Assembly (NCBI RefSeq): GCF_900108115.1
Contig: NZ_FTPU01000008.1
Span: forward strand, 1-64,000
Source: Epilithonimonas bovis DSM 19482
Lineage (GTDB): Bacteria; Bacteroidota; Bacteroidia; Flavobacteriales; Weeksellaceae
Reading direction: 5' to 3'
Length of the DNA: 64,000 nt
The position numbers and the translations under genes are program-made. Below are positions 1-64,000 of this stretch, one piece after another. The first letter of the stretch is position 1; every line of letters begins with the position of its first letter. The notes under the pieces are model-generated. The model was not told where the DNA came from, ran no database searches, and saw only the letters and a program-made list of their open reading frames with translations.

Positions 1-2
1 TC

Positions 3-73
3 AAGGTTGCTCATAATTGTATTTGATTGGTAGTCAATACAATATACTAATTTTTAGTCACTTGAGCAACCTT
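3..73. repeat. Nested inverted repeat at the broken 5' end of susC
   Basis: An 11-bp perfect inverted repeat (AAGGTTGCTCA at 3-13, complement at 63-73) encloses a second 8-bp perfect inverted repeat (ATTGTATT at 16-23, complement at 36-43). The right outer arm lies in what looks like true susC coding sequence (Leu-Ser-Asn-Leu), while the left arm precedes an in-frame TAA. Such a structure could be a recombination site, a hairpin-mediated rearrangement or a snap-back chimera. Confidence 0.6.
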
Positions 74-2050
74 TTCTATAATGCACTACGGGTTATTGGA
101 AATAATTTTTCATATTCCAAAACAAGAGAAGACAGGGCAAACAACCCACTTCTCAATGCGCGTATTGCACCGCCGGTATATGATGTAATCAATCCAGCTA
201 CGGGAACATACCAATATATTACTCTTGTAAATGTAACCAATCCACGAGCCCAGCTTGATCTTTACAGATCTCAGATAAGACAGGATCGCTTACTTAATAA
301 TGTATGGGCAGAAATCAAATTTTTAAAAGATTTTACTTTTAGAAGCAGTTATACTACGGACAACTACAGCCCAAGCCAGTACGATTATACGCCTGCTATA
401 ACCTATATTCCGCAACCATCTATATCAAGTCTGATTACAAGGCAAAACCGATACAGAAATTATGTTTGGGATAATACAATTAATTGGAAAAAAAGTTTTG
501 GCAGCCACAATTTTGACCTGTTAGCAGGTTTCTCAAGAATTAGAGATTCCCGGTCAGAGGAAGTCTGGACTGCTAAAAACGTAAATTATGATGGGACCAA
601 TGGCTCTCTAAATATTGGCAGTGGAACTGATATCTTCTACTATAACGATACCGCTCCAGCTACTGCTGGTGGCCGCCCTGATGCAACTCAAGATCAAAAA
701 CGTATTGAATCTTTTTTTGGCAGAGTCAATTATGATTATGCTGGAAAATATTTATTAAATGCTTCTGTACGTAGGGATGCTACCTCGCAGATTTCTGTTG
801 ACAGATACAAAACTTTTCCTGCCGTAAGTGTTGGATGGGTTCTTTCTAAGGAAGATTTTATGAGTGAGCAAAATGTATTTAATTTACTAAAATTCAGAGC
901 AAGCTGGGGTAAATTAGGTAACCCTAATGTAGGCAGGGCTTATACACAGAATGTGTCTGTAATAGGCAGTGGTGCCTACTATGGCAATACCGGTTATCCA
1001 GCTGCAACAATCACCACAATAATAGATCCAACGATTGGATGGGAAACCACAACTGGTATGGATTACGGTGTGGAAATGGCACTTTTGAACAATAAGCTGA
1101 AAATTGATGCCGCTTATTTTAATAAAGAATCAAAGGATGTTGTATACGGTATTTTCCAGGGAACGGTTTCAGGAGCAGAAAACTGGAGAAACTATGTTAC
1201 AAATGCTTATTCTTTTAAAAATAAGGGTTTTGAAGTAACTGCCAATTATAATACGAAGATTAACGAAAATATCAATTTGGGAGTCTATGGTAACTTCACA
1301 TCTCTTAAAAATGAGATTACAGATGTTTACGGCGGATCATTCTTAGAAACTGGAGCCAGTCTCTTTAATAACTCAATTATCAGATTACAAACCGGTCAGG
1401 CAGTTGGCTCTTATTATGGTTATCAGGTTGCCGGGGTTTTCCAAACCGATGCAGAGGCTGCAGCCTCAGGACAAACCGATGCAAAGGCTGGATGGTTTAA
1501 GTTTGCTGATTTAGATGGTAATGGTATTATAGATACGAGGGATAAGACTTTCTTGGGAAGCCCAGTACCTAAGGGAACTTACGGATTTGGATTTAATCTT
1601 AATATATATGCTATTGATATAGCGGTTGATTTCCAAGGTGTATTTGGTAACAAAATCTACAACTATAACCGTGAGCAAAGATATGGTAACGAAAGTTGGG
1701 ATCTGGATATGTACAATAACAGATGGCACGGTGCCGGTACATCCAATACCAATGCGATGATAACCTCTAATCAATCTGTTATTCTGCCAAGTAGTTTTTA
1801 TGTGGAAGACGGCAGCTACTTCAGGATTAGGAATGTACAAGTAGGCTATACTTTGCCAAAAGCCATAGCAGAATCTTTATCTGTAAAAAAACTAAGAATT
1901 TATCTAAGTGCACAAAACCCTTGGACAAGTTTCAAGTATAACGGATTCTCTCCTGAGATTATGAATACAGACAGAGTGCAAATGGGTGTTGATAATAATA
2001 TCTATCCTATCTCAGCAATCTATACTATGGGGATGAACTTAACATTTTAA
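17..2050 (+). CDS. SusC/RagA-family TonB-dependent outer-membrane transporter, C-terminal part, broken 5' end
   Basis: This is the C-terminal two thirds of a SusC-type transporter, which carries glycan oligomers across the outer membrane beneath a SusD lid. The 677 codons read as outer-membrane barrel and end in MNLTF, with the terminal Phe expected for barrel insertion. Full-length family members are usually about 950-1050 residues, so the signal peptide, carboxypeptidase-like domain, TonB box and plug are missing. The frame does not simply run off the window: TAA at 14-16 is in frame, and the nominal start at 17 is a TTG, which I do not believe. Family-like sequence begins at about codon 16. 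The susD gene follows 10 bp downstream. Family is certain; whether the 5' end is a rearrangement, a pseudogene or an assembly artefact is open. Confidence 0.85.
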   Translation: MYLIGSQYNILIFSHLSNLFYNALRVIGNNFSYSKTREDRANNPLLNARIAPPVYDVINPATGTYQYITLVNVTNPRAQLDLYRSQIRQDRLLNNVWAEIKFLKDFTFRSSYTTDNYSPSQYDYTPAITYIPQPSISSLITRQNRYRNYVWDNTINWKKSFGSHNFDLLAGFSRIRDSRSEEVWTAKNVNYDGTNGSLNIGSGTDIFYYNDTAPATAGGRPDATQDQKRIESFFGRVNYDYAGKYLLNASVRRDATSQISVDRYKTFPAVSVGWVLSKEDFMSEQNVFNLLKFRASWGKLGNPNVGRAYTQNVSVIGSGAYYGNTGYPAATITTIIDPTIGWETTTGMDYGVEMALLNNKLKIDAAYFNKESKDVVYGIFQGTVSGAENWRNYVTNAYSFKNKGFEVTANYNTKINENINLGVYGNFTSLKNEITDVYGGSFLETGASLFNNSIIRLQTGQAVGSYYGYQVAGVFQTDAEAAASGQTDAKAGWFKFADLDGNGIIDTRDKTFLGSPVPKGTYGFGFNLNIYAIDIAVDFQGVFGNKIYNYNREQRYGNESWDLDMYNNRWHGAGTSNTNAMITSNQSVILPSSFYVEDGSYFRIRNVQVGYTLPKAIAESLSVKKLRIYLSAQNPWTSFKYNGFSPEIMNTDRVQMGVDNNIYPISAIYTMGMNLTF

Positions 2051-2060
2051 TTAGAACAGC

Positions 2061-3488
2061 ATGAAAAAAATATTTTTAACTCTATCTATATTTTCATTAC
2101 TAGTAAACTGTAGTGATGATTTTGTTGATATCAAGCAAGAAGGAGTAGTTGTCAGCGACGACTTTTTCAAAACAGAAAGTGATGCCATGAAGGCAACCAA
2201 TGCCATTTACAGTTTTCTTAGAAGCTGGGAAAATTCAGGGTTTCCTGCACAGAATATATTGGGAGTAACGGGAGATGATGTAGAAAAAGGATCCAATCCG
2301 GGTGACGCAGCATTTATCAACGATTTTGATCAATTTAAGTATAATGCAAGTACCGACGGTGTACATGGTTATTGGACTGGACAATGGCAGGCCGTAAACA
2401 GGGCCAATCAGGTGATTACGAACGTGCCAAATATAGAAATGGATGCTGCCCTAAAAAGTAGATTATTGGCAGAAGCAAAGATGCTTAGAGCTTACTTTTA
2501 TTTTAATTTAGTTAGGGTTTATGGTGGTGTACCTATTTTTGATGGTTTGCCAGCAGACAAGAATTATATCAAACCAAGAAACACAGCAGCAGAAGTGTAT
2601 GATTTTATTGTAAAGGATTTAACAGAAGCTTCTCAAGTGTTGCCAGCTACTTATCCATCATCAGATCTCGGCAGAGTGACAAAAGGCGGTGCATTGGGAC
2701 TATTGTCTAAGGTTTACCTTTATATGAAAGACTATCAGAAAGCTTATGACACGTCTAATCTGGTCATCAATATGGGTTATCAGCTAGACCCGGATTTTAA
2801 TCATCTGTTCAGGCCAGATGGAGAATTTGGTTCTGAGTCTGTTTTCGAAGTTAATTGCCAATGTTCGGCAGAGTTTGGAGGTAGCCAATATGCGGAGGTT
2901 CAAGGCGTAAGAAATCAATTCGGATGGGGGTTTTTTACACCAACTCAGGCTTTGGAAAATGCATTTGAAGCTGGTGATATAAGAAAGGAACTTAGTATTT
3001 TGAGAGAAGGGGAAACAACGCCGGAAGGTGATCTTATCAAAAAAGGAGACCCACAAGCAGGCAACACCTGGAATCAGAAAGTATATGTTCCAAAAGCTTT
3101 GAACAATGCCACCTGCGGATATGGATCAATTCAGAATATTAGAATTCTAAGGTTTGCTGATATTCTTTTAATCAATGCAGAAGCGGCTAATGAATTGGGC
3201 AATACTTCTGTTGCAGTTACCAATATTAATAAAATAAGAAACAGAGCTGAACTAGCAAATACAACTGCTTCTACACAATCTGCAATAAGATTAGCTATCT
3301 GGCAGGAAAGAAGGGTGGAGTTGGCAATGGAGATGGACAGGTTTCTTGATCTTGTAAGGACAGGTCAGGCAGAAACTTACCTTGGACCTTTAGGGTTTAA
3401 AAAAGGTGTCAATGAACTCTTTCCCATTCCTTTACAGGCCATTACAGACAGCAAAGGTGTTCTTACCCAAAACCCGGGTTACAATTAA
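2061..3488 (+). CDS. SusD/RagB-family surface glycan-binding lipoprotein
   Basis: SusD-type nutrient-binding lipoprotein that forms the hinged lid over the preceding SusC barrel. The 475 residues begin with a lipoprotein signal peptide; the lipobox Cys is residue 17 and is followed by Ser-Asp-Asp, matching the acidic export signal that sends flavobacterial lipoproteins to the cell surface. The N-terminal helical region (about residues 40-250) has the TPR-like character of the family, and the C-terminal end (R-nRAEL, WQERRVELA, then LFPIPLQAI and a final NPGYN) is typical of SusD. The gene is 10 bp downstream of susC and must share its transcript. A hairpin with a T-run follows at 3503-3534 and separates it from the enzyme genes. 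Confidence 0.93.
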   Translation: MKKIFLTLSIFSLLVNCSDDFVDIKQEGVVVSDDFFKTESDAMKATNAIYSFLRSWENSGFPAQNILGVTGDDVEKGSNPGDAAFINDFDQFKYNASTDGVHGYWTGQWQAVNRANQVITNVPNIEMDAALKSRLLAEAKMLRAYFYFNLVRVYGGVPIFDGLPADKNYIKPRNTAAEVYDFIVKDLTEASQVLPATYPSSDLGRVTKGGALGLLSKVYLYMKDYQKAYDTSNLVINMGYQLDPDFNHLFRPDGEFGSESVFEVNCQCSAEFGGSQYAEVQGVRNQFGWGFFTPTQALENAFEAGDIRKELSILREGETTPEGDLIKKGDPQAGNTWNQKVYVPKALNNATCGYGSIQNIRILRFADILLINAEAANELGNTSVAVTNINKIRNRAELANTTASTQSAIRLAIWQERRVELAMEMDRFLDLVRTGQAETYLGPLGFKKGVNELFPIPLQAITDSKGVLTQNPGYN

Positions 3489-3502
3489 TCTTAAACAATT
3501 TT

Positions 3503-3534
3503 AAGAGGAGAGTTTTTATTCTCCTCTTTTTTTT
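3503..3534 (+). terminator. Intrinsic terminator between susD and the glucanase gene
   Basis: A 9-bp perfect stem (AAGAGGAGA at 3503-3511 with TCTCCTCTT at 3520-3528) is followed by a run of eight T. It would end or attenuate the susCD transcript before the enzyme genes. Confidence 0.75.
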
Positions 3535-3554
3535 AATAGAAAATACTATTTGTT

Positions 3555-4940
3555 ATGAGAAGTATAATATCAATATCAGTGGTTTCCCTATTGGCTCTGG
3601 TATCATGCAAAAGTAATCAGCAACCAATATCAAATAAGACAGAGCTCAAAACTGAAATATTGTCCGACAACCAACTAATGGACAAAGTCCAAAGTGATGC
3701 CCTAAAATATTTTTGGGACTTTGCAGAACCTCATTCATTATTAGGAAGAGAACGTTATCACGAAGACAATATCTATCCGGATAATGACAAAGACGTGACT
3801 ACAACTGGTGGATCAGGATTTGGTTTGATGACGATTTTAGTTGGTGTAGACAGAAAATTTATTCCTCGCCAGGAAGCGGTTAAAAGATTGACACATATTG
3901 CAGATTTTCTGGAAAAAGCAGATCGTTTCCACGGCGCTTGGTCACATTGGATTAATGGTGAAACAGGAAAAGTAGTCCCGTTTGGAAAAAAAGATAATGG
4001 CGGAGATTTGGTAGAAACAGCTTTTCTTACTCAAGGAATTATCTGTGTCCGCGAATATTTCAAAAACGGAAATGACGAAGAAAAAGTTTTGGCTGCAAAA
4101 ATGGACAAGCTCTGGAAAGGCGTAGAATGGAACTGGTATACCAAAGGAGGAGAGAAGGTTCTATACTGGCACTGGTCCCCAAATTATGGCTGGGAAATGA
4201 ACTTTCCGCTTCAGGGCTATAACGAATGCCTTATCACCTATGTTCTTGCAGCAGCTTCACCAGACCATTCTATAGATTATGATACCTATAATAAGGGCTG
4301 GACACGCAACGGAACTTACACGACAGACCGTACCAAATATGGCCTGCCACTGTATGTTAAGCATAATTATGCAGAAGAGTTTGGGGGCCCGCTATTTTGG
4401 AGCCAATATTCGTATCTGGGTTTAGATCCAAGAGGCCTGTCAGACAAATATGTAAAAAGCTACTGGGACCTCAACCGGAATCAGGTGTTGATCGATTATA
4501 AATATTGTGTAGAAAATCCTTTGAAATTCAATGGATATTCAGAAAAATATTGGGGCCTGACTGCAGGTTATACCAGAAATAAGGATGGCACTACGGGATA
4601 TGCCGCACATCAGCCTATGAAGGAAGATTTGGGTGTTATTGTCCCAACGGCGGCGCTTAGCTCTATGCCTTACACCCCTAAAGAATCCATGGATTTTCTT
4701 AGATTTCTTTACCAGGAAAAGCCTGACTTTATAGGAAAGGCAGGCCCGTATGATGCTACATCAATCCATTATGACAATTGGTTTACACCACGTTACCTGG
4801 CTATAGATCAGGGTACTATTGCACCAATGATAGAAAATTATAGATCTGGTTTGCTTTGGGATCTTTTTATGAGTGCTCCCGAAGTTAGAAGTGGCCTCAA
4901 AAAAATCGGTTTCAAATCAGAAAAGCATAAGATAGATTAG
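3555..4940 (+). CDS. Glucoamylase-like lipoprotein, probable GH144 endo-beta-1,2-glucanase
   Basis: A 461-residue lipoprotein (lipobox Cys at residue 18, followed by Lys-Ser-Asn rather than acidic residues, so probably not surface exported). The mature part is a helical toroid of the PF10091 'glucoamylase' type: conserved segments include the TTGGSGFG loop near residue 85, the HGAWSHWINGETG segment, HWSPNYGWEMNFPLQGYNECL in the middle and the C-terminal FTPRYLAIDQGTIAPMIENYR. This family contains GH144 endo-beta-1,2-glucanases, and GH144 with a GH3 beta-glucosidase and SusCD is the known arrangement for beta-1,2-glucan use in Bacteroidota. The assignment to GH144 rather than another PF10091 activity is an inference from sequence character and context. 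Confidence 0.75.
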   Translation: MRSIISISVVSLLALVSCKSNQQPISNKTELKTEILSDNQLMDKVQSDALKYFWDFAEPHSLLGRERYHEDNIYPDNDKDVTTTGGSGFGLMTILVGVDRKFIPRQEAVKRLTHIADFLEKADRFHGAWSHWINGETGKVVPFGKKDNGGDLVETAFLTQGIICVREYFKNGNDEEKVLAAKMDKLWKGVEWNWYTKGGEKVLYWHWSPNYGWEMNFPLQGYNECLITYVLAAASPDHSIDYDTYNKGWTRNGTYTTDRTKYGLPLYVKHNYAEEFGGPLFWSQYSYLGLDPRGLSDKYVKSYWDLNRNQVLIDYKYCVENPLKFNGYSEKYWGLTAGYTRNKDGTTGYAAHQPMKEDLGVIVPTAALSSMPYTPKESMDFLRFLYQEKPDFIGKAGPYDATSIHYDNWFTPRYLAIDQGTIAPMIENYRSGLLWDLFMSAPEVRSGLKKIGFKSEKHKID

Positions 4941-5246
4941 TTAAAATCATTATCTTTAGGGCAGGATATTTATTGTCTCATATTGATTCAATAAGTTTTT
5001 TGGAAGCTCAATATTGTTTTCATTCATAATCCTAAAGAGATCGTGAGGCAATTGATCTATTACTATTAATGGATTAAAAAGCAACAGAATTTCCTACAGA
5101 AAAAGGAATAAGGATTTTCGGTGATTCAAATTATGACATATAAAATTAGAGTTAGTCGAGATTCGGGATCCGATATAATTATAAAATTAAGACATACAAA
5201 TTAACATTTTATATCTGGTACTACAGATATTTCTAAAATAATAATT
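4941..5246. other. 306-bp intergenic stretch, no gene seen
   Basis: AT-rich spacer between the glucanase and esterase genes. I see no open frame with a credible start, no RNA gene and no strong hairpin with a T-run. No exact TAnnTTTG box stands before the esterase gene, so whether the downstream pair has its own promoter is unclear. Confidence 0.5.
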
Positions 5247-5957
5247 ATGACCTTAAAACTAAAATATTTACCACTTCTCCTATTGGGATTTTCAACATTT
5301 TCTCCTGCGCAGGAGATAAAATCCGAATTCAATAAAGAGGTTAAGATTCAGAAAAAACTCTCTTATATTCTGGATATTCCGCAAAATTCAAAAACAAAAT
5401 TGCCACTTATTGTCTTTTTGCATGGTTCCGGTGAGCGGGGAGATAATCTGGAAATTGTAAAAGCGCACAGTCCTTTTACCTATAGAAACCTGATGCAGGA
5501 ACCTGTAGCTATTCTGGCTCCGCAATGCCCCGAAAATACATGGTGGGATACCGATGCTGTCTATTTTCTTATCAAAGAAATATCCGAAAAATATAAAATA
5601 GATAAAGACAGAATCTATCTCACAGGTTTATCGATGGGAGGCTGGGGTACCCTGAAGCTGGCTGGTGAACATCCTGAGATGTTTGCAGCAGTGGCTGCTG
5701 TTTGTGCTCCTACAGACCGTGTGATGGTGGCCAATATACACCAGTATAAAAATTTGAACATAAAACTGTTCCATGGCGGGATGGATGATGTGGTGCTCCC
5801 GGAGAATGCATTCAATTTTTATCAGAAGCTGCACCCTGTCAATCCAAAAGCAGAGTTGACTATTTTCCCTAATGACAATCATAACTCCTGGGATTCAACT
5901 TATGCTGATCCCAAACTTTGGAGCTGGATGTTTTCACAAAAATTAATAAGTAAATAA
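5247..5957 (+). CDS. Secreted alpha/beta-hydrolase esterase (prolyl-oligopeptidase/phospholipase-like)
   Basis: A 236-residue exported serine hydrolase. Residues 1-21 form a signal peptide ending near Ser-Pro-Ala-Gln. The oxyanion segment FLHGSGERG lies near residue 57, the nucleophile is Ser129 in GLSMGG, the acid is in the HGGMDDVV segment, and the catalytic His is in FPNDNHNSW near the C terminus. This one-domain form resembles the predicted esterases found beside glycoside hydrolases in Bacteroidota polysaccharide loci, where they may remove acyl groups from glycans. It lies 11 bp upstream of the GH3 gene, so the two are probably cotranscribed. Substrate is unknown; an acyl-decorated glucan is a guess from context. 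Confidence 0.82.
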   Translation: MTLKLKYLPLLLLGFSTFSPAQEIKSEFNKEVKIQKKLSYILDIPQNSKTKLPLIVFLHGSGERGDNLEIVKAHSPFTYRNLMQEPVAILAPQCPENTWWDTDAVYFLIKEISEKYKIDKDRIYLTGLSMGGWGTLKLAGEHPEMFAAVAAVCAPTDRVMVANIHQYKNLNIKLFHGGMDDVVLPENAFNFYQKLHPVNPKAELTIFPNDNHNSWDSTYADPKLWSWMFSQKLISK

Positions 5958-5968
5958 AAATATATACA

Positions 5969-8296
5969 ATGAAAAAGTTTGTAATCTTGGCTACGCTGGC
6001 TTTATCGCCTTATTTTTTAGCGCAGGAGATCATAACCAAGCCGGTTCAGTCATTCCAGTCAGAAAAATATCAATCTAAGAAAAAGGTTTTTATTGATAAT
6101 CTGATTTCCAGGATGACACTTGATGAGAAAATCGGACAGCTCAATTTACCGTCAGCAGGTGATTTTACAACCGGCCAGGCTCAGAGTTCAGACATTGGTA
6201 AAAAGATAGAGCAGGGGCTTGTAGGAGGTCTGTTTAATATCAAAGGTGTCAACAAGATCCGTGATGTACAGAAAGTAGCAGTTGAAAAAAGCCGTTTAAA
6301 AATCCCTATGATTTTTGGGATGGATGTGATACATGGCTACGAGACTACATTTCCTATTCCGTTGGGGCTGGCATCTTCCTGGGATATGGATATGATCCAG
6401 AGATCTGCTCAGATTGCAGCACAGGAATCGACTGCTGATGGTATCAACTGGACTTTCTCCCCAATGGTAGACATCTCCAGAGAACCGCGATGGGGAAGAG
6501 TTTCCGAAGGTTCAGGAGAAGACCCTTATCTGGGAAGTGAAATTGCAAAGGCAATGGTGTATGGTTACCAGGGGAACGATCTATCTAAAAACAACACCAT
6601 GCTGGCATGTGTTAAACACTTTGCATTATACGGTGCACCCGAAGGCGGACGCGATTACAATACTGTTGATATGAGCCGTTTGCAGATGTACAACACTTAT
6701 TTCCCGCCATACAAAGCAGCAGTGGATGCTGGTGCAGGTTCTGTGATGGCATCATTTAATGAGGTAGATGGTATCCCTGCTACAGGTAACCGTTGGCTGA
6801 TGACCGATGTATTAAGAAACCAGTGGAAATTCAATGGGTTTGTCGTGACGGATTATACCGGGATTAATGAGATGATAGACCACGGTCTGGGCGACCTGCA
6901 ACAGGTCTCAGCGTTAGCAATGAACGCCGGGATTGACATGGATATGGTAGGCGAAGGATTCCTGAAAACACTCAAAAAATCAATTTCCGAAGGTAAAGTC
7001 AAAGAACAGAGTGTTACCGATGCTGCCAGAAGGATTTTAGAAGCCAAATATGATCTGGGGCTTTTTGATGATCCTTATAAATATACCGATTCCAAAAGAT
7101 CGCAAAAAGAGGTGTTCAGTCCCAAGCATCTGGAAGCTGCAAAAACAATAGCTTCTAATTCTATGGTCTTGATGAAAAATGACAATCAGACCTTGCCACT
7201 TAAAAAGTCTGGCACAGTAGCTGTGATTGGGCCATTGGCTGATAATGCCATGAATATGACCGGCACCTGGAGTGTTGCTTCAAAACATGCCAATTCTATT
7301 TCGCTTTTACGAGGGCTGAAGGAGACAATTGGTAAAGACGTTAATTTTCTTTTTGCCAAAGGAAGCAATATCTACGAATCCGAAAAAATGGAAGAACGTG
7401 CATCCATGTTTGGTAAAACCTCTGGCAGGGACAGTCGCCCTGCTGAGCAGATCAGAAAAGAGGCTGTTGATCTCGCAGGCAAGGCAGACGTTATTGTTTT
7501 AGCCATTGGCGAAAGTGCGGAGATGAGTGGCGAGTCCAGTTCCAGGACAGATATTACTATACCTGAAACACAACAAGAATTACTAAAAGAACTTAAGAAA
7601 ACCGGTAAACCAATCGTTTTGGTTTTGTTTACAGGTCGCCCATTGGTTTTGACCGAAGAATCACAGTTAGCTGATGCTATCCTGAATGTGTGGTTCCCGG
7701 GCAGTATGGCGGGTTACGCCATTTCTGATGTGCTGTTCGGTAAAGTTAACCCGTCCGGAAAACTGCCAATGACCTTCCCGAGAAGTGTGGGCCAGGTACC
7801 AATCTACTATAATGCTAAAAATACAGGACGCCCTCTAAGTGCAGAAAATACGGATAAATGCCAGTTTGAAAAATTCCGTTCTAATTATCTTGATGAGTGT
7901 AATACGCCACTCTATCCGTTTGGATATGGTTTGAGTTATACCAATTTTGGCTATTCGGAAGTTGCGGTGAGCAATGCAAAACCTTCAGGCAATACTTCTG
8001 TTGAGGCTTCTGTCACATTATCAAATAATGGGAAGTACGATGGTGCCGAAGTCGTGCAGTTATATATCAGAGATCTGGTAGGCAGCATTACAAGGCCGGT
8101 AAAAGAGCTCAAAGGTTTCCAGAAAGTTTACCTCAAAGCTGGTGAAAGCAAAAAAGTGACTTTCCGAATTTCTCCGGAGGATCTCAAATTCTTTAATAAT
8201 GATTTAAAATACGATTGGGAGGCTGGTGATTTTGATATTATGATAGGTACCAATTCTCACGATGTAAAAACAACAAGAATAACCTGGACGAAATAA
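5969..8296 (+). CDS. bglX: GH3 beta-glucosidase, BglX-like
   Basis: A 775-residue periplasmic exo-beta-glucosidase with a signal peptide (cleavage near Leu-Ala-Gln, residue 19). The N-terminal TIM barrel holds the KHFALYG substrate-loop motif and the nucleophile Asp295 in the segment VVTDYTG. The alpha/beta sandwich carries the usual acid/base region (AIGESAEMSGE-type loop, SRTDI), and a C-terminal fibronectin III-like domain covers about residues 660-775. Length and domain order match BglX. Following SusCD and the glucanase, its likely job is to release glucose from short oligosaccharides in the periplasm. GH3 enzymes with this layout act on several beta linkages including sophorose (beta-1,2), so linkage specificity is not settled by sequence. 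Confidence 0.92.
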   Translation: MKKFVILATLALSPYFLAQEIITKPVQSFQSEKYQSKKKVFIDNLISRMTLDEKIGQLNLPSAGDFTTGQAQSSDIGKKIEQGLVGGLFNIKGVNKIRDVQKVAVEKSRLKIPMIFGMDVIHGYETTFPIPLGLASSWDMDMIQRSAQIAAQESTADGINWTFSPMVDISREPRWGRVSEGSGEDPYLGSEIAKAMVYGYQGNDLSKNNTMLACVKHFALYGAPEGGRDYNTVDMSRLQMYNTYFPPYKAAVDAGAGSVMASFNEVDGIPATGNRWLMTDVLRNQWKFNGFVVTDYTGINEMIDHGLGDLQQVSALAMNAGIDMDMVGEGFLKTLKKSISEGKVKEQSVTDAARRILEAKYDLGLFDDPYKYTDSKRSQKEVFSPKHLEAAKTIASNSMVLMKNDNQTLPLKKSGTVAVIGPLADNAMNMTGTWSVASKHANSISLLRGLKETIGKDVNFLFAKGSNIYESEKMEERASMFGKTSGRDSRPAEQIRKEAVDLAGKADVIVLAIGESAEMSGESSSRTDITIPETQQELLKELKKTGKPIVLVLFTGRPLVLTEESQLADAILNVWFPGSMAGYAISDVLFGKVNPSGKLPMTFPRSVGQVPIYYNAKNTGRPLSAENTDKCQFEKFRSNYLDECNTPLYPFGYGLSYTNFGYSEVAVSNAKPSGNTSVEASVTLSNNGKYDGAEVVQLYIRDLVGSITRPVKELKGFQKVYLKAGESKKVTFRISPEDLKFFNNDLKYDWEAGDFDIMIGTNSHDVKTTRITWTK

Positions 8297-8320
8297 TATC
8301 TGTCCAAGTGGTATAAAAAA

Positions 8321-8354
8321 AGCCTTTCAGAGTAACTCTGAAAGGCTTTTTGTT
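8321..8354. terminator. Bidirectional intrinsic terminator
   Basis: A long near-perfect hairpin (AGCCTTTCAGAG against CTCTGAAAGGCT, loop TAA) flanked by an A-run on one side and a T-run on the other. It sits between the convergent GH3 gene and the minus-strand surface-protein gene and can serve both. Confidence 0.85.
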
Positions 8355-8367
8355 ACGTCTTTATCAA

Positions 8368-8898
8368 TTAAGGTTTCCAGTAAGACCAGGCATTTCCGTT
8401 GAAAATAGCAAGGCGCTTACCACCACTTCTGTTCACAAAAACCATCATACCTGGTGATGGTTTAGGGATGTCGTCTGTGCTGCCAACCAAAGGCAGAATC
8501 ATTGCTTTAGTCTGAGATTCCAAAACCAACACGCCGTCGGCAGAAGCTGTGTCGCTACCAATTATAACTTTGCTGTCAGACGATTCCGCCGTTGTAGCTT
8601 GTGTTGTAAGCTCATTGGTGACCTGCCCATCCTGTCCGCTGAGGTCCTGCCATGTTCCGTTAAAATATTTTACACGGGCTTTTGCAGGATCCGTAGCATC
8701 AAGTACAATCGTTCCTTCTGTAACATTTGTAGGCAAAGCTTTTACATAAGGAAGGATGAGTCCCTTTTTCTGCCCCATTGCAAATTCTAACAATACAGAT
8801 GTTTTATCTGACGCCGAACCTACATTATCACCAATAATTACCTGGCTTTTAGCAGAAAAGGAAAGTAAAACTAATATTAGAGAAATATGATTTTTCAT
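8368..8898 (-). CDS. Exported protein with two copies of a short surface-protein repeat
   Basis: A 176-residue exported protein of unknown function. The signal peptide ends near Ala-Lys-Ser-Gln (residues 16-19). The rest is two related units of about 50 residues: the first runs from SVLLEF through KGLILP, GTIVLD and KYFNGTW; the second from VLVLES through KAMILP, GMMVFV and AIFNGNAW. The same unit occurs once more at the C terminus of the protein encoded just upstream (8915-10735), so the two genes are related in part. Similar modules end secreted Chryseobacterium surface proteins. It is the last gene of a three-gene operon (16 bp gap). No enzyme motif is visible; a structural or adhesive role is a guess. 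Confidence 0.75.
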   Translation of the reverse strand: MKNHISLILVLLSFSAKSQVIIGDNVGSASDKTSVLLEFAMGQKKGLILPYVKALPTNVTEGTIVLDATDPAKARVKYFNGTWQDLSGQDGQVTNELTTQATTAESSDSKVIIGSDTASADGVLVLESQTKAMILPLVGSTDDIPKPSPGMMVFVNRSGGKRLAIFNGNAWSYWKP

Positions 8899-8914
8899 TA
8901 TTTAATTTTTAAGG

Positions 8915-10735
8915 TTATTGGCACGCAGGCGCTTTAAAACAATGCCATGCACCATCAGAATAGATTTTCAAACATTTATCTTCGGTATCGTAAACCATCA
9001 TGCCCTCCTGGGGTTGGCTGATATTTCCTAAGTTGGATTTTGCAATTCTTGTAATAACAAATCCTTTTGTATTTGATTCCAAAGCAATATGTGCAGAGCT
9101 TCTAGACATAGGCCATTGGTCAGCCTGCTCTGCGCCGGCCCTGTTGAGGGTCGTGATCCCAACTTTCACAGGTTGTGCTATACCGCTTGTATTAGCTGGG
9201 TTGTAACATACACAAGGGCTGATTTTCTTTCCGCTGCCATAACCGGTGATGTAAGTTGTTCCTATGACATACTGAGAAACTTTAATTTCATTTGTCCCCG
9301 ATGTATTCCAATTAATTGTATTAACAACATTACCGTTGAAAAGTTGTAAAGGTTCCAAGACTCCGCCAGAAGATTTGCTGCCAAAGAAAGAAACAGATCC
9401 CGATGGGCTTATTATCACTCTGACTGCTGGTGCAGAAAAATCACCTGTAATTTGCCAAATATTTGGAACTGCGCCACCGTATAGTTCTCCATCTGCAAAA
9501 CGGATATTTTGAGGAAGTGTAGAATCTCCTGCCTGAAACTGAATCTCTTTTGTCGCCAGAGCAACGCCATTAACCTCAAGATTAAACGAATTATCTAACG
9601 TGTATATATCAAACTGGAATCCAAAATCTGCTGCAGGTGCCGTGAATGTATAAGGCGTCCCATTTTTAGCTTCAAACGCTACACCGTCTGTTTCGGTAGA
9701 ACAACATGCAACAACAGAATAATCATAGGCACTTCCTATACCTTGTCCGCCCCTAGCTAGTGTTGGGATCCCGTTACTGTCAACAGCTCCACTAATACTA
9801 CCATCAGGATTAAGTTGCCCAATGGTGATATCACCATCACCTTCTATGGCATCATAACAGCCGTCTCCATCAGAATCCAAATCCAAATGGTTGGGAATCC
9901 CGTCACCGTCTGTATCTAAAAATATAGGCAAATCAGCACAAAGATTGTTAAACGCAATTCTTTGGTCGTTAGAAAATCCACCAGTAGATGCAGTATAGCC
10001 ATAATAAGCAGTATCCAAACCTCCAAGGTATTGTCTGATTGGATCAGAGGTTGTAAACATGTGACTTCCGGCATTTACACCATCCACAGTATAGCTGAGG
10101 GTTGTTGTTGTATAATCCCAGGTAATGATAACTGTATGCCAATTGCCGTCTTCAACATTACCATTTGTACCTATCGAAACTGGTTTACTAAGTGTTATTT
10201 GGTCACTGGTTGCCCAGATTGCTCCGTGGTCATCAGAGATGTCATAGTCCGTTGTCCCATTGATATTGCCTCCGTTGTCCCACGTGTCAACTTCCAGTGC
10301 GATGCCGTTTTTTATTCCTTTTGCTCCTAGACCCTGACCATTGTCTCCACTGGCTGTTTGCCCTTCAGCATCATTATGGAAAACTGCTGTAAAGCCATCA
10401 GCTCCATTACCATCTTTTGTACCTGCGTAGAATTGATATTTTAAAGTAAAACTTTTAGTGAAATCAACTTTCCCATTAGACCAGATTTGTCCCCCCTGAC
10501 TTGATGTGTCTGGAGTTAGCTGGACTTCATAAGGATACGTAGATATCTTAGTTGCAGGGATATTGGCATTCTCATTCAGTGCAAAAACATCGCGTAGATC
10601 TGTAATATTACCGATTCCTTTTTCAATGCAATCTGTGATACCGTCATTATCACTGTCCAGATCTGTTTGAGCATTTACTAATGTGAAGTTGGCCAATGAA
10701 AAAATTAAAGTGTATAATATATATTTATGTTTCAT
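8915..10735 (-). CDS. Exported L-type lectin-domain protein with calcium-binding thrombospondin-3-like repeats
   Basis: A 606-residue secreted protein. After the signal peptide (cleavage near Val-Asn-Ala-Gln, residue 23) comes a first Asp-rich LDSDNDGITD repeat, then a legume-lectin-like beta sandwich (about residues 50-265) with the segments DGFTAVFHND, IALEVDTWDN and WHTVIITWDY that mark L-type lectin folds. A second block of calcium-type repeats (DTDGDGIPNHLDLDSDGDG) follows, then a beta-rich region and a C-terminal copy of the short module shared with the next gene (GMMVYDTEDKCLKIYSDGAW). No type IX sorting domain is seen. It probably binds carbohydrate at the cell surface. It lies 38 bp downstream of an interrupted exported-protein gene and 16 bp upstream of its partner. 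Confidence 0.8.
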   Translation of the reverse strand: MKHKYILYTLIFSLANFTLVNAQTDLDSDNDGITDCIEKGIGNITDLRDVFALNENANIPATKISTYPYEVQLTPDTSSQGGQIWSNGKVDFTKSFTLKYQFYAGTKDGNGADGFTAVFHNDAEGQTASGDNGQGLGAKGIKNGIALEVDTWDNGGNINGTTDYDISDDHGAIWATSDQITLSKPVSIGTNGNVEDGNWHTVIITWDYTTTTLSYTVDGVNAGSHMFTTSDPIRQYLGGLDTAYYGYTASTGGFSNDQRIAFNNLCADLPIFLDTDGDGIPNHLDLDSDGDGCYDAIEGDGDITIGQLNPDGSISGAVDSNGIPTLARGGQGIGSAYDYSVVACCSTETDGVAFEAKNGTPYTFTAPAADFGFQFDIYTLDNSFNLEVNGVALATKEIQFQAGDSTLPQNIRFADGELYGGAVPNIWQITGDFSAPAVRVIISPSGSVSFFGSKSSGGVLEPLQLFNGNVVNTINWNTSGTNEIKVSQYVIGTTYITGYGSGKKISPCVCYNPANTSGIAQPVKVGITTLNRAGAEQADQWPMSRSSAHIALESNTKGFVITRIAKSNLGNISQPQEGMMVYDTEDKCLKIYSDGAWHCFKAPACQ

Positions 10736-10773
10736 TTATTTTAATTTATATTGATAACTGAGTAACTTGTTGT

Positions 10774-11334
10774 TTAAAAGTTGTTACCCGGTGCTCTGAT
10801 AAAAATTCTGTTCTGCTGCGTTTTAGCTGAGTATATGATCTGAAACGTGAAGACAGGTTCTTTGTGGATTAATGATTGTGTACCAATCTCAACCTGCGCA
10901 AGAAAAGGTCCAAAAAAGAGATTGTTTTCCTGTCGGTTATATTTGCCGGATTCAACAGTGCTTTTCTGAAACACCGAATTAGAAGTATTATCGCCATATA
11001 CCTTAGATGTACACAGTTTGTCCTGCAATTTTTTTGGTTTGTTAGACAAACTTCGTTGAGGTAAAACCGCTTTTTTTGAGGCGTTTGTATGCGATTTTTT
11101 CTTTACGGATTTTTCAACAGGATGCTGGTAGATAATCCGAGCATTATTAATATGTTCTGCCCCCGAGGCAACGGCATCACCGGCAATATAAAAGGTAGCC
11201 TCAGTTTTTTCTTTTGGTTAATTTGCCGGAGCCTCTTTTTCAGGATTGGCAAAAAACAGAGCAGGAAATAATAACAGGATAAAAAAAGAGGATACCTTTA
11301 CTGCAAATAGTTTTATGTATCCTCCTTTAATCAT
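10774..11334 (-). pseudogene. Exported protein gene interrupted by one in-frame TAA
   Basis: The 91-codon open frame at 10774-11049 is only the tail of a longer gene. Reading upstream in the same frame, an ATG at 11334-11332 opens 38 codons with a clear signal peptide (basic start, then FFILLLFPALFFANP), a single TAA stands at 11220-11218, and the frame then stays open through EATFYIAGDAVASGAEHIN into the 91-codon part. Ignoring the stop gives 186 codons. A near-consensus promoter lies just upstream, so the start is real. A single C-to-T change (CAA to TAA) would explain the stop. Either it is a recent pseudogene or a base-calling error. The product is unknown; the AGDAV segment resembles small exported Chryseobacterium proteins found beside such surface-protein genes. 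Confidence 0.75.
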
Positions 11335-11354
11335 TTGTGTTTTTTAATTGGTTG

Positions 11355-11386
11355 CAAAATTAGGCTTTAACACTTGCTGTGGCAAC
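11355..11386 (-). promoter_or_regulatory. Bacteroidota-type promoter for the surface-protein operon
   Basis: On the minus strand GTTG (11386-11383) is followed after 20 bp by TAATTTTG (11362-11355), fitting the -33 TTTG / -7 TAnnTTTG consensus. The ATG at 11334 lies about 20 bp downstream. Confidence 0.75.
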
Positions 11387-11474
11387 TAATTGGCGTTACA
11401 TTTTCATGAAAATGATAAATTCGCTGGCATTTTTAAAGATTACAGTCACCCAAATGCTAATTTACATCTGATTT

Positions 11475-12839
11475 TTATTCCTTAATCAATTTTTGTGATA
11501 AAAATTTTTGACTGTCTTTGATGAGGTTGATAAAATAGCTGCCGGGTTGCAATTCAGAAATATCAATACGGTTATTACTGCCGGAGATTTTTGTTGTGCG
11601 GATCAGTCTTCCTGTAGAATCCATAATATCGGCGGAGACATTGTCTGCGTTCAGATTATAGATATAGACGTACTCGGTGGTAGGATTCGGAGCCAATAGA
11701 ATTCCGTTATTACTGATGTCCGATACAGCAAGGTTTTCAGTTTTTATTTTATAGATATTACCGTTGGATGCGGCGATGTAAAGCTGTTTATTATTATCCT
11801 CGCCAAAAGTTGTAAAGTTATTTCCTGAAAATGCCGTTGTCCATACGATGGTGTTGGCATTGTCCAAAACGCCAATTTGACCGGAGCAATAATCCGCAAA
11901 AAGATATTTCGCCATGAGATCCTGATACTGGTTGCCACGGTAAACATAGCCTCCGGTAATAGAACATTTACCATCCGAGTGGCCGTATTGGGCAATCGGG
12001 AAAGTCATGGTGGATGAATCAGCGCAACCATTTGTATTATAGGTATTGTTTCCCTCGTAGCACTTCCAGCCATAATTAACGCCTGCAGAATTGACGGATA
12101 CTTTATTAATTTCTTCAATAGCGCCCTGTCCCACATCGGCAGTCATTGCTGTACCGGCTGTTCTGTCGAAAGAAAACTTCCATGCATTTCTAAGACCGAA
12201 AGCCCATACTTCATCTGCGCCATCTTTACCCACAAACGGATTGTCTGTCGGGATCGCATAACCTGATTCAGAATTAACATCTATTCTGAGGATTTTTCCC
12301 AAAAGTGAGTTTTTATTTTGTGCATTGTTATCAGGATCGCCGGTACCACCGCCATCGCCGGTAGAAATCCAAAGTTTGCCATCTGGTGCAAAATGGATAC
12401 TGCCACCGTTGTGATTAGCAAACGATTTGGGTATAGTAAGCATGATTTTTTCTGAGGATGCATCTGCTGTACTGGTCTCACCAGCATTAGCGGTAAAGCG
12501 CGAAAGCCTTACTGATCCGTCTGTTGTGTTATAATAAACGTAAAAGTAGCGGTTGACAGAAAACTGAGGATGAAACGCCAGTCCCAATAAACCACGTTCA
12601 CCATTATAAGTGATTCTGTCTGTAATGTCCAGAAAGTTACCAGTACCAAGGCTGCCATTTTCATTAACAATTTTTATGGTACCGGATTGCTGCACAACAA
12701 ATAATCTGTTGTCAGATGTGGGAGAGGCTATGATCTCGACAGGACTGGATAATCCCGATGCAAAATTTTCCAAAACAATCGTCTGCGCAGATAAACTTAC
12801 ATAAAAGAATAAACTGTATAAAAGTGTATAATTTTTCAT
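11475..12839 (-). CDS. Secreted PQQ-type glucose/sorbosone dehydrogenase-like beta-propeller with T9SS sorting domain
   Basis: A 454-residue secreted beta-propeller. The signal peptide ends near Ser-Ala-Gln. Residues about 22-365 carry the glucose/sorbosone dehydrogenase family landmarks: the ERGLLGLAFHP segment, NHNGGSIHFAPDGKLWISTGDGG, the LLGKILRIDV strand and the GLRNAWKFSFD motif. The last 75 residues (from LAPNPTTEYVYIYN to FLSQKLIKE) form a type A sorting domain for the type IX secretion system, so the protein is exported across the outer membrane and probably anchored or released. Related soluble enzymes oxidise aldose sugars with PQQ, but many family members lack shown activity. No PQQ biosynthesis genes are in the window. 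It is a single-gene transcript. Confidence 0.85.
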   Translation of the reverse strand: MKNYTLLYSLFFYVSLSAQTIVLENFASGLSSPVEIIASPTSDNRLFVVQQSGTIKIVNENGSLGTGNFLDITDRITYNGERGLLGLAFHPQFSVNRYFYVYYNTTDGSVRLSRFTANAGETSTADASSEKIMLTIPKSFANHNGGSIHFAPDGKLWISTGDGGGTGDPDNNAQNKNSLLGKILRIDVNSESGYAIPTDNPFVGKDGADEVWAFGLRNAWKFSFDRTAGTAMTADVGQGAIEEINKVSVNSAGVNYGWKCYEGNNTYNTNGCADSSTMTFPIAQYGHSDGKCSITGGYVYRGNQYQDLMAKYLFADYCSGQIGVLDNANTIVWTTAFSGNNFTTFGEDNNKQLYIAASNGNIYKIKTENLAVSDISNNGILLAPNPTTEYVYIYNLNADNVSADIMDSTGRLIRTTKISGSNNRIDISELQPGSYFINLIKDSQKFLSQKLIKE

Positions 12840-13025
12840 AACTGATTATTTTTTAATTAATTAAGAATTACCAAATTGCATGCCTTGGCAAAAAAAACAT
12901 GTTGTTTTTAACTTTGAACCTAATCCGTAGATCTTAAAATGGCCAGCAAAAATCCATCGTTTTTTTGTCTGAATCAATAAATACATATTTCTCATTTTCA
13001 AATTCTTATTTCAATTAGAAATGAT

Positions 13026-13033
13026 TATATTTG
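13026..13033 (+). promoter_or_regulatory. -7 box of secDF
   Basis: TATATTTG is an exact TAnnTTTG box. It lies inside the longest open frame, after the ATG at 13021, which argues that translation really starts at the ATG at 13063. No clear -33 element is seen. Confidence 0.6.
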
Positions 13034-13062
13034 CCGACTTAAATTATATATATCGTAAGAAA

Positions 13063-15972
13063 ATGCAAGGAAAAGGACTCGTTACATTGGTTGCCATCGT
13101 TCTTGGACTGATTTGCCTTAATGAGCTTCTGCCTTCTTTCTATGCTAATAAGATAGAAAACGAAGCAAAAGCCATCGCAGGAGATAATCAGGTAAAATAT
13201 CGGGCAGAGCTTGCCAGACTTTCTAAAGACACGCTTAATCTTGGGTTTACAAAACTGGATTATGCCTCTGCAAAACAGAAAGAGATGAAGCTCGGTTTGG
13301 ACCTTAAGGGTGGTATCAACGTACTATTGGAAATCAACCAGAGAGATTTGGTAAATGATCTCAGCAATTATTCTACAAACCCTGTTTTGATAGAAGCACT
13401 TAACCGTACAGATCAGGCTCAGAAAAATTCGAGTAAACAATACATCGAAGATTTTTTCACTCAGTTTGAGGCGGTTAACAAGGAGAAAGGTACCAACCTG
13501 AAACTTGCAGATCCAGAGATTTTTGGTAATACCAATCTTTCCGAGATCAAATTCAATACACCTGACGACCAGGTGAAAAATATTGTCAGAAAAAAAATTG
13601 ACGCATCCGTAGGAACCGCTTATGAAGTGTTGAGAACCCGTATTGATAAAATGGGAGTAACTCAGCCAAACGTTCAGCGTGTGCCGGGAACTGGTAGGAT
13701 CCTTGTGGAGATGCCGGGCATCAAAGATATCGACAGAGTTAAAAAAATGCTGGCAACGTCTGCAAAACTTCAGTTTTGGGAAGTGCAGATGGGACAGGAG
13801 GTATTACCTTATTTCTCAGAGCTTAACCAATTGGTGAGAGCCAAAGGTGACTCGATGGGCGTTTCCAAATCAACCAATTTGGTTAATCTGATTCAGCTTA
13901 ATTCAACGCCGGGGAATGCCGTGGCTAATGTTAAGTTGTCGGATACAGCCGTAGTTAACAAAATTCTTAACAGTGCTATTGCAATCAAAGCGAGACCTGT
14001 TAACTTAAAGTATACCCAGTTCATGTGGGGTTACAAGCCTGAGACTAATACGTCAAACAGTCTTGTATTGTATGCAATCCGTGGGAATATCAATCAGAAA
14101 GCTCCGGTTGACGGTGCTGTAGAATCCGCAAATATCAATTATGACCAGTTAGGCCGTATCGTGGTAGATATGCAGATGGATTCTAACGGTGCACGTGACT
14201 GGAAAACCATGACCGAGAAAAACAAAGGTAAAGTGGTAGCAGTTTCTTTGGATAACAGGGTTTACACGGCTCCTATGGTAAATGAAGTGATCCCTAACGG
14301 TAGGACACAGATTTCCGGAAATTTTACTCAGGAAGAAGCCAAAGATTTGGTAGACGTTTTGGGTGCTGGTAAATTGCCTGCCGGGGCTAAAATTGTTCAG
14401 GCAGATGTGGTAGGGCCATCTTTGGGTGCAGAGTCTATCCATGACGGTGTTATGTCGTTCCTCATTGCATTTGCGGTTATCATTGTTTACATCATTTTCT
14501 ATTATGGTGGGGCAGGGATCTACGCCGTTATTGCGATGGTTATCAACTTGTTTTATATTTTCGGGATTATGGATTCTATCGATGCTACGCTGACCTTACC
14601 GGGTATTGCAGGTATCGTATTATCTATGGCGATGGCGGTAGATGCCAACGTGATTATTTACGAGAGAACTAAGGAAGAGCTTTTCCGTGGAAAAGGAATT
14701 CTGGAAGCTTATAAAGATGGTTTCAAACATGCGATTTCTGCAATTATCGATGGTCACCTTACAACCCTGATTACGGCTATTATCCTTTATGTTTTCGGTA
14801 CAGGGCCAATCAAAGGTTTTGCAGTAACATTGATCATTGGTTTGATTATGACATTGTTTACCTCTGTATTATTGTCCAGGGTAATGATCTTCAGTAGATT
14901 AGAAAAAGGGAAATCCCTTTCCGTTTGGACAGCGCCTACCAAGAATTTATTCAGAAATACCTGGATCGATTTTATCGGGAAAAGAAGATATGCTTATATT
15001 TTCTCTGCCATTTTGATGGTGATTTCTATAGGTTCTATTGCTGTTAACGGTTTCAAATATGGTATCGACTTTACAGGAGGACGTAATTTTGTTGTAAGAT
15101 TCGAGAAACCTGTAGACGCAACCAAGATAGAAGAGAGCATCGGAAAACTGATGAAAACTACCGATGGGAAAAACAACATGGTAGAAGCCAAAACTTTTGG
15201 TAACACATCTCAGTTAAAAATTACGACTGATTATCTTATTGATGACGAATCGCTTAAAGCAGACCAAACTGTAGAACAAAAAATTTATGAAGGTCTTAAA
15301 AGTGATTTACCAGCCAATATGACACTGGCAGATTTCAAAGCGGCAGACAAAGGCCACGCCGGTATTGTGTCTTCTACCAAAGTAGGGCCTACCGTGGCAG
15401 ATGACATCACCACGCATGGTATCCTGGCGGTTGCAGCATCATTGATTGGTATCTTTATCTACATCTTGGTAAGGTTTGACAAATGGCAGTTCTCATTGGG
15501 TGCGGTTGCCGGTCTCTTCCACGATACAGTGGTGATCTTAGGCGTTTACTCGCTGTTTTATAAGATTATGCCGTTTAATATGGAGATCAATCAGGATTTT
15601 ATCGCGGCTATACTTACCGTAATTGGTTACTCAATCAACGATACTGTAATTATCTTCGACAGGATTAGAGAATACCTGCGCGAGAAAAAAGCGTTGACAT
15701 TGGCAGGATTGTTTGATGATTCTATCTCAAGCACGATTGGTAGGACGTTTAACACCTCTTTCACAACCATTTTGGTAATCCTTGCGATTTTTATCTTCGG
15801 TGGTGATAACCTGAGAGGCTTCATGTTCTGTCTGTTAATTGGTATTGGTTTTGGTACCTATTCATCCATCTTCATTGCATCGGCGACGGCTTACGACTTC
15901 CTGAGAGGTAAAAGGCACGAAGAAAACCCACATGGGAAATCTTCTACCGATAATCTGGAAGTAGCGAAATAA
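13063..15972 (+). CDS. secDF: Protein translocase fused subunit SecDF
   Basis: A fused SecD-SecF inner-membrane protein that uses proton motive force to help pull preproteins out of the SecYEG channel. I place the start at 13063 (Met-Gln-Gly-Lys-Gly), giving 969 residues, because an ATG 42 bp upstream precedes the probable -7 box and is not followed by family-like sequence. The SecD half has the first membrane helix, the KLGLDLKGGINV motif, the large periplasmic P1 region, and the helices containing the AMAVDANVIIYERTKEEL motif. The SecF half begins near residue 630 with FKYGIDFTGGRNF and has the IGYSINDTVIIFDRIRE motif. Fusion is the normal state in Bacteroidota. It stands alone, with a terminator directly after it. 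Confidence 0.96.
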   Translation: MQGKGLVTLVAIVLGLICLNELLPSFYANKIENEAKAIAGDNQVKYRAELARLSKDTLNLGFTKLDYASAKQKEMKLGLDLKGGINVLLEINQRDLVNDLSNYSTNPVLIEALNRTDQAQKNSSKQYIEDFFTQFEAVNKEKGTNLKLADPEIFGNTNLSEIKFNTPDDQVKNIVRKKIDASVGTAYEVLRTRIDKMGVTQPNVQRVPGTGRILVEMPGIKDIDRVKKMLATSAKLQFWEVQMGQEVLPYFSELNQLVRAKGDSMGVSKSTNLVNLIQLNSTPGNAVANVKLSDTAVVNKILNSAIAIKARPVNLKYTQFMWGYKPETNTSNSLVLYAIRGNINQKAPVDGAVESANINYDQLGRIVVDMQMDSNGARDWKTMTEKNKGKVVAVSLDNRVYTAPMVNEVIPNGRTQISGNFTQEEAKDLVDVLGAGKLPAGAKIVQADVVGPSLGAESIHDGVMSFLIAFAVIIVYIIFYYGGAGIYAVIAMVINLFYIFGIMDSIDATLTLPGIAGIVLSMAMAVDANVIIYERTKEELFRGKGILEAYKDGFKHAISAIIDGHLTTLITAIILYVFGTGPIKGFAVTLIIGLIMTLFTSVLLSRVMIFSRLEKGKSLSVWTAPTKNLFRNTWIDFIGKRRYAYIFSAILMVISIGSIAVNGFKYGIDFTGGRNFVVRFEKPVDATKIEESIGKLMKTTDGKNNMVEAKTFGNTSQLKITTDYLIDDESLKADQTVEQKIYEGLKSDLPANMTLADFKAADKGHAGIVSSTKVGPTVADDITTHGILAVAASLIGIFIYILVRFDKWQFSLGAVAGLFHDTVVILGVYSLFYKIMPFNMEINQDFIAAILTVIGYSINDTVIIFDRIREYLREKKALTLAGLFDDSISSTIGRTFNTSFTTILVILAIFIFGGDNLRGFMFCLLIGIGFGTYSSIFIASATAYDFLRGKRHEENPHGKSSTDNLEVAK

Positions 15973-15994
15973 AATCAGCTAAAAATTAAATATA

Positions 15995-16029
15995 AAAACA
16001 GCTCTCAATAATTTGGGAGCTGTTTTTTT
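15995..16029 (+). terminator. Intrinsic terminator after secDF
   Basis: Hairpin AAACAGCTCTCAA / TTGGGAGCTGTTT (one G-U pair) followed by at least eight T. Confidence 0.85.
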
Positions 16030-16184
16030 TTATCAGAATATGTTGGGTAATCTCTTTGTCAAAATATCACATTCTCAGGATGAAAGACGAGATAAGATAA
16101 GGCAATAGAAAAATCAGGCTTAAAATGGTATTCTATAAGTAGTGATGGGATCATTGGGGATTTCTTAACGATAAGAATTTCTTA

Positions 16185-16895
16185 TCATAATTTCAGATTG
16201 ATGCGTTGTTCCAACTCTGTAACGGCTTTACGGTATTGCAAAAAGTAAAGCAGGCCATACATCCAGAAAAACATAAAAATATAAGTGTAAATCAACGGTA
16301 TGTAGGATACTTTACCCAAATGCCCGTTTGTGAGCATTAAAAGCGAAATATTAAACTTTTCAAAACGGTCGTAGAAATTTATCAGGTTGAAAACAACAAC
16401 ATACATCCCGCTTAAAAAATAGATTAAGGTCCCTTTTTGGTAAATGCTGATGTTTCTTTTATCATTGGTTGTTGATGATTTGTAATATTTGTAAAATAGC
16501 ACAAAGGATAATAGAGTGACCAGGCCGATTACAATGTAAGAGAAAAGGAATAGATTCTGCGCCCAATCTTTCCTGAAATAGCAAAGGAAAACACTTAGCA
16601 GAAAAAACGGGACAAAGTATAAAATAGTTCTTTTAATCGCAAAAGAAATTTTACGATCAGTATTCCGTTGAAAAACGGTTACTTTTCTCAGTGGTAGATT
16701 GAATTTGTAGACCATTCGCAGTTCTTTTTCCCATGAAAGTTTTGCGGCTCCAAAAGCAGTTTCAAAATCTGTATTTTCCGTATTTTCTATTTGCTCTATA
16801 AAATGGTCTTTCACTTCCAGTAACAGATCCATCGGTAGTTTTTTAGAAATAAGATAGGCTGTAACGGCTTGGCCTTGTTCTTTTGTGAGCATCAT
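16185..16895 (-). CDS. Membrane protein of a PadR-membrane protein pair
   Basis: A 236-residue protein of unknown function. Residues 1-80 are soluble and helical, resembling the N-terminal segment of DUF1700/HAAS-like proteins (MLTKEQGQAVTAYL start, LLLEVKDHFIEQIE). Four or five membrane helices follow: about 92-108, 117-137, 153-172, 180-198 and 207-222. The start codon lies 1 bp after the stop of the PadR gene, so the two are translationally coupled. Pairs of a PadR repressor and such a membrane protein are common and often respond to envelope or antibiotic stress, but nothing in this sequence shows a specific signal. Confidence 0.75.
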   Translation of the reverse strand: MMLTKEQGQAVTAYLISKKLPMDLLLEVKDHFIEQIENTENTDFETAFGAAKLSWEKELRMVYKFNLPLRKVTVFQRNTDRKISFAIKRTILYFVPFFLLSVFLCYFRKDWAQNLFLFSYIVIGLVTLLSFVLFYKYYKSSTTNDKRNISIYQKGTLIYFLSGMYVVVFNLINFYDRFEKFNISLLMLTNGHLGKVSYIPLIYTYIFMFFWMYGLLYFLQYRKAVTELEQRINLKL

Positions 16896-16896
16896 T

Positions 16897-17223
16897 TCAA
16901 AAATTAAAAATAGTATTTAGGTTCAGTAGGTAGCTTTTCATTTCTTTTTCGTGAATTTTTTGTTGCTTCTTACCTTTGTCGGTCAGCAGGTAATACTTCC
17001 GGTCGCGCCCGTTGAAGTTTTGGATTTCCGAAAAAATAATGCCATCGCCCTCCAACTTATGCAGGATAGGATAAAGCGCGCCTTCTGTCATTTCCAGTTC
17101 GCCTTTAGTGAGTTCCTTTGCGCGCTGCGTCATCTGGTAGCCATACATCTTTACCTCCTGCGAAAGCAGCTTCAGAATGATATTTTGTAAAGTACCTTTA
17201 TATAATTTATTATTTTTTGGCAT
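16897..17223 (-). CDS. PadR-family transcriptional regulator
   Basis: A 108-residue winged-helix repressor of the short (PadR-s2) class. The pattern LYKGTLQNIILKLL, then MYGYQMTQ, ELTKGELEMTEGALYPILHKLEGDGIIFSE and GRDRKYYLLTDKGKKQQ is diagnostic. It heads a two-gene operon with the membrane protein downstream. The ten-base palindrome ATGTATACAT at 17248-17257, matching the ATGT/ACAT half-sites bound by PadR proteins, overlaps the -7 box of its own promoter, so autorepression is likely. It is divergent from an MFS pump gene, which it might also control, although the palindrome is about 270 bp from that start. Confidence 0.92.
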   Translation of the reverse strand: MPKNNKLYKGTLQNIILKLLSQEVKMYGYQMTQRAKELTKGELEMTEGALYPILHKLEGDGIIFSEIQNFNGRDRKYYLLTDKGKKQQKIHEKEMKSYLLNLNTIFNF

Positions 17224-17525
17224 GCCTAATTTTTTTATGCATTACAAATGTATACATAATTTTCTTATGTATAACCTTTACTTTTCTAAATAATAATATT
17301 TTTCTTACTTTTAAGTGAAGCTATACTCCTAGGAGCAATATACACTTCTAACTTGATTTGATTAATAAATAATTGAGATTTAATAGTTGAAAAGGATTTA
17401 ATCAATTGCCGACTTACTTTTTTAAGAATATTTTGGCATACAGAAAAATTGTTATCTTCGCCGATGATTGTATTAAAGCTAAATTAATCAGAAATCAGTT
17501 AAAATAAATCAAGTAATCACTACCT
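17224..17525. other. 302-bp divergent regulatory region
   Basis: No gene is seen. The left end holds the PadR promoter and operator. The right end holds a plausible MFS promoter: TTTG at 17432-17435, a 17-bp spacer and TATCTTCG at 17453-17460, one mismatch from TAnnTTTG. Confidence 0.55.
17245..17274 (-). promoter_or_regulatory. PadR promoter and probable operator
   Basis: On the minus strand TACATTTG (17252-17245) is an exact -7 box. The palindrome ATGTATACAT (17248-17257) overlaps it, and a second ATGTATAA half-site lies at 17267-17274, about two turns away. Confidence 0.65.
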
Positions 17526-18746
17526 GTGAAAAAGACACAAAAATCCGCTGCCATTGGCTTTATCTTCATCACGCTACTGATAGATATTACAGGCTGGGGA
17601 ATCATCATCCCAGTGGTTCCAAAACTAATTGAGGAGCTTATCCATGCCGATGTGAGCGAGGCGGCCAAATACGGTGGTTGGCTGAGTTTTGCTTATGCCT
17701 TTATCCAGTTTGTATTTTCCCCACTGGTCGGAAATTTGAGTGATAAATATGGTAGGCGACCAATTATTCTGTTATCACTTTTTGGGTTTTCTATTGATTA
17801 TATTTTCCTGGCTTTATCTCCTACAATATGGTGGCTTTTTGTCGGGCGTATCATCGCAGGAATTACAGGAGCTAGTGTTACCACAGCAAGTGCCTATATT
17901 GCGGATATATCAACCGACGAAGACCGTGCTAAGAACTTCGGGCTAATTGGTGCCGCCTTTGGTCTGGGCTTTATCATTGGTCCCGTACTGGGTGGTATTT
18001 TAGGTCATTACGGTTCCCGGGTACCGTTTTACGCGGCTGCGGTTTTGTGCATGGTTAATTTTATTTACGGCTATTTTGTATTACCCGAAAGCCTTGATAA
18101 AGAAAATCGAAGAGCATTTGACTGGAGACGCGCCAATCCGATTGGTTCGCTAAAATTGTTGCGGAAACATCCTGAAATATCAGGACTGGTCATCTCATTA
18201 ATATTGATTTATATTGCATCGCATGCTGTGCAGAGCAACTGGAGTTTTTATACCATGTTCCGTTTTAACTGGGACGAGAGAATGGTGGGTATCTCTCTGG
18301 GTGTTGTAGGGCTTCTTGTAGGGCTGGTGCAGGGCTTGTTAATTAGATGGATTAATCCGCTGATAGGTGACCGAAAGAGCATTTATTATGGATTATTGCT
18401 CTATGGGATTGGGATGCTGTTGTTTGCTTTTGCTACAGAAGGCTGGATGATGTTTGTCTTTTTGATTCCGTATTGTTTGGGTGGTATATGTGGTCCGGCG
18501 TTGCAGTCGATTATTACCAAAAATATCCCGTCTAATGAGCAGGGAGAGTTGCAGGGTGCACTTACCAGCCTTATGAGTGCAACTTCTATTATAGGTCCGC
18601 CGCTGATGACCAATCTGTTTTATTATTTCACACACAAGGCTGCACCTTTTCAATTTCCGGGAGCTCCTTTTTTTCTGGCATTTCTGCTGTTTATAGCGAG
18701 TATTTATTTTGTTTATATCAATTTTAGCAAGAAGAAAAAGTCGTAA
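17526..18746 (+). CDS. MFS drug:H+ antiporter, TetA-like
   Basis: A 406-residue major facilitator with twelve predicted helices, read from a GTG start. The N-terminal half has [15 protein letters not shown] in helix 1, the motif A loop [11 protein letters not shown] between helices 2 and 3, and motif C-like [12 protein letters not shown] in helix 5, which mark drug:H+ antiporters of the TetA/TCR type. Chromosomal homologues of this form are common in flavobacteria, and the sequence by itself does not show tetracycline export. The gene is monocistronic and divergent from the padR pair. Confidence 0.85.
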
Positions 18747-18872
18747 CATTAATTGTTTATTCATGTTATTTTATCATCCTGGTGGTTTTTGAAAATTAAT
18801 GCTGTCAAAAGTTATTTCAATTTTATGATAAAATTATGACAAAAGTCTGTCAATCACTTTTATAAACTTTCT

Positions 18873-18880
18873 TAATTTTG
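18873..18880 (+). promoter_or_regulatory. -7 box immediately before tatA
   Basis: TAATTTTG matches TAnnTTTG and ends only 4 bp before the ATG at 18885. Transcription would start at or next to the start codon, implying a leaderless message. Confidence 0.5.
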
Positions 18881-18884
18881 CGGA

Positions 18885-19208
18885 ATGGAATTGAGTTTAG
18901 GAGAAATGCTGATGATTGCCCTGGCAATTGTCGTCTTGTTTGGACCGGATAAGCTGCCCGAGATAGCCCGCGGCCTTGGCGAAGGCGTGCGCAAAATGCG
19001 TGGTGCAGTAGATGACATCAAGACCGAGATTATGAAGGAAGCAGATAATCCTGTCTCAGAAATTAAAAAAGAGATCGAAAAAGTCAAGCAGTCTGCTCAG
19101 GACTATAATCCTTTGGTTGATAAAAACAACCAGCCACTCGTTGCTGATAATACTCCAAAACCTGACCTGTCCAACGATGACGCACACGAGGGTCCTGTAA
19201 GCAGGTAA
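18885..19208 (+). CDS. tatA: Twin-arginine translocase TatA/TatB-like subunit
   Basis: A 107-residue Sec-independent translocase pore subunit. It has the single N-terminal membrane helix (about residues 6-20, GEMLMIALAIVVLFG), the conserved hinge PDKLPEIARGLGEG, an amphipathic helix and a charged, disordered tail. The gene lies just upstream of the PAP2 gene (1-bp gap), so the two are cotranscribed. The PDKLPE form and long tail leave open whether it acts as TatA or TatB. No tatC is in the window. Confidence 0.85.
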   Translation: MELSLGEMLMIALAIVVLFGPDKLPEIARGLGEGVRKMRGAVDDIKTEIMKEADNPVSEIKKEIEKVKQSAQDYNPLVDKNNQPLVADNTPKPDLSNDDAHEGPVSR

Positions 19209-19209
19209 G

Positions 19210-19755
19210 ATGAACGGGTTAATAGAAAAAGATCAGGAATTGCTTTTGTTTCTCAATGGTTTGGGAAATTCATCTTTTGATCCTTTCTGGCTCATGATTA
19301 CCGGCAAATGGTTTTGGATTCCTTTTTACATCATTTTGCTTTATTTCCTCTATAAGCGTTTTCCGGTAAAGAAATTAATCTTCATCCTTATTTTTATAGC
19401 CATAGGCATCACTATTTCTGATCAGCTAGCCGGCATTTTCAAAGTAGGTGTCGCAAGGCTGCGGCCTTGCCATAACGAGCTGCTGATGGCCAAGATGCGA
19501 CTGGTAACATGTGGCGGCCCATATGGTTTCTACAGTTCCCATGCCTCCAACTGCTTTTTTCTTGCGGGATTTCTCTCAATGTTAATGGGCAGCAGATATA
19601 GATTTTTGCCTTACATTTTATTCTTTTGGGCTGCGCTGGTATCCTACAGCCGGATTTATCTTGGTGTACATTTCCCTTTGGATGTGGCTTTTGGTGCCAC
19701 GGTAGGTTTTCTGCTAAGTGGTGTTTTTGCTAATCTTGTTAGAAAAATCAGATAA
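19210..19755 (+). CDS. PAP2-family membrane phosphatase
   Basis: A 181-residue membrane phosphatase. The three catalytic blocks are present: K78 to R85-P86 (KVGVARLRP), Ser110-His111 (YSSH in place of PSGH), and S147-R148 with His154 and Asp158 (SRIYLGVHFPLD). Five or six membrane helices surround them. Members remove phosphate from undecaprenyl diphosphate, lipid A or phosphatidic acid; the sequence does not decide between these. The gene follows tatA with a 1-bp gap. Confidence 0.87.
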   Translation: MNGLIEKDQELLLFLNGLGNSSFDPFWLMITGKWFWIPFYIILLYFLYKRFPVKKLIFILIFIAIGITISDQLAGIFKVGVARLRPCHNELLMAKMRLVTCGGPYGFYSSHASNCFFLAGFLSMLMGSRYRFLPYILFFWAALVSYSRIYLGVHFPLDVAFGATVGFLLSGVFANLVRKIR

Positions 19756-19783
19756 TTATTAAGGTTTTGATTTTCAGTCGGTT

Positions 19784-20257
19784 TTAATCATTGTGGTAAG
19801 GTTTTCCCTGTAAAATTGTGGCAGCTCTGTACATTTGTTCTACAAAAAACAAACGGATCATCTGGTGCGTGAATGTCATTTTGGATAGGGATATTTTCTC
19901 ATTCGCCCTGTGATAGATCTCGTCAGAGAAACCATAGGCACCTCCAATCAGGAAGTGAATTTTTTTATAGGAATGACCCATCCAGAAATCTATTTTTTCA
20001 GAAAACTCACGGCTGGTAAACTGTTTGCCTTTCTCATCCAGCAATATAACCAGATCATTACTATCAATATGGCCCAAAAATAATTTGGATTCCTCTTTTT
20101 TCAGCAAATCGGGGCTTAGGTTTTTTGCATTTTTAACATCCGGGATTTCCACCAGTTCAAAATTCCAGTGTTTGGGGATTCTGGGGAGATAGTAACGGAT
20201 GAGCGAAACGATTTCTTTGTCATCAGTTTTCCCAATGCAGATCAAATTAATACGCAT
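19784..20257 (-). CDS. rlmH: 23S rRNA pseudouridine-1915 N3-methyltransferase RlmH
   Basis: A 157-residue SPOUT methyltransferase that methylates pseudouridine 1915 in helix 69 of 23S rRNA. Typical features are the ICIGKTDDKEI start, LLDEKGKQFTSREFSE, the SAM-binding knot region FLIGGAYGFSDEI and the C-terminal KMTFTHQMIRLFFVEQMYRA with the final KPYHND. Length and sequence fit the family throughout. It is divergent from the BrkB gene with only 30 bp between the starts. Confidence 0.97.
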   Translation of the reverse strand: MRINLICIGKTDDKEIVSLIRYYLPRIPKHWNFELVEIPDVKNAKNLSPDLLKKEESKLFLGHIDSNDLVILLDEKGKQFTSREFSEKIDFWMGHSYKKIHFLIGGAYGFSDEIYHRANEKISLSKMTFTHQMIRLFFVEQMYRAATILQGKPYHND

Positions 20258-20261
20258 TTAG

Positions 20262-20282
20262 TATATTTGTTGGGCAAAGATA
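20262..20282. promoter_or_regulatory. Divergent -7 boxes for the BrkB gene (+) and rlmH (-)
   Basis: The 30-bp gap holds TATATTTG on the plus strand at 20262-20269 and TATCTTTG on the minus strand at 20282-20275. Both match TAnnTTTG exactly. The two start sites must lie face to face, so only one polymerase could use the gap at a time. Confidence 0.7.
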
Positions 20283-20287
20283 ACTGA

Positions 20288-21229
20288 ATGGCAAAAAAAA
20301 TACAGCGTTTTTTTCTCAAAATCAAAAACTTTTTCGACGGAATATACATCCCTGTTTTAGGCATATCTCTGTGGAAGATGTTCAGTATTTATTCAGATGC
20401 TATCTTCAAAAATCCTTTGGGCAGGCAGGCAGCAAGCATTTCCTGGAATTTTTTCCTCAGCCTTTTCCCTATGATTCTCTTCCTCCTGTCGGTATTGCCT
20501 TACATGCCGCATTATGACAAACTGCAGTTTTATATTTTTGAAGTATTGATGCCGCGCGTATTCCCGTCTCACATGCAGAGTGATGTTACCAATTATATCC
20601 AGGCCAGCATTATTCCCAATATGAAATCTATCAGTAACCTTACCATCCTGCTGTCTTTTGTTTTTGCCACCAACGGTTGCTTTACGCTCATCAATGGTTT
20701 TAACAGGAATACCGAGCTGCAAAGAGGTTTTGTTAAGGAATATCTGCTTGCTATGCTGGTAACGATCAGCTTTTTGACTTTGGTGTTTCTTTCAATTTTC
20801 GGGATTTACTACAGCGAGGTTGTTCTCAAGCTTTTTACCCCTACTTATGACATCAGCTGGTTTACAAAAAACCTGACCAAGATTATCAGTTTTATATCGT
20901 TTCCCTTATTTTATTTTATCCTTTTAACCTTATTTTACTGGGTGGGTTGTCTCAAAATTACGAGGCTGAGAGAGGCGTATCCTGGTGCTGTTTTAACCAC
21001 GATTCTGTTTGTACTTTTGACTTACTTTTTTGCGATCTATGTGAGTAATATTGCCAGGTATAATGTTTTATATGGCTCTATTGGTTCCATTATTTTGGTG
21101 ATGGTTTGGGTTAACGTAAACGTATTTCTCGTACTGATGGGCAACGAACTTAACCTGGCTATCAAAAAAGTTAAGCTTGAGAAACTGGTGCGTGAAGAAA
21201 TCAAGTCAGGCGGTATGGCGGATGCCTGA
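20288..21229 (+). CDS. YihY/BrkB-family inner-membrane protein
   Basis: A 313-residue polytopic membrane protein with about six helices. The conserved segments are the N-terminal RQAASISWNFFLSLFPMILFLLS, the central FVFATNGCFTLINGFNRNTE and the C-terminal NVLYGSIGSIILVMVWVNVNVFLVLMGNELN, which identify the YihY/BrkB (virulence factor BrkB) family. Function is not settled for the family; a proposed transporter or envelope role is not shown here. Its 3' end overlaps the end of the convergent nhaA gene by 24 bp. Confidence 0.9.
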   Translation: MAKKIQRFFLKIKNFFDGIYIPVLGISLWKMFSIYSDAIFKNPLGRQAASISWNFFLSLFPMILFLLSVLPYMPHYDKLQFYIFEVLMPRVFPSHMQSDVTNYIQASIIPNMKSISNLTILLSFVFATNGCFTLINGFNRNTELQRGFVKEYLLAMLVTISFLTLVFLSIFGIYYSEVVLKLFTPTYDISWFTKNLTKIISFISFPLFYFILLTLFYWVGCLKITRLREAYPGAVLTTILFVLLTYFFAIYVSNIARYNVLYGSIGSIILVMVWVNVNVFLVLMGNELNLAIKKVKLEKLVREEIKSGGMADA

Positions 21230-22378
21230 TTTTCTAAACCTTAAAATAATATACCCTGTAACGCCGGAGATGACAGATGCTGCAAGAATGCTGATTTTAG
21301 AGATATTCTGACTTTCAAAATCTTTTGGGAAAGCCAACAAAGCGACAAAAATTGACATTGTAAAACCTATTCCTGCCAGAAACCCCACGCCAAGCATTTC
21401 TTTGAAACTGCAATTAGCCGGCAATTTTGCCCATTTAATTTTTATGGCAAGCCAGGATAAAATATTAATACCGAGGACTTTCCCTGCGAAAAGCCCCAAA
21501 ATAATCCCCGTACTGAGTGGGCTTATAAAGTGGCTGAAAATATCCTTCTCAAAAGTAATGTTTGTATTAACTAAAGCAAACAGCGGCATGATTAGGAAAC
21601 TAACCGGCAGGTGCAGTTGTTTTTCAAGTTTTTCTGATGGCGAAATTTTGTTCGCAGGATTCTTTAGCGGGATTGTAAAAGCCAGGATGACGCCGGCTAT
21701 TGTGGCATGTATCCCAGAATGATGCATAAAGTACCAGAGCAATAATCCGGGGACAAGATAAAATAGAAGGTTTTTGATTCCTGTTTTATTTAAAATGATG
21801 AGAAAAATTGTAATTCCACCGCAAATACCCAAAGAAACCCAATCAATAGAATCTGTGTAGAATAATGCTATGACGATGATCGCTCCCAAGTCATCTACAA
21901 TGGCCAGCGCACTTAGAAATATTTTTAGGCTGGTAGGGATATTTTTCCCAAGCATAGAGATAATCGCCAGGGAAAATGCGATATCAGTGGTCATGGGTAT
22001 CGCCCATCCATCGGCATGTGATGTATTATGATTAAATACCAGGTAAATAACCGCAGGAAAAACCATTCCACCAAATGCGGCTACAATTGGCAATGCAGCC
22101 TGCCGGATGTCGGCAAGTTCGCCTCGCAGGAGTTCCCGTTTTATTTCCAGCCCAACATAGAGAAAAAATATTGCCATCAATCCGTCATTGATCCAGACAG
22201 AAATAGGATATTTTAGATGAAGAATCTCGGTTCCTATCTGATAATCCAATACATGTTGGAAACTGTTCGCGAAGGAACTGTTAGCAATGCAAAGTGAAAT
22301 CAAAACCAGTATCAGAAGCAAGATCCCTGCACTTTTACTGTTATTGACAAACTGATTAAAATAGCGGTATATGATCAT
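21206..22378 (-). CDS. nhaA: Na+/H+ antiporter NhaA
   Basis: A 390-residue inner-membrane sodium/proton antiporter. The two key aspartates are present in ALAIVDDLGAII, and other family marks are the PISVWINDGLMAIFFLYVGLEIKRE segment, GWAIPMTTDIAFSLAI and GVGFLAGIGFTMSIF. Eleven or twelve helices are predicted, as expected. The ATG overlaps the stop codon of the upstream relA/spoT gene (TAATG), so translation is probably coupled and pH or sodium homeostasis is transcribed with the stringent-response gene. Confidence 0.96.
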   Translation of the reverse strand: MIIYRYFNQFVNNSKSAGILLLILVLISLCIANSSFANSFQHVLDYQIGTEILHLKYPISVWINDGLMAIFFLYVGLEIKRELLRGELADIRQAALPIVAAFGGMVFPAVIYLVFNHNTSHADGWAIPMTTDIAFSLAIISMLGKNIPTSLKIFLSALAIVDDLGAIIVIALFYTDSIDWVSLGICGGITIFLIILNKTGIKNLLFYLVPGLLLWYFMHHSGIHATIAGVILAFTIPLKNPANKISPSEKLEKQLHLPVSFLIMPLFALVNTNITFEKDIFSHFISPLSTGIILGLFAGKVLGINILSWLAIKIKWAKLPANCSFKEMLGVGFLAGIGFTMSIFVALLAFPKDFESQNISKISILAASVISGVTGYIILRFRKSGIRHTA

Positions 22379-24579
22379 TACACCCGTTTCACTTTAGAAA
22401 CGCCGTTGATGGCTTTCAGTTGTTTGAAGGTCTCTTCCAGCTGGCTGCGGTTACGGACTTCCAGATTGATATTCCCTGTGAAAATACCATCGTTGGAGGC
22501 AATACTCATGCTCTTCATATCCATATTCATATTGTTGGATATTACGGCTGTAATATCGTTAATCATACCCATCCTGTCAATCCCTTCGATCTCGATTTTA
22601 ATCCTGTTTTTGAAACTCTCCGCATTCACCCACTTGGCCTGTAAAACACGGTAATCGTAGTTGGCGCGCAGGTTGATTGCGTTGGGGCAGTTCTCGTTAT
22701 GAACTTTGATACCGTCAGAAATGGTAATAAACCCAAAAATCTTGTCGCCCGGGATCACCGTGCAGCACTTGGCAAAGGTGTAATTGAGTTTTTCTTCATC
22801 TTTCCCAAAGACAATCATGTCCAGGTTAGAATCCACTTTCTCAACAAATTCTTCTTTGCTGGACGATTTTCGGAAACGCTGGAAGATATTACTGAGGATA
22901 CTTTTACCGTCTGCATACCGTTTGATATCGCCAATGTCAAATGTCCCGTTTTGAAAACCGAGGAAAAGATCCTGAGAAGTTTTCAGGTTCAGGAATTTTT
23001 GTAAAGCATTCACTTCATCATCATTAAAGTTGAGTTTGGCGTGACGCATTTTTCTCTGTAAAATTTCCTTACCTTCGGCAGTATTCTGATTTTTTTCGGA
23101 ATTAAGGATGTTCTTAATCTTTGATTTGGCTTTGGATGTCACAACAAAATCCAGCCAGTCTGCTTTAGGTTTTTGATTCTGAGAAGATAGGATATCGATC
23201 TGGTCACCGTTCTGAAGAACATAACTGATGGGTACCAGTTTTCCGTTGATCTTGGCGCCCAGGCATTTCATTCCCAGATCAGTATGTACAGAAAATGCGA
23301 AATCTAGTGCAGTAGCGCCTGTTGGCAATATTTTGATCTCGCCTTTCGGGGTAAAGACAAAAACTTCTTTGGAGTATAGATTAAGCTTGATGTTATCCAG
23401 AAGTTCTGATGTTGAGAGATTTTGTTGCTGCTCCAGCACATCGCGGATCTCGGCCACCCAGTTTTCAAAACGCTGGTCATCACTGTTTTTGCGGTAACCT
23501 TCTTTGTATTTGTAGTGTGCCGCCACGCCCTTTTCGGCAATATCATCCATCCTCTCTGATCGGATCTGGACTTCTATCCATTTTTTATCAGGGCCCATCA
23601 CGGTAAGGTGGAGGCTCTCGTAGCCAGTAGATCGTGGCTGCGAAATCCAGTCGCGCATCCGCGACGGATTGCTTTGGTATAGATCGGTTACGATAGAGTA
23701 GATCTTCCATGCAAGGAATTTTTCATTCCTTGGGTCGGATTTATAAATGATACGGATGGCGTAGTTGTCATAGACTTCCTCAAACGTTACATTCTGCTTC
23801 TGCATCTTGCGGTAGATGGAGCTGATGGCTTTTGCGCGGCCTTTGATGGTAAAATTGAGTCCTTCTTCTTTCAGTTGTTCAGAAACTTCTTTGGTGAACT
23901 CTTCCACATATTTCTCGCGGCCTTCTTTTGCAATTTCCAATTTGTCCACAATCTCGTTGTAAACATCGGGGTTGTTATATTTTAATGATAAATCTTCCAG
24001 TTCAGACTTGATATTGTAGAGACCCAACCTGTGAGCCAGCGGTGCGTAGATATAGGCTGTCTCTGCCGCAATTTTTTTCTGTTTTACAGGATGCATGCTG
24101 TCCAAAGTCCTCATATTATGCAGGCGGTCGGCGATTTTGATGAGAATAACCCGGAAGTCCTCTGACAGCGTCAATAGTAATTTTCTGTAATTTTCTGACT
24201 GTACAGAGATGTTCTGCTGGTTCATTACAGAGATTTTTGTGAGGCCATTCACAATGTCAGCAATATTTTTCCCAAATATTTTTTCGAGATCTTCGTAGGT
24301 GTATTCAGAGTCTTCTATGACGTCATGCAAAAGGGCACACGCAATACTGGTAGCACCTAAGCCTATCTCATTGGCTACAATCTTTGCCACCTCTATCGGA
24401 TGGTAGATATAAGGCTCACCGGTTTTGCGCCGCTGGTCTTTGTGGGCGTCCAGAGCAATATCAAAAGCTTTTCTGATCAGTTTGTTCTGTTCCTCATCCA
24501 GTGTCCGGTAGGTGTTGGTAATCAGGTCTTTGTATCGGGCAAGGATTTCCTTGTTTTCTTTCTCTAGGTCGTAGGTCAT
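22378..24579 (-). CDS. RelA/SpoT-type bifunctional (p)ppGpp synthase/hydrolase
   Basis: The stringent-response enzyme that makes and degrades (p)ppGpp. Domains in order: HD hydrolase (LLHDVIEDSEYT and RLHNMRTL), synthetase (YAIRIIY; RSTGYESLHL and EVQIRSERMD), TGS (FVFTPKGEIKILP), helical and zinc-type region (CCTVIPGD) and a C-terminal ACT domain. I choose the start at 24579 (Met-Thr-Tyr-Asp-Leu-Glu), 733 residues, because a -7 box lies at 24607-24600 and would start transcription near 24593, after the two upstream ATG codons at 24630 and 24597. Both catalytic domains look intact. nhaA follows with overlapping stop and start. Confidence 0.93.
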   Translation of the reverse strand: MTYDLEKENKEILARYKDLITNTYRTLDEEQNKLIRKAFDIALDAHKDQRRKTGEPYIYHPIEVAKIVANEIGLGATSIACALLHDVIEDSEYTYEDLEKIFGKNIADIVNGLTKISVMNQQNISVQSENYRKLLLTLSEDFRVILIKIADRLHNMRTLDSMHPVKQKKIAAETAYIYAPLAHRLGLYNIKSELEDLSLKYNNPDVYNEIVDKLEIAKEGREKYVEEFTKEVSEQLKEEGLNFTIKGRAKAISSIYRKMQKQNVTFEEVYDNYAIRIIYKSDPRNEKFLAWKIYSIVTDLYQSNPSRMRDWISQPRSTGYESLHLTVMGPDKKWIEVQIRSERMDDIAEKGVAAHYKYKEGYRKNSDDQRFENWVAEIRDVLEQQQNLSTSELLDNIKLNLYSKEVFVFTPKGEIKILPTGATALDFAFSVHTDLGMKCLGAKINGKLVPISYVLQNGDQIDILSSQNQKPKADWLDFVVTSKAKSKIKNILNSEKNQNTAEGKEILQRKMRHAKLNFNDDEVNALQKFLNLKTSQDLFLGFQNGTFDIGDIKRYADGKSILSNIFQRFRKSSSKEEFVEKVDSNLDMIVFGKDEEKLNYTFAKCCTVIPGDKIFGFITISDGIKVHNENCPNAINLRANYDYRVLQAKWVNAESFKNRIKIEIEGIDRMGMINDITAVISNNMNMDMKSMSIASNDGIFTGNINLEVRNRSQLEETFKQLKAINGVSKVKRV

Positions 24580-24599
24580 CATATCATGTAAGTTCATAA

Positions 24600-24630
24600 C
24601 GAATATAGTAAAATTTGAATCAATTATCAA
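24600..24630 (-). promoter_or_regulatory. Probable promoter of relA/spoT
   Basis: Minus strand TTG (24630-24628), a 20-bp spacer and TATATTCG (24607-24600), one mismatch from TAnnTTTG. Confidence 0.5.
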
Positions 24631-24735
24631 GCGCTTTTTCTCATAATGAAGAGAAAAATTGAGTTAGGGTAAAAAATATTATTTTGTAATAAATGCTTTA
24701 AAAAATAAGGTTGTTAATAAAAATAATTATAAAAT

Positions 24736-24767
24736 TTTGGTTTATACCCTATAAAATTATACATTCG
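24736..24767 (+). promoter_or_regulatory. Promoter of the ATP-grasp/alpha-E/transglutaminase operon
   Basis: TTTG (24736-24739), a 20-bp spacer and TACATTCG (24760-24767) give a near-consensus Bacteroidota promoter 23 bp before the ATG. Confidence 0.7.
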
Positions 24768-24789
24768 TTAACGAAAAAAGATAAAAATT

Positions 24790-26232
24790 ATGAATAGTGG
24801 GGTGTTGGGCGATTATAAACCACTGAAAGAAGTTTTTGATGAAATGATGATTAATCAGCAGGTCAGAAATCATTATCAGGAGTTTGTGCGTTTTTTTGAT
24901 CAGTTGGATATTTCTGACATGGAGAGTAAGACTGAGGTTGCCAAAAAGCTGTTTTTAACACAGGGGATTACCTTCACTGTTTACAATGATGGCGAGGGCA
25001 TAGAGAAGATCTTCCCTTTTGATATTGTCCCAAGGATTATTCCTGCTTCGGAATGGGCTTTTATAGAAAAGGGGATCAAGCAGCGTTTGCGCGCCCTTAA
25101 TATTTTTCTAAAGGATGTTTACCACCAGCAGTTTATCATCAAAGATGGCATTATTCCGTCCTCTCTGGTGTATACCTGCCCCAATTACCTGCGCGAGATG
25201 ATGAATGTGGACGTGCCTTTTGATATCTACACACATATTAGCGGTATAGATCTTATCCGGGATTATGACGGCAGTTATTATGTGCTGGAGGACAACCTGA
25301 GAACACCATCCGGAGTGAGTTATATGCTCGAAAACCGAAAAATGAGTTACCGGCTTTTCCCCAACGTTATCCCTAATGTCAAATTAAAGCAGGTTAATAA
25401 TTACCCTGATCTTTTAATTAAAAATCTTCTGTCTTTGGGCCGGCAGATCAGCCCAAAACCGAATGTGGTTTTATTAACGCCGGGTATTTTTAATTCGGCC
25501 TACTTCGAGTATACCACGCTGGCGAGGCTCATGGGTATTGAGCTGGTAGAAGGTAGGGATCTTGTTATCCAGAATCACCAGGTTTTTATGAAAACCACAA
25601 GAGGCCTCAAAAAAGTGGATGTTATCTACCGCCGTGTGGACGATGAATTTTTGGATCCACTGGTGTTTCGCCCCGATAGTATTTTGGGTGTCCCCGGATT
25701 ATACCATGCGTACAGAAAAGGCAATGTTATCCTTGTCAATGCGATGGGGAATGGCGTGGCAGATGATAAAGCCATCTATTCTTACGTGCCGGATATGATC
25801 CGCTATTATCTGGGAGAAGAGCCTATCCTGAAGAGCGTGCCTACCTACCGTATGGAAAATATGGATGAGAGACAATACACGCTCGAAAATATGCACAAGA
25901 TGGTCATCAAAAAAACCAATGAAAGCGGCGGTTACGGGATGCTGATTGGCGATAAAGCCACTGATGAAGAAATTGCCGAATTTACCAGACAGATCAACCT
26001 CAATCCCCGCAACTATATTGCGCAGCCGATCATTCGCCTGTCTACTGCACCGTGCTATATCAATGGTACCTTGCAGCCAAGGCGTGTAGATCTGCGCCCG
26101 TTTGCGCTTTTTGGTCCCGATGGGATAGATATTGTACCGGGCGGCCTTACCAGAGTTGCGCTGAAAGAAGGTTCTATTGTAGTCAATTCATCTCAGGGAG
26201 GCGGAAGCAAGGATACCTGGATTGTCGGCTAG
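24790..26232 (+). CDS. Circularly permuted ATP-grasp protein (type 2), amidoligase-like
   Basis: A 480-residue cytoplasmic protein of the circularly permuted ATP-grasp family (formerly DUF404/DUF407). Landmarks include LTQGITFTVYNDGEG, IFPFDIVPRIIPASEW, the metal-binding DGSYYVLEDNLRTPSGVSYMLENR, YRRVDDEFLDPL, KKTNESGGYGMLIG and a C-terminal RRVDLRPFALFG and LTRVALKEGS. ATP-grasp enzymes join an acid to an amine through an acyl phosphate. With the alpha-E and transglutaminase genes downstream it forms the operon that comparative genomics has proposed to make or attach a small peptide; no product has been assigned from sequence. The sequence is intact throughout. Confidence 0.92.
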   Translation: MNSGVLGDYKPLKEVFDEMMINQQVRNHYQEFVRFFDQLDISDMESKTEVAKKLFLTQGITFTVYNDGEGIEKIFPFDIVPRIIPASEWAFIEKGIKQRLRALNIFLKDVYHQQFIIKDGIIPSSLVYTCPNYLREMMNVDVPFDIYTHISGIDLIRDYDGSYYVLEDNLRTPSGVSYMLENRKMSYRLFPNVIPNVKLKQVNNYPDLLIKNLLSLGRQISPKPNVVLLTPGIFNSAYFEYTTLARLMGIELVEGRDLVIQNHQVFMKTTRGLKKVDVIYRRVDDEFLDPLVFRPDSILGVPGLYHAYRKGNVILVNAMGNGVADDKAIYSYVPDMIRYYLGEEPILKSVPTYRMENMDERQYTLENMHKMVIKKTNESGGYGMLIGDKATDEEIAEFTRQINLNPRNYIAQPIIRLSTAPCYINGTLQPRRVDLRPFALFGPDGIDIVPGGLTRVALKEGSIVVNSSQGGGSKDTWIVG

Positions 26233-26265
26233 TTTTTATTAATCTTTTTAATCTAATTATAATTA

Positions 26266-27187
26266 ATGTTAAGCAGAGTTGCAGAGAATATCTTCTGGAT
26301 GAGCCGTTATATTGGAGCGCTCCAGTTTTCAGCTTAGAGTGTTCCATACCAAATATATTGCCTATCAGGATGGTGTCTCTTCTGAAAGTTGGGAGAGCTT
26401 TTGCGAAGAAAATCAAATTGTGATAGAAGATGGTGATTACAGTTTTGGCATTCTCCTGTCAAAAGCTTTATTCGATGTGCAAAACGAGAATTCTATCGCC
26501 AATAATATTTTCCGTGCCAGGGAAAATGCGAGAAGCGCTCAGGATCACATCAATAAAGATGTCTGGCAGTGCCTCAATGATTTCCACCATCTGATGAAGG
26601 ATCATTTTTTGCATAATCAGGCGCGGTTTGGCGATCCTATCAGTGTTTTTGATACCCTGATCAATCAGTCGATGGTCTATTACGGTGTTGTAGATAATTC
26701 CCTGGCAAGGGATGAGGGTTATTGTTTTTTACAATTGGGCAAATATGTTGAACGGATCCTTAATATGCTCAATCTAATCCGCAAGCAATGGGTTTTGTAC
26801 GGCGAAGATCTTTTAGATAACGATTATTCCAGCTGGCGTTATTTCCTGAGTTCGGTAACCGGGTATAACTTCTACCTGAGAAATAATCTGGGGACTATGG
26901 AGAAAGAACGTATCTTTTACCAGATGCTTTACGAGCCGCTGTTTCCCAGTTCTATCTCTTACTGCCTCCACGAGATCGAAAAATACGCCAGGCATCTGCA
27001 GGCCTCAGAGCCCGATGAAAAGGATGATAATGTTAATTTCCTCATTGGGAAAAGCCGTGCCAATGTTCAGTATACCAGGCATCCTAAATCGCATGTTGAC
27101 AAAATGAATTTTTTGGCGGCTATCCGCTCCGACCTGTATGACATCACAGAGGTTTTTAACCATAACTTTTTTGGTTTGGCTCTTTAA
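26266..27187 (+). pseudogene. Alpha-E domain protein (DUF403) with a one-base frameshift near the start
   Basis: The alpha-E partner of the ATP-grasp enzyme, about 306 residues if repaired. The true start is the ATG at 26266, giving the family's MLSRVAENIFWMSRYI, but the frame then reads Gly-Ala-Leu-Gln and stops at 26335. The family sequence resumes in the next frame as ERSSFQLRVFHT from 26313. Removing one G from the TTGG at 26312-26315 restores the expected Tyr-Ile-Glu-Arg. The rest is clean helical alpha-E sequence with ARENARSAQDHI and FLQLGKYVERILNML. The open frame beginning with TTG at 26312 is thus an artefact of the shift. It is either a real mutation or a sequencing indel. Confidence 0.85.
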
Positions 27188-27242
27188 AATTATTATTAAA
27201 AATTACATTCTCTATCCGGAACGTAATATCAAACAATGAACT

Positions 27243-28220
27243 ATGCCAGTTTTTAATATTTTACATATCACCAAATACGATTACCCAACGGCTGTTACAG
27301 ACAGCGCCAACCAGATTATCCTTTCTCCGCTCAGCAATGACTTTCAGGATGTCAGAGATCAGAAAATAACCATCTCGCCTAATGCCAATATTGATTTTTA
27401 TCATGATTATTTTACCAACAAAATAGGGGTCTTTACCATAGTGGAACCACATCATCATCTGGAGATCAAATCAGAGATTGTGGTAGAAACATTCCCAATT
27501 TCTCTACCTGTTATAGATTATACCGTAGAAGAGCAGTGGGAGATGCTTCGGGAGCAGTGCCGCCAATATCCTTATATCGATTTTGTACGAGGTGAGGAGA
27601 TACAACAAAAAGATGAGATTCTGTCTGTCGTAAAATCGCTGGCTAAACCGGAGTTATCAGTAATGGAGGTAACAACATCCCTGTCCACTTACATCTACGA
27701 AAATTTTATATACAAACAGGGTGTTACCGATTTTGAAACCGAGATTGATGAAATCTGGCAACTGAAGGCAGGTGTCTGCCAGGATTTTGCCCATCTGCTT
27801 CTGGGGATGTTGCGGATGCTTGGCGTCCCGGCGAGATATGTTAGCGGTTACATCAGCCCCAGCAATCATGATCTCCGAGGGGAAGGAGCTACACATGCGT
27901 GGGTAGAGGTTTATATCCCCGGATTCGGCTGGCTCGGTAATGATCCTACCAATAATTGCTGGGTGAGTGACAGGCATATCAAGATTGCAATAGGAAGAGA
28001 TTTTAAAGATTGCACCCCGGTGAAAGGAACCTACAAAGGAACATCCAGCCACATCCTGAGCGTATCTGTAATTATCACCAACGAGAAAACTAAAGAAAAA
28101 ACGGCGGAGCCCAAGTTCCCATTATACATCAGGGAGAATAAGCCTGAAGTTATCGATGTCAAAAGTAATTCTTACCAGCGGTTTTTAGAAATGCAGCAAC
28201 AACAGCAGCAACAGCAATAG
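27243..28220 (+). CDS. Transglutaminase-like cysteine peptidase/transferase with polyglutamine tail
   Basis: A 325-residue protein with the bacterial transglutaminase N-terminal beta domain (about 1-120) and a transglutaminase-like core. The catalytic triad is visible: Cys179 in AGVCQDFAHL, His218 in THAWVEVYIPG and Asp234 in GNDPTNN. Bacterial members usually act as peptidases or amide-bond transferases. It is third in the ATP-grasp/alpha-E operon, 55 bp after the alpha-E gene. The C terminus is unusual: eight consecutive Gln encoded by mixed CAG and CAA codons directly before the stop. No signal peptide is seen, so the protein is likely cytoplasmic. Confidence 0.88.
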   Translation: MPVFNILHITKYDYPTAVTDSANQIILSPLSNDFQDVRDQKITISPNANIDFYHDYFTNKIGVFTIVEPHHHLEIKSEIVVETFPISLPVIDYTVEEQWEMLREQCRQYPYIDFVRGEEIQQKDEILSVVKSLAKPELSVMEVTTSLSTYIYENFIYKQGVTDFETEIDEIWQLKAGVCQDFAHLLLGMLRMLGVPARYVSGYISPSNHDLRGEGATHAWVEVYIPGFGWLGNDPTNNCWVSDRHIKIAIGRDFKDCTPVKGTYKGTSSHILSVSVIITNEKTKEKTAEPKFPLYIRENKPEVIDVKSNSYQRFLEMQQQQQQQQ

Positions 28221-28253
28221 ATTTTCGGTTATATTTGGGGATGATTTGCGGAG

Positions 28254-28682
28254 ATGCATTTTTTTGAAAAATTCTATAAAATTTCGATTGCCTTTTACGC
28301 TGTTTTTCTGCTGTACCTGATGTTTTTTGGGTTTGGCAGAAGCCCTTATCCTATTAATATTGTAAGGCTTGTCCCGATGTTTTCCACACTGGGTTTTGTT
28401 AAGGAGACAATCTTATGGAAAAGCATTTTTATCAATGTCTGTGGGAATATTCTGATGTTTATGCCTTTTGGCTTTTTAGGAATTGTTTTCCCAAAGCTGA
28501 ATGACTTTAGGACTCTAATCATTAATTTTATTTCTGCCATTGTCGTGGTAGAAAGCCTGCAGTATATTACCCGGCTCGGGGTTTTTGATATTGATGATAT
28601 TATCCTTAATACATTGGGCGTTGCAATGGGATTCTTTTTATACCAATTTATTTGGGGAAGGTCTATTCATAAGGATTCTTAG
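28254..28682 (+). CDS. VanZ-like family membrane protein
   Basis: A 142-residue protein with four predicted helices and the VanZ-like pattern: NIVRLVPMFST after helix 1, NVCGNILMFMPFGFLGIVFPKL, VESLQYITRLGVFDIDDIILNTLGVAMGF. The family is named for a teicoplanin-resistance accessory protein, but most chromosomal members have no known role. It follows the transglutaminase gene by 33 bp and may be cotranscribed. Its 3' end overlaps the convergent GNAT gene by 20 bp. Confidence 0.85.
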   Translation: MHFFEKFYKISIAFYAVFLLYLMFFGFGRSPYPINIVRLVPMFSTLGFVKETILWKSIFINVCGNILMFMPFGFLGIVFPKLNDFRTLIINFISAIVVVESLQYITRLGVFDIDDIILNTLGVAMGFFLYQFIWGRSIHKDS

Positions 28683-29094
28683 TATGGATTTCCATCCACC
28701 TTGCAGGATTTTTTATAGTGTCCCATCCAAATTTTCTGTAAAGTTCGTGCGCATCAGCAGTTAGCAAAATCCATCTTCTCAAACCTTGTAATTTCGGATG
28801 AGCCATAATGTTTTCCATGAGCAGTTTTGAAAGGCCAAGTCCCCGGAATTTCTCCAAAACAAATACGTCACCCAAATAAGCAATCGTCGTAAAGTCTGTG
28901 ATGACTTTTGCAAATCCCACCTGCTGATCCTTATAGAAGACACCGAAACAAAAGGAATTGGCAATAGATTTTTCAACAGTTTCTCTTGGTATTCCTTTTG
29001 CCCAATAGGATTCTTCTGATAAATACTGATGTATAGTCTCGATATCCATTTTGGATTGGTCTGTAGAAATGTAAAAGTCTGCTAAATTATACAT
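28663..29094 (-). CDS. GNAT-family N-acetyltransferase
   Basis: A 143-residue GNAT enzyme. The acetyl-CoA loop is VLEKFRGLGLSKLLMENIMAH near residues 78-98, with the preceding strand FAKVITDFTTIAYLGDVFV and a C-terminal ILLTADAHELYRKFGW that fits the last strand. Substrate is unknown. The gene starts 2 bp after the stop of proC and closes the murB-DsbA-proC run. Confidence 0.85.
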   Translation of the reverse strand: MYNLADFYISTDQSKMDIETIHQYLSEESYWAKGIPRETVEKSIANSFCFGVFYKDQQVGFAKVITDFTTIAYLGDVFVLEKFRGLGLSKLLMENIMAHPKLQGLRRWILLTADAHELYRKFGWDTIKNPARWMEIHTKNPYE

Positions 29095-29096
29095 CG

Positions 29097-29900
29097 TTAA
29101 GAGTTGAGTTCCCTGGCGCGGTTTTCTGCGGCTAAGATTCCTTTTTGTAAAATGACCTTCAGTTCATTATCATCAAATGTTTTGAGAGCAGCCTCCGTAG
29201 TTCCGCCTTTAGAAGCTACATCTTTGATGAGTTCTTCCAGAGATTTATCAGAATTATTGATGAGGTAATAGGCGCCTAACATCGTCTGCTTTACGAAAAG
29301 CTGTGCCAGGTTTTCCTCAATTCCCATGGCTGTTCCGGCCTTTATCATGGCATCAATAATATAATAAAAATAAGCCGGCCCGCTGCCTGATAATGCTGTG
29401 ACGGCATCTAGGAGCTCCTCATCCTCCAGGTAAACAGAGCGCCCTGTAGAGTTCAGCAACCGCTCTATATTGATCAGTTGATTAAAAAGGATACCTTCTG
29501 CCGCTGTATAACCCGTAATTCCCATCCCCAAAAGTGTCGGCGAATTGGGCATGGCTCGTACGACTTCTTTATGATTGAGAAGGTGTTGTATTTTCTCAAT
29601 TGAGATACCTGCCATGATCGACAGAATCATTGAATTTTCAGAAATATTGAATGGTAAATTCTCAGCTACGAAAGCAAAATCCTGAGGTTTTACTGCAATG
29701 ATAATCAGGTCAGCATCCAGATTATTAACCTCAGAAAATGCTGAAATCTGAGACGTTGGGAAAAGGCTTCTGATTTTCTCTTTTTTATGATCGCTTCTCG
29801 TGATCAGATGAAGGTTTTCAGGCTTTATAAGGTCATATTTCAAAAATGATTTTGAAAATGATAATCCCATATTTCCAGCGCCTAAGACTGCTATTTTCAT
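29097..29900 (-). CDS. proC: Pyrroline-5-carboxylate reductase
   Basis: A 267-residue enzyme that reduces 1-pyrroline-5-carboxylate to proline with NAD(P)H. The Rossmann start is VLGAGNMGLSFSK; the central MPNSPTLLGMGITG and the C-terminal ALSGSGPAYFYYIIDAMIKAG and DVASKGGTTEAALK segments are the ProC signature. Length is normal. It lies between the DsbA-like gene (22 bp) and the GNAT gene in one minus-strand run. Confidence 0.96.
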   Translation of the reverse strand: MKIAVLGAGNMGLSFSKSFLKYDLIKPENLHLITRSDHKKEKIRSLFPTSQISAFSEVNNLDADLIIIAVKPQDFAFVAENLPFNISENSMILSIMAGISIEKIQHLLNHKEVVRAMPNSPTLLGMGITGYTAAEGILFNQLINIERLLNSTGRSVYLEDEELLDAVTALSGSGPAYFYYIIDAMIKAGTAMGIEENLAQLFVKQTMLGAYYLINNSDKSLEELIKDVASKGGTTEAALKTFDDNELKVILQKGILAAENRARELNS

Positions 29901-29922
29901 TGGTGTTTTTTTATTTGATTAT

Positions 29923-30627
29923 TTAGCAATTATTTCCATCAACATCACAAGAATCGCCTTCGTTTATAATGTCGAGTTTTGTATTGTTTTCTGAAAATTC
30001 TGTCCAGCTTTTTTCCAAAACTTCGGAAAATAAATGGCTTGGCTGTGCGCCTGAAATCGCATACTTTCTATCAAAAACAAAAAACGGGACACTGTTGATT
30101 CCAAGTGATGCGGCTTCGGAGATATCATTGTTGACTAATATTGTCAATTCCGGAGATTCAGCTGCATTTTGGATTTCTTCTTTTGTAAAACCTAACTTTT
30201 CACCAATTTCCGAAAGGACTTCAACATCATCAATGTTTTTTCCGTGGATGAAGTAGGCTTCAAATAAAAGCTCTTCCATTTCTCCGGCATTACCTTTTTC
30301 TTTAGCCAATTGCACCAGCATTTGACTTTTGAAGGAATTAGAAACTTTCACTTCATCAAAATTGAAATTAATCCCGGCATTTTTTCCTATTTGAATAAGG
30401 TTTTCGTGCATCTGGATGGTCTGCTGCAGCGAGTAGCCTTTGATATCAGAAAGATATTCATAATGATTCCTGCTAAGGTCGGTTTTCATTTTTGAGTCCA
30501 ACTGGAAAGAATGCCAATTGACTTCCACCTGGTCATGCTGAGAAAACTTCTGAAGCGCTTTTTCAAAATTTTTCTTCCCAATAAAACAAAACGGGCAACG
30601 TGTGTCGCTCCAGATATCTACTTTCAT
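29923..30627 (-). CDS. DsbA-family oxidoreductase, FrnE-like
   Basis: A 234-residue cytoplasmic DsbA-fold protein with no signal peptide. The redox motif is Cys11-Pro-Phe-Cys14 in WSDTRCPFC, followed by the helical insertion typical of FrnE, and the cis-Pro loop GINSVPFFVFDRKYAISGAQP. FrnE-type proteins act as disulfide isomerases or oxidoreductases in stress tolerance. The C terminus has an extra Cys pair (DSCDVDGNNC). It lies 10 bp downstream of murB. Confidence 0.9.
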   Translation of the reverse strand: MKVDIWSDTRCPFCFIGKKNFEKALQKFSQHDQVEVNWHSFQLDSKMKTDLSRNHYEYLSDIKGYSLQQTIQMHENLIQIGKNAGINFNFDEVKVSNSFKSQMLVQLAKEKGNAGEMEELLFEAYFIHGKNIDDVEVLSEIGEKLGFTKEEIQNAAESPELTILVNNDISEAASLGINSVPFFVFDRKYAISGAQPSHLFSEVLEKSWTEFSENNTKLDIINEGDSCDVDGNNC

Positions 30628-30637
30628 TTTGTTGTTT

Positions 30638-31654
30638 TTACATAATATTCACTTCCCGTTCCAGTTCAATCCCAAATTTTTCTTTTACAGAATTGATGAT
30701 TTCTGTGGAAAAATCAAAGATTTCTTTTCCTGTTGCTTTTCCTGTTGCATTGATGATCACCAAAGCCTGAAGCTTGTTCGTAGCAACATTGCCTGTCTGC
30801 CTGCCTTTCCAGCCGGTCTGCTCAATCAGCCATCCTGCTGGTACCTTAACAAAATTACCATTCGGGTAACCGGGAATATTGTTGAATTTTTCTTTTAGAT
30901 TTTCAAACTGAGCCAATGGAATTGTAGGGTTTTTGAAAAAACTTCCCGCATTACCGGTTACTTTTGGATCCGGCAGTTTACTTTGCCTGATATTGATGAC
31001 TGCCTTTGAAACATCCTGAATTGTGGGATTATCGACTCCAAGATGTTCCAGTTCAGACTTGATGGCTCCATATTCTACATTAACCTTATGGGTTTTTGTT
31101 GTAAGCCGGAAGCTTACTTCCAAGATCACATATTTTCCTTTGCCCTCCTGTTTGAAAATCGAGTCTCTGTAACCAAATCTGCACTTTTCTAAATCGAAGG
31201 TCTCTATTTCCAACGTTTCAAGATTCAGCACTTGGCAAGTTTCAAAAACGTCTTTGATTTCTGTGCCATAAGCGCCAATATTCTGCATCGGTGAGGTACC
31301 GACATTGCCCGGGATTAGAGACAAGTTTTCCAGCCCACCGTAATTTTTGCTTAGGCAATACATCACAAACTGATGCCAGTTTTCGCCCGCTTTTGCTGTG
31401 ACCAAAACATGATTGTCATCAATGATCTTCTCATCAATGCCTTTCAAACTGAGTTTAATCGCCAATCCATCAAAATCCTTTGTAAGGAGGATGTTGCTGC
31501 CTCCGCCAAGGAATAGAAGTTTGTCGGTTTGAGCGTTCGGCAGTTTGAGGGTTTCAATTAATTCTTCAACAGAATTAATTTCAGCAAAGTATTTGGAGTT
31601 AGCTTCTACCCCAAAAGTATTAAATGGTTGGAGGGAAATATTGTCTTTGATCAT
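30638..31654 (-). CDS. murB: UDP-N-acetylmuramate dehydrogenase MurB
   Basis: A 338-residue FAD enzyme that reduces enolpyruvyl-UDP-GlcNAc to UDP-MurNAc. Visible landmarks are NTFGVEANSKYF, the FAD segment LFLGGGSNILLTKDFDG, the SLIPGNVGTSPMQNIGAYG loop, RFGYRDSIFK and the C-terminal NAGSFFKNP with WLIEQTGWKG. It is full length. The ATG overlaps the stop of the upstream lipoprotein gene by four bases, implying coupled translation. Together with murA in this window it supplies the first committed steps of peptidoglycan synthesis. Confidence 0.96.
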   Translation of the reverse strand: MIKDNISLQPFNTFGVEANSKYFAEINSVEELIETLKLPNAQTDKLLFLGGGSNILLTKDFDGLAIKLSLKGIDEKIIDDNHVLVTAKAGENWHQFVMYCLSKNYGGLENLSLIPGNVGTSPMQNIGAYGTEIKDVFETCQVLNLETLEIETFDLEKCRFGYRDSIFKQEGKGKYVILEVSFRLTTKTHKVNVEYGAIKSELEHLGVDNPTIQDVSKAVINIRQSKLPDPKVTGNAGSFFKNPTIPLAQFENLKEKFNNIPGYPNGNFVKVPAGWLIEQTGWKGRQTGNVATNKLQALVIINATGKATGKEIFDFSTEIINSVKEKFGIELEREVNIM

Positions 31655-32097
31655 TTTTGATAGTCAGGAAGCAGGCTGTTAAGCGTGGCTTTAAGTTTTT
31701 CTAACTGTTTATAGTTTTCCGCATCAGCCGATGCATTAATGATTTGGTATTCCTTGTCGGTTGTTATAATGGTGAAAATCTCGTCATTACCGTCAAAAAC
31801 GCCTCTTCTTGCTCCGTTTTTTGTATTGTCCAGCGTTGTGATATCCAATCCGGAAACGATTTTATTCCAGATTTTTGGGTCTGTTTTTTTCTTAAAATTA
31901 GGAAAATCACGAACTCTGCCCCCAGCGCCAACAGCTGTAATTGTATCTTTGGTAGCTGTCACAGATGTAGAGCCGCCCCGACCATAAGTGTTGGTATAAG
32001 ATACAGACTGGATTTTACTTCCTTGCGCGGCACTTTTGCAGCTGGTAATGAGTAATCCGAATGCCGAAAGGATCATTGCAAATTTTAATATTTTCAT
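31651..32097 (-). CDS. Lipoprotein of unknown function
   Basis: A 148-residue lipoprotein with lipobox Cys20 (LLITSCKSA). The mature part is small and mixed: a Gly/Ser/Thr-rich segment, FPNFKKKTDPKIWNKIVSGLDITTLDN, and a C-terminal helical pair. I do not recognise a characterised family; small lipoproteins of this form are common in flavobacteria. It precedes murB with a four-base overlap. No acidic residues follow the Cys, so surface exposure is not suggested. Confidence 0.8.
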   Translation of the reverse strand: MKILKFAMILSAFGLLITSCKSAAQGSKIQSVSYTNTYGRGGSTSVTATKDTITAVGAGGRVRDFPNFKKKTDPKIWNKIVSGLDITTLDNTKNGARRGVFDGNDEIFTIITTDKEYQIINASADAENYKQLEKLKATLNSLLPDYQK

Positions 32098-32246
32098 AAA
32101 CAGATTTTTTTTCAGAGGTTATATGCGGTTGCCTAACCTATATCGTTATTTGGATTTTAAATCAGGGCTATTTCATAAGATTACGATGGTTTTGTTTGCC
32201 AGATATTATAAAATCAATTTTATATAACTAATTTACAGATTTATTT

Positions 32247-33455
32247 TCAATTGATATTGAATGTCTTACGGTACGTTTCTATAGCATCTTTGAGGATTTC
32301 AACACTTCGCTTAAGATCTTCCTGTTTTAGGACATAAGCAATTCTTACTTGTTTTTTTCCCAATTCCGGATCACTGTAGAATCCGCCCATTGGTGCTACC
32401 ATTACCGTTTCATTATTATTGGAATAGCTTTCCAGCAGCCATTGTGCAAATTTTTCTGTGTCATCTACAGGTAGTTCTACACCGCAGTAGAAAGCCCCTT
32501 TTGGTTTTGGGCAGATGACGCCGGGGATGTCATTCAGCAATTCAACCAGCAGGTTTCTTCGTTTGGTGTATTCTTCTCTCACATTTGCAATATATTCTGC
32601 ATCGTTTTTATGAGCTGCTGTTGCTGCAATTTGCCCTAATAGTACAGGGCTTAATCTGGCTTGTGCAAAAAGGATGGCAGCGTCATGGATTTTTTTTGAG
32701 CGAGTGATCATACAACCGATTCTGGCGCCGCACATAGAGTAGCGTTTGGATTCTGAATCAATTACGATAACATTGTCTGCTACTTCCGGGAATTCAAACA
32801 TAGAGATTTGCTTTTCGCCATCATAAACGTACTCGCGGTAAACTTCATCAGAAATAATCACAATGTCGTGTTTTTTAGCAATGTCGGCCAGTTGTTGCAG
32901 TTCGTCTCTGGAATAGAGATAGCCGGTTGGGTTTCCGGGGTTACAGATAATGATGGCTTTGGTCTTGTCCGTAATTTTCTTTTCAAATTCTTCTATCGCC
33001 GGCAGTGCAAAACCACTCTCTATGCCCGATGGTACGGCTACCACATTGATATTAAAAGTTCCTGCAAAACCATTGTAATTGGCATAATATGGTTCCGGGA
33101 TAATGATCTCATCACCATCGTCACACAAAGTTGAAATCGCAAAATTAAGCGCTTCTGAACCGCCGTTGGTTACAATAAATTGATCTGGTGTAAGATCTGT
33201 AAAGCCTAACGAATGGTAGTAATCCGTCAATGCTTTTCTGTACTCGATATTACCTTCGGAAAGGGCATATTCTAAAACCTTAAGGTCTATATTTTTCACC
33301 GCATCCAGAGCCGTTTGTGGTGTTTCTATATCCGGCTGGCCAATATTAAGATGATAAACTTTGATACCTTTTTGCTTGGCAACTATGGCATAAGGTACTA
33401 ATTTTCTTACGGGAGAAGCGGGCATGTGCTGTGCCCTTTGCGATATTTTTGGCAT
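32247..33455 (-). CDS. PLP-dependent class I/II aminotransferase
   Basis: A 402-residue fold-type I aminotransferase. PLP-binding features: NGGSEALNFAI near residue 97, NPGNPTGYLYS near 172, Asp203 and Tyr206 (ISDEVYREY), and the Schiff-base Lys237 in SESKRYSMCGARIG. The sequence most resembles the aspartate/aromatic aminotransferases of Bacteroidota. Substrate cannot be fixed from sequence. It is a single gene, divergent from the DUF1801 gene across 211 bp that contain TATTTTTG on the minus strand at 33483-33476. Confidence 0.92.
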   Translation of the reverse strand: MPKISQRAQHMPASPVRKLVPYAIVAKQKGIKVYHLNIGQPDIETPQTALDAVKNIDLKVLEYALSEGNIEYRKALTDYYHSLGFTDLTPDQFIVTNGGSEALNFAISTLCDDGDEIIIPEPYYANYNGFAGTFNINVVAVPSGIESGFALPAIEEFEKKITDKTKAIIICNPGNPTGYLYSRDELQQLADIAKKHDIVIISDEVYREYVYDGEKQISMFEFPEVADNVIVIDSESKRYSMCGARIGCMITRSKKIHDAAILFAQARLSPVLLGQIAATAAHKNDAEYIANVREEYTKRRNLLVELLNDIPGVICPKPKGAFYCGVELPVDDTEKFAQWLLESYSNNNETVMVAPMGGFYSDPELGKKQVRIAYVLKQEDLKRSVEILKDAIETYRKTFNIN

Positions 33456-33666
33456 TCTTATAATACTTTGGGATACAAAAATAAGCTTTAAATTTTCAAT
33501 AAAAAAATTACTATTTTTGATTAGAAATATTGGATTGTATGGACACGCAAAGGCAATAAATTTTATAAATCGTGTTTTGAGCCGCCAATTTTTAATAATA
33601 TAAATTTTCGACTTAAGTATAACTTAGTTTTAATCTAATTTCGCGATAAACTTTAATAATAATCAG

Positions 33667-34122
33667 ATGCAGATTTTTGTTGATACAATAGAAGAATATA
33701 TTGCCCAAATCCCTGAAGAAAGAAGGGAAGGTTTTAGAAAATTATTGGAAATAGTTGACGCCAACCTTCCAAAAGGTTTTCAGCAAAATATGCAATACGG
33801 CATGGTGACTTGGTGCGTACCGTTGGAGACCTATCCAGCCGGCTATCATTGTGCGAAAAATACACCGCTGCCTTTTCTCAGTGTAGCTTCTCAGAAAAAC
33901 TTTGTCGCATTTTACAATATGGGAATTTATGCCGAACCAGAGATTTTGGATTGGTTTGTTGAAAAATTTCCGAAACATTCCAAAAAGAAATTAGACATGG
34001 GAAAATCCTGTATCAGATTCAAAAAGATTGAAGATATTACTTATGATTTACTGGGTGAACTTTGTCAGAAAATAACAGTAAACGAATGGATCGCAATTTA
34101 TGAGAAGAATTATAAAAAGTAA
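33667..34122 (+). CDS. DUF1801-domain protein
   Basis: A 151-residue soluble protein with the DUF1801 (YdhG-like) pattern: YIAQIPEERREGFRKLLEIV, the MQYGMVTWCVP segment, SVASQKNFVAFYNMGIY and LDMGKSCIRFKK. The fold is known, but the function is not. Its 3' end overlaps the start of the following lipoprotein gene by 23 bp. A plausible -7 box TAATTTCG lies at 33636-33643. Confidence 0.88.
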   Translation: MQIFVDTIEEYIAQIPEERREGFRKLLEIVDANLPKGFQQNMQYGMVTWCVPLETYPAGYHCAKNTPLPFLSVASQKNFVAFYNMGIYAEPEILDWFVEKFPKHSKKKLDMGKSCIRFKKIEDITYDLLGELCQKITVNEWIAIYEKNYKK

Positions 34123-34741
34123 TTTACTTTACCTTATTTTTGCGCTGGTTTTTTTAACAAGTTGCAAAACCTACAATACATCTATTTTGGAAAACGGTGA
34201 TTTACTTTTTGTGCCTGCGGCAGATTCCGGTTTGTCAGGAGCAATTAATAATGTGACGCAAACTGAGAAAAAAACATCTTATGACCACATCGGTATTGTG
34301 AAGCGGGAAGCAAATCATCTGTATGTGTTGCATGCAGCGCCTGCAGGTGGATCACAGAAACAGAAACTCAGCAAGTTTCTTCACCAGCAGACAAAAAGCG
34401 GCCAAAAAATTGATGTGTACCGGTTGAGAGATGAATACCATATTATAATTCCGGCGTCAGTTTCTCAAGCAGAATCTCTGCTGGGTAGACCTTACAATTT
34501 CACTTATATACTGGATGATCATTCTTATTATTGTTCTGATTTTGTGGAGCGGGCATTTCGGGATCATCAGATTTTCAAGTTAGAACCAATGACTTTTATC
34601 GATCCCAAAACCGGTAAAACCAATGCTTTTTGGGCACAGTTCTATCAAAGCAAAAATCTGCAGGTACCGGAAGGAAAACCGGGGTGTAATCCCAATGGGC
34701 TTGCTGCATCAGACAAACTGTATAAAGTGGGGACTTTATAA
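34100..34741 (+). CDS. YiiX/NlpC-P60-like lipoprotein cysteine hydrolase
   Basis: A 213-residue lipoprotein (lipobox Cys22) of the permuted papain-like YiiX/YebB group. The early GDLLFV and a His in SYDHIGIVKR, with the later Cys in YYCSDFVERAF, supply the expected His and Cys in permuted order. Such enzymes cleave amides in cell wall or lipid substrates; the substrate is unknown. The start codon lies within the 3' end of the DUF1801 gene. About 80 bp after its stop begins a separate promoter for the next unit. Confidence 0.82.
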   Translation: MRRIIKSNLLYLIFALVFLTSCKTYNTSILENGDLLFVPAADSGLSGAINNVTQTEKKTSYDHIGIVKREANHLYVLHAAPAGGSQKQKLSKFLHQQTKSGQKIDVYRLRDEYHIIIPASVSQAESLLGRPYNFTYILDDHSYYCSDFVERAFRDHQIFKLEPMTFIDPKTGKTNAFWAQFYQSKNLQVPEGKPGCNPNGLAASDKLYKVGTL

Positions 34742-34821
34742 TATTTGTTGTGAGCGTAAAAGTGTAATCTGTCAGCCACAAGGCTTGCAATAGATATTTT
34801 TTAATTTTATTTCATACTTAG

Positions 34822-34851
34822 TTGGTAGGATATAAAATTTTTATATCTTTG
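34822..34851 (+). promoter_or_regulatory. Consensus promoter of the structured leader and DUF4395-NIL operon
   Basis: TTG (34822-34824), a 19-bp spacer and TATCTTTG (34844-34851) match the Bacteroidota housekeeping consensus closely. Transcription should start near 34856-34858. Confidence 0.75.
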
Positions 34852-34855
34852 CTTC

Positions 34856-34970
34856 AGCAATTTTAAAAATTAGATGATCAAATCATATTCTCATATAATG
34901 ATGTGTAAAACAAACTGAAAGGTTTGGGGAAATTGCTGTGTAAAGCTTTACCCTAGGGTGAAGCTTTTTT
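34856..34970 (+). ncRNA. Structured leader RNA or small RNA ending in an intrinsic terminator
   Basis: From the predicted start site the transcript opens with CAGCAATTT (34855-34863), which pairs perfectly with AAATTGCTG (34930-34938) to close a domain of about 65 nt. Inside lie a hairpin CAAAC-TGAAAG-GTTTG (34911-34926) and a smaller ATGAT/ATCAT hairpin (34874-34886). Directly after the closing stem comes a terminator: AAAGCTTTACC / GGTGAAGCTTT with loop CTAG (34942-34967), then a T-run. The DUF4395 ATG follows 15-18 bp later. A 14-codon frame (34874-34918) encoding MIKSYSHIMMCKTN lies within. The arrangement fits a riboswitch, an attenuator or an independent sRNA. The family is unknown to me. 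Confidence 0.6.
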
Positions 34971-34984
34971 ATTTTAAATAATCA

Positions 34985-35419
34985 ATGATGAAAAGTATTG
35001 TGAACCTTTATACAGACGAGAACCTGGTAAGATTAACTGCGATGTTGGTAATTGCAACGGCTGTGGTAGCTCTGCTTTTTAAGGCTTCTTTTATCTGGCT
35101 GTTTTTATGTTTCGATTTTGGGCTGAGAGCATTTGGGTTAGCGTTTGCGCCTTTTGTTTTGTTGTCAAAGCTAATACTCAAAACCCTGAATGTAACACCA
35201 AAACCGATCTTTGCATCGCCAAAGAGGTTTGCAGCTGCACTGGGAGCTGTTTTCTCAGCAATCATTTTTCTTACCCAGCAGTTGGGTTATGATAATGTGG
35301 CGGTTGTCCTGGGCTTTTTGCTGATATTGTTAGCCGGGCTGGAATGTTTTTTTAAAATCTGCGTTGGCTGTTATATTTATCAGTTTTTGATACAACCTGT
35401 CCGGCGTAAAAATGAATAA
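34985..35419 (+). CDS. DUF4395 membrane protein with CxxC motif
   Basis: A 144-residue membrane protein with four predicted helices (about 15-30, 32-58, 78-98, 102-118). The N-terminal NLVRLTAML and the C-terminal CVGCYIYQFLI identify DUF4395. The Cys-x-x-Cys pair near residue 130 sits at a membrane edge and suggests a redox, metal or sulfur-carrying role, but the function is not established. An alternative start is the second Met at 34988. It is controlled by the terminator-ended leader directly upstream and is followed after 26 bp by a NIL-domain gene. Confidence 0.82.
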   Translation: MMKSIVNLYTDENLVRLTAMLVIATAVVALLFKASFIWLFLCFDFGLRAFGLAFAPFVLLSKLILKTLNVTPKPIFASPKRFAAALGAVFSAIIFLTQQLGYDNVAVVLGFLLILLAGLECFFKICVGCYIYQFLIQPVRRKNE

Positions 35420-35445
35420 TTTAATTCACCAAAAAATATATTAAT

Positions 35446-35754
35446 ATGATCTACAAACAAGAAAACAATGCCAATGCTTTTGTCCCCAGAACCGCAAAAG
35501 AAATCATTCTGGAAATAGAACTGAATGGGAAAATAAGGTTTGATATGCTTCTCTACACCATTTATAACCATTATAATATCACCTACAAAATTGTGCATGC
35601 CCATATAGAATATCTGGATGGTAACAATTTTGGGAATGTCAGGCTTCTGCTTAAAATTTCTCAGGAAGAGCTGGGGCAGATAGAAGCCTATCTGGCGCAA
35701 TACAAATTGCTCAGCAGCAAAATCGATGTACTGCAAAAAAAGGAAGCCTCATAA
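35446..35754 (+). CDS. Stand-alone NIL-domain-like protein
   Basis: A 102-residue cytoplasmic protein that looks like a free NIL domain: a ferredoxin-like beta-alpha-beta pattern with MLLYTIYNHYNITYKIVHAHIEYLDGNNFGNVRLLLKIS, shown here only as its key parts (IVHAHIEYLDG, GNVRLLLKIS), then a helix. NIL domains are the regulatory, methionine-binding ends of methionine ABC transporter ATPases and also occur in sulfur-metabolism ferredoxins. Being cotranscribed with DUF4395 suggests a sulfur or methionine link, which is inference. Its stop codon lies inside the terminator hairpin. Confidence 0.72.
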   Translation: MIYKQENNANAFVPRTAKEIILEIELNGKIRFDMLLYTIYNHYNITYKIVHAHIEYLDGNNFGNVRLLLKISQEELGQIEAYLAQYKLLSSKIDVLQKKEAS

Positions 35755-35767
35755 AAGCTTCCTTTTT
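35737..35767. terminator. Bidirectional terminator between NIL gene and murA
   Basis: AAAAAGGAAGC (35737-35747) pairs perfectly with GCTTCCTTTTT (35757-35767). A- and T-runs on both sides serve both convergent transcripts. Confidence 0.85.
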
Positions 35768-35773
35768 AATATT

Positions 35774-37081
35774 TTAGATCCTTTGGATATCTGCGCCGAT
35801 GGCTCTCAATCGCTCATCAATATTCTCGTATCCGCGGTCAATCTGTTCAATATTTTGGATGACAGATCGGCCTTCGGCTGATAATGCGGCAATCAGCAAT
35901 GCATTTCCAGCCCGGATGTCCGGGGAGACAAGCGTTGTTCCGCGCAACGGCGTTTCCTGATTCATCCCGATTACGGTTGCCCTATGTGGGTCGCACAAGA
36001 TGATTTGCGCACCCATATCAATTAATTTATCTACAAAAAACAGCCGACTCTCAAACATCTTCTGATGGATAAGCACAGAACCCTTTGCCTGAGTGGCCAC
36101 TACCAGAATTATGGATAGCAGATCCGGCGTAAAACCTGGCCAAGGTGCATCAGAGACAGTCAGGATAGATCCGTCTATAAATTTCTGGACTTTGTAATGC
36201 TCCTGAGAAGGGATGTAGATATCGTCGCCTCTCTGCTCCAGTTCTATTCCCAGCTTTCTAAAAGTGTTTGGGATGAGGCCCAGCTGGTTCCAGTTTACAT
36301 TTTTGATGGTAATTTCAGATTTGGTCATCGCGGCTAGACCTATCCATGAGCCAATTTCTACCATGTCGGGCAGCATGGTGTGTGTCGTGCCATGAAGTTT
36401 CTCCACACCTTCTATCGTCAAAAGATTAGAGCCAATTCCGGAGATGTTGGCACCCATCCTATTGAGCATTTTACATAATTGCTGCAGATAAGGTTCGCAT
36501 GCGGCATTGTAGATTCTTGTTTTACCTTTTGCAAGAACGGCAGCCATCACGATGTTGGCTGTCCCGGTTACCGATGCTTCCTCGAGAAGGATAAATTTCC
36601 CGTTCAGCTCTTTGGCACTGAGTGAGTAGAAGCCTTCTTCCTCATCATAACTGAATTCTGCACCAAGTTCTACAAACCCCTGGAAATGCGTGTCGAGTCT
36701 TCTGCGCCCGATTTTGTCTCCGCCAGGTGTTGGAAGGTAGGCTTCTCCGAAACGGGCCAACATGGGGCCTAATATCATAACAGAGCCTCTCAGTTTGGCA
36801 CCGTCTTTTTTAAATTCTTTGGATTTGATATAATCGAAGTTAACTTCATCTGCTTTGAAAGTATAATCACCTTTGCCGTTTTTGATAACTTTTACATTGA
36901 AATCCTGCAGGATATCAATCAGTTTGTTGACATCCATAATGTCAGGTATGTTATCAATTCTTACTTCATCTTCAGTTAGCAATACCGCACAAAGGATTTG
37001 CAGAGCTTCATTTTTAGCGCCCTGTGGGGTGATCTCACCGCTTAATCTTTTTCCTCCTCTTATTTCGAAAGCTCCGCTCAT
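35774..37081 (-). CDS. murA: UDP-N-acetylglucosamine 1-carboxyvinyltransferase MurA, Asp in place of the catalytic Cys
   Basis: A 435-residue enolpyruvyl transferase that starts peptidoglycan precursor synthesis. Family marks are GGKRLSGEITPQGAKNEAL, LRGSVMILGPMLARFG, GATVTG-like EASVTGTANIVMAA and the C-terminal SPDIRAGNALLIAALSAEG. The flexible loop reads LPTPGGDKIGRRRLDTH, so residue 122 is Asp where most MurA enzymes have the Cys (Cys115 in E. coli) that fosfomycin alkylates. Asp at this site keeps activity and is known to give fosfomycin resistance in other bacteria. The ATG overlaps the last base of the DUF4290 stop codon. Confidence 0.96.
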   Translation of the reverse strand: MSGAFEIRGGKRLSGEITPQGAKNEALQILCAVLLTEDEVRIDNIPDIMDVNKLIDILQDFNVKVIKNGKGDYTFKADEVNFDYIKSKEFKKDGAKLRGSVMILGPMLARFGEAYLPTPGGDKIGRRRLDTHFQGFVELGAEFSYDEEEGFYSLSAKELNGKFILLEEASVTGTANIVMAAVLAKGKTRIYNAACEPYLQQLCKMLNRMGANISGIGSNLLTIEGVEKLHGTTHTMLPDMVEIGSWIGLAAMTKSEITIKNVNWNQLGLIPNTFRKLGIELEQRGDDIYIPSQEHYKVQKFIDGSILTVSDAPWPGFTPDLLSIILVVATQAKGSVLIHQKMFESRLFFVDKLIDMGAQIILCDPHRATVIGMNQETPLRGTTLVSPDIRAGNALLIAALSAEGRSVIQNIEQIDRGYENIDERLRAIGADIQRI

Positions 37082-37743
37082 TATCGTCTTTTATTTTTAT
37101 GGTTTTGAAAGTTGTTTTTTCTTTTGTTGTTATTATTTTGATTAATATTCCTGTTGTGACTGTTGTTACCATTACTCTTGTTGCGGTTGCTGGCATAATA
37201 GATTTTACTCTTATCCAGACTGTCCAGGCCGGTAAGATCCAGGCGGTTTTGTGAGAGCTCTTTCAAGTGGCGGAAGATCACATCATCTGTAACATGTTCT
37301 TTGTTATAGACATTGTAAGACTTCTTCATATTATTGGCAATCACCTGTATCAGGGCATCTTTTTCGTCACCATCTTCCAGCTTTATCGCTAATTCTATAA
37401 GCTGAAGGATGCTCTTGCCATAAAATTTATAATCGTTATCAAAACTTGGGTAGTCCATCTTTCTTGGCTTGGATGCCAATTCTTCCAGCGTTACAATAGG
37501 ATAGGGTGTATCAACATCCAGATCGTAATCGGCAAGAATAAAAAGGTGATCCCACAGTTTGTGTTTATAATTTTCCTCATCACGGAGATGGGTATTCCGC
37601 TGACCCATAAATTCTACAATAGAAAGCGCCATCTCATTCCGTTCTTCCTTAGTTGGCAGTGTTTTGCAGTATTCTACAAGTTGTTGTATGTTTCTCCCGT
37701 ATTCGGGCATCAGTAGTTTTGTTCTGTTGGTATTATATTCCAT
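37081..37743 (-). CDS. DUF4290 protein
   Basis: A 220-residue Bacteroidota-specific protein (start taken at Met-Glu-Tyr-Asn, 37743). The first 170 residues are helical with LLMPEYGRNIQQLVEYCK, the HKLWDHLFILADYDLDVDTPYP segment and HLKELSQNRLDL. The last 40 residues are an Asn/Lys/Arg-rich, disordered basic tail. Function is unknown; it habitually precedes murA in flavobacteria, as here. TATATTTG at 37758-37751 is an exact -7 box, which places transcription start at about 37744 and would make the message leaderless with the start chosen. Confidence 0.87.
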   Translation of the reverse strand: MEYNTNRTKLLMPEYGRNIQQLVEYCKTLPTKEERNEMALSIVEFMGQRNTHLRDEENYKHKLWDHLFILADYDLDVDTPYPIVTLEELASKPRKMDYPSFDNDYKFYGKSILQLIELAIKLEDGDEKDALIQVIANNMKKSYNVYNKEHVTDDVIFRHLKELSQNRLDLTGLDSLDKSKIYYASNRNKSNGNNSHNRNINQNNNNKRKNNFQNHKNKRR

Positions 37744-37807
37744 AATCATGCAAATATAAATATAAACTTACAATATTTTTTAAATATCTTGGGAGAGGTA
37801 ACGGGCT

Positions 37808-39529
37808 TTAGATTTCATAAAAAATAGCATCATATTCTGATCCTATTTTTTTCCTAAGCCGTTGTTTTGATTTTTTAACCGCTTCTGGCGTAATGCCCAG
37901 CAGAGAAGCGATCTCCTGATTGATAAGGCCAAGTTTCAGCAGTATAATTATCCGGATATTAGACTCTGTAAGATCAGGGAAATTATGGATGAGCTGATTG
38001 TAAAAATCAGGTTGCTCTTTTTGAAAAGCTCTCTTAAAACGGAGCCAGTTTTCATCGGTCATCAGATGTGAGTCCAGCAGCCTCTGGAGTTTTTGCTGTT
38101 GCTTTTCCAGAGCAGAATAATCAGACTGTTTGTGCACGCGGGTAATTTCTTTGTTAAGCCTTTCTATCTGCAGGTTTTTTTCGCTGAGATAAGTGTTCAT
38201 GGCTTCCAGCGTAAAATGGGTGTCAGACAGTTTCTGTTCAGAACTTAGTTTATCCAGTTGCAGTTTCAGAACATTTTTTTCGTATTGGATTTTACGGTTT
38301 TTCTGCTGTTTTTTATTGATGAAGATTATCAACATGATAAGGATAAGGAGAATGGCTGCGATGATGATAAACGCTGTGGTTTTTAGCTGTTCATTCTCAT
38401 ACTTTGCATTGGCAAGGCTCAGTTTGCTGGTGTAGCGCTCTTTCTGTGCCAGCAGATTACTTTGGTCCAGATTGCTTTGGCTATCCAGATGGGCCAGGGA
38501 ATCATCAAGCTGACTTAGCCGTCTTCTTGCAGCAAGTTCCTGAGGAACATTATTTTCCTTAAGCGCAATCTGAAGGTTTAGCTCTTGGATGTCTTTTTCA
38601 AATGACATATAATAAGCCTTGGATCTGGCATATTTTGCCGCTTCGGCAAGGTTGCTTCTGGCCTGCGGTATATCGTTATTCATGATCAGCGCCCGGCTTA
38701 GCTGTATCTGTGCAAACATGGTATTTTTTTCAGCTTTGGCCAACCGCGAATATTGGATGTCCTTCAGGTAATAATCAATAGCGGCAGAATAATTTTTCTT
38801 CTTAAAACTTAGGTTCCCATAATTCCCAAGTATTTTGGCATATCTCTCATTATCCTTTATTTTTAAAGCGTTGTGAGCGGCTTCAGAAAGGTATTTTTCA
38901 GCTTCCGCAAACTGACTGTTGCCGATTAGATAAAAAGCAATATTATCCTGAATAGCCGCTAAATCACCATAGCCTGAACCGGCAAATTGTTCGGCCTTTT
39001 TAAGGTAAGTGACAGCTTCTGCCCGGTCTCCTATAGTCCCAAAGAAAAAACCGAGGTTTTTATAGCACAGGCTGGGGAAGATCATTTGTGATGGGTCTGT
39101 TTTATTGATCTTAGCATCCGCATCCATATAAACTGGCAGTGCTGCTGCTATTTTGGTATAATTATATAAATAAAATCCATAATTAACAAGCGCCCAGATC
39201 TCCAGACCGGGATGATGTAAGGCTTTGGCTGTCTCTATTGATAGCTTATAATATCTGTCACTCGAGATATTGACCCGATCCCAGGCTTTTGAGATACCGG
39301 TGGCCAAAAGATTGTAATAGACGACATGAAGCTTCTTGTCAGATGATTTTAGGAGCGGCGCCAGATATGATTTGAGACGGACAGTATCTTTTCCAAAGGA
39401 TTTTTCCTGAAGGATGATGGATTCAATCTGCTTGCGGCCTTGCAGATTTTTATCAATACGAATGGTTTGAGAAAATAAAACATTAATTCCTCCTAATAAT
39501 AACAGTGAAAAATATAGAAATTTGAACAT
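37808..39529 (-). CDS. TPR-containing membrane regulator with C-terminal LuxR-like helix-turn-helix
   Basis: A 573-residue protein with signal peptide (to about residue 20), a periplasmic helical region of tetratricopeptide repeats (about 30-370), one membrane helix (about 385-405, IIIAAILLILIMLIIF), a coiled coil, and a cytoplasmic helix-turn-helix at the C terminus (LTESNIRIIILLKLGLINQEIASLL, given here as its core INQEIASLLGITPEAVKKSKQRLRKK parts). This layout is shared by a Bacteroidota family of one-component membrane regulators related in shape to hybrid systems. No kinase domain is present. Signal and target genes are unknown; it stands alone. Confidence 0.82.
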   Translation of the reverse strand: MFKFLYFSLLLLGGINVLFSQTIRIDKNLQGRKQIESIILQEKSFGKDTVRLKSYLAPLLKSSDKKLHVVYYNLLATGISKAWDRVNISSDRYYKLSIETAKALHHPGLEIWALVNYGFYLYNYTKIAAALPVYMDADAKINKTDPSQMIFPSLCYKNLGFFFGTIGDRAEAVTYLKKAEQFAGSGYGDLAAIQDNIAFYLIGNSQFAEAEKYLSEAAHNALKIKDNERYAKILGNYGNLSFKKKNYSAAIDYYLKDIQYSRLAKAEKNTMFAQIQLSRALIMNNDIPQARSNLAEAAKYARSKAYYMSFEKDIQELNLQIALKENNVPQELAARRRLSQLDDSLAHLDSQSNLDQSNLLAQKERYTSKLSLANAKYENEQLKTTAFIIIAAILLILIMLIIFINKKQQKNRKIQYEKNVLKLQLDKLSSEQKLSDTHFTLEAMNTYLSEKNLQIERLNKEITRVHKQSDYSALEKQQQKLQRLLDSHLMTDENWLRFKRAFQKEQPDFYNQLIHNFPDLTESNIRIIILLKLGLINQEIASLLGITPEAVKKSKQRLRKKIGSEYDAIFYEI

Positions 39530-39630
39530 TATACGATTCTCAATGCAAAGTAGAGAAAAATATTCTGAATATCAATTGGCAGGATTGCTATTTCCATGCA
39601 ATGGACCACCAACTTCTATTAATTACCTTT

Positions 39631-39960
39631 TCAGATATATTTTATAAAGTGCCAAAATTTTCTTTTTTCCAGATAATCCAAATTATGTTCGTTATCATAG
39701 GCTTCTCGCTCAAAACTGATATTGCGGTAAGCCAGCTGCGGACTTTTGTACTTTAAATATTTTATATAATATTCTGATAAATACCAAATGTAAAATGGGA
39801 TAATAAGAAGTTCTATCTGCTGACGGATATGGATTTTTTCGTGGTTAATTAGAACGCTGTTTTTTTTATCAACTTTTTTCCTCAACAAAATAAACGGGAA
39901 CAATGTAATCCCCGAAATTTTAGTATTTTTGAGTAATCTTTGGCAGACGATGATTATCAT
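39631..39960 (-). CDS. Small membrane protein with an HExxH motif
   Basis: A 109-residue protein of unknown function. It carries His40-Glu-Lys-Ile-His44, the zinc-binding pattern of metallopeptidases, then a hydrophobic segment (ELLIIPFYIWYLSEYYI) and a later Glu-rich FEREAYDNEHN that could supply the third ligand. The overall pattern recalls the M56/BlaR1-type membrane peptidase core in a very short form. Enzyme activity is a guess. It stands between a TPR regulator and a candidate structured RNA. Confidence 0.6.
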   Translation of the reverse strand: MIIIVCQRLLKNTKISGITLFPFILLRKKVDKKNSVLINHEKIHIRQQIELLIIPFYIWYLSEYYIKYLKYKSPQLAYRNISFEREAYDNEHNLDYLEKRKFWHFIKYI

Positions 39961-40033
39961 TGTTGGATAGATGTTAGCAGATGGATGATTGAAGTTAAAT
40001 TTTAATTTTCAACATAAATTGGAGCAACGAATT

Positions 40034-40152
40034 GCACCCATCCCGACTTGAACGGAAATCCTTTTTTTTTCTTGACTGGAAAGGCCCGGCAAAAAAAATG
40101 ACCCCGTCGAAACACTTCATTAGGTTTGGGAGCGAAAGGCGGATGAAGCTGC
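40034..40152. ncRNA. Candidate conserved structured element (GGAAATCC / AGCGAAAGGCGG type)
   Basis: A non-coding stretch with CATCC at 40039-40043 pairing with GGATG at 40141-40145, and GCA at 40034-40036 with TGC at 40150-40152. Between them lie CGGAAATCC followed by nine T, a GC-rich centre, and an eight-A run that can pair with the T-run; near the 3' side is GGAGCGAAAGGCGG. I remember intergenic segments of this form recurring in flavobacterial genomes, but cannot name the family. Strand and transcription are undetermined. Confidence 0.4.
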
Positions 40153-40212
40153 TATAAAAATCAGACATATCAATGTATCAAAGATAAAAAAAATTGGTAC
40201 AGTTTTTAACTT

Positions 40213-40389
40213 ATGAAACTTAATGACATCAAAGAAAATGAAGACTTTTACTATAATGAGCAAGGTTATAAGGTTTTTACAGAAAAATTCCATCTGAAAC
40301 GTGGCTATTGCTGTAAAAGCGGATGCAGGCACTGCCCGTATGGTTATGATAAGAAGACCGACACTTTTATCAAAAAACGTAAAGATTGA
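40213..40389 (+). CDS. Small cysteine-rich DUF5522-like protein
   Basis: A 58-residue protein read from the ATG at 40213 to TGA at 40387. It begins MKLNDIKENEDFYYNEQG and contains a Cys cluster, GYCCKSGCRHCPYGY (four Cys at residues 33, 34, 38 and 41), then a basic end. This is the DUF5522 pattern. The cluster could hold a metal or iron-sulfur centre. Function is unknown. It is a genuine small gene despite its length: the whole reading frame fits the family and codon use is normal. Confidence 0.75.
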   Translation: MKLNDIKENEDFYYNEQGYKVFTEKFHLKRGYCCKSGCRHCPYGYDKKTDTFIKKRKD

Positions 40390-40497
40390 CTTCTAAATAT
40401 AACGGATCGCTTTTTTGGCTTATAAAATGCATAAATCATAAATATCTATATCATGAAATCCAGGATTCACAAATTCCAAATTAAAAATATATCAAAA

Positions 40498-41034
40498 ATG
40501 AGTAAAACATATTTTTTTATACTGTTGGCTGCAGCTTCTTTGGCGGTCACATCTTGTAGCCCTTTTCAGGTAAAATCTGATTATTCTGCCACCGCTAATT
40601 TTGCCAATTACAAAACTTATCTGTTGAGAACTGACGACCTCAAACTGAATGACTTGGATAAAGACCGGGTTTTGAATGAATTATCAAAGCAGGTTCAGGC
40701 AAAAGGATTAACGCCTGCTCAGGATCCTGATCTGATCATCAATGTAAAAGCGTCCCACAAAAAAGTACAGGATATTACCACCTCTTACGGCGGCGGCTTT
40801 GGTTGGGGAAGACCTTGGGGTTGGGGTGGCGGTTTCGGTATGGGAAATACCTGGACCAACAATTACAACAGCGGATCTATTGTGATTGATATCATAGATG
40901 CCAAAACCCAAAAATTGGTTTGGCAAGGTGCGGGCAGCGGAATCTCTGTTGACTCACCAAGATCAAAACAAAAACAAATCCCGCAGATTGTAGCCGATAT
41001 TATGGCGAACTATCCGCCTCAAAAAAGAAAATAG
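40498..41034 (+). CDS. DUF4136 lipoprotein
   Basis: A 178-residue lipoprotein. I place the start at 40498, where a normal lipoprotein signal begins (lipobox Cys20, SLAVTSCSP); a further in-frame ATG lies 45 bp upstream but adds a non-signal extension. The DUF4136 pattern is clear: YSATANFANYKTYLL, a helix with VLNELSKQVQAKGL, DPDLIINVKASHKK, a Gly/Trp-rich loop (GWGRPWGWGGGFG), and SIVIDIIDAKTQKLVWQGAGSG. Function is not known. A terminator follows at 41078-41107. Confidence 0.88.
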   Translation: MSKTYFFILLAAASLAVTSCSPFQVKSDYSATANFANYKTYLLRTDDLKLNDLDKDRVLNELSKQVQAKGLTPAQDPDLIINVKASHKKVQDITTSYGGGFGWGRPWGWGGGFGMGNTWTNNYNSGSIVIDIIDAKTQKLVWQGAGSGISVDSPRSKQKQIPQIVADIMANYPPQKRK

Positions 41035-41077
41035 TTTCCAGATATTAGATGAGAGGCTAATAGAAAAAAGACATTAT

Positions 41078-41107
41078 AAACCGCAGAATTTTCTGCGGTT
41101 TTTTTAT
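41078..41107. terminator. Intrinsic terminator after the DUF4136 gene
   Basis: AAACCGCAGAA (41078-41088) pairs perfectly with TTCTGCGGTTT (41091-41101) and is followed by a T-run; it also lies at the end of the convergent SDR gene. Confidence 0.85.
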
Positions 41108-41892
41108 AGGATAGATTTCATATTACCGCCATCCAAAGGGATAGTGGTTCCCGTTAAATAAGCTGCATAATCCGAAGCCAAAAATGCCGCCAGGTAACCA
41201 TATTCTTCTGGTTTACCTAAACGTTTCGCCGGAATGGCATCAATTCTTTTTTGTAGAATTTCTTGCTCACTGATGCCTTCTTTCTCAGCTTGAGATTTGT
41301 TGAGTTGATGGATTCTTTCTGTATCAAAGGTGCCGGTCAGGATACTGTTAACTGTTATGTTGTGTTGCGCAATATTTTGTGACAGAGATTTGCTCCAGCT
41401 TACCAAAGCTGTTCTGATGGTATTGGACAGTCCAAGGTTATTAATCGGTTCTTTTACAGATGATGAAGAAACATTGATGATGCGTCCCCATTTGTTTTTG
41501 ATCATGTTTGGTAAGGCCAACTCTGTGGTATGATTATGAATCTGAAAAAGCAGATTAAAAGCTTCCTGATAATCGGACAAGGATTTTTCCAATACGGTGC
41601 CCGGTTTGGGCCCGTTGGTATTATTCACCAAAATATCAATGTTATGATTTTCAAAAAATTGAGAAATGGATGTCTTTGCCGCTTCAAAATCATTGAAATC
41701 CACAACCAGATATTCATGCTTTTGATGGTCAGCCGTCGATAATTCTGTCAATCTGATTTTAAGTTCATCTTCGTTGCGCGCCATCAGTGTTACATTGGCT
41801 CCACATTCTGCCAATTGCTTTGCGATGGCCAATCCCAGGCCTTTGGTACTGCCACCAACCAGCGCATTTTTATCATTTAGTTTGATATTCAT
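41104..41892 (-). CDS. SDR-family oxidoreductase lacking the catalytic Tyr-x3-Lys
   Basis: A 262-residue Rossmann protein with the dinucleotide motif (GSTKGLGLAIAK), the NTNGP strand in place of NNAG, and the C-terminal PAKRLGKPEEYGYLAAFLASDYAAYLTG, all close to 3-oxoacyl-ACP reductase relatives. At the active site, after VSSSSVKEPI, the usual Tyr-x3-Lys is replaced by NLGLSNTIRTALVSW. I know similar sequences in a subgroup of SDR proteins with this NLxLSN form, so it is likely a real subfamily and not a mutation. Activity by the classical mechanism is doubtful. The ATG overlaps the last base of the upstream nuclease gene's stop codon. Confidence 0.85.
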   Translation of the reverse strand: MNIKLNDKNALVGGSTKGLGLAIAKQLAECGANVTLMARNEDELKIRLTELSTADHQKHEYLVVDFNDFEAAKTSISQFFENHNIDILVNNTNGPKPGTVLEKSLSDYQEAFNLLFQIHNHTTELALPNMIKNKWGRIINVSSSSVKEPINNLGLSNTIRTALVSWSKSLSQNIAQHNITVNSILTGTFDTERIHQLNKSQAEKEGISEQEILQKRIDAIPAKRLGKPEEYGYLAAFLASDYAAYLTGTTIPLDGGNMKSIL

Positions 41893-42731
41893 TATTCGGC
41901 TATTTTTTGGATTAATAATTCACGGGCTTCTTTTAAGATATCAGATTTCTTCTCAGCTTCCAAATCCAAATCATCCAGCAGGTCCTGATGACTGAACAAT
42001 TCTTTAACCAAAACACATTTTTCTTCCAATAATCTTTGTTTTTGCTTTCCATCCAAAGTTGTGAGGCAAGTTATCGGATAAAGCACATTTTGGTCCACCA
42101 AACTTTTGATATTCTTATCTTTCGGATAATCCCAAGACAACAATCTCAGTCCATAATATTCTGAAAAAGCAATAGAATCCTTGGTAAAATAAGTATTGGT
42201 AATCAGCCAGCCGTCAGTAAATTCGGTTTTGGTTCCGAAAAGATTGTATTGGATATCAGAAATATCTTTTATTCGGGATAAAACATACATTGGCGTGGTG
42301 ACCGATATTTTTGTGTCTTCTGCATTCCTGAATTTACATTCTACCCAATAGGTTTTATCGCCTTTTTTAGCGATGACGTCCGCTTCGTGAGTTACAGCAT
42401 GGCCTCTTATCAGTTGGCCGGTTTCGGTTTTGTAGCCGATATTTTGGAAAACCCGTGCAATCCATTGTTCGAAATAAAATCCTGCAGGCCCCAGTTCCAG
42501 CAAAGCTTTTTTCAGACTGTATCTTGCCGCTGCGGAATTTGAGATTTTTTTCAGTTCCTCAAAAGCCAGTTTGTACAATTCGCGTGTTGTGATGCCATCG
42601 GTGCAATTGGGTAAGATGCTTTCCAGAACTTGTTTCACAGCATTTTCATCTGCGCCGGAATTCCTCAGAGAGCTTTCCAGTTTACTGATTTCAAATTCTA
42701 CAATTTCGCCAGCATTATTCTTGATTTTCAT
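41892..42731 (-). CDS. ATP-cone plus Mrr-like restriction endonuclease protein
   Basis: A 279-residue protein when started at 42731 (Met-Lys-Ile-Lys-Asn-Asn); the 26 codons upstream overlap a repeat element and look non-coding. Residues 1-85 form an ATP-cone domain (VEFEISKLESSLRNSG, then ITTRELYKLAFEEL). Residues 86-200 are a PD-(D/E)xK nuclease of the Mrr/RecB type: Glu88 in FEQW, Asp118 in HEADVIAK, and Glu131-x-Lys133 in WVECKF. The C-terminal part is helical. ATP-cone domains sense ATP/dATP, so nucleotide-controlled DNA cleavage is possible; the role (defence, repair or other) is not shown. It is coupled to the SDR gene. Confidence 0.82.
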   Translation of the reverse strand: MKIKNNAGEIVEFEISKLESSLRNSGADENAVKQVLESILPNCTDGITTRELYKLAFEELKKISNSAAARYSLKKALLELGPAGFYFEQWIARVFQNIGYKTETGQLIRGHAVTHEADVIAKKGDKTYWVECKFRNAEDTKISVTTPMYVLSRIKDISDIQYNLFGTKTEFTDGWLITNTYFTKDSIAFSEYYGLRLLSWDYPKDKNIKSLVDQNVLYPITCLTTLDGKQKQRLLEEKCVLVKELFSHQDLLDDLDLEAEKKSDILKEARELLIQKIAE

Positions 42732-42750
42732 AATTGTGTCTGTTTTTTTT

Positions 42751-42879
42751 AACGCAAAGGCGCAAGTTTTTTTTATTTTAATAATTGATAAAAGTTGCCA
42801 AATTTCCAAATTTTATCGAAGATAAAATCTTTGCGACTTTTAAACTTAGAATTTTAACAATTTTTTGTGCCTTTGCGTT
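42751..42879. repeat. Palindromic intergenic element with AACGCAAAGGCGCAA ends
   Basis: AACGCAAAGGCGCAA (42751-42765) and its inverted copy (42865-42879, one mismatch) bound a 129-bp unit. A central perfect hairpin ATTTTATC-GAA-GATAAAAT lies at 42810-42828, with AAAGTTGC/GCGACTTT around it. No open frame is present. Confidence 0.7.
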
Positions 42880-42932
42880 AAAATCTTTTTCGAATTGAAG
42901 TTTTTTTATTTGCTCTTTATTCTTGTCTCTTT

Positions 42933-44249
42933 TTACTCCACAAACCAAATCTCAAACCGGCTTCCCCGTTCAAGAGGTTTATAGTTAAGATAACCTTTGT
43001 GCGCTTCGATGATGCTTTTGCTGAGTGTCAAACCAATTCCTGAACCGTTACTTCTCGTTGTAAAAAACGGAAGAAAAATCTTATCCTGAATTTCCTTTTG
43101 GATTCCGATTCCGTTATCTTCTACACTCAGAATGATGCGTTTGTTATGTGTTTTGATTTCTGTTTTAATTGTTCTCTCGACGTTGTCAGAAACGGCAAAA
43201 ATCGCATTGAGATAAAGATTAATCAGGCAGCGCTCAATCATTTTCTCATCCGCAAAAACCGTTTGGTTTTCTGATGAATTAATAATGGTGATGTTATTTT
43301 TTTCAAATTCCGGTTTTAGGAAATGAAGCGCAGACTCTACAATATTCGTCAAAGAAATAGTTTTGAAAACAGGTTTTGGAAGTTCGGCCACTTGTCGGTA
43401 ATCATCCACAAAATTCAGTAATTGTTTTGATTTAGAATTGATAATCATCAGACTTTCCTTCATATCCTGCTGGTCTTCTTTTTCAATAATTTCCTGATTG
43501 GCAATGTATTCCAGGTTCTGAATCAGGCTGTTGACGGGCGTTAATGTATTCAGAAGCTCGTGCGAAATCACCTTCATCAGATTGTTCCAGGCCAGCTTTT
43601 CTTTTTGTTCAATAATTTTCTGAACTGATTCTAAACTGATAATACAAAACCGATGTTTCACATTTTGAACTTTCTTAGTCCTTAGAGAAAACGATTGTTT
43701 CGCATTTTCATTAATTGAAATATCAAAGAATTCCTGAGAATTTTCGTAGTTGGTTTGTTCGATAATTTTATAGAAATCGGAAGCTTTCTTTTCGTAAAGA
43801 TTCCAAGAATTATATTTCGGAATTTCCAGAATTTCCAAAAAAACAGGATTTACATAAAAAACTTCCCAAACGTTATTTTTTTCGGACAGAATCATCAATC
43901 CGATTTCCAGTTGATTCAGAATTTCTTCGTACAAAAGTTTGTAAGAGGACAATGAAAGATGTTCTTCTTTGCTTTGGTAATAGAGTTTTACAGCATTATC
44001 GACTAAACTGTTTTCCTCAATTTTTGGGAATAATGAAAAATCTTTTTTCTGAATCGCCAGTAGCAGTTTTTCCGTTTTCTGAATATATAATGAAGCCGAA
44101 GTCTGTGCCAAAACAACGCAAACCAAACTAACCAATGAGAATAAGGTGCAATTAATCCATTTGTTCTGAGAATAAAAATCAAATGCAAAAATTCCGCAGA
44201 CAATTGCCAGCAGAGTGAAGATTAACCAAAAAAACTGTTGTCTTTTCAC
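42933..44249 (-). CDS. Sensor histidine kinase, NtrY-like
   Basis: A 438-residue membrane histidine kinase. Two helices lie near residues 7-25 and 33-53 with almost no periplasmic loop, so it probably senses from the membrane or cytoplasm. A PAS-like region (about 110-200) follows, then the DHp H-box with phospho-acceptor His230 in ISHELLNTLTP, and a HATPase domain with N-box LINLYLNAIFA, G1 DNGIGI, F FLPFFTT and G2 GSGIGL. It is encoded downstream of its partner, the sigma-54 activator (130 bp apart, with a palindromic element between). The pair is divergent from the exporter operon that it most likely controls. Confidence 0.92.
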   Translation of the reverse strand: MKRQQFFWLIFTLLAIVCGIFAFDFYSQNKWINCTLFSLVSLVCVVLAQTSASLYIQKTEKLLLAIQKKDFSLFPKIEENSLVDNAVKLYYQSKEEHLSLSSYKLLYEEILNQLEIGLMILSEKNNVWEVFYVNPVFLEILEIPKYNSWNLYEKKASDFYKIIEQTNYENSQEFFDISINENAKQSFSLRTKKVQNVKHRFCIISLESVQKIIEQKEKLAWNNLMKVISHELLNTLTPVNSLIQNLEYIANQEIIEKEDQQDMKESLMIINSKSKQLLNFVDDYRQVAELPKPVFKTISLTNIVESALHFLKPEFEKNNITIINSSENQTVFADEKMIERCLINLYLNAIFAVSDNVERTIKTEIKTHNKRIILSVEDNGIGIQKEIQDKIFLPFFTTRSNGSGIGLTLSKSIIEAHKGYLNYKPLERGSRFEIWFVE

Positions 44250-44267
44250 TGTTTATTATTTTTTATT

Positions 44268-44372
44268 AACCACAAAAGTCATTTATTTTAGAAGTTCAAA
44301 AAGGACAATAAATAACTTTTATGAACTTCTGTTTTCTAACCATCATAATCATCTTTTGTGACTTTTGTGGTT
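44268..44372. repeat. Palindromic intergenic element with AACCACAAAAGTCA ends
   Basis: A perfect 14-bp inverted repeat (AACCACAAAAGTCA at 44268-44281, complement at 44359-44372) encloses a perfect 9-bp inverted repeat (AGAAGTTCA at 44290-44298, complement at 44322-44330). It resembles the element at 42751-42879 in design but not in full sequence. Confidence 0.75.
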
Positions 44373-44379
44373 GCAGACA

Positions 44380-45741
44380 TTACAATTCAAATTTTTCCAT
44401 TCTTCTGTATAACGCCGCTCTCGATAATCCCAAATCTTCCGCCGCCAAAGAAATATTCCCACGGTGTTTTTTCAAGGCTTTTTTGATGAGGATTTCCTCC
44501 ATTTGTTCGATGTTCAGACTTTTGACATTGTCATGCTGAGGTTCTCGAAGCATCGATTCTTCATCCTGAGGCATCAGTAATTTAAGGTTTTTCTCGTTGG
44601 AAAGAATTACGCTTCTTTCGATGCAATGGTCGAGCTCACGGATGTTTCCAGGCCAGGAATAATGTGTTAATTCTGAAATTAAAACCTCATTTAAAACCAA
44701 ATCAGGTTTGTGATACTTCTGTTTGTACTTATCCAGAAAATAATCGGCTAAATTTGAAATATCTTCAATTCGTTCTCTCAGATTTGGAATATTGAGTTCA
44801 ACCGTATTAATTCTGTAATACAAATCTTTTCGGAAACGGTTTTCTGCAACGGCTTTTTTAAGATTTTCGTTGGTTGCAAAAATAAATCTCACATCCAACA
44901 TGCGTTCTTTGCTTTCTCCGATTCTGGACAGTTTTCTGTTTTGGATCAGGCTCAATAATTTGGTTTGGAGATGAAGCGGAAGATTCCCAATTTCGTCCAG
45001 GAAAACCGTTCCGTTCTGCGCATTTTCGATTTTTCCGGCATAATCCTGATGCGCATCTGTAAAGGCTCCTTTTTTGTAACCAAACAATTCAGCCTCGAAA
45101 AGATTCTCGGAAAGGCTTCCCAGGTCGATGTGCACAAAAGGTTGGTTTTTCCTTTCCGACAATTCGTGAATGTGCTCTGCCAAAACATATTTTCCGGTTC
45201 CGTTTTCTCCCAAAAGTAAAACATTGGCGTCGGTTGCAGAAACTCTTTCAATTTGGTCCATCACTTCCTGCATCGCTAGAGATTGGGTTTCCAACTGATA
45301 TTGATTGGTTTTGATGTTAATATTTTCCCACTGATTTAGCTTTTTGTTTTTTCGGGAAACATCGACCGCGAGATTCACGGAAGCATATAATTTTTCGTTA
45401 TTCCAGGGTTTCAGAATAAAATCGGAAGCACCGTTTTTCAAAGCTTCAACCGCTAATTCCACTTCGCCATAAGCGGTCATCAGAATAATCGGAAGCTGAG
45501 GTTCAAGCGTTTTGATTTCCTGCATCCAATACAAACCGTCCTGTCCGTTTTCAAAACCTTTCCGGAAATTCATATCGAGAAGAACCGTGTCAACTTGTTG
45601 TTCGGATAAAAATTTCAAAATATTTTTAGGCTGACTGAGACAACTAACTTCCGTAAAAAACTTTTTGAGCCAGACTCTTGCCGAAAACAAAATGTCCTCG
45701 TCATCATCCACAATTAATATATGAGCTTCTTTTTTTCGCAT
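44380..45741 (-). CDS. Sigma-54-dependent response regulator, NtrC-like
   Basis: A 453-residue bacterial enhancer-binding protein. The receiver domain (1-120) has the acidic pocket VDDDED and phospho-acceptor Asp56 (VLLDMNF). The AAA+ domain has Walker A GENGTGK, the sigma-54 contact loop as GAFTDA where most have GAFTGA, Walker B TVFLDEIGNLP, and the arginine-finger region FRKDLYYRIN. A Fis-type helix-turn-helix ends the protein (RGNISLAAEDLGLSRAALYRRMEKF). It should activate sigma-54 promoters from remote sites; two dyads and a -24/-12-like element lie in the divergent region upstream. Its kinase is encoded next. Confidence 0.94.
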   Translation of the reverse strand: MRKKEAHILIVDDDEDILFSARVWLKKFFTEVSCLSQPKNILKFLSEQQVDTVLLDMNFRKGFENGQDGLYWMQEIKTLEPQLPIILMTAYGEVELAVEALKNGASDFILKPWNNEKLYASVNLAVDVSRKNKKLNQWENINIKTNQYQLETQSLAMQEVMDQIERVSATDANVLLLGENGTGKYVLAEHIHELSERKNQPFVHIDLGSLSENLFEAELFGYKKGAFTDAHQDYAGKIENAQNGTVFLDEIGNLPLHLQTKLLSLIQNRKLSRIGESKERMLDVRFIFATNENLKKAVAENRFRKDLYYRINTVELNIPNLRERIEDISNLADYFLDKYKQKYHKPDLVLNEVLISELTHYSWPGNIRELDHCIERSVILSNEKNLKLLMPQDEESMLREPQHDNVKSLNIEQMEEILIKKALKKHRGNISLAAEDLGLSRAALYRRMEKFEL

Positions 45742-45821
45742 TTTTGAATTTAAAATTAAGGCTTCGACTCCGCTCAGCCTGACAACCTATCAACTGACAA
45801 CTGTTAACTATCAACTAAAAT

Positions 45822-45858
45822 TGTCCGTTTTCGCACAAAAAGTGTCCGATAATGAACA
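45822..45858. promoter_or_regulatory. Tandem enhancer dyads, probable binding sites of the NtrC-like regulator
   Basis: Two 16-bp imperfect palindromes of the form TGTCCG-N4-(C/T)G(C/A)ACA lie at 45822-45837 and 45843-45858. Their centres are 21 bp apart, two helical turns, so both face the same side. They stand about 90-110 bp upstream of the presumed exporter start site. Confidence 0.65.
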
Positions 45859-45921
45859 GTTTTAAAATTAATAAATTGATGTTTAATCACATTTACAGAG
45901 CGTTACAGGATTATAAATTTA

Positions 45922-45937
45922 CGGCATTTGTATTGTG
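45922..45937 (+). promoter_or_regulatory. Possible sigma-54 -24/-12 promoter of the exporter operon
   Basis: CGGCAT-N5-TTGTG at 45922-45937 resembles TGGCAC-N5-TTGCA with correct spacing; GG is exact, but the -12 GC is GT. The ATG lies 33 bp downstream. Confidence 0.45.
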
Positions 45938-45969
45938 TAATCATCTGTAAGTAAAATAGTTATCTAATT

Positions 45970-47211
45970 ATGGATACGAAAATAGTAAAAAAGAAATCCA
46001 AACTAAAATTTGTCTTAATCATTGTTGCTTCCGCGGCAGCAGTTTTGGTTTTTGGATGGTATTTCTTAAACCAGAAAAAAACTTATAATGTAAAATCGGA
46101 AGATATCACGATTGATGAAGTGACCAACGGGAAATTCGAAGATATGTTGATGGTAACTGCGCAGACGCAATCTCTTAATTCTTCTTTGGTGAATGTTTTG
46201 GAAGGTGGCGCTGTAAAAGAAATTTTTGCGGAAGACGGACAAATGTTGATAAAAGGACAACCAATCGCAAGAGTTTACAATCCGAATACGGAATTCAATT
46301 ATCTGAATCAGGAAACAGGAATTATGCAGCAGATCAGCCAAATGAGAAGTTCGCTTTTGGAATTAAAGAATCAGGAATTTAACCAGGATAAAGAGTTATT
46401 GCAGTCTCAAAATGATTATAATACGGCGTTGCAGACTTTTAATCTTCAAAAAAGATTGTACGATGCGGAAATCGGAAAGAAAACCGATTATGATATTGCA
46501 CTTCAGAATTTGAATTATCAAAAAGACAGAAAACAAATCGTAGAAAAAGGAGCTTCTAATGAGAAAATTTCTAGAAATTCTCAGTTCGCAGCGATTAATA
46601 ATTCCATTAATCAAATGGAAAAAAGTTTGAATATTCTTCGTTCCAACAAAAATAATTTCCTGATAATGTCGCCTGCTTCTGGAAGGTTGTCATCATTCAA
46701 TATTTCGCTTGGACAAAATTTGACGACTGGAGAAAGCATCGGAAAAATCGATTTGATGGGCGGTTACAAGTTGGTTGCAAAAGTTGATGAATATTACATC
46801 AATAAATTAACCAACGGAATCAAAGGAAGTCTGGATAACAATGGAAAAGAATACGAAGTGATTATCACGAAAATCCTTCCGGAAGTGAAAGACGGACAGT
46901 TTTCAGTTGAATTAAATTTCATTGATGCAAAAATTGAAAATCTTAAAATCGGAATGACTTTCGGGGTAAAATTGAAATTGTCTGCCGACACACAAAGTAT
47001 GATGATTCCGAAAGGGAATTTCTACAAAGACACGAACGGAAAATGGATTTTCGTAGTGAAAAATAACAAAGCGGAAAAACGAAATATCAGTTTGGGAAGA
47101 GAAAATCCTTTGTATTATGAAGTGGTTTCCGGATTAAAACAAGGCGAAACCGTTATTACATCAGATTATTCTGAACTGAAGAAGTATGAAATGCTTGATA
47201 TTCAAAAATAA
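45970..47211 (+). CDS. Periplasmic adaptor (membrane fusion protein) of an ABC exporter
   Basis: A 413-residue MacA/HlyD-type adaptor with an N-terminal membrane anchor (about 13-32). A lipoyl half-motif (VNVLEGGAVKEIFAEDGQML) and its partner (SPASGRLSSFNISLGQNL) flank a long alpha hairpin (about 110-220) with coiled-coil character, followed by beta-barrel and membrane-proximal domains (GLKQGETVITSDY). It bridges the inner-membrane permease and the TolC-like outer-membrane channel. It is the first gene of the five-gene exporter operon and follows the enhancer sites. Confidence 0.92.
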   Translation: MDTKIVKKKSKLKFVLIIVASAAAVLVFGWYFLNQKKTYNVKSEDITIDEVTNGKFEDMLMVTAQTQSLNSSLVNVLEGGAVKEIFAEDGQMLIKGQPIARVYNPNTEFNYLNQETGIMQQISQMRSSLLELKNQEFNQDKELLQSQNDYNTALQTFNLQKRLYDAEIGKKTDYDIALQNLNYQKDRKQIVEKGASNEKISRNSQFAAINNSINQMEKSLNILRSNKNNFLIMSPASGRLSSFNISLGQNLTTGESIGKIDLMGGYKLVAKVDEYYINKLTNGIKGSLDNNGKEYEVIITKILPEVKDGQFSVELNFIDAKIENLKIGMTFGVKLKLSADTQSMMIPKGNFYKDTNGKWIFVVKNNKAEKRNISLGRENPLYYEVVSGLKQGETVITSDYSELKKYEMLDIQK

Positions 47212-47244
47212 ATTACATAAATAGAACTTAAAAAAATTAATAAA

Positions 47245-47967
47245 ATGATAAACATCCAAAACCTTTCAAAAATCTATAAAACTGAAGACGTGCAAACCAA
47301 TGCGCTTAACAATGTAAGCTTGCACATCAAAGAAGGCGAATTTGTTGCGATAATGGGACCGTCAGGTTGTGGAAAATCGACTTTTCTTAATATTCTTGGA
47401 CTTTTGGATAGCGCTTCTTCCGGTTCTTATCAGTTTGAATCCGTAGAAACCATCGGAACTTCTGAGAAGAAAAAATCGGACATCAGAAAGAAAAATATAG
47501 GTTTTATTTTTCAGAATTTTAATCTGATCGATGAGTTGACGGTTTATGAAAATATAGAATTGCCTTTGATTTATAATGGGATTTCTTCCTCAGAAAGGAA
47601 AAAACGAGTGGAGGAAATTATGGATAAAATCAACATCGCACACAGAGCAAAACATTATCCACAGCAACTTTCCGGCGGTCAACAGCAGAGAGCGGCCGTT
47701 GCAAGGGCATTGGTGACAAGACCAAAATTGATTCTTGCCGATGAGCCAACTGGAAATCTCGACAGCTCCAACGGAAACGAGGTGATGAACCTTCTCGCAG
47801 AACTTCACAGAGAAGGTTCTACAATTGCAATGGTAACGCACTCTTCCTATGATGCGGGCTACGCTTCCAAGATCGTGAATATGAAAGATGGCGAGATTTT
47901 CAGCGAAGAACATTCTTCCCAAAGAAAAGATGTCTTCGAAAAAGCAGATGCCAAGAACTTCGAATAA
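47245..47967 (+). CDS. ABC transporter ATPase, MacB/LolD-like
   Basis: A 240-residue ATPase with Walker A GPSGCGKST, Q-loop IFQNFNLIDELTVYEN, signature LSGGQQQR, Walker B LILADEPTGNLDS and switch His in MVTHS. The sequence is of the MacB/LolD class that powers type VII ABC exporters without moving substrate through the membrane helices. It should energise one or both permeases encoded downstream. It follows the adaptor by 33 bp. Confidence 0.95.
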   Translation: MINIQNLSKIYKTEDVQTNALNNVSLHIKEGEFVAIMGPSGCGKSTFLNILGLLDSASSGSYQFESVETIGTSEKKKSDIRKKNIGFIFQNFNLIDELTVYENIELPLIYNGISSSERKKRVEEIMDKINIAHRAKHYPQQLSGGQQQRAAVARALVTRPKLILADEPTGNLDSSNGNEVMNLLAELHREGSTIAMVTHSSYDAGYASKIVNMKDGEIFSEEHSSQRKDVFEKADAKNFE

Positions 47968-47979
47968 TTGTTAAATAAA

Positions 47980-48030
47980 GGAAGCTGGACGATGGAAGCT
48001 GGATGTTTACACTGCCGGATTTCTTCCATC
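47980..48030. repeat. GGAAGCTGG-type hairpin between ATPase and first permease
   Basis: Two direct GGAAGCTGG copies (from 47980 and 47994) precede an inverted arm: GATGGAAG at 47991-47998 pairs perfectly with CTTCCATC at 48023-48030. A related element lies at 53016-53079. Confidence 0.6.
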
Positions 48031-48082
48031 TTCCCGCAACCGACTTCCAAGATTATCATTTATCACTTATCAACTATCAATT

Positions 48083-50494
48083 ATGTTAAACAACTGGCTC
48101 AAAATTGCCTTCATTAATTATAAAAAGAACTGGCTTTCCACCATCATCAATTTGTTTGGATTGACCATTGGTTTGACCGGATTTATGCTCATCTTGATGC
48201 ATTGGAATGACGAAGAATCCTTCGAAAAATGGAACCCGAAAAAGGACAATATTTTTTATTTTCAAACGTATAATAAAAAAGATAATGTTTACGGAGCCGC
48301 TATTTCTATTCCTTATGCAGAGAATGCTTTGAAACGTATTTCGGAAGTGCAGGATTATGTCCTGATGATGAACGATGGGAGTGCTTACAAAATGACAACC
48401 AAAATCAAAACAGCTTATCAACAAGGCGGACTGAGTGCTTCGGATAGTTTTTTCAATTTGTTTCCATTCAAATTGGTAGCAGGAAGTTATAAAGATGTTC
48501 TTAAAAATGATAACAATATTGCTATTTCTACCACTACAGCAAAAAATCTTTTCGGAAAAACGGCTGTTGTCGGCGAAATTATTAAAATTAACACAACCAA
48601 CTTTATCATAACAGCAGTTTACGAATTACCGGAAGGAAATAGTCAGGTAAAACCGGAGTTTGTTTTCAAACCGGTAGACCAAATCAAAAATGATAAGGAA
48701 CAATGGGGAAATTTCAATTATGCAGGTTTTTTCCTGTTGAAAAAAGGCGCAGACCCAAGAAGCTTTGAAAAAAAATTTCTCGATATTATTATGATGCGTG
48801 CTAAAGAAAATTCCAAAGAGGGCGGAATGACACCACAACGATACATCGATACTTATGGACCCAATGATACATTGCTTACGCCTTTAGATAAAATTAAACT
48901 GCACGCAGAATCTACTTGGTTTGGAAAACCGGATTTCAAATCAATCATTATTTTGTTCACACTTTCTGTTTTGATTGTGATTTTGTCAGCCATTAATTTC
49001 ATTAATCTGAAAACCGCTCAAGCTTCCCAGCGTGCGAAGGAAATTGGTGTGAGAAAGGCAATCGGAAGTACAAAATCGAGTTTGGTTCTTCAGTTTTTAA
49101 TGGAAACTTTTCTGATTTGTGTCGCGGCGTATTTGCTTTCATTGGCATTGACGGAGCTTCTTTTACCAAGCTTCAACAAGTTTTATGACAAAGAAATCGT
49201 GATGAATGACTGGCGTATTTACTATTATTCATTTGCTATGGTTTTGGCGGTTACGTTGATTTCGGGATTGATTCCGGCAACTTATCTCGCCAACTTCAAA
49301 GCTATCGAAACTTTGAAAGGAAATTTCGCCAGAAGTAAACACGGGATTTGGTTAAGAAACGGAATTTTGACTTTACAACTCATCATTTCATCTTTCTTCA
49401 TCATTGGAGGTTTGATTGTCAATAATCAGGTGAAATATATGATGGACAAAGATCTTGGTTATAGTGGAAAGCAAGTTTTGTTGATTAATTTCAGTGAGAA
49501 TAATGCAAAACCTTGGTTGAAGTACGAACGCATCAAAAACGAGATAAAAAAAATAGAAGGTGTTGCCGATGTTTCTTATGGCGAAGCGGCTCCTGGAAGC
49601 AATAGATACAGTAATTCTAATATGGATTATATGGACAAAAGTATCTTCGCTCAGCACGGTTCTATGGATTACAACTACCTCCAGTTTATGGATGTCAAAC
49701 TGAAAAAAGGACGCTGGCTAAACCCAAATCTCGCTTCTGATACTATCGCTAATGTTTTGGTTAATGAGGCTTTTGTTAAAAAATTTGGATGGACAGATGA
49801 CCAAGCTTTTAAAAATGAAGTTCGTCCTGGATTTGACAATAAACCTTACCATATTGTGGGAATTGTAAAGGATTTCAATGTTTTCAATCCTCGTATAGAT
49901 GTGGACCCAATCATATTTTTCCATTACAGAGAAACAGAATGGAAGCGATACAATGTTTATAATATCCAGTTGAAATTAAAAGCAGATGATATTGACGGGA
50001 CTCTGAAAAGAATCAAAACCTATTGGCAGAATAATGTAGAACCGGGTTATCCTTTTGATTCTTATTTTATAGATAAAAAATTCGCTGAAAGTTTTGTGAA
50101 ATATCAGAAACAACAAACTCTTTTCACAATCTTGAATGCAATGGTTTTAATGGTAGCATTACTTGGATTATTCGCTTTATCATCATTGATGATTGAGCAG
50201 AAACTGAAAGAAGTCGCCATCAGAAAAACTTTAGGCGCATCAGACGGAACTTTGATTGTTGGATTAACGAAACAATTCCTTTGGATTACATTGATTGCTG
50301 TTTTAATCAGCATCCCCATCGGTTATTACTTGATGAATGAATGGCTGAAAGATTTTGCTTACCGAATTGATATGCCGATTTGGCCTTACGTTTTGAGTTT
50401 GATTTTATTATTGATTTTGACATTCGCTGTTGTGAGTATTAAAGCTTATCAAGCAACAAAAGTGAATCTTGTGAAATACTTAAAATACGAGTAA
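48083..50494 (+). CDS. FtsX/MacB-type ABC permease, first of two paralogues
   Basis: An 803-residue permease with the two-lobed MacB-PCD/FtsX layout: helix 1 near residues 18-40 (NLFGLTIGLTGFMLIL), a periplasmic domain, three helices around 285-410 containing the coupling segment AQASQRAKEIGVRKAIGS, a second four-helix set with another periplasmic domain, and the C-terminal repeat of the motif (IEQKLKEVAIRKTLGAS). The double-length form has about eight helices. It is very similar in order and motifs to the next gene (for example LKIAFINYKKNWLSTIIN against LKIAFINYRKNWLSTIIN). Substrate is unknown; small lipophilic compounds or peptides are usual for such systems. Confidence 0.93.
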   Translation: MLNNWLKIAFINYKKNWLSTIINLFGLTIGLTGFMLILMHWNDEESFEKWNPKKDNIFYFQTYNKKDNVYGAAISIPYAENALKRISEVQDYVLMMNDGSAYKMTTKIKTAYQQGGLSASDSFFNLFPFKLVAGSYKDVLKNDNNIAISTTTAKNLFGKTAVVGEIIKINTTNFIITAVYELPEGNSQVKPEFVFKPVDQIKNDKEQWGNFNYAGFFLLKKGADPRSFEKKFLDIIMMRAKENSKEGGMTPQRYIDTYGPNDTLLTPLDKIKLHAESTWFGKPDFKSIIILFTLSVLIVILSAINFINLKTAQASQRAKEIGVRKAIGSTKSSLVLQFLMETFLICVAAYLLSLALTELLLPSFNKFYDKEIVMNDWRIYYYSFAMVLAVTLISGLIPATYLANFKAIETLKGNFARSKHGIWLRNGILTLQLIISSFFIIGGLIVNNQVKYMMDKDLGYSGKQVLLINFSENNAKPWLKYERIKNEIKKIEGVADVSYGEAAPGSNRYSNSNMDYMDKSIFAQHGSMDYNYLQFMDVKLKKGRWLNPNLASDTIANVLVNEAFVKKFGWTDDQAFKNEVRPGFDNKPYHIVGIVKDFNVFNPRIDVDPIIFFHYRETEWKRYNVYNIQLKLKADDIDGTLKRIKTYWQNNVEPGYPFDSYFIDKKFAESFVKYQKQQTLFTILNAMVLMVALLGLFALSSLMIEQKLKEVAIRKTLGASDGTLIVGLTKQFLWITLIAVLISIPIGYYLMNEWLKDFAYRIDMPIWPYVLSLILLLILTFAVVSIKAYQATKVNLVKYLKYE

Positions 50495-50502
50495 TCAATT
50501 AT

Positions 50503-50557
50503 TAATGGTTAATTATCAATGATTAGCTAACCATTTACAACTAATAATTAACCATTA
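50503..50557. repeat. Perfect inverted repeat before the second permease gene
   Basis: TAATGGTTAATTAT (50503-50516) pairs perfectly over 14 bp with 50544-50557, whose last base is the A of the ATG. An alternative AATGGTTA/TAACCATT pairing uses 50528-50535. In RNA the hairpin would bury the translation start region. Confidence 0.65.
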
Positions 50558-52998
50558 TGATAAAGAATTGGCTCAAAATAGCATTCATCAATTACCGAAA
50601 AAATTGGCTTTCCACAATCATCAATATTTTGGGATTAAGTGTTGGTCTGTGTGTTTTCCTGTTGATATTTATTCATTGGCAAGATGAGAAATCTTACGAA
50701 CAATGGATTCCGAATAAGGAAAATATCTATCTTGTAGAGACAAAGAATGCCTCATTTGGATTTATGCTTACATCCAGCTATCCGCAATTGTCAGTTTCTA
50801 CAGAAAAGTTTTCCGAAATCGAAAGTTTTGCGGTCAATAATACCTGGAATGATTATAAGATCAGGTTAATGTTTGGTAATAATTCTGTTTTTACGAGCAA
50901 TGCAAGAGTTTCGGATAATTTTTTTGAGTTTTTCCCTTTTGAGAAAATCGCAGGAGATTTTAAGAATGCAGTCAATGGGGATGGTAAAATTGCTATCTCA
51001 GAAGAAACAGCAAAAACGCTTTTTGGAGACGATTATAAAAATTGTATCGGAAAAGAATTGAAATTGGACGATTCTCAAAACAAATCCTATTTCGTGACCG
51101 CTGTTTATAAGTTACCTGTAACAAATACCGCTTTTAGACCCGGTTTCGTGATGAAGCATCCTAATTTTTTGAAAGAAAATGATCAGGATAAACAATGGAT
51201 GAATTATAGCTATGTCGGTTATTATAAAATAAAGCCAGGCACAGATATCCATAATCTTGAGAGAAAATTGTCGGACTTGCTCTGGGAAAACGAAAAAATT
51301 GCGATGAAACAATGGGGAGAGACTATTGATGAAAAAAATAAATCTCAGGTTTTTCTTACGCCAATGGGTAAAATGAAATTAGATGCAAAAAGCGAAGGTG
51401 TAGAAAAAGGCGATAAAAAATCGATCATGATTTTACTAAGTTTATCTGTATTGATTTTGTTGCTGTCAGGAATCAATCTGATTAATCTTAAAACGGCTCA
51501 GGCATCGCAACGGGCAAAAGAAGTTGGCGTAAGAAAGGTGATTGGAAGCACAAAATTAAAACTGGTTTTACAGTTTTTGCTGGAAACTTTTATGATTTGT
51601 TTTGTGGCCTACATTGTAGCTTTCGCAATGGTTGAGCTCCTGCTTCCATCTTATAACAAATTCCTTGGTAAAGATATCAAACTCAATAACGCCAGTCTTT
51701 TCATTTATACAGGATTGTTACTTGTTATTTTTTCATTGATTTCCGGCTTGATTCCGGCACTTTATCTCTCGAATTTCAAACCCATTAATACGCTGAAAGG
51801 TAATTTTGCGAGAAGTAAAAATGGTGTGTGGTTAAGGAATTCTATTTTGACTTTGCAACTGATTATCTCATCATTTTTCATCATTTGCTCATTAATTATT
51901 CATAGTCAGGTCAAATATATGATGAACAAGGATTTGGGTTTCAAGGGTGATCAGGTGGTAAGAATTCAATTCAAAAAAACAGATTGGCAAAACGATTACA
52001 ATTCAAAAAAATACCTTCGGTTAAAAAATGAAGTCTCCAAAATTACCGGCGTAGAAGATATTACCAGTTCTGTATTCAAAATTGGCGACGGCCTTATGAA
52101 CGCTTCATCAGTGAAAAACGCTGCTGATACAACAAAAAATATCAATTCAGTTGGTGTTGGCGGTGTAGATTATAATTTTTTCAAATTTTATAAAATGAAA
52201 TTTGTTGCCGGCAGAGATCTAGATTTGAAACATGCTTCTGACACAATTTCCGGAACCATTGCCAATGAAACATTTGTAAAAAAGATGGGTTGGAATCCTC
52301 AGCAGGCTTTAGGAAAAGAAGTTTTGCCGGGATGGGAACAAAAAAACAGAAAGTACAAGATCCTGGGTGTTGTCAAAGATTTCTATATCACAGGTGTTGA
52401 TAAACCTGTAGACCCAATCCTAATGTTCAACTATGACAGAAACTGGGTGAAAAATAATATGGGAAACCTACAGATAAAAATCTCAGGCAATGATATCAAC
52501 GGAACTCTGGAACGTATCAAAGAATTTTGGATGACAAAAGCAGAACCGGGTTATCCTTATGATTTTGAATTTATAGATAAACAGTTCGCAAAAACATACC
52601 AAAAATTCCAGAAACAGCAGACATTGTTCACAACTTTAAATATCGTGGTTTTGGTCATTGCATTGTTAGGGTTATTCGCTTTGTCATCATTATTAATTGA
52701 ACAAAAACTAAAAGACGTTGCCATCAAAAAAACTTTAGGCGCAGATGAAAAAACCATAGTATGGGATTTGACCAAGAGATTTTTACTGATTTGTGTAATT
52801 GCCGTTTTCATCAGTATCCCGTTCGGTTATTATGCAATGAACGAATGGCTCAAAGATTTCGCTTACAGGATCGATATGCCGGTTTGGCCTTACGTTTTGA
52901 GTTTGTTTTTGTTATTGATTTTAACCTTCGTTGTCGTGAGTTTCAAAGCTTATCGCGCCACCAAAATCAATCTTGTGAAATATTTGAAATATGAGTAA
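50557..52998 (+). CDS. FtsX/MacB-type ABC permease, second paralogue
   Basis: An 813-residue permease, clearly a duplicate of the preceding one: same start (MIKNWLKIAFINYRKNWLS), same coupling motifs (AQASQRAKEVGVRKVIGS and IEQKLKDVAIKKTLGAD) and the same C-terminal KINLVKYLKYE. The periplasmic domains are more diverged than the membrane segments, so the two may form a heterodimer or handle different cargo. It is fourth in the operon. A 14-bp perfect inverted repeat directly before the ATG could reduce its translation relative to the first permease. Confidence 0.93.
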   Translation: MIKNWLKIAFINYRKNWLSTIINILGLSVGLCVFLLIFIHWQDEKSYEQWIPNKENIYLVETKNASFGFMLTSSYPQLSVSTEKFSEIESFAVNNTWNDYKIRLMFGNNSVFTSNARVSDNFFEFFPFEKIAGDFKNAVNGDGKIAISEETAKTLFGDDYKNCIGKELKLDDSQNKSYFVTAVYKLPVTNTAFRPGFVMKHPNFLKENDQDKQWMNYSYVGYYKIKPGTDIHNLERKLSDLLWENEKIAMKQWGETIDEKNKSQVFLTPMGKMKLDAKSEGVEKGDKKSIMILLSLSVLILLLSGINLINLKTAQASQRAKEVGVRKVIGSTKLKLVLQFLLETFMICFVAYIVAFAMVELLLPSYNKFLGKDIKLNNASLFIYTGLLLVIFSLISGLIPALYLSNFKPINTLKGNFARSKNGVWLRNSILTLQLIISSFFIICSLIIHSQVKYMMNKDLGFKGDQVVRIQFKKTDWQNDYNSKKYLRLKNEVSKITGVEDITSSVFKIGDGLMNASSVKNAADTTKNINSVGVGGVDYNFFKFYKMKFVAGRDLDLKHASDTISGTIANETFVKKMGWNPQQALGKEVLPGWEQKNRKYKILGVVKDFYITGVDKPVDPILMFNYDRNWVKNNMGNLQIKISGNDINGTLERIKEFWMTKAEPGYPYDFEFIDKQFAKTYQKFQKQQTLFTTLNIVVLVIALLGLFALSSLLIEQKLKDVAIKKTLGADEKTIVWDLTKRFLLICVIAVFISIPFGYYAMNEWLKDFAYRIDMPVWPYVLSLFLLLILTFVVVSFKAYRATKINLVKYLKYE

Positions 52999-53015
52999 GC
53001 TGGGAGCTGGGTGAA

Positions 53016-53079
53016 GGAAGCTGGAAGGTTTGCAATTCGGAAATTATTTAAAATATAATATTAAAATCTTCCAACTTCC
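53016..53079. repeat. GGAAGCTGGAAG-type hairpin before the TolC gene
   Basis: GGAAGCTGGAAG (53016-53027) pairs over 12 bp, with one G-U, with CTTCCAACTTCC (53068-53079). It lies between the permease stop and the ATG at 53111, where a longer open frame would otherwise extend. Confidence 0.6.
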
Positions 53080-53110
53080 CACATCCATCATCCAAACAAA
53101 ATTCAAAAAA

Positions 53111-54397
53111 ATGAAAAACCTCTTTTTTATATTATTCATCAATCTTCTCCCGGCTCAGCAAAGTTGGACACTCAAAGATTGTCTGGATTATGCTTCCGCC
53201 AATCATCCGCTAATTAAACAATCTGCAGTTAATATTCAGAAAAACGACAGGCAGATTTCTGCGTCCAAAGGCATGTTGCTGCCATTAGTAGACGCTGGTG
53301 TGAGCCACAATTACGGATTTGGGTCGTCTATCAATCAAAATACCAATCAGCGGGAAGCGATTAACACGCAATACGACCAGATTTATGCACAGGCCAACTG
53401 GGAACTGATGAACTGGAAAAATTATCTTAATATTTCTTTGTCCAAAATCAATAAAGAAAGTTCGACTTACAAGATGAAGCAGGCTCAAAATGAGGTGAAA
53501 CTGAATGTCATCCAGATGTTTTTCACTTATCAGAATGCCAAAAGTTGGTTAGATGTCCTGGAAACGCAGCTTTCTGGAATCGAAGACCAAATCAAACGCA
53601 CTGAGAAAGAAGTAGAAATCGGGAATCGTCCGAAAAGTGATATCTATGACATCAAAGCCAATCTTGGGACGATGCAGGAACAATGGGTTTCGGCAAAAAA
53701 TTCACGAGACCTTTCCAAAATCAACCTTCTTAATGCACTGGCGATTACAAAAGATACTTTGGATTTTACAATGACCGAGGAAAATTTGGGGAGCTCAAAT
53801 TTCAATGATGCTAATTTCATCCAAAATCTTTTGGAGAAAAATCCCGCTTATCAAACGACTTTGGCAGAAATCAAAGCCAGGCAAAAATCTGTGGAGGTGG
53901 CAAAATCCGGCTATTTGCCCACGCTTAATGGCGCTTACACCTGGTCCAGTTTTTATAATAAAATTATAGGCGAGCCGGCGACTGCTTTTTCAGAGCAAAT
54001 CAAGGCGAACAAAAACCAACAATTATCTTTCGGGCTCAATATCCCCGTTTTTAACAAATTGCAGGTTAAAAATAATGTGGAGCTGGCCAGGCTGGATGTC
54101 ATTAATTCCAACTACGACAAAGATATTGTCATTAATAATCTGACGCAAAGCATCCAATCGATAAAAGCGCAGTTCCAGAACGCGGAAGAGAAATACAATC
54201 TTCTGCAGGCTAATTTTGAAAACCAAAAACTGTCATTCCAAAAATCAGAAGAAAAATACAAAGAAGGGTTAATGGACGCTTATACCTTTTTTGTCGTTAG
54301 AAATGGTTGGTTACAAGCAAATTATAACCTAATCAACAGCAAAAATGACCTTATCCAACAAACCGAATTACTCAAAGTATTTGAGGCCGGGCTTTAA
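53111..54397 (+). CDS. TolC-family outer-membrane channel
   Basis: A 428-residue outer-membrane efflux protein when started at 53111, where a normal signal peptide begins (MKNLFFILFINLLPAQQ); the 27 upstream codons lie in a repeat hairpin. The mature start SWTLKDCLDYASANHPLIKQ is the classic TolC/OEP entry. Long helical stretches alternate with VDAGVSHNYGFG and LSFGLNIPVFN strand segments, giving two OEP repeats. It is the exit duct of the exporter and the last gene of the operon; a terminator follows. Confidence 0.93.
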   Translation: MKNLFFILFINLLPAQQSWTLKDCLDYASANHPLIKQSAVNIQKNDRQISASKGMLLPLVDAGVSHNYGFGSSINQNTNQREAINTQYDQIYAQANWELMNWKNYLNISLSKINKESSTYKMKQAQNEVKLNVIQMFFTYQNAKSWLDVLETQLSGIEDQIKRTEKEVEIGNRPKSDIYDIKANLGTMQEQWVSAKNSRDLSKINLLNALAITKDTLDFTMTEENLGSSNFNDANFIQNLLEKNPAYQTTLAEIKARQKSVEVAKSGYLPTLNGAYTWSSFYNKIIGEPATAFSEQIKANKNQQLSFGLNIPVFNKLQVKNNVELARLDVINSNYDKDIVINNLTQSIQSIKAQFQNAEEKYNLLQANFENQKLSFQKSEEKYKEGLMDAYTFFVVRNGWLQANYNLINSKNDLIQQTELLKVFEAGL

Positions 54398-54423
54398 CAT
54401 TCATTCAATATTATAGTTTCTCA

Positions 54424-54460
54424 GATCCCTCCGGCGTATAGTATTCGGGGGGATTTTTTG
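54424..54460 (+). terminator. Intrinsic terminator of the exporter operon
   Basis: GATCCCTCCG (54424-54433) pairs with CGGGGGGATT (54446-54455, one G-T), followed by a T-run. Confidence 0.75.
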
Positions 54461-54509
54461 TTAGAAGTATTTTTTATTTGGGCGCCTTTATCCGTCCTCC
54501 ACTCCCGCT

Positions 54510-54563
54510 GTCATTGCGAACGAAGTGAAGCAATCTGTAGAACTTTTTTGCAATCGCAATGAC
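54510..54563. repeat. GTCATTGCGA palindromic repeat
   Basis: GTCATTGCGA (54510-54519) and its perfect inverse (54554-54563) enclose a GAAGTGAAGCAATCT segment. This resembles the dispersed GTCATTGCGAG repeats known from Bacteroidota intergenic DNA. Confidence 0.7.
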
Positions 54564-54625
54564 GAGCTCCGTTCAGGCCGGGGCGCAGCTTCAGTACAAA
54601 ACACGATTTGTAATAGAACAAGGCT

Positions 54626-54698
54626 TTGTCATTCCTTAGGAAACCTAACCGAGCGGTGGCGAAGTCAGTCTAAGCTGTAGCTTCCTATGTAATGACAA
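54626..54698. repeat. Second GTCATT-type palindromic repeat
   Basis: TTGTCATT (54626-54633) and AATGACAA (54691-54698) are perfect inverse copies, with TTCCT/AGGAA segments inside. It is related to the element at 54510-54563 by its GTCATT ends. Confidence 0.6.
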
Positions 54699-54721
54699 CA
54701 TAATTTTTCTGATTTTGTTTC

Positions 54722-54800
54722 TCTTTGCGGACTTTTACGCCTTTGCGCATCTTAAAAATATTTTCAATACAGATAAAAAAATCTTTGCGTTCTTTGCGTT
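54722..54800. repeat. CTTTGCG repeat block
   Basis: Four CTTTGCG copies occur at about 54723, 54741, 54783 and 54792, as CTTTGCGG, CTTTGCGC, CTTTGCGT and CTTTGCGT. The word also forms the ends of the element at 42751-42879. Confidence 0.6.
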
Positions 54801-54906
54801 TAAAATAGAATTCTCAATTAACTTATTTTCGAAAAAACAACTTTTCTGATTTTAAATTTTTACGCAACTTTGCTTCCCTTTCAATAGGAAAAATTTTAAA
54901 CTACAG

Positions 54907-54957
54907 ATGAAACGTCAAGGCGTTCCATCTGATCCTGAAGAAAATTATCACAGATGA
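54907..54957 (+). CDS. Possible 16-codon upstream ORF coupled to topB
   Basis: ATG at 54907 opens MKRQGVPSDPEENYHR and stops at TGA 54955-54957, overlapping the topB ATG (54954-54956) as ATGA. An 11-bp direct repeat ACAGATGAAAC surrounds both start codons. A hairpin CAGATGAAACG/CGTTCCATCTG (54904-54931, one mismatch) covers the upstream start. Expression is not shown. Confidence 0.35.
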   Translation: MKRQGVPSDPEENYHR

Positions 54958-57056
54958 AACTTTGTATTGCCGAAAAACCCAGCGTTGCCCGTGATATTGC
55001 AAAAGTTTTGGGTGCCACGATGCCCAAAAGCGGTTATATGGAGGGGAATGGCTATTGCGTCACCTGGACTTTCGGACATCTTTGTACGTTGAAAGAGCCG
55101 CACGATTACGCATCGCATTATAAATCCTGGGACCTGATTTTTTTACCGATTATTCCCAAACAATTCGGAATCAAACTGATCGATAACAACGGTGTAGAGA
55201 AACAGTTCAATACCATAGCAAAACTAGTCAGCGAATGTGATGAGGTCATCAATTGTGGTGATGCCGGGCAAGAAGGAGAGTTGATTCAGCGTTGGGTTTT
55301 GCAGAAAGCCAAATGCGATAAACCAATGAAACGTCTATGGATTTCATCCCTGACAGAAGATGCCATCAAAGAAGGTTTCGAAAACCTGAAACCCGCTGAT
55401 GATTATAAAAACCTTTATTTGGCGGGTAATGCAAGAGCCATTGGAGATTGGCTTTTAGGCATTAATGCAACGAGATTATTCACAAAAAAATTTGGTGGAA
55501 ACAAAGGTGTTTTATCGATTGGGCGCGTTCAGACGCCAACTTTGGCGATGCTTGTTCAGCGTCAGAAAGAGATTGATGCTTTTACACAGGAAGAATATTG
55601 GGAACTGAAAACCAAATATCGGGAAGTGCTTTTCAGTGCTTCAATTGACCGGTTAAAATCTCTGGAAAAAGCAGAAAAAGGCTTAGAATATCTCAAAAAA
55701 AATCAATTCGAGATTGTCTCTTTCGAAATCAAAGAAGGAAAAGAAAAAAATCCTAGATTGTTCGATTTGACCGGACTTCAGGTGGAAGCGAATAAAAAAT
55801 ATGGTTATTCTGCCGAAAAAACGTTGAGTTATATACAAAGTCTTTACGAGAAAAAATATACGACATACCCGAGGGTTGATACGACTTATTTATCCGAAAA
55901 TCTTTATCCGAAAATTTCCGGGATCCTTAGAAGTATGACCATTTATTCGGAGTTTACAGCACCGTTGCTGACGCAGCCGATTCCGAAAACAAAAGCAGTA
56001 TTTGATGATACCAAAGTAACCGACCACCACGCGATTATTCCAACCGAGATTCCGCCTTCATCTAATCTTAGTAGAGAAGAGAAGTTGGTTTATGATTTGG
56101 TAGCGAGACGGTTCATCGCAGTTTTTTACCCTGAATGTAAAATTTCAAATACTTTGGTGGAAGGTCAGGTGGGCACGATTCCTTTCAAAGCTTCGGGGAA
56201 ACAGATTCTGGAACCGGGCTGGCGAATTATTTATGCCAAAGACAAAAAAGACCAATCGGAGAAAGACGAAAAAGATAAGGACGAGGAACAAACTATTCCT
56301 GAATTCGTTGTTGGGGAAAAAGGCGATCACGAACCTTTGATTCATCAGGGGAAAACCTCGCCGCCAAAACCTTATACCGAAGCAACTTTGCTGAGAGCAA
56401 TGGAAACTGCAGGGAAACAGGTGGAGGATGAAGAATTACGAGAAATGTTGAAAAATAACGGCATAGGAAGGCCATCAACCCGGGCCAACATCATCGAAAC
56501 CTTGTTTAGAAGGAAATATATCGAGAAGAAAAGAAAAAACCTCATCGCCACACAAACCGGAATCGAGCTGATTGATACGATTGAAGATGAACTTCTCAAA
56601 AGCCCGGAACTGACCGGCGAATGGGAATCTAAGCTTAGAAAGATTGAAAAAGGTGAGTACGAAGCCAATCTGTTCAAAGAAGAACTGATAGAAATGGTCA
56701 CAACTTTAACCCAAAAAGTGATCAACGGCAAAGCGAAAGTCATTAATTTCGAGGAAGAAAAGCCCGCTCCGAAAGAAAAAAAACCAGGAGAAAAAACCGA
56801 AATCATCTGGGAGGAAACTGGGTGCCCAAAGTGTAAAACCAATAACTTGATGAAAGGTAAAACGGCCATTGGCTGTTCGGATTATAAGGGTTGTGGTTTC
56901 AAAGCCCCGTTTGAGATATTTGGAAAAAAACTGTCAGATAAGCAGCTTCAGGATTTGATTTTAAAAAGCAAAACCTCTAAACTGAAAGGCTTTACCGGCG
57001 ACAGGGAAGAAGGTGTTTTGATATTGAATGACGACTTTTCTATCGGTTTCAAATGA
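54954..57056 (+). CDS. topB: DNA topoisomerase III
   Basis: A 700-residue type IA topoisomerase that relaxes and decatenates DNA through a 5'-phosphotyrosine. The TOPRIM domain has IAEKPSVARDIAKVLGA and the acidic NCGDAGQEGELI; the active Tyr lies in YTTYPRVDTTYL; further marks are GRVQTPTLAML and NGIGRPSTRANIIETL. The C-terminal region has a four-Cys zinc finger (CPKCK and GCSDYKGC). A Lys/Asp/Glu-rich insertion at about residues 425-445 is unusual but looks like a linker. It is monocistronic, with a leader that may control translation. Confidence 0.95.
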   Translation: MKLCIAEKPSVARDIAKVLGATMPKSGYMEGNGYCVTWTFGHLCTLKEPHDYASHYKSWDLIFLPIIPKQFGIKLIDNNGVEKQFNTIAKLVSECDEVINCGDAGQEGELIQRWVLQKAKCDKPMKRLWISSLTEDAIKEGFENLKPADDYKNLYLAGNARAIGDWLLGINATRLFTKKFGGNKGVLSIGRVQTPTLAMLVQRQKEIDAFTQEEYWELKTKYREVLFSASIDRLKSLEKAEKGLEYLKKNQFEIVSFEIKEGKEKNPRLFDLTGLQVEANKKYGYSAEKTLSYIQSLYEKKYTTYPRVDTTYLSENLYPKISGILRSMTIYSEFTAPLLTQPIPKTKAVFDDTKVTDHHAIIPTEIPPSSNLSREEKLVYDLVARRFIAVFYPECKISNTLVEGQVGTIPFKASGKQILEPGWRIIYAKDKKDQSEKDEKDKDEEQTIPEFVVGEKGDHEPLIHQGKTSPPKPYTEATLLRAMETAGKQVEDEELREMLKNNGIGRPSTRANIIETLFRRKYIEKKRKNLIATQTGIELIDTIEDELLKSPELTGEWESKLRKIEKGEYEANLFKEELIEMVTTLTQKVINGKAKVINFEEEKPAPKEKKPGEKTEIIWEETGCPKCKTNNLMKGKTAIGCSDYKGCGFKAPFEIFGKKLSDKQLQDLILKSKTSKLKGFTGDREEGVLILNDDFSIGFK

Positions 57057-57129
57057 TAACAAGATTAGGAATTTTGCAGATTATGTCTTGGAAATTCCTT
57101 AATTTGCAATGCTAAAAATAATTTAAATA

Positions 57130-58332
57130 ATGATTATTCAACCAAGAACAAGAGGATTTATTTGTTTGACAGCGCATCCGGACGGTGCTCTGCAAGCTGT
57201 TAAAAATCAGATAGAATATGTAAAGTCTAAGGGCAAAATCAAAAACGGCCCAAAAAAAGTTTTGGTCATCGGCGCTTCTACAGGTTTTGGCTTGTCTTCC
57301 AGGATTGCTGCTGCGTTTGGGTCAGATGCTGCAACCATCGGCGTTTTCTTTGAAAAGCCAGCATCTGAAGGTAAAATGGGAACTGCAGGATGGTATAATT
57401 CTGCCGCTTTTGAAAAAGAAGCCCACGCTGCCGGTTTATACGCCAAAAGTATTAATGGCGATGCATTTTCTGACGATATCAAAAGGCAAACCATTGATTT
57501 GATTAAGAAAGATCTGGGTCAGGTTGATTTGGTGGTTTACAGTTTGGCTTCGCCTAGAAGAACGCACCCAAAAACTGGTGTTGCTTATGCCTCTGTTCTT
57601 AAGCCAATCGGCGAACCGTTTACGAATAAAACCGTTGATTTCCATACTGGGGTGGTTTCTGATATTACCATTAGTCCTGTAGAAAATGAAGAAGATATTG
57701 CCAACACAATCGCTGTAATGGGCGGTGAAGACTGGAAATTCTGGATCGAGGATCTTAAAAATGCCGGTGTTTTGGCAGATGGTGTAAAAACGGTGGCTTA
57801 TTCCTATATTGGCCCGGAACTGACTTTCCCGATCTACAGAAACGGAACGATTGGGCAGGCAAAAAATGACCTTGAGAAAACGGTTACTGTCCTTAATGAT
57901 TTGTTGAAGGATTTGCATGGTGTATCTTATGTGTCTGTAAATAAGGCGCTGGTAACGCAGTCCAGTTCGGCGATCCCTGTGGTTCCGTTGTATATTTCCT
58001 TACTATACAAAGTGATGAAAGAAAAAGGGACACACGAGGGAACGATCGAGCAGATGCAAAGATTGTTTGCAGGCAGACTCTATACAGAGAATGGCGAAGT
58101 GCCTTTGGATGCAGATGGCAGAATCCGGATTGATGACTGGGAGATGGCCGAAGATGTGCAGGCAGAAGTGGCGAAATACTGGGACAAAGTGACGACGGAA
58201 ACGCTTCCTGATATCAGTGATATAGAAGGTTACAGAAAAGAATTCTTCAATCTTTTCGGATTTGAAATCGATGGTGTTGACTATAAAAAAGATGCCAACG
58301 AGAATGTGAAAATCCCAAGTATTGAAGCTTAG
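57130..58332 (+). CDS. fabV: Trans-2-enoyl-CoA/ACP reductase FabV
   Basis: A 400-residue NADH-dependent enoyl reductase of fatty acid elongation. The cofactor motif GASTGFGLSSRIAAAFG, the active Tyr-x8-Lys as YRNGTIGQAK, and the overall length fit FabV. FabV enzymes are poorly inhibited by triclosan, so the strain may resist it. Other marks are VYSLASPRRTHPKTG and the C-terminal FEIDGVDY. It stands alone 73 bp after topB and is followed by a terminator. Confidence 0.96.
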   Translation: MIIQPRTRGFICLTAHPDGALQAVKNQIEYVKSKGKIKNGPKKVLVIGASTGFGLSSRIAAAFGSDAATIGVFFEKPASEGKMGTAGWYNSAAFEKEAHAAGLYAKSINGDAFSDDIKRQTIDLIKKDLGQVDLVVYSLASPRRTHPKTGVAYASVLKPIGEPFTNKTVDFHTGVVSDITISPVENEEDIANTIAVMGGEDWKFWIEDLKNAGVLADGVKTVAYSYIGPELTFPIYRNGTIGQAKNDLEKTVTVLNDLLKDLHGVSYVSVNKALVTQSSSAIPVVPLYISLLYKVMKEKGTHEGTIEQMQRLFAGRLYTENGEVPLDADGRIRIDDWEMAEDVQAEVAKYWDKVTTETLPDISDIEGYRKEFFNLFGFEIDGVDYKKDANENVKIPSIEA

Positions 58333-58362
58333 CCTTTTTGGTAAATCCTAATAATAATATTT

Positions 58363-58394
58363 AAAACAGACGCTATGCAGTGTCTGTTTTTTTT
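58363..58394 (+). terminator. Intrinsic terminator after fabV
   Basis: AAAACAGAC (58363-58371) pairs with GTCTGTTTT (58382-58390), followed by a run of T. Confidence 0.75.
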
Positions 58395-58529
58395 CATGCA
58401 AACTTATGATTTTTAATGACCATTGATATCAATTGATTTACAGTTGCAAAACAAACACAATGTTTATGCAAATTTTGCAGTTTCTGTTACTCATTTTCCT
58501 TAATTTTATTCCTTAAAATAAAATTCTTA

Positions 58530-60668
58530 ATGAAGAAAATCAAAACTACAATACTTATAACAGGCCTTGCTTTGGGAGCAGGGCAGGTTATGATTCACGC
58601 ACAGCAGAAAAAAACAACTGTGGCTAAACAAAAAACTATGGCAGATAATCCATTTTTTCACAAGAGCAGCCTGCAGTATCAGGCTCCGGAATTTGATAAA
58701 ATCAAAGATGAACATTTTAAACCGGCTTTTGATTTTGGACTGAAACAACATACACAGGAAATCGAAAAAATAGCTAACAATCCTGAAAAACCGACTTTTG
58801 AAAATACCATTGTCGCAATGGAAAAAAGTGGTGAGGTTCTCAACAGGGCGACTATTGTTTTCTATAACCTTACCAGCTCTAATACCAATACTACATTACA
58901 AAAACTGGAGGAGGAGTACGCGCCCATTTTCGCCTCGCATAGTGATAATATATATCTGAACGATAAGCTGTACCAGAGAATAAAAAATATTTCTGATAAT
59001 GGACTTGATGCAGAATCTAAACGGCTATTACAGTATTACAGACAAAATTTTGATATTGCCGGCGCAGCCTTATCTTCTCAGCAAAAAAATGAACTGAAAG
59101 AAGTTAACCAACAGCTGGCTAAGCTGGAGACTCAGTTTTCCAACAAACTGCTGGAAGCCAGAAAACAAGGTGGATTATTAATCTCAGATGTCAAAGAATT
59201 GGATGGGCTGTCTGCTGATGAGATTGCCGCAGTAGCAGCTGATGCCAAGATTGCTGGGCATGACGGGCAGTACTTGTTGGCACTTCAGAATACCACACAA
59301 CAGCCATTGCTTCAGAATCTAAAGAACAGGGCTACAAGAGAAAAACTCTTCAAGGCATCCTGGCTGAGAGCAGAAAAAGGGGATAAGAATGACACCAGAG
59401 AAACCATACAACAGTTGGTAAAACTTCGTCTGAAAAAAGCGCAGATCCTGGGTAAAAAAAGTTTTGCAGAGTGGCGTCTGCAGGATCAGATGGCCAAAAA
59501 GCCGGAGGCTGCCATGAATCTGATGAAGCAGATTGCCCAACCAGCAGTAGAAACGGCAAAACGAGAACAAGCAGAAATTCAGGAATTAATAAAATCCCAA
59601 GGGGGTAATTTTGAGGTGCAGCCATGGGATTGGAATTTCTATTCTGAGCAGGTGAGAAAAGCAAAATATGACCTTGATGAAAATCAAATCAAACCTTATT
59701 TTGAAGTAACCACAGTGTTGGAAAAAGGCGTTTTTTATGCCGCAGAAAAATTCTATGGCCTTACTTTCAAAAAAAGAACCGATTTGCCCGTTTACCATCC
59801 GGATGTTGTTGCCTATGAAGTGTTTGATAAAGATGGAAAATCTCTGGCAATCTACTATCTCGATTTCTTTACGCGAAGCTCCAAAAGTGGAGGTGCGTGG
59901 ATGAACAATTTTGTTACTCAATCCTATCTCTTGGGGACAAAACCGGTTATCGTGAATGTTTACAACTTCCAAAAACCAGCCGCAGGCAAGCCTTCTCTGA
60001 TATCCTTTGATGATGTGACGACGGTTTTCCACGAGTTTGGCCACTCTATCCACGGGATGTTTGCCAGCCAAAAATACCCTTCGATTTCGGGAACTGCAAC
60101 GCCACGGGATTTTGTGGAATTCCCTTCTCAGATCAATGAGCATTTTGCGCTGGAGCCGGAGGTGCTGAACAATTATGCCGTGCATTATGAGACCAAACAG
60201 CCTATTCCCCAAGACTTGGTAGAGAAAATCAAAAAAGCATCCAAATTTAACCAAGGCTATGCGACAACAGAGCTGGTTTCTGCAGCTATGAACGATATGA
60301 TGTGGCATTCTGTGACTGATGAGAGCCAGAATATTCCTGTTCTTGACTTTGAGAAAAAAGCTTTGGCAGACAATGGGTTTACTGTTGCGGCAGTCCCACC
60401 AAGGTACCACGCACCTTATTTTGCACACATCTGGGGTGGCGGTTATTCGGCAGGTTACTACGCCTACCTTTGGTCAGAGACCCTGGATAATGATGCCTGG
60501 GAGTGGATCAAGTCTCACGGTGGCATGACCAGAGAAAATGGTGACAGATTTAGAAAATATATCCTGTCAGTCGGTAATTCGGTGGATCTTAATCAGGCTT
60601 TTAGGGATTTTGCGGGTCATGATCCTGATATTAAGCCACTCTTGAGAAACAGAGGGTTTATAAAATAA
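58530..60668 (+). CDS. dcp: M3-family peptidyl-dipeptidase Dcp
   Basis: A 712-residue exported zinc metallopeptidase that trims dipeptides or cleaves short peptides. The signal peptide ends near Ile-His-Ala-Gln. The zinc motif is His501-Glu-Phe-Gly-His505 in TVFHEFGHSIHGMFA, and the third ligand region is DFVEFPSQINEHFA. The C-terminal WGGGYSAGYYAYLWSE and SVGNSVDLNQAFRDFAGHDPDIKPLLRNRG are Dcp landmarks. Length is normal. It is a single gene with a terminator after it. Confidence 0.95.
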   Translation: MKKIKTTILITGLALGAGQVMIHAQQKKTTVAKQKTMADNPFFHKSSLQYQAPEFDKIKDEHFKPAFDFGLKQHTQEIEKIANNPEKPTFENTIVAMEKSGEVLNRATIVFYNLTSSNTNTTLQKLEEEYAPIFASHSDNIYLNDKLYQRIKNISDNGLDAESKRLLQYYRQNFDIAGAALSSQQKNELKEVNQQLAKLETQFSNKLLEARKQGGLLISDVKELDGLSADEIAAVAADAKIAGHDGQYLLALQNTTQQPLLQNLKNRATREKLFKASWLRAEKGDKNDTRETIQQLVKLRLKKAQILGKKSFAEWRLQDQMAKKPEAAMNLMKQIAQPAVETAKREQAEIQELIKSQGGNFEVQPWDWNFYSEQVRKAKYDLDENQIKPYFEVTTVLEKGVFYAAEKFYGLTFKKRTDLPVYHPDVVAYEVFDKDGKSLAIYYLDFFTRSSKSGGAWMNNFVTQSYLLGTKPVIVNVYNFQKPAAGKPSLISFDDVTTVFHEFGHSIHGMFASQKYPSISGTATPRDFVEFPSQINEHFALEPEVLNNYAVHYETKQPIPQDLVEKIKKASKFNQGYATTELVSAAMNDMMWHSVTDESQNIPVLDFEKKALADNGFTVAAVPPRYHAPYFAHIWGGGYSAGYYAYLWSETLDNDAWEWIKSHGGMTRENGDRFRKYILSVGNSVDLNQAFRDFAGHDPDIKPLLRNRGFIK

Positions 60669-60681
60669 TGATTGATTAATA

Positions 60682-60713
60682 AAAAACGTTTCCAATTTTG
60701 GAAACGTTTTTTT
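60682..60713 (+). terminator. Intrinsic terminator after dcp
   Basis: AAAAACGTTTCCA pairs perfectly with TGGAAACGTTTTT (from 60699) and continues into T. Confidence 0.85.
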
Positions 60714-60809
60714 GTAGGTAGATTGAAGAATTTAGATGTCACATATTACCTTTAAAAGTATACATCTATATTGTTGGATTATTAAATTTACTTATTAATT
60801 GATCAATAG

Positions 60810-60833
60810 CTAAGCTTCTAACTAAGCTTCTAA
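60810..60833. repeat. 12-bp tandem duplication at the stop codon of the ABC-F gene
   Basis: CTAAGCTTCTAA occurs twice head to tail (60810-60821 and 60822-60833). The second copy contains the used stop; the first would read Leu-Glu-Ala-stop again. Confidence 0.85.
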
Positions 60834-62765
60834 CTGGCTGCCAAGATATTCCCATTCCTGCAAAGTGAGATCCAGATCTTCCTTTGTTTTGTTGTAGGTT
60901 TCCAGGATCTGTTCTGTAGGATTTTCTTTCGTGAAAGAAGATTCAAATTCGGCAATCTTAATTTCCAGCTCAGAGATTTTTTCTTCTACTTTTTTCAGTT
61001 TGTTCTGGATGTTTTTTTGTTCTTTGCTGACAATATTTATTGATTGATTGCTGTTGGTTTGTGGTTTTTCTGATTCCTGACTCTTGATTTTTGACTCTTG
61101 GATTTCCTCTTCTTTATGGAGTTTCGATCTCTCGGCAGAGATTTCCCGGATGCTTTCTTTTTGCCTGTATTCCAGATATTCGTCAATATTTCCTAAGAAT
61201 TCTTTCATTTTGCCATCGCGGAACTCAAAAATTTTATCAGACAATCCCTGTAAAAATTCACGGTCGTGAGAAATGACAATCAGTGTTCCTTCATATTTCT
61301 GAAGTGCCAGCTTGATGATTTCCTTTGACTGAATATCCAAGTGGTTGGTGGGCTCATCCATAATCAAGGTATTGAAGGGACGGAGCAGTAATTTACACAG
61401 AGCCAGTCGGTTTCTTTCTCCTCCCGACAGGACTTTGGTTTTCTTTGTTACATCCTCACCCTGGAACAGGAAAGATCCTAAAAGGTCACGCACTCTCGGG
61501 CGAGTCTCTTCTGTTGCGGAGTCTTCTGCTTCTTGCAGAACGGTTTTTTCAGGTGATAAAACTTCTTCCTGATTTTGGGCAAAATAACCGATGCTTACAT
61601 TGTGACCAAGGTTCCATTCGCCGGAATAATCTTTGATATCGCCAGCAAGAATTTTTGCCAAGGTGGTTTTCCCTTGTCCGTTTTGTCCCAAAAGTGAGAT
61701 TCGGTCGCCACGTTCTACAAAGAAATCAACATGGTCAAAGATTTGTTTTTTACCATAAGCTTTCCCAAGATTTTTGGCTTCAAAAATGACTTTTCCGGGT
61801 GTTACGGATGGTTGGAAGCGGATATTGAATTTGGAAACATCCTCATTGTCAATCTCGATTCTTTCAATTTTATCAAGTTTTTTGATGAGTGACTGGGCAA
61901 AAGACGCTTTGGTAGCACTCGCCCGAAATTTGTTGATGTTGTCCTCCATCTGCTTGATTTCGGCATCCTGATTTTTCTTGGCCTGAGCCAGTTTTTCGCG
62001 GCGTTCTTTCCTCAATTCCAGATATTTGGAATAGTTGGCTTTATAATCCTCTATCTTTTTATTATTGACATCAAAAGTCCTGTTACAGATAGATGTCATA
62101 AACTGTTTATCGTGGCTCACCAGAACGATAGAACCGGGATAATCTTTAAGGAAATTTTCCAGCCAAATGATAGACTCCATATCCAGGTGGTTGGTAGGCT
62201 CATCCAGCAGCATCAGATCATTTTTCTGAAGGAGCAGCTTTGCCAGCTCGATTCTCATTCGCCATCCTCCGGAGAATTCATCCGTGATCTTGGTAAAATC
62301 GTCCGCTTTGAAACCCAATCCAAACAGGACTTTCTCTACATCACCTTCCAGATTGTAGGCATCATGGTGCATCAGGAGATCATTAAGTTCCGTCATCCTC
62401 ACGATAAGGTCAGAATAAGCATCACTTTCGTAATCTGTTCTTGTGGCCAGTTGGTGATTCACATCTTCCAGCTCATTTTTCATCGCGTTGATTTGCTCAT
62501 AAGCCTGCATGGTCTCATCCCAAACCGTTCTTCCCTTTACAAAATCAAGATCCTGCTTTAGAAAACCAATAGTAATATTACCTTCCGGCACGACGTTGCC
62601 TTCGTAGAAATTGATTTCTCCGGAGAGGATTTTGAGAAGGGTAGATTTGCCGGCACCGTTTTTACCAACCAAGCCAATTTTGTCGTCCTTCTTTATCGTA
62701 AAATTAACATCTCTGAAAAGATAATTGCCCGCATGATGCAATCCTAACCCCTGTGCCGAAATCAT
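60822..62765 (-). CDS. ABC-F family ATPase (Uup/ribosome-associated type)
   Basis: A 647-residue soluble double ATPase. The first cassette has Walker A GKNGAGKST and signature FSGGWRMRI; the second has GQNGQGKTT and LSGGERNRL; both have LMDEPTNHLD-type Walker B. A linker of about 80 residues joins them, and a C-terminal coiled coil (about 540-640, LKKVEEKISELEIKIAEF) recalls Uup. ABC-F proteins act on ribosomes; this may be a housekeeping factor, not a resistance one. TACTTTTG at 62799-62792 is its likely -7 box. Confidence 0.93.
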   Translation of the reverse strand: MISAQGLGLHHAGNYLFRDVNFTIKKDDKIGLVGKNGAGKSTLLKILSGEINFYEGNVVPEGNITIGFLKQDLDFVKGRTVWDETMQAYEQINAMKNELEDVNHQLATRTDYESDAYSDLIVRMTELNDLLMHHDAYNLEGDVEKVLFGLGFKADDFTKITDEFSGGWRMRIELAKLLLQKNDLMLLDEPTNHLDMESIIWLENFLKDYPGSIVLVSHDKQFMTSICNRTFDVNNKKIEDYKANYSKYLELRKERREKLAQAKKNQDAEIKQMEDNINKFRASATKASFAQSLIKKLDKIERIEIDNEDVSKFNIRFQPSVTPGKVIFEAKNLGKAYGKKQIFDHVDFFVERGDRISLLGQNGQGKTTLAKILAGDIKDYSGEWNLGHNVSIGYFAQNQEEVLSPEKTVLQEAEDSATEETRPRVRDLLGSFLFQGEDVTKKTKVLSGGERNRLALCKLLLRPFNTLIMDEPTNHLDIQSKEIIKLALQKYEGTLIVISHDREFLQGLSDKIFEFRDGKMKEFLGNIDEYLEYRQKESIREISAERSKLHKEEEIQESKIKSQESEKPQTNSNQSINIVSKEQKNIQNKLKKVEEKISELEIKIAEFESSFTKENPTEQILETYNKTKEDLDLTLQEWEYLGSQLEA

Positions 62766-62915
62766 TGTTGTATGTTTAAAATTCCAATTTGCAAAAGTAC
62801 TGAAATATGCTGGAAGTTAGAAGATGGATTTCAGAAGATTGTTATTTGATAATAATTAAGTGGTTACGATATAAAAACATCTGTCTCCTGACTTCTAACA
62901 TAAAGTCAAAAATCC

Positions 62916-62923
62916 TACCTTTG
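62916..62923 (+). promoter_or_regulatory. -7 box of the deoxyhypusine synthase-like gene
   Basis: TACCTTTG matches TAnnTTTG and lies 19 bp before the ATG at 62942, supporting that start over the ATG at 62807. Confidence 0.65.
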
Positions 62924-62941
62924 CAAAAAATTTTCATAAAA

Positions 62942-63913
62942 ATGAATAAGCCTATTTCGGAATTTATAGAAAAGTATTATCTGCATTTCAATGCAGCAGC
63001 ATTGGTTGATGCCTCTAAAGGGTATGTTGCCCATCTAAAAGATGGTGGCAAGATGCTGATCTCTCTTGGTGGTGCAATGTCTACTGCAGAGTTAGGGAAG
63101 ATATTGGCAGAGATGATTCGCCAGGATAAGGTGCAGATCATTTCTTGTACCGGTGCCAATCTAGAAGAAGATGTGATGAACCTTGTGGCGCATTCCCATT
63201 ACAAAAGAGTACCGAATTACAGAGATCTTACGCCTGAGCAAGAGAGAGAATTATTGGATAACCATTATAACAGGGTAACAGATACATGTATCCCGGAGGA
63301 GGAAGCGTTCCGAAGACTCCAAAAACATCTTGAAGATGTCTGGCATGCTGCGGAAGCCAAGGGTGAGAGGTATTTTCCACACGAATTTTTGTATCAGGTT
63401 ATCAATTCAGGAGTTTTGGAGCAATATTATGAGATCGATCCAAAAGACTCGTGGATGGTTGCTGCTGCCGAGAAGAATTTGCCGATTATTTGCCCGGGTT
63501 GGGAAGATTCTACAACAGGTAACATTTTTGCATCCAATGTAATCAAAGGGAACCTAAATGTTCATACTGTAAAAAACGGAACAGAATATATGATTTACCT
63601 CACCGAATGGTACCGTGCCAATTCTCATGGGAAAGGTGTTGGATTCTTTCAGATCGGTGGTGGTATCTCTGGTGACTTCCCGATTTGTGTAGTGCCAATG
63701 ATGTACCAGGATCTGGAGTGGGAAGATGTACCGTTCTGGTCATACTTCTGTCAGATATCTGACTCCACAACCTCTTACGGGTCTTATTCCGGTGCGGTTC
63801 CTAATGAGAAAATCACCTGGGGTAAGCTGGATATTGATACGCCGAAATTTGTTGTAGAAAGCGATGCAACCATCTGTGCACCATTGATGTTTACATACGT
63901 TTTGGAAAACTAA
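62942..63913 (+). CDS. Deoxyhypusine synthase-family protein
   Basis: A 323-residue NAD-binding protein of the deoxyhypusine synthase fold. The start at 62942 is chosen because the preceding frame overlaps the promoter. Marks are the N-terminal SLGGAMSTAELGK and IISCTGANLEEDVMNLV, the central PIICPGWEDSTTGNIFA, and ITWGKLDI, whose Lys295 sits where the eukaryotic enzyme's catalytic Lys lies. Bacteria have no hypusine-bearing eIF5A, so a polyamine aminobutyl transfer (homospermidine-like) or other use of spermidine is likely. The gene is monocistronic with a terminator after it. Confidence 0.9.
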   Translation: MNKPISEFIEKYYLHFNAAALVDASKGYVAHLKDGGKMLISLGGAMSTAELGKILAEMIRQDKVQIISCTGANLEEDVMNLVAHSHYKRVPNYRDLTPEQERELLDNHYNRVTDTCIPEEEAFRRLQKHLEDVWHAAEAKGERYFPHEFLYQVINSGVLEQYYEIDPKDSWMVAAAEKNLPIICPGWEDSTTGNIFASNVIKGNLNVHTVKNGTEYMIYLTEWYRANSHGKGVGFFQIGGGISGDFPICVVPMMYQDLEWEDVPFWSYFCQISDSTTSYGSYSGAVPNEKITWGKLDIDTPKFVVESDATICAPLMFTYVLEN

Positions 63914-63933
63914 TCGATCTACATAATTTTGAT

Positions 63934-63964
63934 AAAGAGCAGTTATTTAACTGCTCTTTTTTTT
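63934..63964 (+). terminator. Intrinsic terminator after the DHS-like gene
   Basis: AAAGAGCAGTT (63934-63944) pairs perfectly with AACTGCTCTTT (63949-63959), followed by eight or more T. Confidence 0.85.
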
Positions 63965-63971
63965 ATATTTG
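63964..63971 (+). promoter_or_regulatory. -7 box for a gene starting at the window edge
   Basis: TATATTTG matches the consensus and lies 16 bp before an ATG at 63988. Confidence 0.5.
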
Positions 63972-63987
63972 GGAAAAAATTAAAGTT

Positions 63988-64000
63988 ATGGTGAGCGATA
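63988..64000 (+). CDS. Start of a gene running off the window
   Basis: ATG-GTG-AGC-GAT is all that is visible. The preceding terminator, exact -7 box and normal spacing make a real start plausible. Nothing can be said of the product. Confidence 0.35.

Follow-up and report, generated by a model that had tools for sequence, protein, structure and literature searches.

A predicted leader peptide with an invariant Met-Cys pair in a probable cysteine-responsive transcription attenuator upstream of the DUF4395-NIL genes of Epilithonimonas bovis

The window, that is, the whole stretch of 64,000 nucleotides analysed here, comes from Epilithonimonas bovis DSM 19482 (contig NZ_FTPU01000008.1, positions 1 to 64,000 of the forward strand). 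In it, the gene of a DUF4395 membrane protein is followed by that of a small NIL-domain protein, and the pair is preceded by a leader region whose features are collected in Table 1. The promoter sequence follows the pattern TTG-N19-TAnnTTTG, with TTG at 34822-34824, a spacer of 19 nt and TATCTTTG at 34844-34851. The TAnnTTTG box was found at the identical position in 20 of the 20 aligned relatives, and TTG with equal spacing in 18 of them. In flavobacteria this box occupies -12 to -5 with respect to the transcription start (PMC9723704), and the RNA is therefore predicted to start at A34856. Folding indicates that the 5' end of this RNA, AGCAAUUU, is exactly complementary to 34930-34937. The terminator hairpin (34942-34967) consists of 11 pairs and the loop CTAG, followed by a T-run; its stem positions are 95.8% paired across 15 main-clade relatives, and it is placed between the leader ORF and the first gene, as attenuators require. 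The leader as a whole folds with a z of -3.8, and none of 200 shuffles equalled the native fold. A first-pass annotation had proposed a consensus promoter, pairing of the first RNA bases with 34930-34938, and an intrinsic terminator directly before the gene start. These proposals were borne out: the promoter boxes are present and kept in relatives, the pairing is exact over 34930-34937, and the start codon of DUF4395, at 34985, comes right after the hairpin.

Table 1. Features of the leader region and of the two genes downstream (positions in the window)
Feature	Position	Strand	Basis or remark
Promoter, Bacteroidota housekeeping type, TTG-N19-TATCTTTG (predicted)	34822..34851	+	Sequence; boxes kept in relatives
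Segment 1, 5' strand of stem 1:2, partner 34930-34937	34856..34864	+	Folding; species-specific arm
Leader peptide ORF (predicted), MIKSYSHIMMCKTN then stop, 14 codons	34874..34918	+	Frame kept in relatives; third-position bias
Invariant Met10-Cys11, putative control codons, ATG TGT	34901..34906	+	Alignment; a stall at this point favours the antiterminator in the model
Segment 2, partner of segment 1 (off) or, via 34924-34929, of the left arm and the loop of the terminator (on)	34922..34937	+	Folding
Intrinsic terminator, segments 3:4, stem 34942-34952 / 34957-34967, loop CTAG, T-run	34942..34970	+	Terminator prediction; 34951-34956 is the antiterminator partner
DUF4395 membrane protein gene, CVGC motif, regulated gene 1 (putative)	34985..35419	+	Pfam PF14340, 9.7e-27
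Small NIL-domain protein gene, regulated gene 2 (putative)	35446..35754	+	Pfam PF09383, 7.2e-9; keeps the leader where DUF4395 is lost

The leader ORF was detected in 22 of the 23 Epilithonimonas genomes. These 22 correspond to the 20 genomes of the genus that possess DUF4395, in every one of which the leader precedes that gene, plus two in which DUF4395 has been lost and the leader directly abuts the NIL gene (G002, locus L139, and G017, locus L140). In all 22, the frame is 14 or 15 codons long and ends in ..M-C-[NKH]-x-[KN]-stop. Among 16 distinct versions of the ORF, differences at codon positions 1, 2 and 3 numbered 226, 155 and 652, respectively. Only M1, M10 and C11 are invariant as amino acids; both TGT and TGC serve as codon 11, and TAA, TAG and TGA all occur as stops among the relatives. 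The third-position bias, the synonymous Cys codons and the varying stops are not the kind of change expected of a pure RNA motif. We conclude from these sequence comparisons that the 14-codon frame very probably encodes a conserved leader peptide. The first-pass annotation had noted the frame with its Met-Met-Cys; it proves to be real (34874-34918) and conserved, and it is likely to be the sensor, which that annotation could not know. Cys11 is the best candidate for the control codon, and Met10 may contribute.

Some side observations concern the distribution of the leader. The NIL frame of G017 (L140) is shorter than in relatives. In the Chryseobacterium-like genus g20 (L146, L147), NIL is kept after a C92 peptidase gene, at the same chromosomal place, but neither the leader ORF nor DUF4395 is present. 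A second copy of the leader was not found in the genome of the window's own species; a candidate for one in G007 (L019) was rejected, the similarity being promoter-like and due to chance only.

The leader offers three pairings of consecutive segments, designated 1:2, 2:3 (the antiterminator) and 3:4 (the terminator). In most relatives, segment 1 is made of leader codons 3-8 (for example GCAUAUUCUCUC) rather than of the RNA 5' end. Segment 2, GGUAGGAGAGAAUGUGU, follows the stop codon immediately, and the terminator contributes its left arm and loop as segment 3. The stem between the 5' end and 34930-34937 is thus specific to the window's species, and the relatives form its equivalent via codons 3-8. 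Fold modelling predicts that 1:2 dominates 2:3 in the free RNA of 16 out of 20 species, the window included, which leaves the terminator free to fold; four species, of the MKQ.. clade, prefer the antiterminator even without a ribosome. When a ribosome masks the Cys codon in the model, each of the 20 species forms the antiterminator, whichever of the 20 footprint sizes is used. With the modelled ribosome moved stepwise through the leader ORF, the antiterminator persists from codon 2 to about codon 12 and gives way near codons 13-15 in most species, which places the invariant Met-Cys where pausing would matter. The control codons of classical attenuators lie late in the range over which the switch is on, and codon 11 likewise stands at its late end here. 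For the window itself, a ribosome placed on the stop codon lets the 1:2 stem prevail at no more than 8 of the 20 footprint sizes. A ribosome at codon 11 does not cover the 5' arm, and masking there would hence be indirect.

The proportion of paired cells was 94% for 1:2, 84% for 2:3 and 96% for 3:4, with almost no compensatory changes: among the 15 main-clade relatives, double compensatory changes were absent from the 1:2 stem and amounted to one pair only in 2:3. Pairing in 1:2 and 2:3 does not exceed that of shuffle controls. Slid-register controls were clearly lower, a contrast which is weak evidence because one of the compared sequences had itself supplied the structure. The antiterminator of the window does not stand out from shuffles either (25% fold equally well); across 20 related leaders, z averages -1.4. 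Since variation within the genus is too small, covariation is unsuitable as the main proof. Compensatory changes in a 34855-34938 stem had been set beforehand by the first-pass annotation as the test of its proposal; none was found in that register, because the relatives use another 5' arm. The role of the stem, namely keeping segment 2 off the terminator, is retained in them.

The 400 nt upstream of DUF4395 elsewhere in the phylum were searched for short frames with Cys codons. This revealed leaders of unrelated sequence with runs of 3 to 7 Cys codons, mostly accompanied by a terminator. At least three consecutive Cys codons were present in 19 of 80 upstream regions, against a single one on the opposite strand and an expectation of 0.25 from dinucleotide shuffles; the 80 regions are phylogenetically non-independent, the leaders with Cys runs spanning at least four families. 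In a sister genus, the leader MKTSTSTLTKLQKMNCCCPFKNQKRTD and its relatives precede DUF4395; for MKTSTSTLTKLQKMNCCCPFKNQKRTD itself (L046), the modelled on-range is M-N-C-C-C-P, the next F is partly on, and the signal then falls off. DUF4395 is preceded by ..VMCCCHVW.. in Edaphocola, and by ..MCCCCCRW.. and others in several further families of the phylum. One large family with such leaders appears, from its gene content, to resemble green sulfur bacteria. The three-segment model gave no clear on/off pattern in most of the more distant poly-Cys leaders.

The genes of the related operons point to cysteine metabolism. One operon (L132) encodes an O-acetylhomoserine/O-acetylserine sulfhydrylase, cysteine synthase A (CysK, above the curated cutoff) and a serine O-acetyltransferase-like protein; another (L135) encodes a thioredoxin and an O-acetylhomoserine/O-acetylserine sulfhydrylase, and a third (L134) a rhodanese. 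Two species of Edaphocola carry tRNA-Cys(GCA), DUF4395 and NIL behind a terminator-bearing poly-Cys leader, the last two being the gene pair of the window. The putative control amino acid is thus linked to the regulated genes: Met-Cys is invariant in Epilithonimonas, and the related operons combine poly-Cys leaders with cysteine-biosynthesis genes and tRNA-Cys. As a side observation, two tandem Cys-containing leader ORFs, each with its terminator, stand before tRNA-Cys(GCA)-DUF4395-NIL at the Edaphocola loci L195 and L196.

Leaders with Cys-Cys were also found within the genus before metN, the gene of a methionine-type ABC transporter, in several species (..MFCCYDL.., ..FVCCIRFI..; L205-L213), some with a terminator; MSGKMFCCYDLTFRIYMKK is an example of such a short ORF. 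The metN of the window's genome (L214/L153) is preceded by a single-Cys frame, MAVKFCFVTIDFSKAI, and then by a terminator-like hairpin. In other genera (L151, L152, L190, L192, L148, L221-L224), mixed Met and Cys leaders, such as ..KMMYCCMPEIEHCGD and ..TIIMCYQMAMPF, precede metN, with a tandem pair of leader-plus-terminator units at L148.

By sequence, the region combines a promoter, a conserved frame with an invariant Met-Cys, a terminator and predicted competing pairings, and its related leaders have a cysteine-metabolism setting. It is, very probably, a ribosome-mediated transcription attenuator of the trp type, based on a leader peptide. The first-pass annotation had suggested a cis-regulatory leader with a terminated transcript, which agrees with the predicted terminator and with the constant position of the leader beside DUF4395-NIL or NIL. 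Its hint at methionine or sulfur sensing is supported as far as sulfur amino acids are concerned; the cysteine signal is drawn from the relatives, whose poly-Cys leaders, cysteine-biosynthesis operons and tRNA-Cys make cysteine the most likely signal. That cysteine is the main signal of the attenuator we consider probable.

The attenuator would work as follows. RNA polymerase would start near 34856, and a ribosome would follow on the 14-codon leader. When Cys-tRNA (or Met-tRNA) is short, the ribosome would wait at codons 10-11, and segment 1 could not hold segment 2; the freed segment 2 would base-pair with segment 3, permitting read-through into DUF4395-NIL. A ribosome that completes the leader, or the absence of any ribosome, would let 1:2 form; the terminator would then fold and a short RNA of about 115 nt would be released. 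Ribosome stalling at the control codons, as well as both terminated and read-through RNAs, would thus be expected. The DUF4395-NIL pair, in turn, may serve cysteine or sulfur supply.

Other readings were weighed against this attenuator. The Epilithonimonas leaders contain a single Cys codon only, that is, a short sensor. The one Met-Cys pair could be a joint sensor of sulfur amino acids, or the single cysteine a nascent-peptide thiol sensor, within a phylum-wide set of leader-peptide switches covering DUF4395, NIL, methionine-type transporters, cysteine-synthesis enzymes and tRNA-Cys; this broader proposal we regard as doubtful. Improbable is the more specific reading of a nascent-peptide arrest leader, in which the single Cys, located in the peptidyl-transferase region, would sense a small molecule or thiol redox instead of tRNA charging and operate the same RNA switch. 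It is consistent with a lone Met-Cys that never varies and keeps a constant spacing to the stop codon, and with the conserved IFS[HQ] residues ahead of it; however, the conservation of these residues is explained by base pairing of their codons in the 1:2 stem, and the poly-Cys leaders and cysteine-biosynthesis operons of the relatives fit tRNA starvation better.

The first-pass annotation had raised the possibility of a riboswitch-like RNA or an sRNA, and neither is upheld by the conserved frame, the Rfam result and the fixed place of the leader beside DUF4395-NIL or NIL. A riboswitch binding SAM, SAH, cysteine or methionine, with the terminated leader as its expression platform and the short ORF as incidental, would account for a structured leader with a terminator before sulfur-related genes. 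The Rfam search which that annotation had suggested, however, assigned the leader to no family: nothing matched at the gathering score, and relaxed thresholds gave chance-level matches only. Furthermore, the strongest conservation outside the stems is a codon pair in a third-position-biased frame, which does not resemble the core of a ligand pocket, and the leaders of related operons are unrelated in sequence, with Cys codon runs as their only common feature. A riboswitch is therefore very unlikely. Least credible of all is a stand-alone trans-acting sRNA with its terminator before DUF4395 by chance: an own promoter and terminator, a product of about 115 nt and the lack of an RNA family match would suit it, but the leader contains a conserved ORF and lies directly before DUF4395-NIL, or before NIL where DUF4395 is lost, in 22 of 22 leader-bearing genomes. 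The 6S-Flavo RNA (RF01685) was also considered and rejected: the only 6S-Flavo-like match of the genome lies on another contig, and its 52 bits are below the gathering score of 85 bits.

The predicted attenuator shares with those of trp and his a short leader ORF, late control codons, 1:2, 2:3 and 3:4 pairings that would be mutually exclusive, and a terminator before the first gene. It differs from them in two respects: they usually have runs of control codons, whereas the Epilithonimonas leader has one Cys with one to three Met, and in the window segment 1 is the RNA 5' end instead of leader codons. Cysteine leaders have been described in other phyla. In Rhodobacterales, the uORFC-8-2 motif upstream of cysS is a predicted cysteine-codon leader with read-through on shortage of Cys-tRNA (PMC8632094). 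Compared by description, it resembles the window in combining a predicted cysteine-codon leader with an intrinsic terminator; it differs in phylum, in the gene downstream (cysS, cysteinyl-tRNA synthetase) and in having two tandem Cys codons versus a single one here. In the cys operons of mycobacteria, polycysteine leader ORFs precede sulfur-metabolism genes, and a conserved terminator was not found there (PMC1262725); a Cys peptide likewise stands before sulfur genes, but attenuation takes another route than a terminator. An actinobacterial cysteine-codon attenuator is attributed to Canestrari et al. 2020, as cited in PMC13236596. In Flavobacterium, leader-peptide attenuation has been inferred at amino-acid operons (PMC9723704). 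A search of the open literature, with subscription journals mostly outside its range, yielded no earlier description of DUF4395 regulation or of cysteine leaders in Bacteroidota.

For DUF4395 and its small NIL-domain partner, these results offer an initial clue to function: both may act in cysteine or sulfur supply. The clue spans the phylum, because leaders of unrelated sequence but of the same logic precede the same gene family. The results also suggest that cysteine control through leader peptides occurs in Bacteroidota, with tRNA-Cys placed, in one genus, inside the controlled operon.
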